DNA of 45,687 nt from an uncultured Acidobacteriia bacterium (GTDB lineage Bacteria; Acidobacteriota; Terriglobia; Bryobacterales; Bryobacteraceae): contig CAIYDY010000335.1 in NCBI GenBank assembly GCA_903925015.1, forward strand, positions 1-45,687, read 5' to 3'. Below, piece after piece: positions 1 through 45,687 of the stretch. The translations under genes were made by a program, and so were the position numbers. Below the pieces are notes generated by a model that was given only the letters and a program-made list of their open reading frames with translations, searched no databases and had not been told where the DNA came from. Position 1 is the first letter of the stretch; each line of letters opens with the position of its first letter.

Positions 1-148
1 GCTCGCCGTACTCGGCGCGTTTCTCGCCCCGTTCTTCCTGTTCGACAATTTCGTGGCAGACCGGTCTGTCGCGCACTTCCTTCCTAAAGGGGCTGCGTTC
101 CGGGGTTTCAGTCCTCCCAGCCAGTTCCTTGATCTCCGCCGCGTTTAC
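1..148 (-). pseudogene. DUF1016/YhcG-type nuclease, N-terminal fragment at window edge
   Basis: Reading leftwards, the frame is open from a stop at 149-151 to the window edge. It ends in the stretch EIVEQEERGEKRAEYGE, which resembles the start of DUF1016 (YhcG-type PDDEXK nuclease) proteins, where a helix of the form EIGRxIVExEQxGxxRAxYG is characteristic. The residues before it do not look like the family, and the only conventional start is a GTG at 76, so the N-terminus appears damaged or replaced. The rest of the gene lies outside the window. DUF1016 genes are common in defence islands, which fits the ABC-3C operon next door. The match rests on one short motif. From 149 to 340 no gene is recognisable. 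Confidence 0.35.
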
Positions 149-340
149 TCAACGAATTTCGATGTTTGCGAGTACAATAGAAGTTCAAGAAATTCCATGC
201 TGTAGAACCGAGGATGGCCTTTAAATGATACGCCGCGAAGGCTTTATGGGGCCCGACTCCCAATGTGCCACCGTCTCCGTTCCGCCGCGCCGGAGGCCGA
301 GTTGACGAGCTTTCCTATGCTGGCCTGAATCGCCCCCAAA

Positions 341-1525
341 ATGGCCAAGAGATCTCATTCCGCACCTGGTCCAAGTGCTGGTTACGGGTATCAGTTCGAG
401 CGAGCACTCTACTGGCTCGCTCGCAGCCCAGCGGGCGCAGCCGTTGGCATCGAAACGGACGATGACGTCGCGGTCAGAAACGGCACGACCTCGCTCTTGG
501 AACAGGACAAGCACTCCATCGCTGCAGGGGCTGAGCCATTCGGGGACCGGTCGAAGGATCTCTGGAACACCCTGAACATCTGGCTTGACTCGATTGAGGA
601 GAATCGCGTCGACGCAGAGACCACGCGGTTCCTGATGGTCACGAACAAAGAACTACCCGATGGCCTCGCGAAAGCGATTAGCGCGGCCACGACAACAGAA
701 GCCGCCGGACAATGCATCACGGGACTCGAACGTGCAGCAGAAGACCCTCCGGAAAAGATAGTGGCGCTCGTTGGCCGCGTGTTGCGGTCGGAGTCCCGCG
801 ACACGCTCATCAAAGTCATCCAAAACACTGAGCTTGTCGATGCAACGGCGGGCGCTGCCAGTCCCCAAGTGAGAGCGGACACCATCGCGAGCCTGCCCCT
901 CCCGAGTTGGGCGGCCCCGACCGCCGAATCGATCTTGGACGAGTTAGCGGGTTGGGTGTACGCCCGCGCGCTCGCTGCATGGCGAGAGAACAATCCGGCA
1001 TGGATCGCGCGTGACCATTTCATCAATAACCTGCACGCCGTCTTAGACCGCCGCAAGAGGAATATCGTCCGGGAACGGGCGCAGTACCTCATTCCCGTCT
1101 CGATCGACGCGATTGGCGAGGAGAAAGGTCGGCAGTTCGTGAAACAGCTCTTCCTCGTGACCGAAGATCCGGTGCTGATCGACTCGTCGATCCGCGATTT
1201 CATCCGTTGCAATGTCGAGAAATTGCGTCTCTCAAAGGAAGGCAATATCACGGACGAGGACTGGCGGGCCTTTCAAGTCGCATTGTGCTCGCGCTGGGAG
1301 AAAATCCGCTCACGGAACATCCGAATGAAACAGGACCATCCTCCGGGTGACGTCGGCTTCGCCATCCTCATGGAGACGACCGAGAATCACCGAGAGCGAC
1401 TGGCAGGGTCAGCGACGGACGAGGTCTACCTGACTGCCGGAACGTACCACCTGCTCGCGGACCTGCTGGAACTGGGTTGGCATCCCGAGTACGCAACGAT
1501 AATTCAGGAGGCAGCGGAAGCGTGA
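341..1525 (+). CDS. ABC-3C system effector: PD-(D/E)xK-type nuclease with ABC-3C C-terminal domain
   Basis: This 394-residue protein is the likely effector of the three-gene ABC-3C operon. Residues 14-23 (GYGYQFERAL) followed by ETDDD at 38-42 and LLEQDKH at 52-58 have the layout of the CAP4/DUF4297-type endonuclease fold, in which an acidic residue precedes a Q-x-K or E-x-K strand. LWNTLNIWLDSI and RFLMVTNK further on are also typical of that domain. The C-terminal half carries LFLVTEDPVLIDSSIRDFIR and a Trp-rich end, as in ABC-3C effector C-terminal domains. By family knowledge it should cut DNA when licensed by the ATPase; this is inference. No clear ribosome site precedes the ATG. The stop overlaps the next start (GTGA), so the two are translated together. 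Confidence 0.75.
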   Translation: MAKRSHSAPGPSAGYGYQFERALYWLARSPAGAAVGIETDDDVAVRNGTTSLLEQDKHSIAAGAEPFGDRSKDLWNTLNIWLDSIEENRVDAETTRFLMVTNKELPDGLAKAISAATTTEAAGQCITGLERAAEDPPEKIVALVGRVLRSESRDTLIKVIQNTELVDATAGAASPQVRADTIASLPLPSWAAPTAESILDELAGWVYARALAAWRENNPAWIARDHFINNLHAVLDRRKRNIVRERAQYLIPVSIDAIGEEKGRQFVKQLFLVTEDPVLIDSSIRDFIRCNVEKLRLSKEGNITDEDWRAFQVALCSRWEKIRSRNIRMKQDHPPGDVGFAILMETTENHRERLAGSATDEVYLTAGTYHLLADLLELGWHPEYATIIQEAAEA

Positions 1526-2007
1526 TCGACGTCCTTTTCGAACAGCGCATCATCCAGAACACCGGCCTCGCAGCCGAGGCGATCTGGCAAGCCGTGCACG
1601 AGGCGTACGAACTGCGCAGTCGCCGGGAAGGCGTGCCCTTCCCACTGGTATTCCTGGTGCTTCCCCTCACGTTCCACGAGCACACGGCCGCGTCGCTGGC
1701 ATCCAAGACGCAGCCAGGAGCGTTGTACAAAGCGCTCGCGGCGGATAGAGAGATCACCCTGGACCTCCAACGGCGCATGGAAGCGTTAGCCGACCGCACG
1801 TTCCAGGCACTGTCGATAGCGTTCCAAACAGGGCTATTGGACTTCGATGCCAAGGAACACCAAATCATACCCGTGCGAAAGAGCGCGCCCGTCACGCACT
1901 TGACCAATGAGGTCAAGTGCATCATGTCGGCTGCGAAACGCATAGGACAGGCGTTCGGAGAAATGAGCGTCGTGCAAATCATCACCGCATTGAATGTGAG
2001 GTTCTAA
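1522..2007 (+). CDS. ABC-3C system middle component
   Basis: The protein has 161 residues from a GTG start overlapping the effector stop. A strong AGGAGG at 1506-1511 lies 10 bases upstream of the GTG and decides this start over the earlier ATG at 1477. The sequence FEQRIIQNTGLAAEAIWQ, then PFPLVFLVLPLTFHE, then a helical part ending in an AFQTGLLDFD segment, matches the 'three component ABC system middle component' families, small proteins always found between the effector and the ATPase. They are thought to bridge ATPase and effector. No catalytic residues are evident. The gap to the ATPase gene is two bases, so all three genes form one transcription and translation unit. Confidence 0.75.
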   Translation: MIDVLFEQRIIQNTGLAAEAIWQAVHEAYELRSRREGVPFPLVFLVLPLTFHEHTAASLASKTQPGALYKALAADREITLDLQRRMEALADRTFQALSIAFQTGLLDFDAKEHQIIPVRKSAPVTHLTNEVKCIMSAAKRIGQAFGEMSVVQIITALNVRF

Positions 2008-2009
2008 AA

Positions 2010-4010
2010 TTGCAACTGACCATTCTCAAGATCGTCTTGTGGCCGAAGAACACGAATCTCCGCCCGCGCGTCGTCCCGTTCGAGCCAGGCAAGATTAACG
2101 TCATCACTGGCGATAACGGCACCGGCAAATCCACGCTCACCTGGATCGTGGACTACTGCCTCGGCAGCGAGAAGTGCTCGATCCCAGTGGGCCTCATTCG
2201 CGACCTCACCGGGTGGTTCGGCCTGCACTTGAAACTCGCGAACACCGAAATGATCATCGCGCGCCGCAATCCCGAAGATCAACGATCTACCACCGACTTG
2301 TATTGGAACGAGGGACTCAAACTCGAAGTTCCTGCCGTCGTGCTTAAGAATGCACGCGTCGATGACCTCAAGAATCGCTTCAACCAGATTGGGCACTTGC
2401 CGTCACTCGACTTCGCCACCGACGACGTCGTCGGCTACGCGGGGCGACCCAGCAGCCGCGACATGGCCGCGTTCAACTTCCAACCACAACACATCATCGC
2501 CAACCCCTACACGTTTTTCTTCAAAGCCGACACGACCGAGCACCGCGAGAAGCTCAGAATTATCTTCCCCCTCGTTCTCGGCTCGATCGATGCGACAACG
2601 CTCGCGAAGCAACGCGAATTCAGGGACGCGGAACGGGAGCATGACAAAGTCCGCAGGGAGCTCGAAGCCAGAACAACAGCCGCCCGCGCATGGGAAGCAG
2701 AAGTCGAAAGCTACTACCTCCAGGCGAAAGGATTAGGGCTCCTTGCAGATGCGCCCTCTCCAAGCCCGAACTGGGGATTGGACAAGTATCTCTTGGAGCT
2801 CCGACGTGTACCTGACTCAGTACGGCGAATGGATTTGCCTGAGGTGCGAGAAGGGACTAATGAAGCCGCCTCAGGGGAGTTCGTCCGGGTCGCGGCCGAG
2901 GAAGATCAACTAGCCCAAGATACGGGCTCGCTCAAGCGTCGGCTCGATAAAATCGACCAACTCGCCGCATCACTGAATGACTATGGATCGAGCTTCACCA
3001 GCCAAGAAGACCGGTTAGAAGGAGTGGGTTGGCTGGAAGAGAAACTGCGAGACAACCACGAGTGTCCGGTGTGCGCGGCCGTTCATACAGACGGCAACGC
3101 CCGGCTCACCGAACTAAAGACCCTCGCGCGCGAGATGAGGACCCTTGCCGTCTCCGTGCGTCAAGCCCCAGCAAAGCTAGACCAAGAGCAGGCGACTCTG
3201 CGGCAGGAACTCCGCGACAAAGAAAACCTCCTGTCCCGAGCCCGACAGAAACGCAAGTTCTTAGAGGAGCGCACCTCAGCATTCGCCGCACAACGACAAC
3301 GCGTACGGCAAATTTACTTGTTCGTCGGCAGAGTTGAGCAGGCGCTGGAGAACGTCATGTCCAGCCGCAACGTCGATGACCTCCAAGACAAGGCAAGAGC
3401 CCTCGCGGAACGACTGGCTCGCCTCAGGCGAGAACTCGACGGGAGATCACGGCAAGACCGACTGGACGCCGCGATCGACAAGGTATCCGCACGCATCGCT
3501 GACTACGCCAAGAGCCTGCGACTTGAACACGCGACGGAGAACGTGCGGCTGAGCATTCGTGAGCTCACCCTCCAGTTCCGCCCGCTCTCTGGCAGAACCG
3601 ACTTTCTCTGGGAGGTAGGCAGCGGGCAAAACTGGGTCGGGTACCACCTCGCTGGCTTACTCGCGCTCCATGAGCACTTCAACAGCCTACCCCACAACCC
3701 CGTGCCACGGTTCCTCATGATCGACCAACCAAGCCAAGTCTACTTCCCGGAAGCTTGGCCAGCGATAGATAAGACACCCGGCGGCAACAAGCTATCCGAG
3801 CGGTCCCCGGACATCGAAGGCGTGCGGCGCATCTTTACGGTGCTATCCCAGTTCATTAGCGTCCTCAAGGGACAGTTTCAAGTCATCGTTACTGAGCACG
3901 CGGGCTCGATCACTTGGCAGGGAATCGAAAACGTTCACTTGGTCGCGAACTGGCGAGAGGGACATGACGATTTCCTCATCCCAGCCGAATGGCAGGAGAA
4001 GCCCAAGTGA
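2010..4010 (+). CDS. ABC-3C system ATPase, DUF3732 SMC/Rad50-like
   Basis: The protein has 666 residues from a TTG start two bases after the middle-component stop; TGAGGT at 1996-2001 serves as ribosome site. The Walker A motif GDNGTGKST is at 34-42. Long charged coiled coils flank a Rad50-type zinc hook CPVC (Cys352 and Cys355). The Walker B region is FLMIDQPSQVYFP, with Asp572; the DQPSQVYFP signature is specific to DUF3732. A late His in VTEHAGS may act in the ATPase site. Family knowledge places such SMC-like ATPases as sensors of abnormal nucleic acid or replication structures, controlling the effector. Lamassu and RloC were considered but do not have this middle gene or the DQPSQ motif. 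Two rare-type starts (GTG, TTG) suggest deliberately low expression. Confidence 0.85.
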   Translation: MQLTILKIVLWPKNTNLRPRVVPFEPGKINVITGDNGTGKSTLTWIVDYCLGSEKCSIPVGLIRDLTGWFGLHLKLANTEMIIARRNPEDQRSTTDLYWNEGLKLEVPAVVLKNARVDDLKNRFNQIGHLPSLDFATDDVVGYAGRPSSRDMAAFNFQPQHIIANPYTFFFKADTTEHREKLRIIFPLVLGSIDATTLAKQREFRDAEREHDKVRRELEARTTAARAWEAEVESYYLQAKGLGLLADAPSPSPNWGLDKYLLELRRVPDSVRRMDLPEVREGTNEAASGEFVRVAAEEDQLAQDTGSLKRRLDKIDQLAASLNDYGSSFTSQEDRLEGVGWLEEKLRDNHECPVCAAVHTDGNARLTELKTLAREMRTLAVSVRQAPAKLDQEQATLRQELRDKENLLSRARQKRKFLEERTSAFAAQRQRVRQIYLFVGRVEQALENVMSSRNVDDLQDKARALAERLARLRRELDGRSRQDRLDAAIDKVSARIADYAKSLRLEHATENVRLSIRELTLQFRPLSGRTDFLWEVGSGQNWVGYHLAGLLALHEHFNSLPHNPVPRFLMIDQPSQVYFPEAWPAIDKTPGGNKLSERSPDIEGVRRIFTVLSQFISVLKGQFQVIVTEHAGSITWQGIENVHLVANWREGHDDFLIPAEWQEKPK

Positions 4011-4024
4011 GTAGACGGAAGTAG

Positions 4025-4249
4025 CGCGACGACCGGCGAGTTCTAATCTGCTCGGACCACGATCTGGTCGATGGCGAAGACCGCTGGACGGCGGTCGGGT
4101 CGACGAACGCGTTGAGAATCCTGGTGCTTGTGTTCACGGTGCGGAATGGTAAGATTCGCCCCATCGCCGGATGGGAGGCGGATCGTAGAACCAAGGCTGA
4201 CTACTTGCAGGAGAAGGCGATAGGACGGATATGGCCAACAAACGACTAG
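4025..4249 (+). pseudogene. BrnT-type toxin, 5'-truncated remnant
   Basis: An open frame without any usable start runs from just after a stop at 4022 to a TAG at 4247. It contains DGEDRWTAVGSTNALRILVL followed by VFTVRNGKIRPIAGWEADRR, which matches the central and C-terminal part of BrnT RNase toxins (a GexRxxxxGxT, then VVFTxR, then IRxIxAxxAxRxE pattern). The usual N-terminal strand (FEWDxxKxxxNxxKHG) is missing, because the frame begins only 15 bases after the ABC-3C ATPase stop. The 3' end overlaps the antitoxin gene by 19 bases, the normal BrnTA arrangement. The toxin therefore looks inactivated while the antitoxin survives. Confidence 0.6.
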
Positions 4250-4554
4250 TAATTCCGCAATTCGAGAACGAGAGCGAGGAAGCCGGGTGGTGGGAAGCCA
4301 ATCGGTCGGCAGTCGAGGAGGACCTGCGAACAGCGATGCGCGCGGGAAAGACGGTGTCCCTGCAAGACGTGATGGCCGGTGCGAGGAGCAAGAAAGACCT
4401 GGTGCCAGTCACGATCCGGCTCGCGAGTGAGGACCTTGCCACGGCTCGGGAGTTGGCGGACGATACGGGTATCGGCTATCAGACGTACATCAAGATTCTC
4501 TTGCACCAGGCACTCCAACAGGCAGCCAGTAGTCGGGCGCAGGTGAGACCCTAG
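4231..4554 (+). CDS. CopG/BrnA-family antitoxin (ribbon-helix-helix)
   Basis: The protein has 107 residues. It begins KRLVIPQFENESEEAGWWE, typical of CopG antitoxins of BrnT-like toxins (IPxFxSExEEAxWW). It ends with a ribbon-helix-helix domain in residues about 58-92 (PVTIRLASEDLATARELADD, then GIGYQTYIKILLHQAL). Family members bind the toxin with the N-terminal part and repress their own promoter with the helix domain. AGGAG at 4209-4213 is too far from the ATG to be a strong ribosome site, so coupling to the overlapping toxin frame is likely. The partner toxin is truncated, so this may be an orphan antitoxin or one kept for neutralising a related toxin elsewhere. Confidence 0.75.
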   Translation: MANKRLVIPQFENESEEAGWWEANRSAVEEDLRTAMRAGKTVSLQDVMAGARSKKDLVPVTIRLASEDLATARELADDTGIGYQTYIKILLHQALQQAASSRAQVRP

Positions 4555-4715
4555 ATCTCCTGCGAACTTCGAGTACGTCTGCGAAAAACAACCGCTCCCC
4601 CGGCGGCGTCTGCCCGAAGAAATAATATTTTCGCCACACATGGCCGGATTCCATGCGGTTCGGTGTTTCACCAGTAGGCGGGAAATTGCTGCTGAACAAA
4701 CTCTGGAGAAACCCC

Positions 4716-5288
4716 ATGCAACTCAACTATCGAAAACTGATTCTGGTCTGCTTTACCGCAGCGTGCGTGGCGAGCACCTGCCAAGCCGGAAGAATCTACA
4801 CCATCAGCGCTTCCACCACCGAAGGCACCGCGATCACCGGAACGGCCACCTTCGACACAAACACCCACAAGTTCACCTCCTGGGACATCATCGCCGCCGC
4901 CGACCCCGGTGCCACTCGCGGTGGGTTCGCCGCCGGTGAATGGGACATGAGCAACACCACGGTAAACGGGGAAAATGATGCGAACGGGCTCTTTCTGATC
5001 AATGGCCCTCAGCCGAATCCGGCGAACTTCATTCTCCTGGCCTTCCTCACCTCGGTGACAGGAACTCCCGGGGAGTCAGTGACAATCTGGACCAATGTGA
5101 ACGGCGGTTCTTACCGTTTCGGTTCGGCAATTGAAGACCTGGGAGCGGGTTGCTGCCGGACGCACCTCTCGGGGACCCTTACCGCCGATGCCGGTGCGGC
5201 AACGCCGGAGCCGACAACCTGGGGCATGTTCGCGGGTGCCGGCCTTTTGGCACTGCTCGAACGGAAACGGCGCGCACTCGTAAGCTAG
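4716..5288 (+). CDS. PEP-CTERM sorting domain protein
   Basis: The protein has 190 residues. A signal peptide (MQLNYRKLILVCFTAACVAS, cleavage near CQA-GR) is followed by a Gly/Thr/Asn-rich secreted domain. The C-terminus has the exosortase sorting signal: PEPTTW, a short hydrophobic helix GMFAGAGLLALL, and the basic tail ERKRRA. Such proteins are exported, processed by exosortase (EpsH-type) and usually linked to exopolysaccharide or the outer surface. The ATG at 4716 is chosen because GGAG at 4705-4708 is well spaced and the signal peptide begins there; the frame is open further upstream. No exosortase gene is in the window. The specific role is unknown. Two adjacent Cys (residues about 147-148) may pair with another Cys. 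Confidence 0.8.
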   Translation: MQLNYRKLILVCFTAACVASTCQAGRIYTISASTTEGTAITGTATFDTNTHKFTSWDIIAAADPGATRGGFAAGEWDMSNTTVNGENDANGLFLINGPQPNPANFILLAFLTSVTGTPGESVTIWTNVNGGSYRFGSAIEDLGAGCCRTHLSGTLTADAGAATPEPTTWGMFAGAGLLALLERKRRALVS

Positions 5289-5298
5289 GAATGGATTC

Positions 5299-5337
5299 GG
5301 GCGGGAGGGTCATCCGGCCTTCCCGCCTCCCTGTTTT
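5299..5337 (+). terminator. Rho-independent terminator after the PEP-CTERM gene
   Basis: Bases 5300-5309 can pair with 5318-5327 (ten pairs, one G-T), with an eight-base loop. A short T run lies at 5334-5337. It sits 11 bases after the PEP-CTERM stop and can also act for the convergent glycosidase gene. Confidence 0.6.
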
Positions 5338-5438
5338 AGGGCAACCTGTGAACGTGCTGCTGGATAAACGGCTGGCTGCCCGACGATTGGAGTCAAACCC
5401 TCGCGGCCCGTAAACTTCATATACCCGAAGCGGCTGCG

Positions 5439-7622
5439 CTATTTACCGTAGCCCAGGCCAAAGCCAAAGACGTATTTGGCGCTCACGCGGTTTTTGTAGG
5501 CGTAGTCGAACGCTTCGGCGAACCCTGGAACGTCCGGAGCATTCTTGTCGACGGCCGCTTGATCCGCCGGTATCGTGAGAGGCAGTTTCCCGACCGGCGC
5601 AAAGCGGCCTCTCACCACGTCCAGCAGTCCCTCGGCCTTGACGTCGAACGTCGCCAGGACCGCCGCGGCACCGGGTTCCACTTCGTTGATGATCCAGGGA
5701 TTGATGAAATTGATCACCAATACCGTCGGCTTTGCCGCTTCGATCTGTTTCACCTTGGCGACGTCAACGCCCGTAAGGGGGCTCAGTGCGATGTCGGCAT
5801 AGTCGTGCTCGGGCCGCTGGTAGACGGTGGGGCGCAACCATACCAAGGCCACGTCGGCTTGGTCGAGCGAATCCACGACCTGTACGGTCGGGTCCTTCGC
5901 GAGCAGGGCCTTCAGGGCGGCGGTGCCATTGACCGAAGGGGGGGCACCCCGCCCGCCGAAGTCGCCACGGCCGCCCCTACCCTCCGGTCCGCCCCGACCC
6001 GCGGCTCCGCGGCCACCTGCTATGCCCCGGCCACCCGCTCCACCCCGGCCCACTGCCCCACCCCGGCCTTCTGCTCCGCCCCGACCTTCCGGCCCACCAC
6101 GCCCCCCAGCTCCACCCCTGCCCCCGAAGCTTGGGGGCTGACCGGCCATGACCTCCACGTACACCTTCCTGGCACCCGTCATCGGCAACAGTTTGCTGTC
6201 GTTGCGCAGCAGGACAACGGACTTGCGATGGGCTTCGTCGGCCCGCGCTGCGGAAACCGGTGAACTGGCGATCTTTTGAGCCGCTTCGGGGTCGGTGTAT
6301 GGGTTCTCGAAGAGCCCCAATTTGAAGATCTCCTTGAGCAGAAGTGTGACCTGCGGCGTAAGGTCGGATTCCTCCAGCAGGTGCTGGTGGACCGCGTCCA
6401 AGAGGCCCTGCGGACTATTGCTGTCGGAAAACAGGGCAACCCCGGCTTTCACCGCTTTCGCGAACCGCTCCGGCGTGGTGAGCTTTTCCACTCCGAAAGC
6501 GTTGGCGGTAAGCACACCGGTATCGGTATTGACGTAGCCCTTGAATCCCATCCGTCCACGAAGCAGTCGGGTGAGCAATGCCGTATTGTAGGCACCTGCC
6601 ACCTCTTCGAACTGCTTGGTGTCGGACTGCCACCATTCCTTGGGAAGCTGCTTCCCACTCCGCTCGTTGGATGGGTTGTTGTAGTAGCTCATGATCGAGC
6701 TCGCGCCGGCGTCGACGGCAGCCTGGAAAGGAGGCAACTGGTATTTGAAGAAGCTGCCGGGCGTCGGATATACGGCCCACTGCCCCCAATCGTTATGGGG
6801 ATCCAAGCCCTTGTCGACGGGCCCATCTCCTGGGAAATGCTTGATCGATTGCGCTACCGACTCCGGCCCAAGAGCGGGCCCTTGGAAGCCCAATACGATT
6901 TCGCGGGCGATCTCCGCGTTCCACTTCGGGCTTTCCCCAAACGTTGTTTGAATGCGGTACCAGCGCGGCTCGGTGGCCACGTCCACCTGATATCCGTAAC
7001 ACTTCTGGATCCCCGAGGCGCGCCATTCCGCCCGCGCGATTTCGGCGAACGAGCGGATCAGCTTGATGTCATTCGTCGCAGCCAGCCCCAGCGTCCCGGG
7101 CCAACTGGAGAACTCGCCAGCCGCTTCGGCTTCCTCGTACACCAAATTGTCGCGAACGTGGTTTCGTGGATTCGAGGCAAAGACAATCGGAATGCCCAGA
7201 CGCGACTTTTCGGCGAGTTCCTGTGAAGTGTTCGCGCGCGCCGCCAGTTCACGGGCGGTGAGGTTGTCGCGGAGGATGAAGTAGCGGATGTTGCGCTGGT
7301 TGAGATAGTCGTCCAAATTGCCTGCATTGAACGAAGTAATTTGCATCAGCCCCGCCTTCTCCTCAAGGGTCATTTTGGAGACCAGGTCCGCGACGCGCTT
7401 GTCGACCGGCAATCGCCAATCCTCGTAGGGGTCCAACACGCCGTTGCGGTTCAAATCCTTGAACGACAGGTCGCCGACCTTCAGCAAGGGGGCGGCCCGT
7501 CCGTCGATCTTCGGCTGTTTTGGCGCGGTAGGCGCGGCCGGCATCGACACCATCCAGAGTGCAAGGGACAGCACCAGAGCGATTGAAGCTGGCGTAAACG
7601 ATCTTCTGCGCGGCATGTTCAT
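5439..7622 (-). CDS. Glycoside hydrolase family 3 (beta-glucosidase-like), secreted
   Basis: The protein is about 727 residues from the ATG at 7622 (a second ATG at 7616); the frame is open much further upstream but that part overlaps IS debris and lacks protein-like sequence. A signal peptide (RRRSFTPASIALVLSLALW, then MVSMPAAPTA) directs export. The GH3 N-domain shows KMTLEEKAGLMQ, IKHFPGDGPVDKG and the nucleophile region GFKGYVNTDTGVL with the catalytic Asp. The C-domain starts at SVVLLRNDSKLLPM and ends in VFGFGLGYG. Family members release glucose or similar sugars from beta-linked saccharides. A Gly-Arg-rich repeat of about 60 residues is inserted at the start of the C-domain, which is unusual. 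The gene stands alone. The exact substrate cannot be read from sequence. Confidence 0.85.
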   Translation of the reverse strand: MNMPRRRSFTPASIALVLSLALWMVSMPAAPTAPKQPKIDGRAAPLLKVGDLSFKDLNRNGVLDPYEDWRLPVDKRVADLVSKMTLEEKAGLMQITSFNAGNLDDYLNQRNIRYFILRDNLTARELAARANTSQELAEKSRLGIPIVFASNPRNHVRDNLVYEEAEAAGEFSSWPGTLGLAATNDIKLIRSFAEIARAEWRASGIQKCYGYQVDVATEPRWYRIQTTFGESPKWNAEIAREIVLGFQGPALGPESVAQSIKHFPGDGPVDKGLDPHNDWGQWAVYPTPGSFFKYQLPPFQAAVDAGASSIMSYYNNPSNERSGKQLPKEWWQSDTKQFEEVAGAYNTALLTRLLRGRMGFKGYVNTDTGVLTANAFGVEKLTTPERFAKAVKAGVALFSDSNSPQGLLDAVHQHLLEESDLTPQVTLLLKEIFKLGLFENPYTDPEAAQKIASSPVSAARADEAHRKSVVLLRNDSKLLPMTGARKVYVEVMAGQPPSFGGRGGAGGRGGPEGRGGAEGRGGAVGRGGAGGRGIAGGRGAAGRGGPEGRGGRGDFGGRGAPPSVNGTAALKALLAKDPTVQVVDSLDQADVALVWLRPTVYQRPEHDYADIALSPLTGVDVAKVKQIEAAKPTVLVINFINPWIINEVEPGAAAVLATFDVKAEGLLDVVRGRFAPVGKLPLTIPADQAAVDKNAPDVPGFAEAFDYAYKNRVSAKYVFGFGLGYGK
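5941..6126 (-). repeat. Imperfect 18-bp tandem repeat encoding GRGGAx units
   Basis: Within the GH3 gene about ten imperfect units of six codons encode the patterns GRGGAG, GRGGPE, GRGGAE, GRGGAV and GRGIAG. The run starts after MAGQPPSFGG and ends at FGGRGAPPSVNG. On the opposite strand it yields a misleading proline-rich open frame. Such repeats expand and shrink by slippage. Confidence 0.8.
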
Positions 7623-7840
7623 TTGTCTTCGAATCGTTATGGTATCGCGGTTCCTTCCTGTTGTGTGGCAAAAAGGGGGTTCATCGACCGCGGCTCTGGA
7701 ATTCCGGGTGGATCGTCCGCCACCTGGAGAATGAGTGCAGCCCCGACGCGCTCCGGGGAAGTCCAGATATGGGAAGGGTACACCGACGGCGGGGCCTGAC
7801 TCCGGCATTTCCGAGATCGCTGTGGCAGGGGAGATTGCCC

Positions 7841-8167
7841 TCACCGAGGAGCGGCTGGCCATGTGTTGAAAGATTGCGCTTCTCCGTCCGGGAACTCTTC
7901 CTCCGGCAGGAAATCGCCGAGGACTGCCAGTCGAAGTTCATCGGCACATGGCTTGGAATGAGGTGGCCCTTGAGGTCGGTTGGACCGCTTCCGGCCTCCG
8001 CCGGTGAAGGCGCTCGCGCCGTGCTCCTCCAGCTCCCGGTGCCACGGGTACAGGTCGCTGGTGTCGAAATCCAATGACCTCGCCACCTCCGCCGCGCTCG
8101 TGCCCGGAGCCATTTGGCGGATCGCAGTCTCCTTCAACTCCTGGCTGAACTTCCTTCTTGTGCCCAT
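7841..8167 (-). pseudogene. IS3-family transposase OrfA, truncated
   Basis: Residues 4-57 of the 108-residue frame are a clear helix-turn-helix OrfA start: RRKFSQELKETAIRQM, then TSAAEVARSLDFDTSDLYPW and ELEEHGASAFTGGGRKR. After that the sequence no longer resembles OrfA (the usual leucine zipper is missing), so the fusion to unrelated sequence occurs near 7995. OrfA binds the IS ends and OrfB supplies the DDE integrase; no OrfB is present, so the element cannot move by itself. GGGGAAGGACC at about 8172-8182 could serve as ribosome site. Confidence 0.7.
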
Positions 8168-8211
8168 CTTTCGGTCCTTCCCCTTTCGATGCTTTTCAGG
8201 GGTTAACCGCT

Positions 8212-8237
8212 TGTCTCACCTTATGGGGTCCACTCCA
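8212..8237 (-). repeat. IS3-type terminal inverted repeat, 5' end
   Basis: Read on the minus strand this begins TGGAGTGGACCCCATAAGG and continues TGAGACA, the pattern of IS3-family ends (TGxAxTGGACCCC...AGACA). It lies 45 bases upstream of the OrfA start, as expected. No partner copy was found down to 7600. Confidence 0.6.
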
Positions 8238-8404
8238 ATTGTCATCTCCCCGGCGTCGCCTTTCAACGTCTTCCGGGTTTTGCCGTTCCGGGAGTTGCCG
8301 CTGCCGTTACCAGCCGCATCATGCTCCCGAAACCCGACTTCTTTCTGAAACCCCACTTCGGGTCGCGATCAATTCGTCAAGTGTTTCTGTTCTGATTGCC
8401 ATTT
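8238..8404 (-). pseudogene. IS256-family transposase, N-terminal fragment
   Basis: A start with a good ribosome site (TAGGAGAA at about 8409-8416) gives MAIRTETLDELIA. After a frameshift the sequence continues GFREHDAAGNGSGNSRNGKT and RKTLKGDAGEMTI, the hallmark of IS256 transposases (GYEKHDPAGxxSGNSRNGKxxKTLKGDxGE). The gene has an internal deletion and frameshift and stops at the IS3 end. It is non-functional. Confidence 0.65.
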
Positions 8405-8490
8405 CGGTTCTCCTATCGTCTCGCCGTGCTTTTTGGAGAACCGCGTTTACAGCCACGGCACTCGCCATGCAGAACCTTCTTGCGAACCGC

Positions 8491-9660
8491 TTAGTCCCTG
8501 CCAAACCAAGCTTTCAAGACCTGGTACCCCAGTCCCTGCTTGGAGTAGGTATTGAAGAGGTCCGCCCGTTCCGCGTTGGCAATGATCACAATGGAGGCCC
8601 TCGTTCCCGGCAACAGGAGCGATAACAGCCGTGTACTGCCAATGTCACCTTGCCGCTCGATTACATGCAATTGAGGCGCGGTCACATCCGAATCGTATGC
8701 CCACGAGCCGAGTGCCTCGCCGTAGAGTTTGGGGTCCGCACGGAACATCGTCTCAGTGGCCTGAGCCGGAAGTAAGCGATGGTCCAGCAAGGCGGTGTTC
8801 CACTTTGCCACATCCAACGCACTTCCCAGCAGCGCACCAGCTGCGCCGTAGGTTGCCGGGTTCTGGACCGGGTCGGGCGATCCGTCCGCCGCGTACCCCT
8901 CGGCTGTCCGGGGAGCGCGGCTTGGGTTTGCCGGTGCCAGCGTCCAACTATGCAAGCCCAGCGGCCGAATCACACGTTCCCGTACAAGTTCGCCATAACT
9001 CTTGCCCGATAGCGATTCCAGCAATGCGCCGAGCACAAGATAGTCGCAGTTGTTGTACTCAAACTGCCCGCCCGGCTCCCTCTTCGGCGTGCCTGCGCAG
9101 AAGCGCAGCCCCGACTCCGACAGATCCCTAGCCGATGGAGCGGTCCGAAGATAAAAGGGTGGAACCTTGTCCTCCGGTCCGTCGCTCGGGTTGGGCAGCC
9201 CGGAGACATGGCTGAGCAACTGCCGGATCGTAACCCGTCCCACCCCTTCCGGCAGGGTTTTCAGGATGCTGCCAGCGGTCTGCTCCAACTGAATGCGGCC
9301 GGTGGAGACCTGTTGCATCACCAGCAACGCCGTCACTTGCTTCGTCAAGGACCCCAGCCGGAAGATTGTCCCTGGTCGCATGGGGGTCATCGTTTTCCGG
9401 TTGCTGAAACCGAGGGCCGACGCCAGCACTGTTTTGCCGTCGACGGTGATCACGGCGACGCCGTCGAAACGTCCTGCGCGGTGCGCGGCGGCGAAAACGT
9501 CGGCGAGTTTCGCCCGGTCCAGCTTTTGAGCCTGGACGGGAACGGCCAGTATTGCTGCAGCCAGGGTTGTTACCAGAAGAATCGTGGCAAAGCGGGACAC
9601 GGAAAAGCGGGGCACGACTGGTAGATGCTGCAGGCAAGCCGGTGATCCATCACTTCGCAA
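8491..9660 (-). CDS. Serine hydrolase, class C beta-lactamase/penicillin-binding fold
   Basis: The frame gives 389 residues from a TTG at 9660; GTG codons at 9631 and 9616 on the same frame are alternative starts just before the signal peptide (FATILLVTTLAAAILAVPVQ, then AQ). The mature part has the catalytic SxxK motif in FRLGSLTKQVTALL, the YxN motif in YNNCDYLVLGALLE, and a late GDIGSTRL segment in place of KTG. HVSGLPNP is also typical. This family includes esterases, peptidases and class C beta-lactamases acting in the periplasm. The substrate cannot be decided. It is a single gene next to the IS debris. Confidence 0.8.
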   Translation of the reverse strand: MRSDGSPACLQHLPVVPRFSVSRFATILLVTTLAAAILAVPVQAQKLDRAKLADVFAAAHRAGRFDGVAVITVDGKTVLASALGFSNRKTMTPMRPGTIFRLGSLTKQVTALLVMQQVSTGRIQLEQTAGSILKTLPEGVGRVTIRQLLSHVSGLPNPSDGPEDKVPPFYLRTAPSARDLSESGLRFCAGTPKREPGGQFEYNNCDYLVLGALLESLSGKSYGELVRERVIRPLGLHSWTLAPANPSRAPRTAEGYAADGSPDPVQNPATYGAAGALLGSALDVAKWNTALLDHRLLPAQATETMFRADPKLYGEALGSWAYDSDVTAPQLHVIERQGDIGSTRLLSLLLPGTRASIVIIANAERADLFNTYSKQGLGYQVLKAWFGRD

Positions 9661-9775
9661 GTGACATCAACCGCAAGCGGCGAGCCATCAACTTCCAGAC
9701 CATCCAGCCCGCCGCACACGATACAATGCCCAGTTGCGGCCAGCATTTGTCAAACCGGCCGGCTGCCCCAACCAT

Positions 9776-10534
9776 ATGAATACCCAAAAACTGCAGGGGC
9801 GCGTCGCCCTCGTCACCGGTGCCAGCCGCGGCCTCGGTCGTTCCATGGCGGCGGAACTCGCCCGCAACGGTGCCACCCTCGCGCTCGTAGCCCGCGAACC
9901 CGGCAAACTCGCCGAGGCCGCCGAGGAAATTCGCGCCATCGGAGGCATCGTGGAAACCTTCACAGCCGATATTTCCAAGGAGGATTCCGTCCTTGCGCTC
10001 GAAAAAGAGGTCTGCGCCAAGCTTGGTCGGGTCCAAATCCTGATCAACAACGCGGGTTACAACCAGCGCAAGAACCTCACCGACTTCACCTTCGACGAGT
10101 GGAGCGCCATCATGGACACCAACGTCACCGGTGTCTTCCTGATGTGCCGTGCTTTCCTACCCCACATGCAAGGCACCGGCTACGGGCGAATCCTCAATAT
10201 GGCCTCCATGATGGGGCGCGTCTCGCTCCCCCAGCGCGCCGCGTATTCCACCACCAAGTTCGCGGTCCGGGGCCTCACAACCGCGCTCGCCCTCGAAGTT
10301 GCCGCCGAGGGCATCACCGTCAACACCATCAGCCCCGGCCCGTTCGCCACCGAAATGAACGCCAAGGCGATCAACGACCCCGAGATGAACGCCTTCTTCG
10401 TCTCCCGCATCCCGGTTGGACGCTGGGGCAAGGTCGAGGAAATCGGCCCCCTCGCCGCCTTCCTTTGCTCCGACGATGCCGCCTTCATCACCGGCACGGA
10501 TATCCTGATCGACGGAGGCTGGTGTGCGCTCTAG
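9776..10534 (+). CDS. SDR-family NAD(P)-dependent oxidoreductase
   Basis: The protein has 252 residues. The ATG at 9776 is chosen because the Rossmann fold follows at once: TGASRGLG for cofactor binding, NNAG (in ILINNAGYNQR), a Ser in MASMMGRVSLP, and the catalytic pair in AYSTTKFA. IxPGPFATEM is the usual loop after the active site. The end, FITGTDILIDGGWCAL, is typical of 3-ketoacyl-ACP reductase or gluconate 5-dehydrogenase-like members. The gene overlaps the start of the downstream sugar-binding lipoprotein, which suggests a role in sugar or sugar-acid metabolism. Confidence 0.85.
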   Translation: MNTQKLQGRVALVTGASRGLGRSMAAELARNGATLALVAREPGKLAEAAEEIRAIGGIVETFTADISKEDSVLALEKEVCAKLGRVQILINNAGYNQRKNLTDFTFDEWSAIMDTNVTGVFLMCRAFLPHMQGTGYGRILNMASMMGRVSLPQRAAYSTTKFAVRGLTTALALEVAAEGITVNTISPGPFATEMNAKAINDPEMNAFFVSRIPVGRWGKVEEIGPLAAFLCSDDAAFITGTDILIDGGWCAL

Positions 10535-11489
10535 GATCTCAATCCTCGCCCTGTCTGCCCTCGCCTTCGTAAATGCCGGTTGCAACCGCCAGCAGCAACG
10601 CCGTGTGGCCGTGATCCCCAAGGGCACTGCCCACGTCTTCTGGCAATCCGTCCACGCCGGTGCCGTCGCCGCCGGGCGCGAGTTCAAGGTTGAAATCCTC
10701 TGGGACGGCCCCCCCAACGAAACCGATTACAGCCGCCAGCTCGAAATCTTCGATTCCATGCTGAACCGCCACGTGGACGGTGTGGTTGTCGCGGCGGCAG
10801 ACAAGACCACATTGAACGCCTCCCTCGCCCGGGCCGGGCGGGAAAAGACCCCGGTTGTCGTCTTCGATTCCGGCGTTGATTCCCAGGACTACATCTCCTT
10901 CGTGGCCACCAACAACTACAAGGCCGGACAAATGGCCGGTCGAAAACTCGGGGAACTATTGGGAGGCAAGGGTACCGTCGCCATGATCCAGAACGCCCCC
11001 GGCAGCTTTTCCACCATGGAGCGCGAGCGCGGCTTCAAGGATGCCATCTCGCAGGAATTCAAGGGAATTGAGTTCGTGGCCGAGCAGTACAGCATGTCCA
11101 ACCGTGCCAAGGGCATGTCCGCAACCGAAAACATTCTTACAGCGCACCCCAAGTTGGACGGACTGTTCGCCTCGTCCGAACCTTCAGCCGTCGGTGCCGC
11201 GCAAGCCGTCAAGTCCAGGGGTTTGACCGGAAAACTGAAGTTCGTCGGTTTTGATGCCAGCGAAGGAATGTTGGAGGACCTGACCGGCGGCGTCTTCGAC
11301 GCCCTCGTCGTCCAGGATCCCTTCCGCATGGGCTACGAGGCGGTCAAAGCCGTGGTGGACAAGCTTGACGGCAAGGCTCCGGAGCGCCAAATCGACCTGC
11401 CCGCCGTTACCGTCGTCAAAAGTGACCTCGAAAAGCCGGACATCAAGCAGCTCCTCCACCCGGACCTGAAGAAATACCTGGGCCAGTAG
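10524..11489 (+). CDS. Sugar-binding periplasmic lipoprotein (RbsB-like)
   Basis: The protein has 321 residues from a GTG at 10524, with GGAGG at 10514-10518 inside the upstream dehydrogenase gene. A lipoprotein signal (ISILALSALAFVNAGC) places Cys19 as the lipidated residue. The mature protein is a Peripla_BP_4 fold: VAVIPKGTAHVFWQSVHAGA, DGVVVAAADKTTL, VVFDSGVDS, and GLFASSEPSAVGAAQAV. Relatives deliver ribose, allose or similar sugars to an ABC importer. No permease or ATPase gene for such an importer is nearby. It overlaps the dehydrogenase gene by 11 bases and the convergent MFS gene by 47. Confidence 0.85.
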   Translation: MRSRISILALSALAFVNAGCNRQQQRRVAVIPKGTAHVFWQSVHAGAVAAGREFKVEILWDGPPNETDYSRQLEIFDSMLNRHVDGVVVAAADKTTLNASLARAGREKTPVVVFDSGVDSQDYISFVATNNYKAGQMAGRKLGELLGGKGTVAMIQNAPGSFSTMERERGFKDAISQEFKGIEFVAEQYSMSNRAKGMSATENILTAHPKLDGLFASSEPSAVGAAQAVKSRGLTGKLKFVGFDASEGMLEDLTGGVFDALVVQDPFRMGYEAVKAVVDKLDGKAPERQIDLPAVTVVKSDLEKPDIKQLLHPDLKKYLGQ

Positions 11490-12654
11490 GCCTAGCCCCC
11501 CAGCCCCACCATGCGGTGGCGGCCAGGAACATCTGGACCGCCACCAGCAGTACCACGCACCCCGTCCAGCCATAGGCATCCCAGATCCATGCCGGACCGG
11601 TCGATCCAAAGCTCCCCCCGGTGTAGTAAAAGCTGACGTACATCCCTACCGCCAGCGCCCGCGCGTGCCCTGCCACCACCCCGACGTGGCTCACCGCGGC
11701 CGAATGCGCGATGAAGACGCCGCAGCTCCCCAGTGTCAGCCCCAACAGGATTGTGGGCACTGTGGGCACCAATGTAGCCAGCGCCCCAAGCACACCCAGG
11801 ACCGTGGCGGCCAACACCACTGGACGGTGCCCGTACCGGTCGATTGCCCGGCCAGCTGTCGGAGTCACCGCCGCCCCCGCCAGATAAACAAAGAAGATCG
11901 CCCCCAGTTGCCCCGGACTCAACCGGAACGGCGGGTCCGCCAGATGGAACGTGGCATAGGTGAACAGGGCGATCATTGTGAAAAGCACGCAGAAGCCGGA
12001 AACGAATGTGGCCAGCAACCGCCGGTTCTTCAGATGCTCCCAGGCGGGCCGCAGCACTTCCGAACATCCGGCCACTGTGGCCCGTTCCGGCGGCAGCCCG
12101 CGCGCGATGAGCCAGGAGATCAACAGGCTCGCTGTGCCTACGATCACGAAGATCCAAGGCCAGGCGAGAAACTCCGCCACTGTTCCCGACACCATCCGAC
12201 CGCCGAAACCGCCCAGGATTGTTCCGCTGACGTAGGCGCCCACCGCCGATGCCGCCCGTTCCTTCGGCCACTCGTCGTTGATGTAGGCCACCGTCACCGC
12301 GAACACCCCCGGCGTGGCCAAACCTTGGAGAAAGCGCCAGAAGACCAGCCATTCGAGGCTCCCAGCGGTTGCAGAGAGGATCGTCGTCAGGCTCAGCACT
12401 ACGGCCGACCACACAATGACCCGCCGCCGCCCCAACCGGTCCGAAATCACCCCCGCGAACGGAGCCGCAATCGCGACCCCGAACGTGGCGGCAGTAACCG
12501 TCAAACTGACCCCTGCCTTGCTCGCGTGGAAGATCCTGGCCAGCAGGGGCAGAATCGGCTGCGTCACAAAGAGGTTGAAGAACGCGCAGAAGCCGGCCAG
12601 CATTACCGGCGTGGTTCTGGGTGGGCCAACGGGCTTGTGGGTGGATGTCGGCAA
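11443..12654 (-). CDS. MFS transporter (YnfM-like efflux family)
   Basis: About 403 residues with 12 hydrophobic helices. The motif DRLGRRRVI follows helix 2, as is usual in the Major Facilitator Superfamily, and DRYGHRPVVL is the repeat in the second half. FVTQPILPLLARIF in helix 1 resembles YnfM and arabinose-efflux relatives. The TTG at 12654 is preferred because it gives a normal length; an ATG at 12603 would begin inside helix 1. The open frame upstream overlaps the divergent J-like/LRR gene and is ignored. Its 3' end overlaps the sugar-binding gene. The substrate is unknown. Confidence 0.8.
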   Translation of the reverse strand: MPTSTHKPVGPPRTTPVMLAGFCAFFNLFVTQPILPLLARIFHASKAGVSLTVTAATFGVAIAAPFAGVISDRLGRRRVIVWSAVVLSLTTILSATAGSLEWLVFWRFLQGLATPGVFAVTVAYINDEWPKERAASAVGAYVSGTILGGFGGRMVSGTVAEFLAWPWIFVIVGTASLLISWLIARGLPPERATVAGCSEVLRPAWEHLKNRRLLATFVSGFCVLFTMIALFTYATFHLADPPFRLSPGQLGAIFFVYLAGAAVTPTAGRAIDRYGHRPVVLAATVLGVLGALATLVPTVPTILLGLTLGSCGVFIAHSAAVSHVGVVAGHARALAVGMYVSFYYTGGSFGSTGPAWIWDAYGWTGCVVLLVAVQMFLAATAWWGWGARPTGPGISSGPGGGAA

Positions 12655-12699
12655 TCGGCGCGGGAAATTCCAGCTTAAACCGTTTGCTATCTTGAACCA

Positions 12700-14247
12700 G
12701 TGAATTCCTCGGTCGGTCAACTGGAGCTCGCCTTGCTGCGGGCCAACCTCCACACTTTCGAACGCCGCTTCTACGATCTCCTCGGCCCCCGGTATATCCA
12801 GCTCGATGAAGCCCGTGCCCAGGCTGCCCAGCTCCGCTCGAAGTACTTTCCCACGGCCCATAAGGACGCCATCACCGCCCGGCAGCTGGTTCGCCAGTCC
12901 ACCGAGGAGTGCACCAACGCCTCCCACCGCCCGCCCGCTGACCCTGACAAGCTGAAAAAGCTACAGCGCGAGCTCGCCCGAGCCTTCCACCCGGATCTCG
13001 AAACCGACCAGGCACGCCGCGCCGTCCGCGAACGCCTCATGGTGGAGGTCAACCTGGCCTACGCCGATGCCGACATCCGGCGCCTGCGTCTGCTGGAAGG
13101 CGCGCTCGTCCGCGATGAAATCGGCGACGCAGCCCAGGATCTCGCCGCTCTCGCCGCATCGCCGATCAACGAACTGCGCGAGCGCGTCGAATACGCAGCA
13201 AGACATGACAAGGACTTGCTGAAGCAGCTTTCGAGCTACCTTCTGAAGCATATTGAGGAGGCCTTCAAGTCCGGTCCCCGCCTTCTCCCCCAGACCGTGC
13301 ACTACCCCAACCTTGTGGAACGCGCCCGCGCCGACCTGCAGGTGTTCTCGCACGCACGCCAGCTCCCGTTCCCGGAATTGCGGACCATGGGCGAAATCTC
13401 CATTCGGCCCATTCGCGATATCGATACGCCCGCAACCGTTGTCGGCCAGGCCAAGGGGCTGGTCAACATCCCGCACGGCAAGGCCGTTATCCTGCGAATT
13501 TCCAGCCAGTGCAAGGATTTGAAGGCCTTGGACCGTCTCGATCCGGGCGACCTTCAGGGCCTGATCGACGAATGGCCGGACTTCGTCAACTTCGGCGACG
13601 AGGATATCCAGCCCCTCGCCCGGTTCCGTGGCCTCGAAGTGATTTCCCTGGGACGGACCGAAATTACCGGCCGCGTTTTTGACAAGTTCCCAACCCTGCA
13701 CGAACTCCGGGTCCTGATCCTCGACGAAACGCAGTTCGACGATGCGGGCCTGATGCGGCTGGAGGAGTGTGTCTGGATGCAGCGACTCGACCTCAGCTTC
13801 ACCCAGGTCACTGGAACCGGCGTCCGGGCGATCCACAATATGACGGCCCTGCGCGAATTGAACCTTTACGGCACGGACACCCACGATGCCGACCTGTTCG
13901 TACTGGACAAGATTCCAGGTTTGCGAAGTCTGAACCTGGGTCTCACCAGCGCCTCGGATGGTTGTGCCCAGCATTTGCGGCATCTCAACCATTTGGAGGT
14001 GCTGAACCTGGGCGGCACCAAGATCACGGATGGGATTCTCGATACTGTTGTGAATCTCCCTGCGCTACGGGAACTGGTGCTGTGGGAAACGGCGATCACT
14101 GACGACGGCTTGGACCGCATCAGCCAAATTCCCACGTTGGAGTACGTGGATGTGGACCAGACGCAGGTGACGCCCGAGGCGCTCCGGGCATTCCGCCCTT
14201 CACGGCCGGACGTCAAACTCCCGGTCGACATCTGGGCCGAATCTTAG
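12700..14247 (+). CDS. J-domain-like / leucine-rich repeat protein
   Basis: The protein has 515 residues from a GTG at 12700. The N-terminal third is helical and includes KLQRELARAFHPDL with an HPD triad at 97-99, then a helix with VEVNLAYADADIRRL, resembling helices II and III of a J-domain. Residues 160-290 have no recognised family. From about 300 the protein has around nine leucine-rich repeats of 23-25 residues (for example LEVISLGRTEITGRVFDKFP, LRELNLYGTDTHDADLF, LEVLNLGGTKITDGIL). There is no signal peptide. If the J part is real it would recruit a DnaK chaperone, with the LRR part binding a client. That role is inference. Confidence 0.7.
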   Translation: MNSSVGQLELALLRANLHTFERRFYDLLGPRYIQLDEARAQAAQLRSKYFPTAHKDAITARQLVRQSTEECTNASHRPPADPDKLKKLQRELARAFHPDLETDQARRAVRERLMVEVNLAYADADIRRLRLLEGALVRDEIGDAAQDLAALAASPINELRERVEYAARHDKDLLKQLSSYLLKHIEEAFKSGPRLLPQTVHYPNLVERARADLQVFSHARQLPFPELRTMGEISIRPIRDIDTPATVVGQAKGLVNIPHGKAVILRISSQCKDLKALDRLDPGDLQGLIDEWPDFVNFGDEDIQPLARFRGLEVISLGRTEITGRVFDKFPTLHELRVLILDETQFDDAGLMRLEECVWMQRLDLSFTQVTGTGVRAIHNMTALRELNLYGTDTHDADLFVLDKIPGLRSLNLGLTSASDGCAQHLRHLNHLEVLNLGGTKITDGILDTVVNLPALRELVLWETAITDDGLDRISQIPTLEYVDVDQTQVTPEALRAFRPSRPDVKLPVDIWAES

Positions 14248-14759
14248 CGGCCCGATTCCTGAAAGGCAATGCGCCTGGCGTAGACCGGGGTGTTGGCCAG
14301 AGCCAGTCCCCAAAGTACGTGTCCGACACGGATCTGCATGTCAGGGGCGTAAATCCCGATGATCGGTGCTACGGATTTCACCAGCATCCCGAATACCATC
14401 GTGTGCAGGATCAGACCGGTCAGTACTCCGCAAAGGGCTAGAACACGATAGCCCTCTGTTTTCCCGAAGAAGCCCACCAACTGGCCCCAAGCCGCTCCCG
14501 CCAAGCCGTAGGTGAAGATTAGGAACGCCATGCCCGACCAAGAGTCCGGGTGGTAGTAATTCCGGTACGCGTTTGGGCCGTGGAACAGGATTGAGAACAG
14601 GTTGATCGGCAGCCATGCCGAACGGCCGACTGCGACGGAGCACAGAACGAGCCACCCGACCATCGCCAGGGTTCCGAGGACACCCGCCTGCAAGCCCGCC
14701 AACGTGAAGTGGAAATGCTCGCCGTGGCGAAGGCGGTCGTCCAGCGTCGCGTCGTCCAT
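14244..14759 (-). CDS. Four-helix membrane protein, unknown
   Basis: The protein has 171 residues with about four membrane helices (LAMVGWLVLCSVAV, GMAFLIFTYGLAGAAWG, VLALCGVLTGLILHTMVFGM, VGHVLWGLALANTPVY). It begins with a polar HGEHFHFTLAG segment. No family was recognised. It lies 12 bases after the argA-like gene and so is the last gene of the arginine operon, but the sequence gives no link to arginine. It overlaps the convergent LRR gene by four bases. Confidence 0.65.
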   Translation of the reverse strand: MDDATLDDRLRHGEHFHFTLAGLQAGVLGTLAMVGWLVLCSVAVGRSAWLPINLFSILFHGPNAYRNYYHPDSWSGMAFLIFTYGLAGAAWGQLVGFFGKTEGYRVLALCGVLTGLILHTMVFGMLVKSVAPIIGIYAPDMQIRVGHVLWGLALANTPVYARRIAFQESGR

Positions 14760-14771
14760 TTCTTGAGGCTA

Positions 14772-15383
14772 TCAGTTGGAGGTATGGCGCACGGTTGGCA
14801 GCAGCACCACCATGCCGCCGTCGACACCCAGCACCGGCGGCAGCGTCTGCTGCCGTTGTTCCCAGCGTTGCGGACGCAGGATTCGCAGGACCGCGATTTC
14901 GTCGCAGTTGTGGAACTTTGCGCAGCGCAGGCAGTCCTTCCACGCCTTGAGCGGCAGTTCCCCGCGCTCCACCTCGTTGAATCCGACCTTGGCGAAGAAG
15001 CCGGGCACGTAGGTGAAGGCAAATGCGGCGTCGAGTCCGTACATCTTGGCCTCGTACACGAGCGATTCCACGATCAGGCGGCCGATCCCCGCTGTCTTGT
15101 GGCTTTCCGCAACCGCGAGGGACCGGATTTCCCCGATCTGGGGGGAATAGAAGTGGAGCGCTCCGCACCCCGCCAGCCGGTTGCCGTCGTAGGCGACCAT
15201 GAAGTCGCGCATGTTCTCGGACAGCTCGAATTCGGTCCTCGGCAGCATGATGCCGCGCGCGGCGTAGCCGTTGATCAGATCGAGCAGGTTCGGAATGTCC
15301 TGCATTGAGGCTTTGCGGACTTCGATGTTCTTATTGGACGTGGTCGCCGGGGCCACCATGTCGAGTGTTAGCCCGGAAATCAT
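14772..15383 (-). CDS. argA: GNAT N-acetyltransferase, likely N-acetylglutamate synthase
   Basis: The protein has 203 residues. Its start ATG overlaps the argB stop (ATGA at 15380-15383). The GNAT acetyl-CoA motif is ESHKTAGIGRLIVESLVYEA, preceded by IGEIRSLAVAE; FTYVPGFFAKVGFNEVERGE and CLRCAKFHNCDE are typical of the short, stand-alone N-acetylglutamate synthases found next to argB and argC. It would acetylate glutamate with acetyl-CoA to begin arginine synthesis. The short form lacks the kinase-like regulatory domain of E. coli ArgA. Translation is coupled to argB. Confidence 0.75.
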   Translation of the reverse strand: MISGLTLDMVAPATTSNKNIEVRKASMQDIPNLLDLINGYAARGIMLPRTEFELSENMRDFMVAYDGNRLAGCGALHFYSPQIGEIRSLAVAESHKTAGIGRLIVESLVYEAKMYGLDAAFAFTYVPGFFAKVGFNEVERGELPLKAWKDCLRCAKFHNCDEIAVLRILRPQRWEQRQQTLPPVLGVDGGMVVLLPTVRHTSN

Positions 15384-16153
15384 GCCGCCACCACTTTCGT
15401 TCCAACCGATTCGCCCGCGAAAACGCGCGAGACGATCCCGGCATCGGAACCGCGCACGATCCGCACCTCGCCCACGCCTCCCAACACGGCCTCGCAAGCT
15501 GCGTTGAGCTTCGCTTGCATGCCGCCTGTGGCCACCCCTGTTTCGATCAGGCTGCGGCAATCGGCCACGGTCAGCGTCGGGATGATGGTTTTCGAGCCAT
15601 CGAGTACGCCGGGAACGTCGGTCAGAAACACCAACCGGTCCACGGTCCAACCGGAAGCCACGGCGACGGCCATGGAATCGCCGTTCACGTTGAAGACTTC
15701 GCCCTGTGCGCCGCCCGCCACGCACGCCACAACAGGTACAAATCCGTTGGACGAAAGCGCGTTCAAGACACTCGGGTCGGAGGAAACAACCTTGCCGACA
15801 AATCCCAGTGCAGGATCGAGTTGTACTGCGGTTGCCAAGCCCGAATCAATGCCCGTGAGGCCGACAGCACGGGCACCTGCCGCGCAAAGCGCCGCAACAA
15901 GCTGGGTGTTGACCGACCCGGCCAAGACCTTCATGACCGCGTCGATAGTTTCATCCGTTGTCACCCTGAGGCCGCCGACAAACGTGCTTTGGATGCCGCG
16001 TTCGTCCAGAAACCGGGTCATCTGCTTGCCGCCGCCGTGCACGACCGAAACCGCGACGCCGCTGGCCGAAAGCTCCGCAAGCTGCCGCGCGATGTCGTGG
16101 CGCGACGCCGGGTCGTCCAGCAGACTCCCGCCGATTTTTACCAATGCCTTCAT
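15380..16153 (-). CDS. argB: Acetylglutamate kinase
   Basis: The protein has 257 residues of the amino-acid kinase fold. KIGGSLLDD is the phosphate-binding start, VVHGGGKQMTRFLD the glycine-rich substrate loop, FNVNGDSMAVAVA the GD motif, and LVFLTDVPGVLDG the nucleotide site; GGMQAKLNAA has the Lys that helps transfer phosphate. It phosphorylates N-acetylglutamate in the second arginine step. There are 17 bases to argC upstream, and the stop overlaps the acetyltransferase start. Confidence 0.9.
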   Translation of the reverse strand: MKALVKIGGSLLDDPASRHDIARQLAELSASGVAVSVVHGGGKQMTRFLDERGIQSTFVGGLRVTTDETIDAVMKVLAGSVNTQLVAALCAAGARAVGLTGIDSGLATAVQLDPALGFVGKVVSSDPSVLNALSSNGFVPVVACVAGGAQGEVFNVNGDSMAVAVASGWTVDRLVFLTDVPGVLDGSKTIIPTLTVADCRSLIETGVATGGMQAKLNAACEAVLGGVGEVRIVRGSDAGIVSRVFAGESVGTKVVAA

Positions 16154-16170
16154 TGAAACAATGCCTTCAT

Positions 16171-17193
16171 CTAGAGCAATCCCGCCGTTTCTTCAAAACC
16201 CAAGGCCAGATTCATGTTCTGGATCGCCTGTCCGGCCGCACCCTTCACCAAGTTGTCGATGGCGCTGACCACCACGCAACGGCGCGACTTGGGGTCCGCA
16301 ATCACCCCGATGTCGCAGAAGTTCGTCCGCTGGACCGCCTTTAGGTCCGGCACATTGCCAGCCTCGTAGAGCCGCACGAACGGCTCGTCGCGGTATTGGG
16401 CCAAATAGACTTCCAAAATCTCCGCTGCCGTCATTGGTTCCACGGTGCGGAAGTAGATCGTTTCCAGGATTCCCCGGTCGATCGGGATCAACTGCGCTGT
16501 GAAACTGAACTCTTCCTCGCTCAATCCGCTGGTTTGCAATACTTCCGGAACGTGGCGATGGTTGAGGATCGAGTAGGCGGAGAAGTTTTCCGTCACTTCG
16601 CAGAACGCGTTCTTCAGAGTCGCTTTGCGCCCCGCGCCACTTACGCCGCTCTTGGCATCGCAGACAATCCCCGCCGCGCGGTCGACAATTCCCGCAGAGA
16701 CCAACGGCCGGATCGCCAAGTTCGCAGCCGTCGGGTAGCAGCCTGGATTTGATACCAGCTTTGCGCAGCGCGTTGCCTCCCGGTTGTACTCGGGCAGGCC
16801 GTAGACAGCGGATGCCAGCAGCGATTCCGCCGTGTGCTCCTCCTTGTACCACTGTTTGTAGCGTTCGGCGGTTTGCAGCCGGAAAGCCCCGCTCAGGTCG
16901 ATTACAACGGCCCCGGCGTCCAAATACTTCGGGGCGAGGTCCATGGAGACCTCGGGCGGTGTGGCCAGCAGGACGGCTGTGATGCCAGCAGCCCCTACCG
17001 CTTCCGGCGTGGCAGCCGCGCGCAGAACGCTGGATTTGCGTAAGAGTTTGGCATCGCCGCCCGCGTCGGAACGGTGTTCCAGCAGGACGGGCTCGCAGTT
17101 GGGGTGCTTGGAGAGGATTCGAACGGCTTCGGCACCGCTATACCCTCTGAAGCCCACGATTCCGATGTGGGCGATTCCTACGGGGGTTGACAT
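16171..17193 (-). CDS. argC: N-acetyl-gamma-glutamyl-phosphate reductase
   Basis: The protein has 340 residues. IGIVGFRGYSGAEAVRIL is the NADP-binding start, SNPGCYPTAANLA contains the catalytic Cys, and HRHVPEV has the conserved His. It reduces N-acetylglutamyl phosphate to the semialdehyde, third step of arginine synthesis. It is the first gene of argC-argB-argA and is divergent from mutS2. No purine-rich ribosome site precedes the ATG at 17193; the bases upstream are taken by candidate ARG boxes. The transcript may therefore be leaderless or start very close to the ATG. Confidence 0.92.
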   Translation of the reverse strand: MSTPVGIAHIGIVGFRGYSGAEAVRILSKHPNCEPVLLEHRSDAGGDAKLLRKSSVLRAAATPEAVGAAGITAVLLATPPEVSMDLAPKYLDAGAVVIDLSGAFRLQTAERYKQWYKEEHTAESLLASAVYGLPEYNREATRCAKLVSNPGCYPTAANLAIRPLVSAGIVDRAAGIVCDAKSGVSGAGRKATLKNAFCEVTENFSAYSILNHRHVPEVLQTSGLSEEEFSFTAQLIPIDRGILETIYFRTVEPMTAAEILEVYLAQYRDEPFVRLYEAGNVPDLKAVQRTNFCDIGVIADPKSRRCVVVSAIDNLVKGAAGQAIQNMNLALGFEETAGLL

Positions 17194-17196
17194 GGG

Positions 17197-17234
17197 AATG
17201 ATTATTTATGCAGCTGACTGTATAAATATACCAT
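17197..17234. promoter_or_regulatory. Candidate tandem ARG boxes (ArgR operator)
   Basis: Two 18-bp sites, AATGATTATTTATGCAGC (17197-17214) and ACTGTATAAATATACCAT (17217-17234), are separated by two bases. Each matches 13 of the 16 constrained positions of the E. coli ARG box WNTGAATWWWWATTCANW. They are very AT-rich in a GC-rich setting and lie 4 to 41 bases upstream of argC. ArgR binds such pairs as a hexamer when arginine is present. No argR gene is in the window. Confidence 0.6.
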
Positions 17235-17273
17235 GACGACGGAGGGTGCTTCCAACCGCTAAACTGGAGGCAA

Positions 17274-19694
17274 GTGGATTTCTCTTTCAGTGCCAAGACC
17301 CTTGAGTGGGACCGCGTCCGGGCCATCGTAGGCCGATTTATCGCCACCTCCGCAGGGCATGCCCTTTTGGCCCAAATGGAGCCCATCGCCGACGGTCCGG
17401 CCATTGAGGCTGCATTGGCCGAAACGTCCGAGGCGATGGAGTACTCCCGTTCCGCCGGCAGTGCCGACAGCTCCGGCCGCGGCACCGGCCTCCGTCTCAA
17501 CCTGAACATTCCGGACGTCACCCAGGCCGTACAAAAGCTCCGCATCGAGGGGGCTTCGCTCGATCCTATCGAAATCTACCAGCTGATCGCCGTTCTCGAG
17601 GCTTCCGCCGATACCCGTTCGTCCTTGAATGCAGTCGCCGAAAGGTTTCCCCTCCTCGGGTCCCGCGCGGCTGGACTCGGCGACTTCCGCGACCTCCTGC
17701 GGTCGGTGGAAGGGCGCATCGACTCCACCGGCTATGTTCTCGACAATGCCAGCCCGTATCTGAACCGGGTTCGGCGCGACATTGAACGACAGCGAAAGTC
17801 CATTCACGACTCGCTCGAACGCTTCCTGAAAGCCAATCGCGATGAAGGCGTGCTCCAAGAAGAGTACGTCACGATCCGCAACGACCGTTTCGTTGTGCCG
17901 GTCCTTGTCGGCCAACGCAAGAAGCTCCCCGGCGTGCTGCACGGTGCCAGTTCGAGTGGACAAACGGTGTTTCTGGAGCCGCTCGAAACCGTGGAGCTGA
18001 ACAACGACCTTGTGCGTCTTCAGGACGACGAGGCACGGGAGGTTCACCGCATCGTCCGTGAGCTCACGGACCGGCTGCGTACCCAGGCCGGGCCCATCCG
18101 CGAGGCCGCCGGAATCATGGCGGCGCTGGATTTCCTGTTTGCCAAGGCGCGGTTCGGGAACGAATACGGCTGCGCGATTCCGAGGTTCGGCGACCGTTTC
18201 CACCTCGAGAACGCACGCCATCCGCTGCTGATGGATGTCCTGCGGCGTTCACGAAAATCGGTGGTTCCATTCACGTTGACGTTGGACCGGGAATGCCGAA
18301 CGCTGCTGATCAGCGGCCCGAACACGGGAGGCAAGACTGTCACGCTCAAAACAGCCGGTCTGGTCGCGCTCATGGCCCAAGCGGCGTTGCCGGTTCCGTG
18401 TACCGCCGCCGAGTTGCCGCTGTTCGGGCAAATCTTGGCCGACATCGGGGACAACCAGTCGATCGAACAGAGTCTGAGCACGTTCTCGGCGCACGTGGGG
18501 CGGCTTCGGGAGATGGCGTTGGATGTGACCCCGGATTCCCTGGTTCTGCTGGACGAAATCGGGTCGGCCACCGATCCCGACGAGGGCGGGGCATTGGGGG
18601 TTGCCTTGGTGGACCACTTCCGCAGCGCGGGAGCCTATACCCTGGCCTCCACCCACTTGACGGCCCTCAAAATCTACGGGGCCAAGACCAAATCGGTCCT
18701 GAACGCCTCGATGGGCTTCGACGAGGAGACGCTGGCACCCACCTACCAGCTCCGGGTGGGGCTCCCGGGCAAGTCCGCCGGTCTGGACATTGCCACACGC
18801 CTCGGCATGCCCGAGGACATCATGAAGCGGGCCCGTGCCGCGCTTTCGACGAGGGAAATCGAGCTGTCCGAGCTCATTGCCGACCTCCACCGCCGTTTGG
18901 AGGAGACCGAGAAGGCCCGCAAGGACATGGAACGGGCGCGGTTGGAGCTGGGTGCGCGCGAGCGACGTCTGATGCTGGACGCCGACATCAAGGAAAAAGC
19001 CCGGATCCGCGACTTGGAAGAACGCTTCGACGAGATGCGTCGGAGCTGGGAGGAGAAGTCGGCCGAGACCATCGCGCGCTTGGAAGCGAAGATTGCCGAA
19101 AATGCCGACCGGCGCAAGGCACTGGAGCATGTGCAGCGCGACACGTCCCGCTTTGCGCGCGAAATGCGGGAGGATTGGCAGTCCAAGGTCCTCAGCAACA
19201 AGCAGCCGGGAGCAGACCGTGTCGTTCCCGCCATTGAGGAAGGTTGCCGCGTCCGCGTGACGGGGTTGCGCGACTTGGCCCGGGTCCGCAAGCTGCTGGG
19301 GAACGGACAGCTGGAGGTGGAGGCGGGCTTCATGAAAATGAAGATCGCGGTGGCCGACGTCGAGGAGGTTTATCCCGCATCCGGCGGCGGCCAACCTGCG
19401 AAACTTCCGAAGAATGTGCGGTATACAGCGGGACCGGAGCTCAGTCCGTCCGTGCAGGAGCTGAATCTGATTGGGGAGCGCGCAGAGGAGGCTGTTGATA
19501 GGCTGGAACGGTTCCTGGACGCGGCGTTCATGGCGACGGCGGCGCGGGTTCGGATTGTCCACGGCCACGGCATGGGTATTTTGAAGCGGGCCGTGCATGA
19601 ATCGTTGAAAAAGAATGCCCATGTGGAGAAGTTCTACCCGGCCTCGCAGTTTGAGGGCGGGGCGGGGGCGACGATTGCGGAATTGAAGGATTAA
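17274..19694 (+). CDS. mutS2: Endonuclease MutS2 / RqcU
   Basis: The protein has 806 residues from a GTG at 17274, with GGAGG three bases before it. The MutS core and clamp helices are followed by the ATPase: Walker A GPNTGGKT at 348-355, the STFSAHV loop, and LVLLDEIGSATDPDEG. A long charged coil (about 520-640) leads to a KOW-like patch and a C-terminal Smr domain with HGHGMG at 763-768. MutS2 proteins split collided ribosomes and can cut branched DNA; they lack the mismatch-reading domain of MutS. The gene is divergent from argC. Confidence 0.93.
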   Translation: MDFSFSAKTLEWDRVRAIVGRFIATSAGHALLAQMEPIADGPAIEAALAETSEAMEYSRSAGSADSSGRGTGLRLNLNIPDVTQAVQKLRIEGASLDPIEIYQLIAVLEASADTRSSLNAVAERFPLLGSRAAGLGDFRDLLRSVEGRIDSTGYVLDNASPYLNRVRRDIERQRKSIHDSLERFLKANRDEGVLQEEYVTIRNDRFVVPVLVGQRKKLPGVLHGASSSGQTVFLEPLETVELNNDLVRLQDDEAREVHRIVRELTDRLRTQAGPIREAAGIMAALDFLFAKARFGNEYGCAIPRFGDRFHLENARHPLLMDVLRRSRKSVVPFTLTLDRECRTLLISGPNTGGKTVTLKTAGLVALMAQAALPVPCTAAELPLFGQILADIGDNQSIEQSLSTFSAHVGRLREMALDVTPDSLVLLDEIGSATDPDEGGALGVALVDHFRSAGAYTLASTHLTALKIYGAKTKSVLNASMGFDEETLAPTYQLRVGLPGKSAGLDIATRLGMPEDIMKRARAALSTREIELSELIADLHRRLEETEKARKDMERARLELGARERRLMLDADIKEKARIRDLEERFDEMRRSWEEKSAETIARLEAKIAENADRRKALEHVQRDTSRFAREMREDWQSKVLSNKQPGADRVVPAIEEGCRVRVTGLRDLARVRKLLGNGQLEVEAGFMKMKIAVADVEEVYPASGGGQPAKLPKNVRYTAGPELSPSVQELNLIGERAEEAVDRLERFLDAAFMATAARVRIVHGHGMGILKRAVHESLKKNAHVEKFYPASQFEGGAGATIAELKD

Positions 19695-19734
19695 CCTTCA
19701 GACTTGGCACTCCGCGTGCTGTGATAACTGTACG

Positions 19735-21573
19735 ATGGCAAGGTCCGAAGCCCAGCAACGCGCGGAAGGCCAGGAGTCCCCGTTCGACCGGCGGGTATTG
19801 CGGGCATTGTTCCAATTGGCGAAGCAGTACAAGCGGCAATTCCTCATCGTTAGCCTCTTTTCCTTCCTCTACACCGGCTTGGACCTGATGCAGCCACTGG
19901 TTTACCGGACGGCGATCAACGCTGTGGCCGGGATGTTTGTCGGGCAGGTGCCGGCCGCTGCTTCCAAACTGGCCTCGGTGGCATCGCAGACGCCCATGCA
20001 AACGCTGCAGACGCTGCTGATCTCGGTAGCGCTGCTGTTCGTGATCGCCGTCCTGTCGTATTACTTTTACCAGCGCGCCACCTACTACGGGTCTGTGGTG
20101 GCCAGCAATATGGAGTCGAAGTTGATCGTGGACACCTTCGGGCATGTGCTGCGCCTGCCGATCCGGTTCTTCGACCACCAAGCCAGCGCGGGACTGGCCC
20201 GGCGCATCGACCAATGCGACCAGGTGTCGCCGGTGGTCCACGCGGTTTCCCAGCAGATTGCTCCCGAAGCGGTCCGGTTGGTTGCCATCTGCGGCATCAT
20301 GCTGACCCAGAACTGGGAGATGGCGCTGCTATCGGTCTGCCTCCTGCCACCGTATGTTTGGCTGGCCAGGCGGGCTGCCCTGCAGTTGCAGTCCAACTTG
20401 GACCCCTACTACCAGATGTGGGAGGACATTTCGGCGCACATCACGGACACGATTGGTGCCGTCAAGACCGTCAAGCTATCCGGCGCGGAGGCCCGCGAGG
20501 AGGAGAAACTGCGGGAGAAATCGCTCGCGGCCTACCAGGTCTACTTGCGCCGGCTGCGAACATCGCAGAAGTACTACCTCTCGCAGGTGGCCATCAGCAA
20601 TTTGAGCAAGTCGCTGATCCTGGGGTACGGCGGTTGGCTGGTGCTGCGGCACATGCTGACACCGGGCGATGTGGTCATGTTCGCGGCGTATCTGGAGCGG
20701 CTCTACTCGCCGATTGATTCACTGAACGGCCTGGCCGTGAGTCTACAGGAGAATCTGGCGTCGTTGCGCCGGGCGGTGAAGTTACAGGAGGCCGGGCCGT
20801 TGGAGCCGCAAGGGGACCCACTTTTGGAGGGGCCGGGCTTGATCGAGTTCCGCGACGTCCATTTTGGATATACGCCTGAGCGTGAGGTACTGCACGGGAT
20901 CACGCTGACACTGGAGGCGGGAAAGACAACAGCGCTTGCGGGACCTTCCGGGGCGGGGAAGACGACCACCGCCGATCTCCTCCTCAAGCTTTTCGAGCCG
21001 ACCGCCGGTGAGATTCTGGTGGACGGCCAGCCGCTGCGCAAGGCCGGTTGCGCCTCGGTGAGGGCGGCGATTGGGGTGGTTTCCTCCGATGGCACCGTCT
21101 TCAGGGGGACCTTGGCCGATAACATCCGCTACAAGCGACCCCACGCAACCATGGCGGAGATCCGCAGCGCGGCGCTGTCGGCTGGACTCGGCCGGGCTCT
21201 GGAACGGCTTCCGGAGGGTCTCGAAACCCAAGTCGGGGAGCATGGCGTGGGGCTTTCGCTGGGTGAACGGCAGCGGCTCCAAATTGCGCGCATGCTGCTG
21301 GATCGTCCGCGCCTGCTGATTTTGGACGAGGCTACGGCCAATGTCGACTACGCCACGGAACTGGACGTGCGCAACGCGCTGGACGAAATCTCGCCGAAGC
21401 CGACAATGCTGGTGATTGCGCACCGCTACACCATGATGAAAAACGCGGATTACGTCTATGTGTTGAAGGACGGCGCGGTGGCTGAGCACGGGCGTCCGGA
21501 CGAGCTGCTGGAAGGGCATGGCTGGTTTGCGGAGCTGGCGCGGGAGTCGGGCCAGGTGTCGGAAGGGGCATGA
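19735..21573 (+). CDS. ABC exporter, fused permease and ATPase (type IV fold, MsbA-like)
   Basis: The protein has 612 residues. Six membrane helices in the first 330 residues (starting at FLIVSLFSFLYTGLDLM) are followed by an ATPase with GPSGAGKTT (403-411), signature LSLGERQRLQIARMLL, Walker B LLILDEATANVD and a switch His in VIAHRYTMM. The membrane part has the layout of lipid or peptide exporters. The stop overlaps the next ABC gene (ATGA), so both are made together. Whether they work as one system is unknown; the second has a different membrane fold. Confidence 0.85.
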   Translation: MARSEAQQRAEGQESPFDRRVLRALFQLAKQYKRQFLIVSLFSFLYTGLDLMQPLVYRTAINAVAGMFVGQVPAAASKLASVASQTPMQTLQTLLISVALLFVIAVLSYYFYQRATYYGSVVASNMESKLIVDTFGHVLRLPIRFFDHQASAGLARRIDQCDQVSPVVHAVSQQIAPEAVRLVAICGIMLTQNWEMALLSVCLLPPYVWLARRAALQLQSNLDPYYQMWEDISAHITDTIGAVKTVKLSGAEAREEEKLREKSLAAYQVYLRRLRTSQKYYLSQVAISNLSKSLILGYGGWLVLRHMLTPGDVVMFAAYLERLYSPIDSLNGLAVSLQENLASLRRAVKLQEAGPLEPQGDPLLEGPGLIEFRDVHFGYTPEREVLHGITLTLEAGKTTALAGPSGAGKTTTADLLLKLFEPTAGEILVDGQPLRKAGCASVRAAIGVVSSDGTVFRGTLADNIRYKRPHATMAEIRSAALSAGLGRALERLPEGLETQVGEHGVGLSLGERQRLQIARMLLDRPRLLILDEATANVDYATELDVRNALDEISPKPTMLVIAHRYTMMKNADYVYVLKDGAVAEHGRPDELLEGHGWFAELARESGQVSEGA

Positions 21574-23267
21574 AGCTCAACCTGAATCTGGTGAAGCAGG
21601 CGTTGTTCATCGCCAAGCCTTACTGGTCGTCGAAGGCCGGCCGGAGGTCCTGGTGGCTGGTGGCTTTCCTGATTGTGCTGCTGCTCGCGGACACGCAATT
21701 GAATGTTTGGTTCAACGCGCAGGCCGGGGAATTCGCATCTGCATTGGCAGCCCGCGAGGGTCCCCGCTTCTGGCACTCGGTAAGAATCTATCTCCTGCTG
21801 CTGCTGGTGGCGGTACCGGAGTATTCCGCATACTACTTCGTCCGCGACCGGGTGGGACTGTATTGGCGCAAAGCGTTGAGCATGCGGGTCTTGGAGCGGT
21901 ACTTCCGGAACCACGCGTATTACCAACTGCACGCCGAGGCCGAGATCGACAATCCGGACCAGCGGATTGCGGATGACATCGATTCCATCACCCAGCAATC
22001 TGTGAATTTCCTGCTGGTCCTTGCCACAGCAATTTTCCAGGTAGTCGCGTTTGGACACGTACTTTGGGGAATCTCCGTGTATCTGGTGCTGTTCCTGGTG
22101 TTGTACGCAACGGTTGTGACGATGCTGACCTATGGTGTGTTCGGGGCCAAGATGGTTTCGCTCTATTACCAGCAACGGCGGAAGGAGGCCAACTTCCGTT
22201 TTGGGCTGGTCCGTGTCCGCGAGAACGCGGAATTCATTGCGCTCTACCACGGGGAGAAGCAGGAATTGAACCGGGTTCAGGGCCTGTTCGGGATTCTGTT
22301 CGAGAACTACATGCGGCGGACACGTTGGCAATTCGGGTTGAATTTCTTCCAGTACACTCATTCGTTGCTGATGGCGTTGCTACCGAGCATCGTCATTGCG
22401 CCCCGGGTCTTGTCAGGCGAATTGGAGGTGGGGCGGATCGTGCAAGCCACGGGTGCGTTTGCTGCCATCATGGGGTCCCTCACCATACTGGTGGACAACA
22501 TGGAGAGCCTTGCAGCATTTGCAGCTGGCATCCAACGCGTGAAAACCCTGAACAGCCACTTGAAGCGGCTGGGCACGCTTGGAGGATCCACCGGGGCCAA
22601 GATCGCGATGGTGCAAAGCGACCGGTTGCATTTCGACAGTGTGACACTGATGACGCCGAACTACGAGCGGACCTTGGTGCGGGACCTGACGGCGTCTGTC
22701 GGCAGCGGCGAAAGCCTGATGATTCTGGGTGAGAGCGGGCTGGGGAAGAGTTCCCTGCTGCGCATGATGGCGGGGTTGTGGAATTCCGGCACGGGCACAC
22801 TCGGGCGACCGGATGCGGGCGAGTTGCTGTTTCTGCCCCAGTACACGTACATGATTGTGGGGACGCTGCGGGAGCAACTTGGATATCCGAATCTGGGCAG
22901 GGTGCTGGGCGACGCTGAGGCGCGCGACGTGCTGGCGAGAGTGAATTTGCACGACCTTGAGGCGCGGTGCAGCGGGTTTGACGGTGTGCTGGATTTTGAG
23001 AAGGTATTGTCGGTCGGGGAGCGGCAGCGGCTGGCTTTCGCGCGGGTGCTGTTGCAGAATCCGCGCTATGTGCTGCTGGATGAAGCGACCAGTGCGCTGG
23101 ACCGGGAGAACGAGGAGATGCTGTACGGCGCGCTGTCGGCCATGTCGACAACGATTGTCAGCGTGACGCACCATCCGGCGCTGGTGAAGTACCATTCCCA
23201 GATTCTGGAACTGACGGGGGATGGCGGGTGGGTGGTGTATCCGGCGGCGGACTTTGGCAGGGCGTGA
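21570..23267 (+). CDS. ABC transporter with SbmA/BacA-type membrane domain (YddA-like)
   Basis: The protein has 565 residues. The membrane part (ABC_membrane_2/SbmA-BacA fold) shows LNVWFNAQAGEFASALAARE, VPEYSAYYFVRDRVGLYWRK and NPDQRIADDIDSITQ, all characteristic of the YddA/SbmA/BacA group and of peroxisomal ABCD transporters. The ATPase follows with GESGLGKSS (387-395), LSVGERQRLAFARVLL, VLLDEATSALD. Family members import peptides, B12 or fatty acyl groups; direction cannot be predicted here. It overlaps the preceding exporter gene by four bases. Confidence 0.85.
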   Translation: MKLNLNLVKQALFIAKPYWSSKAGRRSWWLVAFLIVLLLADTQLNVWFNAQAGEFASALAAREGPRFWHSVRIYLLLLLVAVPEYSAYYFVRDRVGLYWRKALSMRVLERYFRNHAYYQLHAEAEIDNPDQRIADDIDSITQQSVNFLLVLATAIFQVVAFGHVLWGISVYLVLFLVLYATVVTMLTYGVFGAKMVSLYYQQRRKEANFRFGLVRVRENAEFIALYHGEKQELNRVQGLFGILFENYMRRTRWQFGLNFFQYTHSLLMALLPSIVIAPRVLSGELEVGRIVQATGAFAAIMGSLTILVDNMESLAAFAAGIQRVKTLNSHLKRLGTLGGSTGAKIAMVQSDRLHFDSVTLMTPNYERTLVRDLTASVGSGESLMILGESGLGKSSLLRMMAGLWNSGTGTLGRPDAGELLFLPQYTYMIVGTLREQLGYPNLGRVLGDAEARDVLARVNLHDLEARCSGFDGVLDFEKVLSVGERQRLAFARVLLQNPRYVLLDEATSALDRENEEMLYGALSAMSTTIVSVTHHPALVKYHSQILELTGDGGWVVYPAADFGRA

Positions 23268-23277
23268 TCCGTAGCTC

Positions 23278-24006
23278 TCAGTTCCCTTCGGCAACGGGCG
23301 GGCGCTTGCCCAGCCAGTCAAAAAGAACAATTCCGGCAGCTACGGACACGTTCAGCGACGCGATTTTGCCCGCCATAGGAATCCGCACCAGCTGGTCGCA
23401 GTTCTTCTTAACCAACTCGTGCAGCCCGGCACCTTCGGCACCCATCACGATCACGGTTTTTTCGGGCCATTTTACCGAGCTGTGTGCTTCCACTCCGCGC
23501 TCATCAATTCCATAGATGACATATCCCATTTCGCGCAAGCTCCGCAGAGCCTGGTTGATGTTGACCACGCGGGCCACAGGCAGGTGGTTGAGCGCGCCGG
23601 CGGCGGCCTTTTCCACAACGTCGGTCAGTCCGGCCGCTCTTCGCTCCGGCACGATCACGGCTCCGGCGCCGGCAGCGTGGGCGGTACGGATAATGGCCCC
23701 GAGATTGTGCGGATCCTCGACCCCATCGAGGACAACAAGAAGATCGGCGTTCGGGGCCACTGCGTCCAGTTCAACGTACTTCGTGGCGGCACCCAGGGCT
23801 GCAATTCCCTGGTGCACTTTCGATGCTGACAGCCGGTCGATGGCCGACCGGTCCTCGAACCGGACGGGCGTTCCCGTTTGCCGTGCCAGTTCGATCACTT
23901 CCTGCACGCGCGGCCCGCCGAGGCCCTTCGCGACAAGGATTCTGTCGAGGGGGCGCTTTGCGCGCAACGCCTCGATAACGGGGTGGTATCCAACAAGTGC
24001 GGCCAA
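23278..24006 (-). CDS. rlmB: 23S rRNA 2'-O-methyltransferase, TrmH/RlmB family
   Basis: The protein has 242 residues from a TTG at 24006, the first possible start after an in-frame stop. A short substrate-binding N-domain (GYHPVIEALRA) is followed by the SPOUT methyltransferase: DGVEDPHNLGAIIRTAHAAG (motif 1), IVMGAEGAGL (motif 2) and RIPMAGKIASLNVSVAAGI (motif 3, forming the knot that binds S-adenosylmethionine). E. coli RlmB methylates G2251 of 23S rRNA; other family members act on tRNA, so the exact base is inferred. The gene is convergent with the ABC pair. Confidence 0.87.
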   Translation of the reverse strand: MAALVGYHPVIEALRAKRPLDRILVAKGLGGPRVQEVIELARQTGTPVRFEDRSAIDRLSASKVHQGIAALGAATKYVELDAVAPNADLLVVLDGVEDPHNLGAIIRTAHAAGAGAVIVPERRAAGLTDVVEKAAAGALNHLPVARVVNINQALRSLREMGYVIYGIDERGVEAHSSVKWPEKTVIVMGAEGAGLHELVKKNCDQLVRIPMAGKIASLNVSVAAGIVLFDWLGKRPPVAEGN

Positions 24007-24048
24007 GCTTCCATTATGCCGTTGCTACCATGAAAAGTCAGTAGACAC

Positions 24049-25041
24049 ATGATTCCACGCGTCCTTTCCGGCATCCAGCCCTCCGGCAACCTCCACATTG
24101 GCAACTACCTGGGGGCGTTGGGCAACTGGGTCAAGATCCAGCACCAGTACGAAAGCATCTTCTGCATCGTCGACCTGCACGCCATTACGGTCTACCAGAA
24201 GCCGGAGGAACTGCGGTCCAAGATCCGGGAAATCGCGGGAATTTTTGTTGCTGCCGGAATCGATCCCGAGCATTCTCGGATCGTGGTTCAGTCCACCGTT
24301 CCGGCGCATGCGGAACTGGCCTGGCTTCTGACCTGCGTGACGCCGATGGGCTGGCTCGAACGGATGACGCAATTCAAAGCCAAGGCGGCGGCACAGGAAT
24401 CGATCGGCGATGGTCTGTTCCAATACCCGGTACTGATGGCGGCCGATATTCTGCTCTACCAGGCCAATGTGGTGCCGGTCGGCGAGGACCAGATGCAGCA
24501 TTTGGAACTAGCGCGCGATATCGCCCAGCGGTTCAATTCGCTTTACGGCGACACGTTCACAATGCCTGCGACGAAGCTGCCGTCCGTGGGCGCGCGCATC
24601 ATGGGCTTGGACGATCCGACGGCGAAGATGAGTAAATCCGCCAGTGGTTCGGGCCACGCCGTTGCTCTTCTCGACCCGCCGGACCGGATCAAGAAGACCA
24701 TCATGCGGGCGACGACGGATTCCAATCCGGGCGTTGATTTTGAGACCATGGGACCCGGTGTGGCCAACCTGCTGGCGATCTTCCAGGCCTTTTCCGGCTG
24801 GACCGACGACGCGATGCGCACGAATTTTTCAGGGATGCGGTACGGCGATCTCAAGAAACAGGTGGCCGAGATGACGATCTCGTGCTTGGAGCCGATGCAG
24901 AAGCGGTACCAGGAGATTACGGCCGATCCGGAGTATCTGGACGGAATCCTGCAGCGCGGGGCCGATGTGGTGACGCCGATCGCCAACGCAACCGTGAAGC
25001 TGGTGAAGGAACGGATGGGAATCTATACGCCCGCTCGCTGA
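24049..25041 (+). CDS. trpS: Tryptophanyl-tRNA synthetase
   Basis: The protein has 330 residues of class I synthetase type. LSGIQPSGNLHIGNYLGAL has the HIGH-like signature HIGN (16-19). KMSKS is at 193-197 (in DPTAKMSKSASG). GEDQMQHLELARDIA binds the substrate. It joins tryptophan to its tRNA. The length is normal. It is divergent from rlmB by 42 bases and is followed 19 bases later by a cation efflux gene. Confidence 0.95.
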   Translation: MIPRVLSGIQPSGNLHIGNYLGALGNWVKIQHQYESIFCIVDLHAITVYQKPEELRSKIREIAGIFVAAGIDPEHSRIVVQSTVPAHAELAWLLTCVTPMGWLERMTQFKAKAAAQESIGDGLFQYPVLMAADILLYQANVVPVGEDQMQHLELARDIAQRFNSLYGDTFTMPATKLPSVGARIMGLDDPTAKMSKSASGSGHAVALLDPPDRIKKTIMRATTDSNPGVDFETMGPGVANLLAIFQAFSGWTDDAMRTNFSGMRYGDLKKQVAEMTISCLEPMQKRYQEITADPEYLDGILQRGADVVTPIANATVKLVKERMGIYTPAR

Positions 25042-25060
25042 ACGGCTACAATCAACCTAG

Positions 25061-26029
25061 GTGCATACACACGACGACCATCACGGCCACGGCCACAGCC
25101 ACAACCACGCCGCAGGTGCCTCGAAAAAGGTTCTGGCTTGGTCACTGCTGGCGACTGGTGGGTTTGTGGTGTTCGAATTCGCCGCTGGCATCCGGGCCCA
25201 CAGTCTCGCCTTGATTTCCGACGCCGGCCACAATGCCACCGACGCGCTGGCCTTGTTGCTGGCCCTGTTCGCAGTGTATCTGCACAGCAAGCCGGCCGAT
25301 GAATCGCGCACCTACGGCTACCACCGGGCGGGTGTGCTGGCGGCTTTCGTCAACGCATTGGCTTTGATTTTGCTTTCGGGCTGGATTGTCTTCGAGGGCT
25401 GGGATCGTCTGCTGCACCCGGAACCTGTGAATGATTCGGCCATGATGTGGGTTGCGGCCGGTGCCATGGTGCTGAACGGTGGCATTATGCTGGCTCTGCA
25501 CTCCTCGGACCGGAACGACATCAATATGCGGGGAGCGTTTCTGCACATGCTTGGGGACCTGTTGGGCTCGGCCGCAATTGTCGTGGGTTCTTTGGTCATG
25601 CGGGCGACGGGCTGGACTCGTGTGGATCCGATTTTGTCACTGCTGATTTCGGGCTTGGTGGTTTGGACGGCGTGGGACGTCATCCGCGAGTCGCTCAACA
25701 TTCTTCTGGAAGGATTGCCGAAGGGCGTTCGCTTGGGTGAAGTCACGAAGTCGATGCGCGCGGTGAAGGGCGTCCTTGATGTCCACGACCTGCACATCTG
25801 GTGCATTGGTTCCAATTCCAGCGCGCTCAGTTGCCACGTCCTGATCGACGACATGCCGCCCTCCCAGAGCGATGCGATCTTGCACGACCTCAACCACGTG
25901 CTGAACGACCATTTCAAGATCCACCACACCACCGTCCAGTTCGAGCATGTCAGCTGTGCGATTTCGGATACCGGCTGCGTGATCCCGGTGGCGGGGCATG
26001 TGGCCCACCATCACCACCACGCGCATTAG
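25061..26029 (+). CDS. Cation diffusion facilitator (zinc/cadmium efflux, CzcD/ZitB-like)
   Basis: The protein has 322 residues from a GTG at 25061. The first 18 residues are very rich in His (THDDHHGHGHSHNH), a metal-binding tail. Six membrane helices include HNATDALALLLAL and HMLGDLLGSAAIVVG, whose HxxxD pairs in helices 2 and 5 form the transport zinc site. The cytoplasmic end has VLDVHDLHIWCIGSNSSALS. It closes with AGHVAHHHHHAH, a second His cluster. It would exchange Zn2+ or Cd2+ for protons. Confidence 0.9.
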   Translation: MHTHDDHHGHGHSHNHAAGASKKVLAWSLLATGGFVVFEFAAGIRAHSLALISDAGHNATDALALLLALFAVYLHSKPADESRTYGYHRAGVLAAFVNALALILLSGWIVFEGWDRLLHPEPVNDSAMMWVAAGAMVLNGGIMLALHSSDRNDINMRGAFLHMLGDLLGSAAIVVGSLVMRATGWTRVDPILSLLISGLVVWTAWDVIRESLNILLEGLPKGVRLGEVTKSMRAVKGVLDVHDLHIWCIGSNSSALSCHVLIDDMPPSQSDAILHDLNHVLNDHFKIHHTTVQFEHVSCAISDTGCVIPVAGHVAHHHHHAH

Positions 26030-26041
26030 GACTGGGCATAA

Positions 26042-27460
26042 GTGGAACAGTTTTCGTTGGATTTCGCCCCCCGGCCCAAGGCCGCCGCCAAGCCCGAAAA
26101 ACGGGAGCCCGATCCGCCGGCTCCGTTCCAGGCAAAGGCACCCGAGCGCAAGATCTATACCCTCCGAGAACTGAGCGATTCCCTTCGGGCCACTATTGAA
26201 CACGGGTTCACCAACATCCTTGTCTCGGGCGAAATCTCGGGAACAAAGCTGGTCCCCAGCGGTCATTGCTACTTTACGTTGAAGGACGCCGAGGCGCAGA
26301 TCAAGTGCGTCTGCTGGAAGCTCTCGTACTGGCGGCTGAAATTCAAGCCTCGGGATGGCGAGCAGGTCATCGTTCGCGGTCGGGTCGACATTTACGAGCA
26401 GCGCAGCGAGTACCAGTTCGTGGTGGAAACCATCGAGCCGCGAGGGCAAGGTGCGTTGCAGATGGCGTTCGACCAGTTGAAGCAAAAGCTGCTGGCCGAG
26501 GGGCTGTTCGAGGCCACGCGCAAGCGCCTTCTGCCAAAGTACCCGCGTCGCATCGGAATCGTCAGCTCCCCGCAGGGCGCCGTGATTCGGGATTTCATCG
26601 AGATTCTCTCCAGGCGGTTTCCGGGTCTGCATATCCGGCTGTTTCCGGCGAAGGTCCAGGGGCCGGGTTCCATCGAGGAAGTTTGCCGCGGGGTGGAAAT
26701 CCTGGGGAGCGGAGGCTGGGCGCAGCTTGTGGTGCTGGCGCGGGGCGGGGGATCGCTGGAGGATCTGTGGACCTTCAACGAGGAAACTGTGGCGCGGGCC
26801 ATCGCCGCGTGCCCGGTACCCGTGGTCTCGGCGATCGGCCACGAAACCGATGTGACCATCGCCGATTTTGTAGCCGACCTCCGGGCTCCCACGCCGTCGG
26901 CCGCCGCCGAGATGATCGTGTGTACCCGCCAGGAGTTGTTGGACCGGGTTTCGGGACTCCGGGGGCGCGCTGGCCAGTTGATGAAGTACCGCTTGGCGAT
27001 GCTGGCTCGGCGGCTCCACGAACAGGCCATCGGACGGGCCGAATCTCTTTTGCACCGGGCTCTGGCGAGGCGCACGCAGCGCGTGGACGACTTGGCGGAG
27101 CGCCTTCGCGCAGACATCCGGCAACAGCTGGCGGCCCGGGAAAAGGCGCGCCGGGGACTTGAGGACAAGCTCCGCTTTTTCGATATTCGCCCGCGTCTGC
27201 GTCGGGACCGCGAACGGCTCACGGATCTTTCGGTCAGGCTGAATGCGCTGGCACAGGCAGACTTGAACCGGCGTCGGCAGCGGCTGGAGCGGGCTTCGGC
27301 CAATTTGACCCAGCTGAATCCGCGACTGGTCCTTTCACGCGGCTATGCCATCGTTCTGGATGAGCGCGGCGCCATCGTGAAGGAGTCTGCCAACGCGGCG
27401 GCGGGGAGCGAGGTTCAGATCCTTTTCGCGACCGACGGTATTCGCGCGAAGGTTCTGTGA
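26042..27460 (+). CDS. xseA: Exodeoxyribonuclease VII large subunit
   Basis: The protein has 472 residues from a GTG at 26042. An OB-fold N-domain (YTLRELSDSLRATIEHGF, LVSGEISGTKLVPSGHCYFT) is followed by the catalytic part (PRRIGIVSSPQGAVIRDFI, LVVLARGGGSLEDLWTFNEE, VSAIGHETDVTIADFVADL, RAPTPSAAAEM), a coiled coil, and LSRGYAIV near the end. With XseB it degrades single-stranded DNA in both directions. No xseB is adjacent. The unusual Ala/Pro/Lys-rich start (residues 9-35) precedes the OB-fold. Confidence 0.93.
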   Translation: MEQFSLDFAPRPKAAAKPEKREPDPPAPFQAKAPERKIYTLRELSDSLRATIEHGFTNILVSGEISGTKLVPSGHCYFTLKDAEAQIKCVCWKLSYWRLKFKPRDGEQVIVRGRVDIYEQRSEYQFVVETIEPRGQGALQMAFDQLKQKLLAEGLFEATRKRLLPKYPRRIGIVSSPQGAVIRDFIEILSRRFPGLHIRLFPAKVQGPGSIEEVCRGVEILGSGGWAQLVVLARGGGSLEDLWTFNEETVARAIAACPVPVVSAIGHETDVTIADFVADLRAPTPSAAAEMIVCTRQELLDRVSGLRGRAGQLMKYRLAMLARRLHEQAIGRAESLLHRALARRTQRVDDLAERLRADIRQQLAAREKARRGLEDKLRFFDIRPRLRRDRERLTDLSVRLNALAQADLNRRRQRLERASANLTQLNPRLVLSRGYAIVLDERGAIVKESANAAAGSEVQILFATDGIRAKVL

Positions 27461-28503
27461 TGGCAACACCAGCGCGACTGCAGTCTGTGGACATCCTCCG
27501 TGGCTTGGTCATGGTCATCATGACGCTGGACCACGTGCGCGATTTCTACACGACTGGTGGTCCCCGCCCGGAGGATCTCGGCAAGGCGACGGCGGCGCTG
27601 TTCCTGACCCGCTGGATCACCCATTTCTGCGCTCCGACGTTCATGTTCACGGCTGGCTTGGGGGCGTACCTGGGTGGCAGCCGGAAATCGCGGGGCGAAC
27701 TTTCGCGATTCCTGTTGACGCGTGGACTGTGGCTGATGGTGCTTGCGGTAACTGTGGAGAACTTCGTGGTTTCGTTCCGGCCGGTTCCGGTCATGCTGAT
27801 CACGCTTTGGGCGCTCGGGGCAAGCATGGTGGCTTTGTCGGGGCTGGTTTGGCTACCGATGCGCCTGGTTGCGGTGCTGAGTGTCGCGGTGATTGCGGGA
27901 CACAACTTGGCCGATTCAGTGCAGGGCGTGGGGTTGTGGAATGTTCTGCACCGGCCCGGCGCATTTTCGATCGGGGGGATCACCGTTTTCGCCGCCTATC
28001 CCCTGATCCCGTGGTTTGCGGTGATGGCGGCCGGGTATGCCTTTGGTCCGATGCTGGAAGGGCCACGAAGCAGGTTGATTGCTTTAGGACTGTCGGTTAT
28101 GGCCGCATTCTTGGTGGTACGCGGACTCAATCTCTATGGCGACCCCAATCCGTGGATGCCTGGGCGGGCGGTACTTTCGTTCCTGAACGCGACCAAGCAA
28201 CCGCCTTCGCTGGATTTTCTGTTGATGACGCTGGGTCCGGCGATTGTCGTTCTCGGCTTGGTTTCTCACTGGCACCTGCCGGAGCGGCACCTGCTGCTGG
28301 TGCTGGGCCGGGTCCCGCTGTTTTACTACTTGATCCACCTGTGCGCAATCCACCTGACATCGCTATGGCTGGCCCCGCACGGCGTGTCCCTGACAGCCGT
28401 GTGGTTGATTTGGCCGCTGGTGGTTCTGGCGATGTACCCGCTTTGCGCCTGGTACGCCGGTATCAAGCGCCGCCGGACTGACTGCTGGCTGGGATATCTG
28501 TAA
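27460..28503 (+). CDS. DUF1624 (heparan-alpha-glucosaminide acetyltransferase-like) membrane protein
   Basis: The protein has 347 residues with about ten membrane helices. RLQSVDILRGLVMVIMTLDH followed by VRDFY and FCAPTFMFTAGLGAYL are the conserved start of DUF1624/HGSNAT-like acyltransferases; the His in LDH is the expected active residue. GRVPLFYYLIHL is near the end. The ATG at 27460 shares a base with the xseA stop (TGATG), with GAAGG at 27448-27452. Family members move acetyl groups across the membrane to sugars. The acceptor is unknown. Confidence 0.78.
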   Translation: MATPARLQSVDILRGLVMVIMTLDHVRDFYTTGGPRPEDLGKATAALFLTRWITHFCAPTFMFTAGLGAYLGGSRKSRGELSRFLLTRGLWLMVLAVTVENFVVSFRPVPVMLITLWALGASMVALSGLVWLPMRLVAVLSVAVIAGHNLADSVQGVGLWNVLHRPGAFSIGGITVFAAYPLIPWFAVMAAGYAFGPMLEGPRSRLIALGLSVMAAFLVVRGLNLYGDPNPWMPGRAVLSFLNATKQPPSLDFLLMTLGPAIVVLGLVSHWHLPERHLLLVLGRVPLFYYLIHLCAIHLTSLWLAPHGVSLTAVWLIWPLVVLAMYPLCAWYAGIKRRRTDCWLGYL

Positions 28504-28515
28504 CTCGGGAGGAAA

Positions 28516-28538
28516 CCGGGCGACCACGGATCGCCCGG
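28516..28538. terminator. Hairpin between convergent genes
   Basis: CCGGGCGA (28516-28523) pairs perfectly with TCGCCCGG (28531-28538) across a seven-base loop. It lies between the convergent DUF1624 and dienelactone hydrolase genes. There is only a weak T run (GTGTTT). Confidence 0.5.
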
Positions 28539-28549
28539 CTCATGGGTGT

Positions 28550-29464
28550 TTAGCCCCTGACGTACTTGCCGAACCAATCCACCGTGCGTCCAAACGCCAA
28601 CTCGGCCGCAGCCTTGTTGTAGCGCTCCGGAGTCGCATCGCAGTGGAACCCGTGGCCGCAACCGGCGTACAGGTAGCCTTCGTGGGTCACGCCCGCATCT
28701 TTCAGCGCCGCATCATAAGCGGGCCAAGCCTGTGCCAGGCGGGTGTCGTTCTGACCGTGGTGCACCAGGATGGCGGCCTTGATCTTGGCAATATCCTCTT
28801 TCACTGAGGGAGCGCCGCCGTAGAAAGGAGCCGCCGCCGAGAGATCCGTCCCGAGCCGGACGGCCAGATTATTCGAAACGCTTCCACCGTAACAGAAACC
28901 GGTGACCCCGATCTTGCCCGTGCAATCGGCGCGACCCTTCAGCCACAATGCAGCCGCTACCATGTCCTCGAACATCTTTTTGCCGTCGATTTTGCTGAAG
29001 AGCTGTCCACCGTGGTAGTCGTCGCCGGGGAAGCCACCTGACGATGTCAACCCATCCGGGGCGAACGCCATGAATCCGGCCAGCGCAAAACGGCGCGCAA
29101 CGTCCTCAATGTGTGGATTCAGTCCACGGTTTTCGTGGACCACCAGAACGCCGGGTAGTTTCGTCGGCTTTGCTTCGCGGGTGTCGGCGCTCACGGGCCT
29201 CACCAGATAACCTTTGATGCTGCCGTTTCCTTGCGGCGACGGCACGGTTTCGTAGCCCGCCTTGATCCGCTCGTCGGTTTTGGAAACCTGCTGGCCTGCC
29301 GCGTAGTTCGGCATCAGGGCGTCGGCAAGGGCCGCGACTGCGACGCTGCCGGTGGCGAATTTTTGAAGGCCGTCGAAGAATGACCTTCGGTCGATCTCGC
29401 CGTGGATGAACAGGTCGTACAACTCTAGGGCACCGCCGGGTACTTTGGATTTTCTCGTTTCCAT
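28550..29464 (-). CDS. Dienelactone hydrolase family protein, probably Tat-exported
   Basis: The protein has 304 residues; AGAGGAT seven bases before the ATG supports the start. The N-terminus contains DRRSFFDGLQKFATGSVAVA, a twin-arginine type signal after a 25-residue lead. The hydrolase fold has the catalytic Cys in VTGFCYGG, the Asp in HHGQNDTR and the His in GCGHGFHCD; LPGVLVVHENRGLNPHI is the conserved loop near the start. Family members open lactone rings or cleave esters; this subgroup is often annotated as carboxymethylenebutenolidase. The substrate is unknown. Confidence 0.85.
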   Translation of the reverse strand: METRKSKVPGGALELYDLFIHGEIDRRSFFDGLQKFATGSVAVAALADALMPNYAAGQQVSKTDERIKAGYETVPSPQGNGSIKGYLVRPVSADTREAKPTKLPGVLVVHENRGLNPHIEDVARRFALAGFMAFAPDGLTSSGGFPGDDYHGGQLFSKIDGKKMFEDMVAAALWLKGRADCTGKIGVTGFCYGGSVSNNLAVRLGTDLSAAAPFYGGAPSVKEDIAKIKAAILVHHGQNDTRLAQAWPAYDAALKDAGVTHEGYLYAGCGHGFHCDATPERYNKAAAELAFGRTVDWFGKYVRG

Positions 29465-29519
29465 CAGTCAGATCCTCTTCGGGAGGATATCACGTTTCCG
29501 GGTTCGTGATTCTTTCGGT

Positions 29520-30443
29520 CTAGGCCAAGCCCCGGACCCGGGCACCGCCATGGGCTTGGCGAATTTGTCGGACGACGATGTCGCCCTGTGGGTCCGTCGC
29601 CGGATTTACGGGTACGAACAGCACGGTGTCTTCCCGCCTTGCAGATACATTGCAAGCCACCAGGGCCCGCATCATCCAGATTGCGGCCTTGACGCTGGGG
29701 CAAACGACGCCTAGCCAGCCGTCGCATGGCGTCGGCGAGGGGGGCAGGCCTGTTGCGGCGAGGATCTTGTCGCCGAGAACATTCCTCAGTTCACGGTCGG
29801 AGTCCGGTTGGAACCCGTAACCCTCCACTGCGGGTTGGATCAGTGGAGATTCGGCTTCCAGTGCTGCGAACAGTCCCTCGATTTCGCGCTGTTGGGCCGT
29901 TCCCACGTGACCCTGCCAGTAGTGGCAGGTTTTCGCGATGGAAGTGATTACGTTCTTGATTTCCTTTTCGATTCGGTAGTTTGGGCCAGCCGGCAGATCC
30001 AGAAGACTGCCCTCGCAATGTGCGGACACATTTTCCATTGCGATTGCGCGCGCCAGCCAGCTGGCCATCACGGCGTCGTCGCAATCGACTTGGACCCAGC
30101 CTGGAACCGGCGACGGCATTACTGCCAAGTGCGTCACCATCCGGATTCCCCGGCAAATCTCCTGCACCACTTCGCGGTAGCGCTCCGGGGCCTGTTGGAT
30201 TTCGCCTCTGGAGGCTGGGAGCAAGAGTTTGCCCTTGTGCGGTGGCCCTCCGGCCATTGCGAGATCGCAGAAGGCTCCCCAGATGTCATCCCACGCGACT
30301 TTGCCATCGTCCCCAAACTTGACGCTTGCCGAACCCATCGAAACGGGGGCTACATCCTCGTACCGATCCTGATAGTCCTTCGGAAGGATTGCCCGGACGC
30401 GCAGTTCCAAGGCCTCGAATGCGCGCCGGTCCTCCGGGTTCAT
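29520..30443 (-). CDS. Conserved protein of unknown function
   Basis: The protein has 307 residues from an ATG at 30443, chosen because GGGAGG at 30453-30458 (minus strand) is nine bases upstream; the frame is open to 30521 but without a ribosome site. No family was recognised. MNPEDRRAFEALELRVRAIL is an acidic-basic start. Two similar segments, DCDDAVMASWLARAIAMENV with SAHCEGSLLDLPAGP, and CPSVKAAIWMMRALVACNV with SARREDTVLFVPVNP, suggest an internal duplication of a small alpha-beta unit. There is no signal peptide or membrane helix, so it is probably cytoplasmic. Confidence 0.6.
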   Translation of the reverse strand: MNPEDRRAFEALELRVRAILPKDYQDRYEDVAPVSMGSASVKFGDDGKVAWDDIWGAFCDLAMAGGPPHKGKLLLPASRGEIQQAPERYREVVQEICRGIRMVTHLAVMPSPVPGWVQVDCDDAVMASWLARAIAMENVSAHCEGSLLDLPAGPNYRIEKEIKNVITSIAKTCHYWQGHVGTAQQREIEGLFAALEAESPLIQPAVEGYGFQPDSDRELRNVLGDKILAATGLPPSPTPCDGWLGVVCPSVKAAIWMMRALVACNVSARREDTVLFVPVNPATDPQGDIVVRQIRQAHGGARVRGLA

Positions 30444-30561
30444 CAGGATCATCCTCCCAGCCACCATTGCGGTGTTCAAAAATGCAGTGCTCAAGAATTC
30501 CGATATTGACAATGTTCCCACTTCCCGAGGTACGTACGGCCTCGCGATTTGGATTGGGCAC

Positions 30562-31437
30562 CTACACTGCGAACTTGCGCACGGCCTTCAACAGCTCCGG
30601 CACGATCAAGGGCACCGCTGTCATGGCGTCCTTCTCCTCGTACTCCAAGGACACGAAACCACGGTAGCCGCCCTTGGCGAACAGTCCGAACAAGCGCTCG
30701 TAGTCGGTCTTTTCCTTCTTACCATCGGGAGTGGAAATGGTGGCCTTGATGTGGGTGCTGACGGCGTAGGGGATCGACATTTCCACCTGCTTGTAGCCGT
30801 CCTTGGGGAAGTTTCCGGCGTCGAGGTTCATGCCTGCCCACGGCGAATCGGTCTGCTGGACAATCTTGATGGTGGGTTCGGCTGTGGTTGTGAGGCCGCC
30901 ATCGTCCTCCACTCCCAAGATGATGCCCTTGGTTCCGGCATATTCGGCACCGCGTTTGAGGGTTTCCACGGCGAGGGCGATGGCCTGGTCCTCGGTGGAG
31001 CCTTTCGGGATGGTCCCGCCGAAGACGCGCACATGCGTTGCACCCAGTTTTTCGGCCACGTCGACCCATTTCTTGATTTCGGCCACTTCCTTGGCCTGCA
31101 GATCGGGTGTGGGTTGGCAGAGGCGGATCCGGGCGGCGACGCTGTAGAGGGAAATCCCGTTCTTGTAGGCTGTACGGCGCAGGTCCGCCAAGTAGGCGGC
31201 GGATGTGTCGGGGAACCAGTACACGGTGGTGTCCAAGCCTTCGAGGCCGAAATCCGCCGTCATGCGGATGACGTCCTGGTAGGTCAACTTCTTCGATTCC
31301 AGCTCGCCACGGTAGGTGTACGCTACCAAGCCAGCCCGCAGACGGCCGCGTAGCGCGGTTTGTGCCTCGGCCGGTCCTGCACCTTGGGCCGCCAAGCCGA
31401 GCGCCGGAATGCTCTTCAGAAGATCTCGTCTGTTCAT
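30562..31437 (-). CDS. Sugar phosphate isomerase/epimerase (xylose isomerase-like TIM barrel), Tat-exported
   Basis: The protein has 291 residues; GGGGAG six bases before the ATG supports the start. MNRRDLLKSIPALGLAAQG is a twin-arginine signal. The barrel follows: FGLEGLDTTVYWFP, KLGATHVRVFGG, KGIILGVEDDGG, MNLDAGNFPKDG, HIKATIS and FVSLEYEEKD, with the metal-binding Glu and Asp residues of the AP_endonuc_2 family (E in VEDD, D in NLDAGN, H in THIK, E near the end). Secreted members of this kind are abundant in Acidobacteria and Planctomycetes. It follows the BNR gene two bases after its stop and is co-transcribed. The sugar is not known. Confidence 0.82.
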   Translation of the reverse strand: MNRRDLLKSIPALGLAAQGAGPAEAQTALRGRLRAGLVAYTYRGELESKKLTYQDVIRMTADFGLEGLDTTVYWFPDTSAAYLADLRRTAYKNGISLYSVAARIRLCQPTPDLQAKEVAEIKKWVDVAEKLGATHVRVFGGTIPKGSTEDQAIALAVETLKRGAEYAGTKGIILGVEDDGGLTTTAEPTIKIVQQTDSPWAGMNLDAGNFPKDGYKQVEMSIPYAVSTHIKATISTPDGKKEKTDYERLFGLFAKGGYRGFVSLEYEEKDAMTAVPLIVPELLKAVRKFAV

Positions 31438-31439
31438 GT

Positions 31440-32543
31440 TTACTCCCCAGTCGCGAATGTCACAGAATACACCGGTGGCAGGTGGTCTGCCAGCAGATGC
31501 CACGAATCGCCGCCGTTGCGGGTGTAATAGACGGCACCGTTCTGGGTCCCGAAATAGACCCCGGCGGGAGAACAGTCGTCCGAGGTCATGGCCTCGCGCA
31601 CAATCAGATCGAATGCGTTCTCCTGCGGCAAGCCTTTGCCGAGAAGCTCCCAGTTCTTTCCGCCATCCCTGCTTCGCGCCACGCGCAGCTTTCCATCCGG
31701 CACAAATCTTTGGGCGGGGGAAATGATTGGCACGGTGAAGAGTGTTTCGTCCTCGTCGGCCGGCACGGCGAGGGCGAAGCCGAAGCGGCTGGGTAGTCCC
31801 TCGGAAATGTCAGTCCACTTTTTGCCGCCGAATTTCGCCTTGTAGACGCCACAGTGGTTCTGTTGGTAGAGATCAGTGGGCTTGCGGGGGTGCGCTTTCA
31901 GCTTGTGGACGCACTGGCCCACTTCCGGGTACTTGTTGGGTGCGAAATCGGCCAGCACGTCCTTGTTGTGCGGCTCCCAAGTCGCCCCGAGGTCGCTAGA
32001 TCGGAAGGCACCAGCCGCCGAAATTCCAACCACGATGCGGCTCTTTCCCAAGGGTTGGATCGAGTGGACCATCATGCCGCCAGCCCCGGCCATCCAGTTT
32101 TTCTCGCGGGTCGGGTGCATGGACAGGCCTTCGACCATCTTCCAGGATGCCCCGTTGTCGTTGCTCCGGAAGAGGACGCCAGGGTCTCCACCCAGCCAAA
32201 CACCGCCGGGGTCGTCCGCCGCACCCGGTGCGATGTGCCAAATGCGCTTGATGGTGGCGGGTTTGCCGTCCACATCCGGGAGTCCGTTGACGGTCAAGCC
32301 TTCCTCGGATTGCTTCCAATTTTTGCCGCCGTCCTCGCTGACGTGCAGGTGGGAGCCGAACCACGCGGTTCCGACGGCAGCGAAGTAGCGCGCGGGGTCC
32401 CTTGGGTCCTGGGCGACGTGGTGGACTTCCTGTCCGACGAACCGCGGCTCGTCCAATTCCCATTTCTTCCGGTCACTGGATCGGAAACGGAAGGCACCCT
32501 TGCGGGTTCCAACCCAAATCTCAACAGGCTTTGACTTGGCCAT
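31440..32543 (-). CDS. BNR/sialidase-like beta-propeller protein
   Basis: The protein has 367 residues without a signal peptide. It contains repeated Asp-box motifs: SEDGGKNWKQSEEGL, RSNDNGASWKMVEGL, SSDLGATWEPHNKD, SRDGGKNWELLGKGL and TRNGGDSWHLLADHL. They are the S-x-D-x-G-x-x-W pattern of sialidase and sortilin-type propellers. The start ILWVGTRKGAFRF-like segment (IWVGTRKGAFRF) is common to a widely conserved 'exo-alpha-sialidase' group. Catalytic residues of a true sialidase were not identified, so it may be a binding scaffold. It lies directly upstream of the sugar isomerase. Confidence 0.75.
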   Translation of the reverse strand: MAKSKPVEIWVGTRKGAFRFRSSDRKKWELDEPRFVGQEVHHVAQDPRDPARYFAAVGTAWFGSHLHVSEDGGKNWKQSEEGLTVNGLPDVDGKPATIKRIWHIAPGAADDPGGVWLGGDPGVLFRSNDNGASWKMVEGLSMHPTREKNWMAGAGGMMVHSIQPLGKSRIVVGISAAGAFRSSDLGATWEPHNKDVLADFAPNKYPEVGQCVHKLKAHPRKPTDLYQQNHCGVYKAKFGGKKWTDISEGLPSRFGFALAVPADEDETLFTVPIISPAQRFVPDGKLRVARSRDGGKNWELLGKGLPQENAFDLIVREAMTSDDCSPAGVYFGTQNGAVYYTRNGGDSWHLLADHLPPVYSVTFATGE

Positions 32544-32588
32544 GATTTACGTAGTTTACAGCCGATTCAGCTCGACTGCAAACGAAAG

Positions 32589-32618
32589 GGCCCGGCATCC
32601 AGAGGCGGATGCCGGGCC
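32589..32618 (-). terminator. Strong hairpin terminator of the DUF1111 gene
   Basis: GGCCCGGCATCC (32589-32600) and GGATGCCGGGCC (32607-32618) form a perfect 12-bp stem with a six-base loop. On the minus strand it is followed by CCTTTCGTTT. It sits 27 bases after the stop of the di-heme gene. Confidence 0.75.
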
Positions 32619-32644
32619 AAACGGGCCATCGTGTATTTGTTTCC

Positions 32645-33976
32645 CTAGAGCGAACGCAGGAAGTTGAGCAAGTCCTGCTTGGCCTGCGCGGAGAGGGCGT
32701 TGTAAGCCCCCACCACCTGATTCGCTTCAGATCCTTGGCTGGCGTGCGCCGTAATCGCCGTGCCAAGGTCGTTGGTCCGGCCGTCATGGAGGAAGAACAG
32801 CCGCGAACCGAGGCCCCAGAGCGGAGCAGTCCGCCAGTCGCCGCCATTGGCATTGCCTTGGCTCACGCCGTCGGCCAAGCCTTGGCCCATGTTGTGCAGC
32901 GCGAGGTCCGAATACAGCCGGACCGGTTTGTTGCTGAGGGCCGCAATGCTGGACGGACCGGTCTGCATAGTGGGCGTGTGGCAGAGTGCGCATCCGAGTG
33001 AGATGAAGACTTGGGAGCCGCGTTGGAGAGACTGCGGATCGCCAGCCGGTTGGCCTGGTTGCGGTGCGTCGAGCAGGCGCATGAACAAGGCCAGCCCGGT
33101 CAGGTCGCTCATGCTCTTCACGGGATTGGTTTCGCTGAGGTTGGTGTGGTCCTCGGGAGTGCCGTTGGTGGCGCAGCCGGGGGTTTCATCCCGCTCGTTG
33201 GGAAACAGTTCGTTGGTGACGCCCTGTTCCACGTTGTAGGCCTCGCCGGCGAACATCAACAGGGACTTGTTCTGGGCCTTCCAGCCGAAGCGTGTAATCG
33301 TGCCGTCGTTGCCGTTGCGGTTCTCATGCCCGCCGATGCCGAGTTGGCGCTTCTGCGGTGCGTTCGCGGCGAGGTTGGCCATGATGGTGGATTCCTGAAT
33401 CGCCTCGATCATTCCGCCACCAAAGACCGGCGTCGGGATGCGGAGCGAGAGATTCTTCTGCGACGCGGCAGTGGCGAAGTCCGGCTGCGTGATCCTGCAA
33501 TTGCCGGCATCCGACCGGCCCGAGATCACGAAGAGCGCATGGACGCCACCGTCCGGGGATCCGTCGGCATTCTTCACAAAACGCGCCACGCGAACAGGTC
33601 CGTTTTGTTGTATGAACTGGGGCAGGGTGTTCCGTGCTCCGAAATTCGTGGCCACTCCCACTTGGGGATTGATGTTGGGGCTGGTGCCTCCCACGCCGGG
33701 GTGGGCGTGGCATTGGGCACAGCTATTGCCGTTGAACCGTGGCCCGAGCCCCACGCCGGGCGCTCCTGGCTGGGTTCCGGAGACAGAGTCGACCTCTGAG
33801 AACCGCGATCTTCCTTCGTTGAACCACGCCACCTCCGTAGCGTTCAGGCCGGGAAGGGGGTGGCCTGAATTGTTGTTGTTGTTTGGGCCGGGGTGGGGGC
33901 CGGGGTCGTTTTGGGCCAACAGAGCCCGCCCGGTAAGAGCACCCGCTAGGAGAATCACATTGGTGAGTCTGGACAT
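32645..33976 (-). CDS. DUF1111 di-heme oxidoreductase (thiol oxidoreductase/DHOR)
   Basis: About 443 residues from the ATG at 33976, which begins a signal peptide (SRLTNVILLAGALTGRALLA, then Q). A Pro/Asn-rich linker with five Asn in a row follows. Heme sites are CAQCH (86-90) and CALCH near residue 350; FLHDGR near the end and GAGGMIEAI-like (FGGGMIEAIQESTI) segments are typical of DUF1111. The family consists of periplasmic di-heme c-type cytochromes related to MauG and cytochrome c peroxidases. The electron partner is unknown. The frame is open upstream to 34039 but without a better start. Confidence 0.85.
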   Translation of the reverse strand: MSRLTNVILLAGALTGRALLAQNDPGPHPGPNNNNNSGHPLPGLNATEVAWFNEGRSRFSEVDSVSGTQPGAPGVGLGPRFNGNSCAQCHAHPGVGGTSPNINPQVGVATNFGARNTLPQFIQQNGPVRVARFVKNADGSPDGGVHALFVISGRSDAGNCRITQPDFATAASQKNLSLRIPTPVFGGGMIEAIQESTIMANLAANAPQKRQLGIGGHENRNGNDGTITRFGWKAQNKSLLMFAGEAYNVEQGVTNELFPNERDETPGCATNGTPEDHTNLSETNPVKSMSDLTGLALFMRLLDAPQPGQPAGDPQSLQRGSQVFISLGCALCHTPTMQTGPSSIAALSNKPVRLYSDLALHNMGQGLADGVSQGNANGGDWRTAPLWGLGSRLFFLHDGRTNDLGTAITAHASQGSEANQVVGAYNALSAQAKQDLLNFLRSL

Positions 33977-34093
33977 GTATTCAGTAAAGGCTCCGAACGT
34001 AAAGGCTTCGTGCGCCAAACCGGTGGAACTGTAAAGCAACGGTAAAAGGTAGCCCGCGGCCCTAGGAAGTTCGTTCTAATTGAATTTCAGGCC

Positions 34094-34822
34094 ATGAACA
34101 CTCCCGTAAGCACCAAACTCCTCATGGTGGACGACGATCCCAAGCTTTGCCGCCTTGTCAAAGGCTACTTGGAACCGCTCGGGTACACTGTGACAACGGC
34201 CCATGGAGGCGAGGAAGGCCTCAGGCTTGCCTTGCAAGGTGGTTTTGACGCCGTCCTTCTGGATGTGATGATGCCGGGGCTCGATGGCTTTGAGGTGTTG
34301 AAGCGCATTCGTGCCAAGTCCAATGTGCCCGTTCTGATGTTGACCGGACTCGGTGACGAGGCCGACCGTATCGTCGGGCTGGAGATCGGGGCGGACGACT
34401 ACCTTCCGAAGACGTTTTCCACCCGTGAACTCCTGGCGCGGTTGCGGGCAGTGATCCGGCGGTCCCGTGTGACGGCGTCGATGAAGCGGGACGAGCGGGA
34501 GCCCGCAGTGGTGGTGGGGGATTTCCGGATGGACCCCGAATCCCGCGAGGCCTGGATTGGGACCACGGTGATTCTCTTCACTACTGTCGAGTTCGATTTG
34601 GCGATCTCGCTGGCTCGGGCGGCTGGCCGCGTCAAGACGCGCGAACGCTTGCTCCTGGAGGCTGCGGAAAGAGATTTCGAGGCTTTCGACCGGTCGATCG
34701 ACGTGCATATTTCCTCCATTCGGAGGAAGCTGGGCGATGACCCGAAGGCACCCCAGTACATTCAAACGGTCCGGGGGGTGGGTTATATGATGCTGAAGCC
34801 GGGCGTGGTGCCGGATCTATGA
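34094..34822 (+). CDS. OmpR/CpxR-family response regulator
   Basis: The protein has 242 residues. The receiver has MVDDDPKLC, the phospho-acceptor Asp57 in LLDVMMPG, Thr in LMLTGLGDE, and the Lys in LPKTFSTREL (most relatives have PKPF). The winged-helix end shows TTVEFDLAISLARAAGRVKT, then DRSIDVHISSIRRKLGDD and IQTVRGVGYMM. It should bind DNA when phosphorylated. Its stop overlaps the start of the histidine kinase (ATGA). Confidence 0.92.
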   Translation: MNTPVSTKLLMVDDDPKLCRLVKGYLEPLGYTVTTAHGGEEGLRLALQGGFDAVLLDVMMPGLDGFEVLKRIRAKSNVPVLMLTGLGDEADRIVGLEIGADDYLPKTFSTRELLARLRAVIRRSRVTASMKRDEREPAVVVGDFRMDPESREAWIGTTVILFTTVEFDLAISLARAAGRVKTRERLLLEAAERDFEAFDRSIDVHISSIRRKLGDDPKAPQYIQTVRGVGYMMLKPGVVPDL

Positions 34823-36429
34823 TCGCGCGCGTCTCGCTTTCGGGCAAGATTGTCCTGCTGGCGGCGGTCAACCTCATCCTATTGGTCGGCATCTTTGCTG
34901 CATTCGCCCGCTACCAATACCATGTCGAGCTGGGAACATTCCTGTTTGCGCCCGCTCGGGACCGGGTGGTGTCCGTTGCAAGCGAGGTTGGCCTCCTTCT
35001 GGAGCAGACCCCGGTTGCCGCGCGAACTGGTTTGATGGGCAGGTTTGCCTCGACCTACCAGGCGGACTTCTATCTGTTCGAGAATGGCGGCGAACAGTTG
35101 GCTGGCCGACCGGTCGAGTTGCCTGCTGAGGTTCGGCGAAAGTTGACCGAACGGACAGCCGACAGCAGGCCTGGCGGGCGTGGCCGTGGTCGGCGCGGCG
35201 ATCTAAAGGGGGCCCCACCGCCTCGGCAGGATGGCAGGGAATTTGACAAGGGTCCACCCCCCGACCAAGCTCCCGAGTTGGCGGACTTGGACTATGTTGC
35301 ACCACGGGGCCGCGACGACGGCGACCGTGACGGCAAGCTGGATGGCAAGCGGGGCCGCCCGGAAGAGGTTCGAAAAGGTCCTCCCGATCCCGTGCGGGAT
35401 CACGTAATGTTCGAGATTCCGGCCAACAGTCTGTTCTGGGTCGGCGTGAGGATCCCAATCGGTGAGCCCGGGGGCTTCCAGCCCATTCGGGGTACCTTGG
35501 TTTTGGCGGCGCCATCCTTTTACGGGACGCCGCTTTTTTTCGATTTCAAGCCTTGGCTGAGCGCGCTCGGGGCGGTGGTCGCGGTTTTCGCCTTGTGCTG
35601 GCTGCCTTTTGTCCGAAGTTTGACCAAGACGGTTTCCGGGATTACCCGTGCCACCGATTTGATCTCCCGCGGCAATTTCGACCGGCACCTTCCCGAAGGT
35701 CGGGGCGACGAACTTGGGCAACTGTCGGGGGCCATCAACCGGATGGCCGACAGACTCTCGGGGTTCGTTACGGGCCAGAAGCGCTTTCTCGGTGACATCG
35801 CGCATGAACTCTGCGCACCCATTGCGCGGATTGAATTTGGAGTTGGGATTCTCGAGCACCGGGCGTCCGAGGCGGATCGGGATGCGGTGGCGGACGTGCG
35901 GGACGAAATCCGCCAAATGTCGGCGCTGGTTGGGGAACTGTTGCTCTTCTCGAAAGCGGGCATGGAGCCCGAAACCAAGGTTCTCCAGTCGGTTGATGTT
36001 GAGTCCGCGATTCGGGAGGCGGTGTCCAGGGAACAGGTTGCAGGTGTCAGCATCTCGATGTCCATTGCCGGGCAGGGTTTGGTTGCCATGGCGGACTACG
36101 AATTTTTAGTGCGGGCCATTTCCAACCTTGTCCGCAATGCGATCCGATATGCGGGCACTGCAGGGCCGCTCACCGTCTCGGCCGAGCGTGACGGGTCCGA
36201 TATTGTTTTGAAGGTTGCGGATGAAGGCCCCGGTCTGCCCTCCGAGGAGTTGGAACGGATCTTCCGCCCGTTCTATCGGCTGGACAGTTCCAGAAACCGT
36301 TCCTCGGGCGGCGCGGGGCTCGGCTTGGCAATTGTCAAGAGCTGCGTGGAGGCCTGCCGCGGTCGTGTGCAGTGCCGCAACCGTTTGCCCTCGGGCTTGG
36401 AAGTGGAAATTCGCCTCATTGCATCCTGA
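34819..36429 (+). CDS. CpxA-like membrane histidine kinase
   Basis: The protein has 536 residues. Two membrane helices (about 11-30 and 243-262) enclose a periplasmic part of about 210 residues. That part holds a low-complexity Arg/Gly/Asp/Pro-rich stretch at about 115-195 (GGRGRGRRGD, PPPRQDGREFDKGPPPD and others). HAMP is followed by the H-box FLGDIAHELCAPIARIEFG with His329, N-box NLVRNAIRYAG, G1 VADEGPGLP, F and G2 SSGGAGLGLAIVKS. It phosphorylates the upstream regulator. CpxA homologues respond to envelope stress, with the sensor domain here quite different. Confidence 0.9.
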   Translation: MIARVSLSGKIVLLAAVNLILLVGIFAAFARYQYHVELGTFLFAPARDRVVSVASEVGLLLEQTPVAARTGLMGRFASTYQADFYLFENGGEQLAGRPVELPAEVRRKLTERTADSRPGGRGRGRRGDLKGAPPPRQDGREFDKGPPPDQAPELADLDYVAPRGRDDGDRDGKLDGKRGRPEEVRKGPPDPVRDHVMFEIPANSLFWVGVRIPIGEPGGFQPIRGTLVLAAPSFYGTPLFFDFKPWLSALGAVVAVFALCWLPFVRSLTKTVSGITRATDLISRGNFDRHLPEGRGDELGQLSGAINRMADRLSGFVTGQKRFLGDIAHELCAPIARIEFGVGILEHRASEADRDAVADVRDEIRQMSALVGELLLFSKAGMEPETKVLQSVDVESAIREAVSREQVAGVSISMSIAGQGLVAMADYEFLVRAISNLVRNAIRYAGTAGPLTVSAERDGSDIVLKVADEGPGLPSEELERIFRPFYRLDSSRNRSSGGAGLGLAIVKSCVEACRGRVQCRNRLPSGLEVEIRLIAS

Positions 36430-36493
36430 AGCCTAAAGTTTCCACTTGGAACCGCCGATCATTTACCCAGCGGCAGGAAGGGCCGCTAGGGTC

Positions 36494-37510
36494 ATGAAGA
36501 CACTGTCGTCATTTCAGTGGTCGCAGCGGGGAAGGAATACCCAGGGGGAAAAGCAGGCCGAAGCTTTGGGCCGGATCGTGTCGGTACTTTTGCAAGGAAT
36601 CGCGCTCCACGGTTTCGAGTACGATCCCGCCGCTTTCAGCACGTTCCAGGACGGCATCCGGAAGCTGCGTTCGGATTTTGACCGTGCCGACGACGAAGAC
36701 AGCGCGATGTTGATCGCAATCTCCGCCATCCGGTTGCTAGAGGAACACCACGAGGCCGCTCAGCGCCAACTTCGTGCCCGGCAAAACGAGGTCGAATCCG
36801 TGATAGGGGTCCTGTCGGAGTCACTGTTGGAAGTCGGCCAAGCCAGTCCAGCCATGATGCTCCAAGTCAAGGAGATAGAGCGCGATGTTGCAGCCGCCAC
36901 GAGGCCCGAGGCCATCACGGCGGCAAGATTCAGGTTGTCAGCCTGTGTGACGGAGCTCCTTCGCGAGATGCCCCAAATGGATGCCCGCCGAGCCAAACGG
37001 GGACCCACTTTTCCGGACATTGAAACCGACTACGTAACTGGACTTCCGGATGCCGCCTATGCCCTTGAAGTTGCGGCAGGCCGTTGGAGGCGCCGGAGCA
37101 ACCTTTACGTCGCTGCTTTTGCCTTGGACCGATTGGAGGCCATCAACCTGCGATTTGGGTTCAAGGCCGGGGACGAATTATTGCTTCTGCTGAGCCAGCA
37201 AGTGGGACAGCACCTTCAGCCGGGCGACCAGTTGTTCCGGTGGCGGGGTCCGTGTCTTGTGATGCTATTGGAACGGGAAACGCATGAAGGCTTGATTGCC
37301 GCGGAGATCTCACGGATTGCCGGCGCTCGCATTGAACACGCGATCACCGTCCGCGACCGCGAAGTAATGGTTCCGGCGTCGCCAACTTGGAACCTGTTCC
37401 CGCTGGACATGTTCGGTACAACCGAGGAACTTGCCACCAAACTGAACGATTTCGCCCTCAACCGTTCACGTTCCGCCCGCCAGCAGGTCGCCGCCGCTGG
37501 TGGCCACTAA
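36494..37510 (+). CDS. Degenerate GGDEF-domain protein
   Basis: The protein has 338 residues from an ATG at 36494; a TTG at 36446 would add 16. The N-terminal half is helical (coils around QRQLRARQNEVESVIGVLSE). The C-terminal half follows the GGDEF fold: DYVTGLPDAAYALEVAA (usually DxLTGLPNR), YVAAFALDRLEAINLRFGFK (usually D.DxFKxINDxxGH), AGDELLLLLSQQVGQHL, then RWRGPCLVMLLE. The signature GGDEF is replaced by RGPCL at 251-255, so cyclic-di-GMP synthesis is very unlikely. It might bind a nucleotide or another protein. It follows the CpxR/CpxA-like pair on the same strand and may be part of its circuit. Confidence 0.7.
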   Translation: MKTLSSFQWSQRGRNTQGEKQAEALGRIVSVLLQGIALHGFEYDPAAFSTFQDGIRKLRSDFDRADDEDSAMLIAISAIRLLEEHHEAAQRQLRARQNEVESVIGVLSESLLEVGQASPAMMLQVKEIERDVAAATRPEAITAARFRLSACVTELLREMPQMDARRAKRGPTFPDIETDYVTGLPDAAYALEVAAGRWRRRSNLYVAAFALDRLEAINLRFGFKAGDELLLLLSQQVGQHLQPGDQLFRWRGPCLVMLLERETHEGLIAAEISRIAGARIEHAITVRDREVMVPASPTWNLFPLDMFGTTEELATKLNDFALNRSRSARQQVAAAGGH

Positions 37511-37514
37511 AACT

Positions 37515-38549
37515 CTATCTGGTTGCCTTGACTCCTATGTATGTACCCGAACTGATGCCCATCAAACCCAGAAGGCTGTTGTCGAAGTCCGGCATGGCCA
37601 GATCAGTGAAAACCGATTTGACGAAGATGGATCCAAGAACCAAGGTCCAGACGACGATCTGGAGACGGTCCAAGTCGACCGTGTCGCCCCTGCTCACCAT
37701 TGCCTTGGCGAAGTTCCTCAGCAATTGGCCGAACGGGAGTTTCTCCGAAGGTTGTTGGGCTGGAATTGGAGTTGGCGCCTCCGGAGGCACTGTGGGCTCG
37801 ACCGTTGATGCCGCAACAGCGAGAGGTTTCCCGTCTATTGCCGTGGCTGCCAGCCCCGTGGCTGCGCTGATCCCCATAAGGCCCAGGACGCTGTTGGGAA
37901 TCTGGACATTAGGGTCCCCGGCCACCATGGCGATGAAAAGGAACGCGACGACGATCAAAAGAAACCAAAAGGCCATCTGCGTCCTGCTGAGGCTGTAATT
38001 GGGACCATCCTTGAGCATGCCCGTATAGAGTGCGGCCCAACCTGTTCCCACGAAAAGGAGGAGCATGCTGAAGCCAAACAACCGGACCGAAAATGCTGTC
38101 AGGATCCGAAATCCAACCGGCGCCGATGCCGAGATGGGTCCAAGATCGTCGTATCCCACGCTGACTTGCCACGTTTCCATGTAGCGGCCAGGTCTGCGCA
38201 GCAGTGTGGACCAGTTTCCCCGGTCTTCCGGATTGCGAAGGATTTCGAAAGTGAGGGTGCTCTTTTGGGCATTGACGCCAATCGGGTGGAGTGTCTTCAA
38301 TTTCCGGTTGTCTAGAAACAGGACCGTATCGCTCAACTTGTGCTTGTCGTCGGTCATGGAGTCTAGCGGGAGCCAGACGGTCAGTGTCTCCCCGATCCCC
38401 ACCTCTTTGGTCTGGGAGGAAAGTGGTACCAACACGCTGCCCAAGGGCAAGGTTGATGCTGCGAGGCATTCCGAGATCGCAATAAGGAACAATGCTGCCG
38501 GGGAAATGGCTAAAAGCCATTTGGTGGAAGTTTTTTTGGATGCGCGCAT
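37515..38549 (-). CDS. Membrane protein with an internally duplicated helix module
   Basis: The protein has 344 residues. A signal-like helix (LLAISPAALFLIAISECLA) is followed by a beta-rich exported domain and about five membrane helices. Two C-terminal units resemble each other: SLSRTQMAFWFLLIVVAFLF with NSVLGLMGISAATGLAA, and DLDRLQIVVWTLVLGSIFV with NSLLGLMGISSGTYIGV. A Pro-rich linker (TVPPEAPTPIPAQQP) separates them. The pattern belongs to a family of uncharacterised bacterial membrane proteins. It is convergent with the GGDEF-like gene with a four-base gap. Function is unknown. Confidence 0.65.
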   Translation of the reverse strand: MRASKKTSTKWLLAISPAALFLIAISECLAASTLPLGSVLVPLSSQTKEVGIGETLTVWLPLDSMTDDKHKLSDTVLFLDNRKLKTLHPIGVNAQKSTLTFEILRNPEDRGNWSTLLRRPGRYMETWQVSVGYDDLGPISASAPVGFRILTAFSVRLFGFSMLLLFVGTGWAALYTGMLKDGPNYSLSRTQMAFWFLLIVVAFLFIAMVAGDPNVQIPNSVLGLMGISAATGLAATAIDGKPLAVAASTVEPTVPPEAPTPIPAQQPSEKLPFGQLLRNFAKAMVSRGDTVDLDRLQIVVWTLVLGSIFVKSVFTDLAMPDFDNSLLGLMGISSGTYIGVKATR

Positions 38550-38763
38550 ATGCTCGTTGGCGTGCTTACGATACTGTACTTCATTTCACGCTTCAAGTTG
38601 GGGTGCCGTGGAGAATATTTGCGCCGGATTGCGCCAAGCCACGCAAAATCCCACAGGACGCTGTCATCGCCGGGCCGTTTCATGGCCTTGATCCATTGAA
38701 AGAAAAGGGCTTCTTGACTGGCCCGAGCCGTGCGCTGCCAAGTGCGTTGTTCAGGAGGTGCCC

Positions 38764-39288
38764 ATGAAACGAATGTTGCTCTGCCTGCTGCTCTCAGGCG
38801 GTTCGATGCTGATGGCTGATGGAGATCCCGCTATGACCCAAATCGACCGTGGCCGCCAATGGTTCCAGCACTCCCGGAAAGGTGTTGCCTGTGTAGCCTG
38901 CCACGCACTCGAAGGACAGGGATTTGCGGTTGGTCCCGACTTGACGAAGCTGGCGTCTGTCATTGGTCCCCGAGGCTTGGCGACGACGATCCAGATGACT
39001 GCGACTGCTTATGTGCAGGAGTTCCAGTTGTTGGGCGGTCGGAAGTTCCCCGGCATCGAGAAGGAGAAGACCGGCGAGTTGGTGGAAGTCTTCGACTTGG
39101 GCCGTATTCCAGCCGTCCTCTTGAAGCTCAAGTCTTCGGATATCCTCTCGCGGCGCGGTACGTCCGACTGGTGCCATCCACCGACTGCAGCGCAGTACAA
39201 GGCCGAAGAATTGGCGGACATCATCGCCTACTTGAAATTTGTCGCCACGGGGAGGCCCAAGGAAGTATCCGCCACAGAGATCCGTTGA
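38764..39288 (+). CDS. c-type cytochrome, mono-heme
   Basis: The protein has 174 residues from an ATG at 38764, with AGGAGG at 38753-38758; a GTG at 38758 would lie on the ribosome site itself. A signal peptide (MKRMLLCLLLSGGSMLMADG) is followed by the heme site CVACH at 43-47 (in GVACVACHALEGQGFAVGPD). The spacing of a Met-bearing region after the heme site and the end YKAEELADIIAYLKFVATG match Cytochrome_C7/PF13442-type domains. It carries electrons in the periplasm. The 38550-38763 stretch upstream shows no gene. Confidence 0.85.
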   Translation: MKRMLLCLLLSGGSMLMADGDPAMTQIDRGRQWFQHSRKGVACVACHALEGQGFAVGPDLTKLASVIGPRGLATTIQMTATAYVQEFQLLGGRKFPGIEKEKTGELVEVFDLGRIPAVLLKLKSSDILSRRGTSDWCHPPTAAQYKAEELADIIAYLKFVATGRPKEVSATEIR

Positions 39289-39301
39289 TCTTGGGGGGGA
39301 C

Positions 39302-40801
<1,500 letters not shown>

Positions 40802-40813
40802 CGGACGACCAAG

Positions 40814-41164
40814 TTAGGATCGAGAAATGCGTCGAGCCTTGCGTACGGATGAGATTCCGTAGCCCGCCATCACGACAATGAACACCGATATGATTGCCAG
40901 TTGCCCGGGATTCATCGCCCCGGGGTGGCGTAACACTTTGAAGGCTCCGATGCCCGCGAAAACGAGAAACGTGAATCCGAGGATCTCGTGCCACAGCGAG
41001 TGGATCGGTTTCACTGCGGCCGGGACCACGTGCTTAAGAAATGCCCCGGATTGCTCTACCGTTGGGGCAAAAGATTTGGCGGTTTCGGCTGATTTTTTCG
41101 CGACCGGAAGCAACTGCCTTGCCAACTTGCCTGCTGCCCGCCCAACCTGCGCTGCGTTGCTCAC
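40814..41164 (-). CDS. Small membrane protein, unknown
   Basis: The protein has 116 residues. A Lys/Ala-rich helix (GRAAGKLARQLLPVAKKSAE) is followed by a segment with HSLWHEILGFTFLVFAGIGA and a second helix LAIISVFIVVMAGYGIS, ending in a basic tail RKARRISRS. Two membrane helices with an amphipathic start. No family is recognised. It lies 12 bases upstream of the mutase gene and probably shares its transcript. Confidence 0.6.
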   Translation of the reverse strand: MSNAAQVGRAAGKLARQLLPVAKKSAETAKSFAPTVEQSGAFLKHVVPAAVKPIHSLWHEILGFTFLVFAGIGAFKVLRHPGAMNPGQLAIISVFIVVMAGYGISSVRKARRISRS

Positions 41165-42353
41165 GGTTCCATCCTACCAATCGCTCGCAATCCAGTGCCT
41201 GCCAGGGACCAAAGCGTACACTGAGCTACCGCATGGGTATAAGTGGACCTAATCGCAAATGCCGGAAGCCCTATTGGTTGGTGTCGCTTCCGCCCGACCG
41301 GGGAACTCGGAACCTGAAGGATTTCTCTCCACCAATGCTGACCGGGCCAAGCCGCGTTCGCTTGTCCGTAGCCGCGCCCCCTGCGCGGGGTGTCTTTGAT
41401 AAGGGAAGCCAATCATGGTGAAGCTGTTCGACAGTCGCCATGAAACCTTGGGCATTCCTCCTGGTGGGGCAGTTCGATTCGGTCTTATATGAACATCAAT
41501 ACTCCGCTAGGACGGGAAAATTTTTGTCGTCGATGCGCTAAATATCTCTTTACATTTCTCAGTGTTTGTGGTGCAAATATAGGTTTGATTTTGCAGAACA
41601 CACACGAAGAACCTTCATGGCATTGGCTCCACTTGATGCCGTATCCATCTTGACGGCATAGTTTGATCGTCTGTAGAAGTCGAAATTCCAGCCGAACGCC
41701 AACATCTCGGTTTCGAATGCGGCAATTTTGGCGGCAAGGGATTTCCGTCAAGCCGCTGAGTCGGGACGGTTGAAATGACAGTTGCTGCCGCAGGAGGGGG
41801 ACTCGGTGCGGCTATAAGTCCATGCGGCCGAGTCTGCGACGGTCGCGGCTGCAGTTGGTGCGACTGGTGTGGCAATCTTGGCTGGTGCTGGAGTGGCCGC
41901 TGCGGCGATTGGCTTTGGTTTCTTCATTGCCGGGGTGGCCAACGCACTGCAAATAGGTCGGGGCCGAGCACGGAGAACAGTATGCTTCAAATTTGGTATG
42001 CGGCTGGCATGAGCGCCTTGGCACTCTGTGCATGCTGGGAGCCATCTTGCTAGCGGTGCAGGTTCCTTTGGGGTGGCCGCAGATCGCAATGATCTTGGCG
42101 GGCGCGGGCATGATCAAAGTCATGCGAGACAGACGCCGGAATTTCCACGGAGGTTCATTCATGGTCATCGCCTCCGATGCAATTTGGTGGCGATGCTACT
42201 TTATTGCGCTTGCCAGTCTTCCAGTGGTCTCCTTTTGCGGGGTCGCCGCGATCCGAACCATCCAAGCGAGGCATCGGCGTTCAGCATCCGTTCCGGCGTG
42301 CCGCCCAGCCACCAAGGCCTCATTGGAGCAGCCGATTCGTTAATCTTAAAGAA
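41165..42353. other. 1.2 kb without an intact gene
   Basis: No open frame here has convincing family features. The base composition falls around 41500-41620. Fragments that look protein-like but are broken: on the minus strand around 41575-41735 a frame with KIAAFETEMLAFGWNFDFYR; on the plus strand near 41775-41960 a Gly/Ala-rich hydrophobic stretch (MTVAAAGGGLGAAISP, then after a frameshift GATGVAILAGAGVAAAAIGF); and near 41981-42130 MLQIWYAAGMSALALCA continuing, after another frameshift, as AILLAVQVPLGWPQIAMILA. These look like decayed small membrane-protein genes. No repeat or RNA gene was seen. Confidence 0.4.
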
Positions 42354-44198
42354 GTGATCGAAAAGATTCTTCTTGCGCTGCTCATGGTAGTCTCCGGCGG
42401 AGGCTTCTGGTACCGGTTCCGCCGCGTCGCAAACATCATTGCGGCCGCCAAGCCGGATTCCGAATTCCGCATCGGCTCCTTGGCACCCCGTGTTCGGACG
42501 TTCGTATGGGAAGTGCTCTGCCAAGGCAAGGTGATCGAGCAGCGCCCCGTGGCCGGTGCCGCGCACGCCCTCGTATTCTGGGGCTTCCTCGCGTTCGGCC
42601 TGATCACTCTCAACCACTTCGCGCTCGGTTTCGGCTTCCCGTTCCTGTCGCCCAACGGCACCTTCGGCAAGGCCTACTTTGGGCTCGCCGCAATTTTCGC
42701 GATTGCCGTCGCCGTCTCAATCTCCTTCCTGGCCTTCCGCCGATTTGTTCTCAAGCCGGTCTGGCTGGGTGCAAAAGTTTCAGTCGAATCGGGTTTTATC
42801 GCCTGCCTGATCCTGACATTGATGCTGACTTACCTTGCCAGCCTTGCGATTCCCGAAACCACCTTGGCCGGACACGGCATCTGGTGGCTGCACACTTTGG
42901 CACTGTTGATCTTCCTCCCGCTGGTACCGCACACCAAGCACTTGCACTTGGTCCTGAGCCCGCTCACAGTGTTTCTGAAGCGGGACGGTTTCTCCCCCAT
43001 CGCCAAACTGAACGGCGACGAGGATTTCGGGATTGTCGGCACCAAGGATCTCGACCAGATTGCCGCCCTCCAGGCGTTTTCCTGCGTCGAATGCGGTCGG
43101 TGCACGGAACACTGTCCCGCCGCCAACACCGGCAAACTGTTGAATCCGAAGGAAATTATTCTTGGACTGCGGACGGCGTTCAACGAACTGGGCACGGCGT
43201 CGGAAGCGCCGCTCCTCGGCGCGCAGATCTCCGAGGAAGCTGTCTTCCAGTGCACCACCTGCGGGGCGTGCGAATTCCAGTGCCCTGTAGGCATCCAGCA
43301 CCTTCCGCTGATCGTGGGGCTGCGCCGCGGTGCCGTCAATACTGGTGCATGGGAGGACAAATTCGGCACCAAACTGTTCCTCGCCATGGAGAAGAACGGC
43401 AACTCCCTCGGCATGGCGGGCAGCGAGCGCCAGAAATTCATCACAAAGAGCGCCTTGCCGATCTACGACGGTACCCAGGAATACGTCCTTTGGCTGGGCT
43501 GCATGGGGGCCTACGACCCAGCCGGACGCGAGACCATTCTCGCGCTTGTGAAGGTGCTCCGCTATTTGGACATCACCTTCGGCGTCCTGAAGAAGGAAAA
43601 GTGCAACGGAGACCCGGCACGGCGTCTGGGCAACGATCTTCTATTCGCAAACCTCGCCGAGGACAACCTCAAGAACATCCCCGAAAAGGTCAAGATGCTC
43701 TCGATCTGCCCGCACTGCGTCCGCACCATGTCCACAGACTGGCGCGAGGTGGGCCGGACCGTCGAAATCGAGCACCATTCGGAACTCCTGGCCCGACACC
43801 GGACCCGTCTGCCGATTCTGGAACAGGACCGACGCGAAACGGTTGTTTACCACGATCCCTGCTATCTGGGCCGCTACCGGGGTGTCTACGAGGAACCGCG
43901 CGAAGTGCTTTCGCGGGCCGTCGATCTATTGGAAGCTCCGAAGAACCGCGAACGCTCGTTCTGCTGCGGCGCGGGCGGCGGCCAGATGTTCTTGGGCGAG
44001 GAAAAGGGCGAACGCGTCAACATCACGCGCGCCCGGGAACTTGTCGCGACCGGTGCCGACACCGTGGCGGCCGGGTGTCCGTTCTGCGCGTCGATGTTCC
44101 GGGACGCTTTGAAATCGGTGTCCGACAATCCGCCCAAGCTAATGGATCTGGTGCAGATCGCAGCACGGAGCTTGCCCGACCAGCCCTTCTCAAATTGA
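42354..44198 (+). CDS. Membrane-bound Fe-S oxidoreductase (heterodisulfide-reductase-like, CCG domains)
   Basis: About 614 residues from a GTG at 42354; the frame is open upstream but without homologous sequence. About six membrane helices in the first 210 residues (a NarI/DsrM-like cytochrome b part: AGAAHALVFWGFLAFGLITL, HTLALLIFLPLVPHTKHLHL with His ligands) are followed by two 4Fe-4S sites, CVECGRCTEHCP (from 244) and CTTCGACEFQCP (from 300). Two cysteine-rich CCG domains follow: LGCMGAYDP, SICPHC, HDPCYLGRYRGVYEEPREVL, FCCGAGGGQMFL, GCPFCASMF. It should pass electrons between a membrane quinone and a soluble partner, as in GlpC- and HdrD-like proteins. It ends 60 bases before the ABC-F leader. 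Confidence 0.85.
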   Translation: MIEKILLALLMVVSGGGFWYRFRRVANIIAAAKPDSEFRIGSLAPRVRTFVWEVLCQGKVIEQRPVAGAAHALVFWGFLAFGLITLNHFALGFGFPFLSPNGTFGKAYFGLAAIFAIAVAVSISFLAFRRFVLKPVWLGAKVSVESGFIACLILTLMLTYLASLAIPETTLAGHGIWWLHTLALLIFLPLVPHTKHLHLVLSPLTVFLKRDGFSPIAKLNGDEDFGIVGTKDLDQIAALQAFSCVECGRCTEHCPAANTGKLLNPKEIILGLRTAFNELGTASEAPLLGAQISEEAVFQCTTCGACEFQCPVGIQHLPLIVGLRRGAVNTGAWEDKFGTKLFLAMEKNGNSLGMAGSERQKFITKSALPIYDGTQEYVLWLGCMGAYDPAGRETILALVKVLRYLDITFGVLKKEKCNGDPARRLGNDLLFANLAEDNLKNIPEKVKMLSICPHCVRTMSTDWREVGRTVEIEHHSELLARHRTRLPILEQDRRETVVYHDPCYLGRYRGVYEEPREVLSRAVDLLEAPKNRERSFCCGAGGGQMFLGEEKGERVNITRARELVATGADTVAAGCPFCASMFRDALKSVSDNPPKLMDLVQIAARSLPDQPFSN

Positions 44199-44253
44199 TG
44201 GAGGGCGGTTTCCAGGTACGGTGATGCGGGACAATAGGAGTTACACCCTAGAT

Positions 44254-44281
44254 CTGGCATGATTCAACTGGCATGATTCAA
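44254..44281 (+). repeat. 14-bp tandem duplication carrying the start codon
   Basis: CTGGCATGATTCAA occurs twice in direct succession (44254-44267 and 44268-44281). The first copy gives a five-codon frame M-I-Q-L-A ending in TGA at 44274-44276, which overlaps the ATG of the ABC-F gene at 44273 (ATGA). It may be a translated leader or a harmless slippage event. Confidence 0.8.
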
Positions 44282-45687
44282 CTCACAGAGGCCGGCAAGC
44301 GCTTCGGCCCCAAAATTCTGTTTTCCGAGTGCAACTGGCTCATCGGCCCCCGCGATCACTTCGGCATCGTCGGCGGCAACGGCACCGGCAAGTCCACGCT
44401 TCTGAAGGTTCTGGCGGGTATCGAATCGCTCGATTACGGCTCCGTCAATTCCACCAAGGGCATCAAGGCCGGTTACCTTCCGCAGGACGGCATCAACCTC
44501 ACAGGCCGGTCTGTCTTTGCTGAGTGCATGTCGGTATTCGACGATGTCCGGGCCATGGAGGCCGAGCAGAAGGAACTCGAGCACCAGATGGGGGAGCTGG
44601 ACCACGAGAGCCCGGAATACAACAAGGTTTCCGAGCGCTACCACCAGGTCCACGATGAATTTACCGCCCGCGACGGCTACAACATCGAGTCGAAGGTGGG
44701 AATTGTGCTCACTGGCCTCGGTTTCTCGCGCGAGGACTGGGCCAAGCGCGTCGAAGCCTTCTCCGGCGGCTGGCAGATGCGCATTGCGCTGGCGAAGCTC
44801 CTGCTTCAGGAGCCGAATCTGCTGCTACTGGACGAGCCCACCAACCACTTGGACATCGAAGCCCGCGACTGGCTGGAATCCTACCTCCACAATTACCCCA
44901 ACGCCTTCATTCTGATCTCCCACGACCGCTACTTTCTCGATGTGACCGTGGAGCGGGTTGCCGAAATCTGGAACAAGCGCATCCACTTCTATTCCGGCGG
45001 CTACACCAAGTACGAAAACTCGAAAATGGAGCGGCGGACCCAGCTTGAAGCTGCCTACAAGAACCAGCGCGAGCGGATCGAGGATCTGGAATCCTTCATC
45101 AACCGCTTCCGCGCCCAGGCGACCAAGGCCAAACAGGTTCAGAGCCGCATCAAGGAACTGGAGAAGATCGAGCGTATCGAGATCCCGCCCGACGAAAAGA
45201 CAATCTACTTCCGCTTCCCGCAGCCCAAGCCGTCCGGACGCATCGTAGCCGAGTTCAACAATGTCTCGAAAGCGTACGGCGAGAAGGTCGTTTTCAAGGG
45301 TGCCACGTTCAATATCGAACGCGGTGACCGGATTGCGCTGGTCGGCGTCAACGGTGCCGGCAAATCGACACTGATCAAACTGCTCTCCGGCGAGGAACCG
45401 CTTACGACCGGCGAATACAAGCTGGGGCACAACGTCGAGGTCGATTATTTCGCGCAGGACCAGTACAAGGTCCTTGATGTCGAGGCAGCCATCTTCGACG
45501 ACCTTGGACGTGTTTCCCCCCGATCCGGCCAGACCGAGCTGCGCAACATCCTCGGGTGCTTCCTCTTCTCCGAGGACGATGTCTTCAAGAAGATCGGCGT
45601 CCTTTCCGGCGGCGAGCGCAACCGTTACGCCTTGGCGCGCATGTTGATGCAGCCCAGCAATTTTCTCTTGCTGGACGAACCCACCAA
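44273..45687 (+). CDS. ABC-F family ATPase, partial (right edge)
   Basis: At least 471 residues; the end lies outside the window. Two ATPase domains are joined by the basic linker typical of ABC-F. Domain 1: GGNGTGKST, signature EAFSGGWQMRIALAKLLL, LLLLDEPTNHLDIEARDWLE, ISHDRYFLD. The linker contains NQRERIEDLESFINRFRAQ and ATKAKQVQSRIKELEKIERI, the P-site tRNA interaction motif. Domain 2: GVNGAGKST, VLSGGERNRYALARMLM and a second LLLDEPT cut by the edge. ABC-F proteins act on ribosomes, not in membranes. This resembles the Uup/YbiT/EttA class rather than resistance types. The start ATG lies in a 14-bp duplication. Confidence 0.9.
   Translation, partial: MIQLTEAGKRFGPKILFSECNWLIGPRDHFGIVGGNGTGKSTLLKVLAGIESLDYGSVNSTKGIKAGYLPQDGINLTGRSVFAECMSVFDDVRAMEAEQKELEHQMGELDHESPEYNKVSERYHQVHDEFTARDGYNIESKVGIVLTGLGFSREDWAKRVEAFSGGWQMRIALAKLLLQEPNLLLLDEPTNHLDIEARDWLESYLHNYPNAFILISHDRYFLDVTVERVAEIWNKRIHFYSGGYTKYENSKMERRTQLEAAYKNQRERIEDLESFINRFRAQATKAKQVQSRIKELEKIERIEIPPDEKTIYFRFPQPKPSGRIVAEFNNVSKAYGEKVVFKGATFNIERGDRIALVGVNGAGKSTLIKLLSGEEPLTTGEYKLGHNVEVDYFAQDQYKVLDVEAAIFDDLGRVSPRSGQTELRNILGCFLFSEDDVFKKIGVLSGGERNRYALARMLMQPSNFLLLDEPT

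Follow-up and report, generated by a model that had tools for sequence, protein, structure and literature searches.

The mycobacterial interspersed repetitive units (MIRUs), reportedly described by Supply et al. in 1997, have a unit longer than 14 bp. According to the available portion of PMC12548453, the insertion of these short repeats at a start codon couples their own open reading frame (ORF) to the gene at a spacing of -4 nt, so the gene is probably little affected; the repeats are apparently mobile and occur in many mycobacteria. In E. coli, iraD is coupled to a short upstream ORF (uORF), through which CsrA represses the gene (PMC5574718, in the portion available). A third system, taken from the accessible text of PMC10314930, is msrDL (MYLIFM), the leader of msrD, on which macrolide-dependent stalling relieves an intrinsic terminator. 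A literature search by title, with partial coverage, found no case of a tandem repeat or duplication at a bacterial start codon with re-initiation or coupling.

We analyzed the start of an ABC-F gene at the end of the window, the whole stretch of 45,687 nucleotides. Two identical 14-bp units, CTGGCATGATTCAA, were found head to tail at 44254-44281. The features of the locus are as follows.

42177 to 44198, plus strand: upstream gene for a protein with iron-sulfur/cysteine-rich domains (domain and profile searches), given as context and lying outside the feature.
44254 to 44267, plus strand: unit 1, CTGGCATGATTCAA (sequence, mismatch count, and tandem-repeat scan).
44268 to 44281, plus strand: unit 2, identical to unit 1 and containing the main start codon (same evidence).
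44259 to 44276, plus strand: five-codon mini-ORF, M-I-Q-L-A-stop (read from the sequence and also recovered by script).
44273 to 45687, plus strand: ABC-F ATPase gene, 471 codons up to the window end (domain and profile searches; its start aligns with that of the homologues).

The first ATG (44259-44261) is followed by the codons ATT, CAA, CTG, and GCA and by a TGA at 44274-44276, which overlaps the main ATG (44273-44275) as ATGA (44273-44276). A stop and start that overlap or lie within a few bases, as termination-reinitiation coupling requires, are thus present, and coupling at this ATGA is likely from the geometry. The periodicity extends by two bases (CT) beyond unit 2 to 44283 (repeat score 60, 100% match). 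The preliminary description had claimed a head-to-tail repeat at the gene start and an M-I-Q-L-A leader whose TGA lies over the main ATG, and the sequence bore out both; its interval of 44254-44290 covers the feature, although the repeat proper stops at 44283.

By analogy, MIRUs are the nearest parallel to this array. As described for MIRUs in the available portion of PMC12548453, an ORF within the unit overlaps the next start with a spacing of -4 nt. Unlike MIRUs, however, the 14-bp unit occupies a single genomic place in the two genomes that carry it and is not interspersed, and it is derived from the start of the gene itself. The array resembles iraD in having a short ORF upstream, with coupling to uORF translation reported there (PMC5574718, portion available) and putative here; in contrast to the CsrA-controlled uORF of iraD (same portion), the uORF of the array copies the start of its own gene. 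With msrD, the locus shares a tiny leader ORF ahead of an ABC-F gene. However, msrDL, as presented in the accessible text of PMC10314930, stalls in a drug-dependent manner and has its own ribosome binding site and an intrinsic terminator that separates it from the gene, neither of which was seen here.

We next asked how unusual the repeat is. With at most one mismatch allowed, the 14-mer matched twice in the window against 0.02 expected, and two matches were obtained in none of 100 shuffles, excluding a chance origin of the repeat. In the whole genomes, at the same stringency, there were two matches in the window's genome (G000) and four in that of a sister species (G013), all at the ABC-F start. 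A dispersed or mobile repeat was rejected because the unit is confined to this one place in both. Perfect tandem repeats with a period of at least 10 were rare: six in 255,850 readable bases of G000, window included, and three in 158,285 readable bases of G013, ABC-F locus included, both samples being hand-picked, non-random contigs. All five G000 repeats other than the 14-bp array lay within long open frames, and four of them had a period divisible by three. Among the nine repeats of both samples, six had a period divisible by three, two were the 14-bp array, and one had a period of 10 inside an open frame. A background scan of 164 records, which total 1,010,543 bases with some redundancy, counted 156 distinct repeats over both strands and gave seven rows. 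Two were the array itself (L064 and the plus strand of L001), and one was its antisense reading (minus strand of L001); the other four (L066, L137, L016, and L033) were rejected as stop-start chains. Elsewhere in the window, at 5971-6125, we observed a C-rich cluster of imperfect 18/36/54-base repeats inside an 807-codon minus-strand frame (5439-7862).

The arrangement suggests how such an array could arise and be tolerated. Replication slippage most likely produced the duplication, which would have copied the last five bases of the 5' leader together with the nine bases that open the coding region of the ABC-F gene. Each unit is expected to close itself, with its TGA falling across the next ATG, so that any number of units would leave the protein intact. 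Two features would let the array grow in this way with no change in the protein: the start sequence ATGATT and the unit length of 14, which is 2 modulo 3. Each extra unit would add one five-codon ORF joined by the four-base ATGA overlap. A period of 0 modulo 3 could add residues to the front of the protein, and one of 1 modulo 3 would run a false frame into the gene. The harmless phase of the array may reflect either luck (one in three) or selection. As a rule, a tandem duplication of an ATGA start with a length of 2 modulo 3 would be automatically protein-safe, every unit closing itself and passing the ribosome on; if such events are common, they would be an overlooked route of uORF birth and translation adjustment.

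We then compared the locus in relatives. Every one of the 19 genus genomes carries the ABC-F gene, and a wider genome set gave a match in 40 of 41, the exception (G023) being 84% complete. At the gene start, two units were present in G000 and four in G013, and the other 17 of the 19 genus genomes had a single start. In G013, three successive MIQLA mini-ORFs precede the gene, every stop lying over the next start, and all six units of the two genomes are identical. The iron-sulfur/cysteine-rich-domain gene likewise lies 5' of the array in G013 (locus L064; 92.6% identity). The DNA of G013 is 95% identical to that of G000 in the stretch searched, and the proteins are 99% identical, with 46 differences in 1,413 coding bases. 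In a third genome, G015 (86% identical in the stretch searched), the single start is preceded by CTGGC, as in G000. It was the only one of the 17 single-start genomes with CTGGC before the ATG, and the remaining 16 were without the repeat. Among 98 distinct homologous starts, pooled from several homologue searches of which one took the best 80 of 577 relatives, a start-spanning tandem repeat was present in G000 and G013 only; two others had repeats of 5 and 6 bases upstream. Furthermore, 257 genomes of the order were scanned for a doubled MIQL start; the pattern required MIQL-type starts separated by no more than 25 bases, and other kinds of doubled start would escape it. The scan gave eight matches: two at the ABC-F gene (G000 and G013) and six at a different gene, a short one.

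Since 17 of 19 genus genomes have one start, G000 two units, and G013 four, and the ABC-F doubling occurs in two of 257 genomes of the order, the array is best read as a young, number-variable tandem repeat and not as a conserved ABC-F leader. One half of the refuting condition in the preliminary description, that only this strain has the duplication, is contradicted by the four copies of the sister species, but the comparison in relatives that it proposed gave no conserved leader.

The duplication probably predates the split of the window's species from its sister. The two copies of G000 and the four of G013 are compatible with a change in either direction. Between these two genomes, 22 of 225 fourfold sites of the ABC-F gene differ. 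None of the 56 sites of the leader and two units differ, which would occur with a chance of about 0.003 at the fourfold rate, although this figure is weakened because the units may homogenize each other; for the 28-base leader alone, the chance of zero differences is about 0.06 (6%). The absence of differences at 56 sites would fit constraint on the promoter and start.

To place the start within its transcript, we examined signals upstream of the homologous starts. Shine-Dalgarno matches of at least 4 bases at -18 to -5 were found at 13 of the 98 starts against about 19 expected from shuffles, and matches of at least 5 bases at six against about 4.5 expected. By contrast, 66 hexamers resembling a -10 box and ending at most 30 nt from the ATG were found in 97 homologous starts, against about 25 expected. 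Shine-Dalgarno sequences are thus not enriched at the homologous starts but -10-like boxes are, which makes a short leader probable and the first ATG a likely place for the ribosome to land. As a control, with a crude choice of starts, 138 long frames opening with ATG in the G000 sample gave 48 Shine-Dalgarno matches against 31.5 expected and 21 -10-like boxes within 10 nt against 12.2. For 87 G013 frames, with the same crude choice, the values were 25 against 20.2 and 12 against 8.3, respectively. Leaderless genes were found in three of three Acidobacteria genomes, at a mean of 13.3% (9.7 to 19.4%), in the available part of PMC3160421. Two features were placed upstream of the array.

44230 to 44235, plus strand: GACAAT, putative -10 box within GCGGGACAAT (44226-44235), kept in the sisters.
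44242 to 44258, plus strand: predicted short mRNA leader of about 17 nt, without a Shine-Dalgarno sequence at normal spacing, placed from the putative -10 box.

A spacing of 23 nt separates the end of GACAAT from the first ATG, more than in many homologues and beyond the upstream limit of 20 bp applied to bacteria in PMC3160421 (available part). At best, the ABC-F gene would have a short leader rather than being leaderless. A search of 43900-44500 for a sigma-70 promoter (9-of-12) found none; with no complete match, the evidence for the short leader is the excess among homologues and the kept 10-mer. Taking GACAAT as the -10 box would place the main ATG about 31 nt from the transcript start in G000, 59 nt in G013, and 16 nt in G015.

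GCGGGACAAT precedes the gene in 13 of the 19 genus genomes. In seven of these 13, it belongs to the final part of a long upstream frame whose tail is AGQWQYWL, and in G011, a long frame passes through it with a different tail. The AGQWQYWL-type frame is absent in G000, G013, G015, G007, and G017, though GCGGGACAAT is kept, the first three being close kin. The other six genomes of the genus are without GCGGGACAAT, four of them having TATAAT instead. Because it is retained where the upstream reading frame is not, GCGGGACAAT is suggested to be a promoter element, perhaps outliving its host gene.

Two other elements upstream of the array were rejected. AGGAG (44236-44240) was discarded as a Shine-Dalgarno sequence: it lies 18 nt from the first ATG, a distance that transcription from further upstream would leave unchanged while bringing AGGAG into the mRNA; it reads AGGGG in G015 and, apart from G013, is not kept at that place in other genus members. 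A twelve-codon ORF, MRDNRSYTLDLA (44224-44262), was also set aside, its ATG (44224) lying upstream of the predicted transcript start and its frame differing in G015. The TGA of this ORF overlaps the first ATG in both G000 and G013, so that three frames overlap in succession in G000.

Taken together, we consider a young, tolerated duplication of the start with translation coupling to be the probable explanation of the array. On a short leader that lacks a Shine-Dalgarno sequence, the ribosome would probably start at the first ATG, make MIQLA, terminate, and re-initiate at the overlapping main ATG. Some ribosomes may land directly on the second ATG, since the near context of the two is identical. 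The net effect would probably be a modest shift in ABC-F output and no drug-sensing switch. Slippage, where the promoter lies, initiation at the first ATG, re-initiation, and the size of the effect are all inferred from the DNA; the repeat, its phase, its copy numbers, and its distribution are direct observations in the genomes examined.

A purely neutral duplication, in which the first ATG is hardly used, the second is the start, and the extra unit merely gives a leader longer by 14 nt, is the strongest competitor, though an unlikely one. The presence of the array in only two of 19 genus genomes is consistent with it, as is the near context, which is the same for both copies. Folding of the two- and four-copy leaders was also ordinary (z of -0.11 and 0.73, respectively); these leaders folded no better than shuffles, and an RNA hairpin formed by the repeat was therefore rejected. 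However, with a short leader and no Shine-Dalgarno sequence, the 5'-proximal ATG should be favored, and relative to the putative -10 box, the first ATG is placed like the single start of G015 (23 against 22 nt). Both points argue against a purely neutral duplication.

A stronger form of the coupled reading, with which its odds overlap, is that the unit number, varying by slippage, governs the number of termination-reinitiation steps before the ABC-F gene, every added mini-ORF lowering or altering ABC-F translation through one further re-initiation, as a frame-safe rheostat. The occurrence of one, two, and four copies in three close relatives and a phase that permits the array to change in length without changing the protein would suit such a device, but an array found in two genomes only speaks against it, and we regard it as improbable. 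These natural alleles would offer a ready series for measuring re-initiation efficiency per step.

A regulatory stalling leader, as in msrD and other resistance ABC-F genes, would also place an ABC-F gene behind a tiny ORF. The preliminary description had preferred coupling or re-initiation to stalling control because of the shortness of the leader. This reason is weak, the msrD stalling leader MYLIFM having just six codons (PMC10314930, accessible text), but the preference itself stood, coupling or re-initiation being better supported than stalling. No terminator-like site was found in 43900-44500 and no RNA family match in 44000-44500, the leader overlaps the gene start and leaves no spacer for alternative hairpins, and it is not conserved in the genus.

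The protein likewise does not point to resistance. Its membership in the ABC-F family was supported by PF00005 in two stretches and by PF12848 (ABC_tran_Xtn linker) at 231-314, and its best solved relative was YheS (E 2.1e-100), which is not a resistance factor. For the partial protein of 471 residues, the resistance models scored below their cut-offs (OptrA, 284.6 against 1450; Vga, 240.5 against 725; Msr, 234.7 against 680), as did the ribosomal protection-like ABC-F model (363.9 against 380) and the model of YheS itself (355.8 against 917). None of the best 25 of 194 matched models reached its curated cut-off, YheS's included, because the protein is partial or lies apart. A second ABC-F frame, 42% identical, is present in the same genome (contig C37). 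Drug-sensing attenuation is disfavored because the scanned intervals gave no terminator-like site and no RNA family match and because there is no spacer between leader and gene and no conservation, and a stalling leader is very improbable.

The six further genomes with a doubled start in the order were rejected as cases of the same kind, their gene encoding a short protein and not an ABC-F protein. They belong to another genus of the same family (L156-L161, ~1500 of the match strand), and the short gene, beginning MIQLTERAT and presumably iron-sulfur-carrier-like, follows a conserved TGGACCAAAATGATCCAATTG. This element holds an imperfect TGGA/TCCA palindrome, possibly an operator. In five of the six, a 12-codon ORF ends over the ATG of the MIQLTERAT gene, and in L159, the frame continues into the gene.
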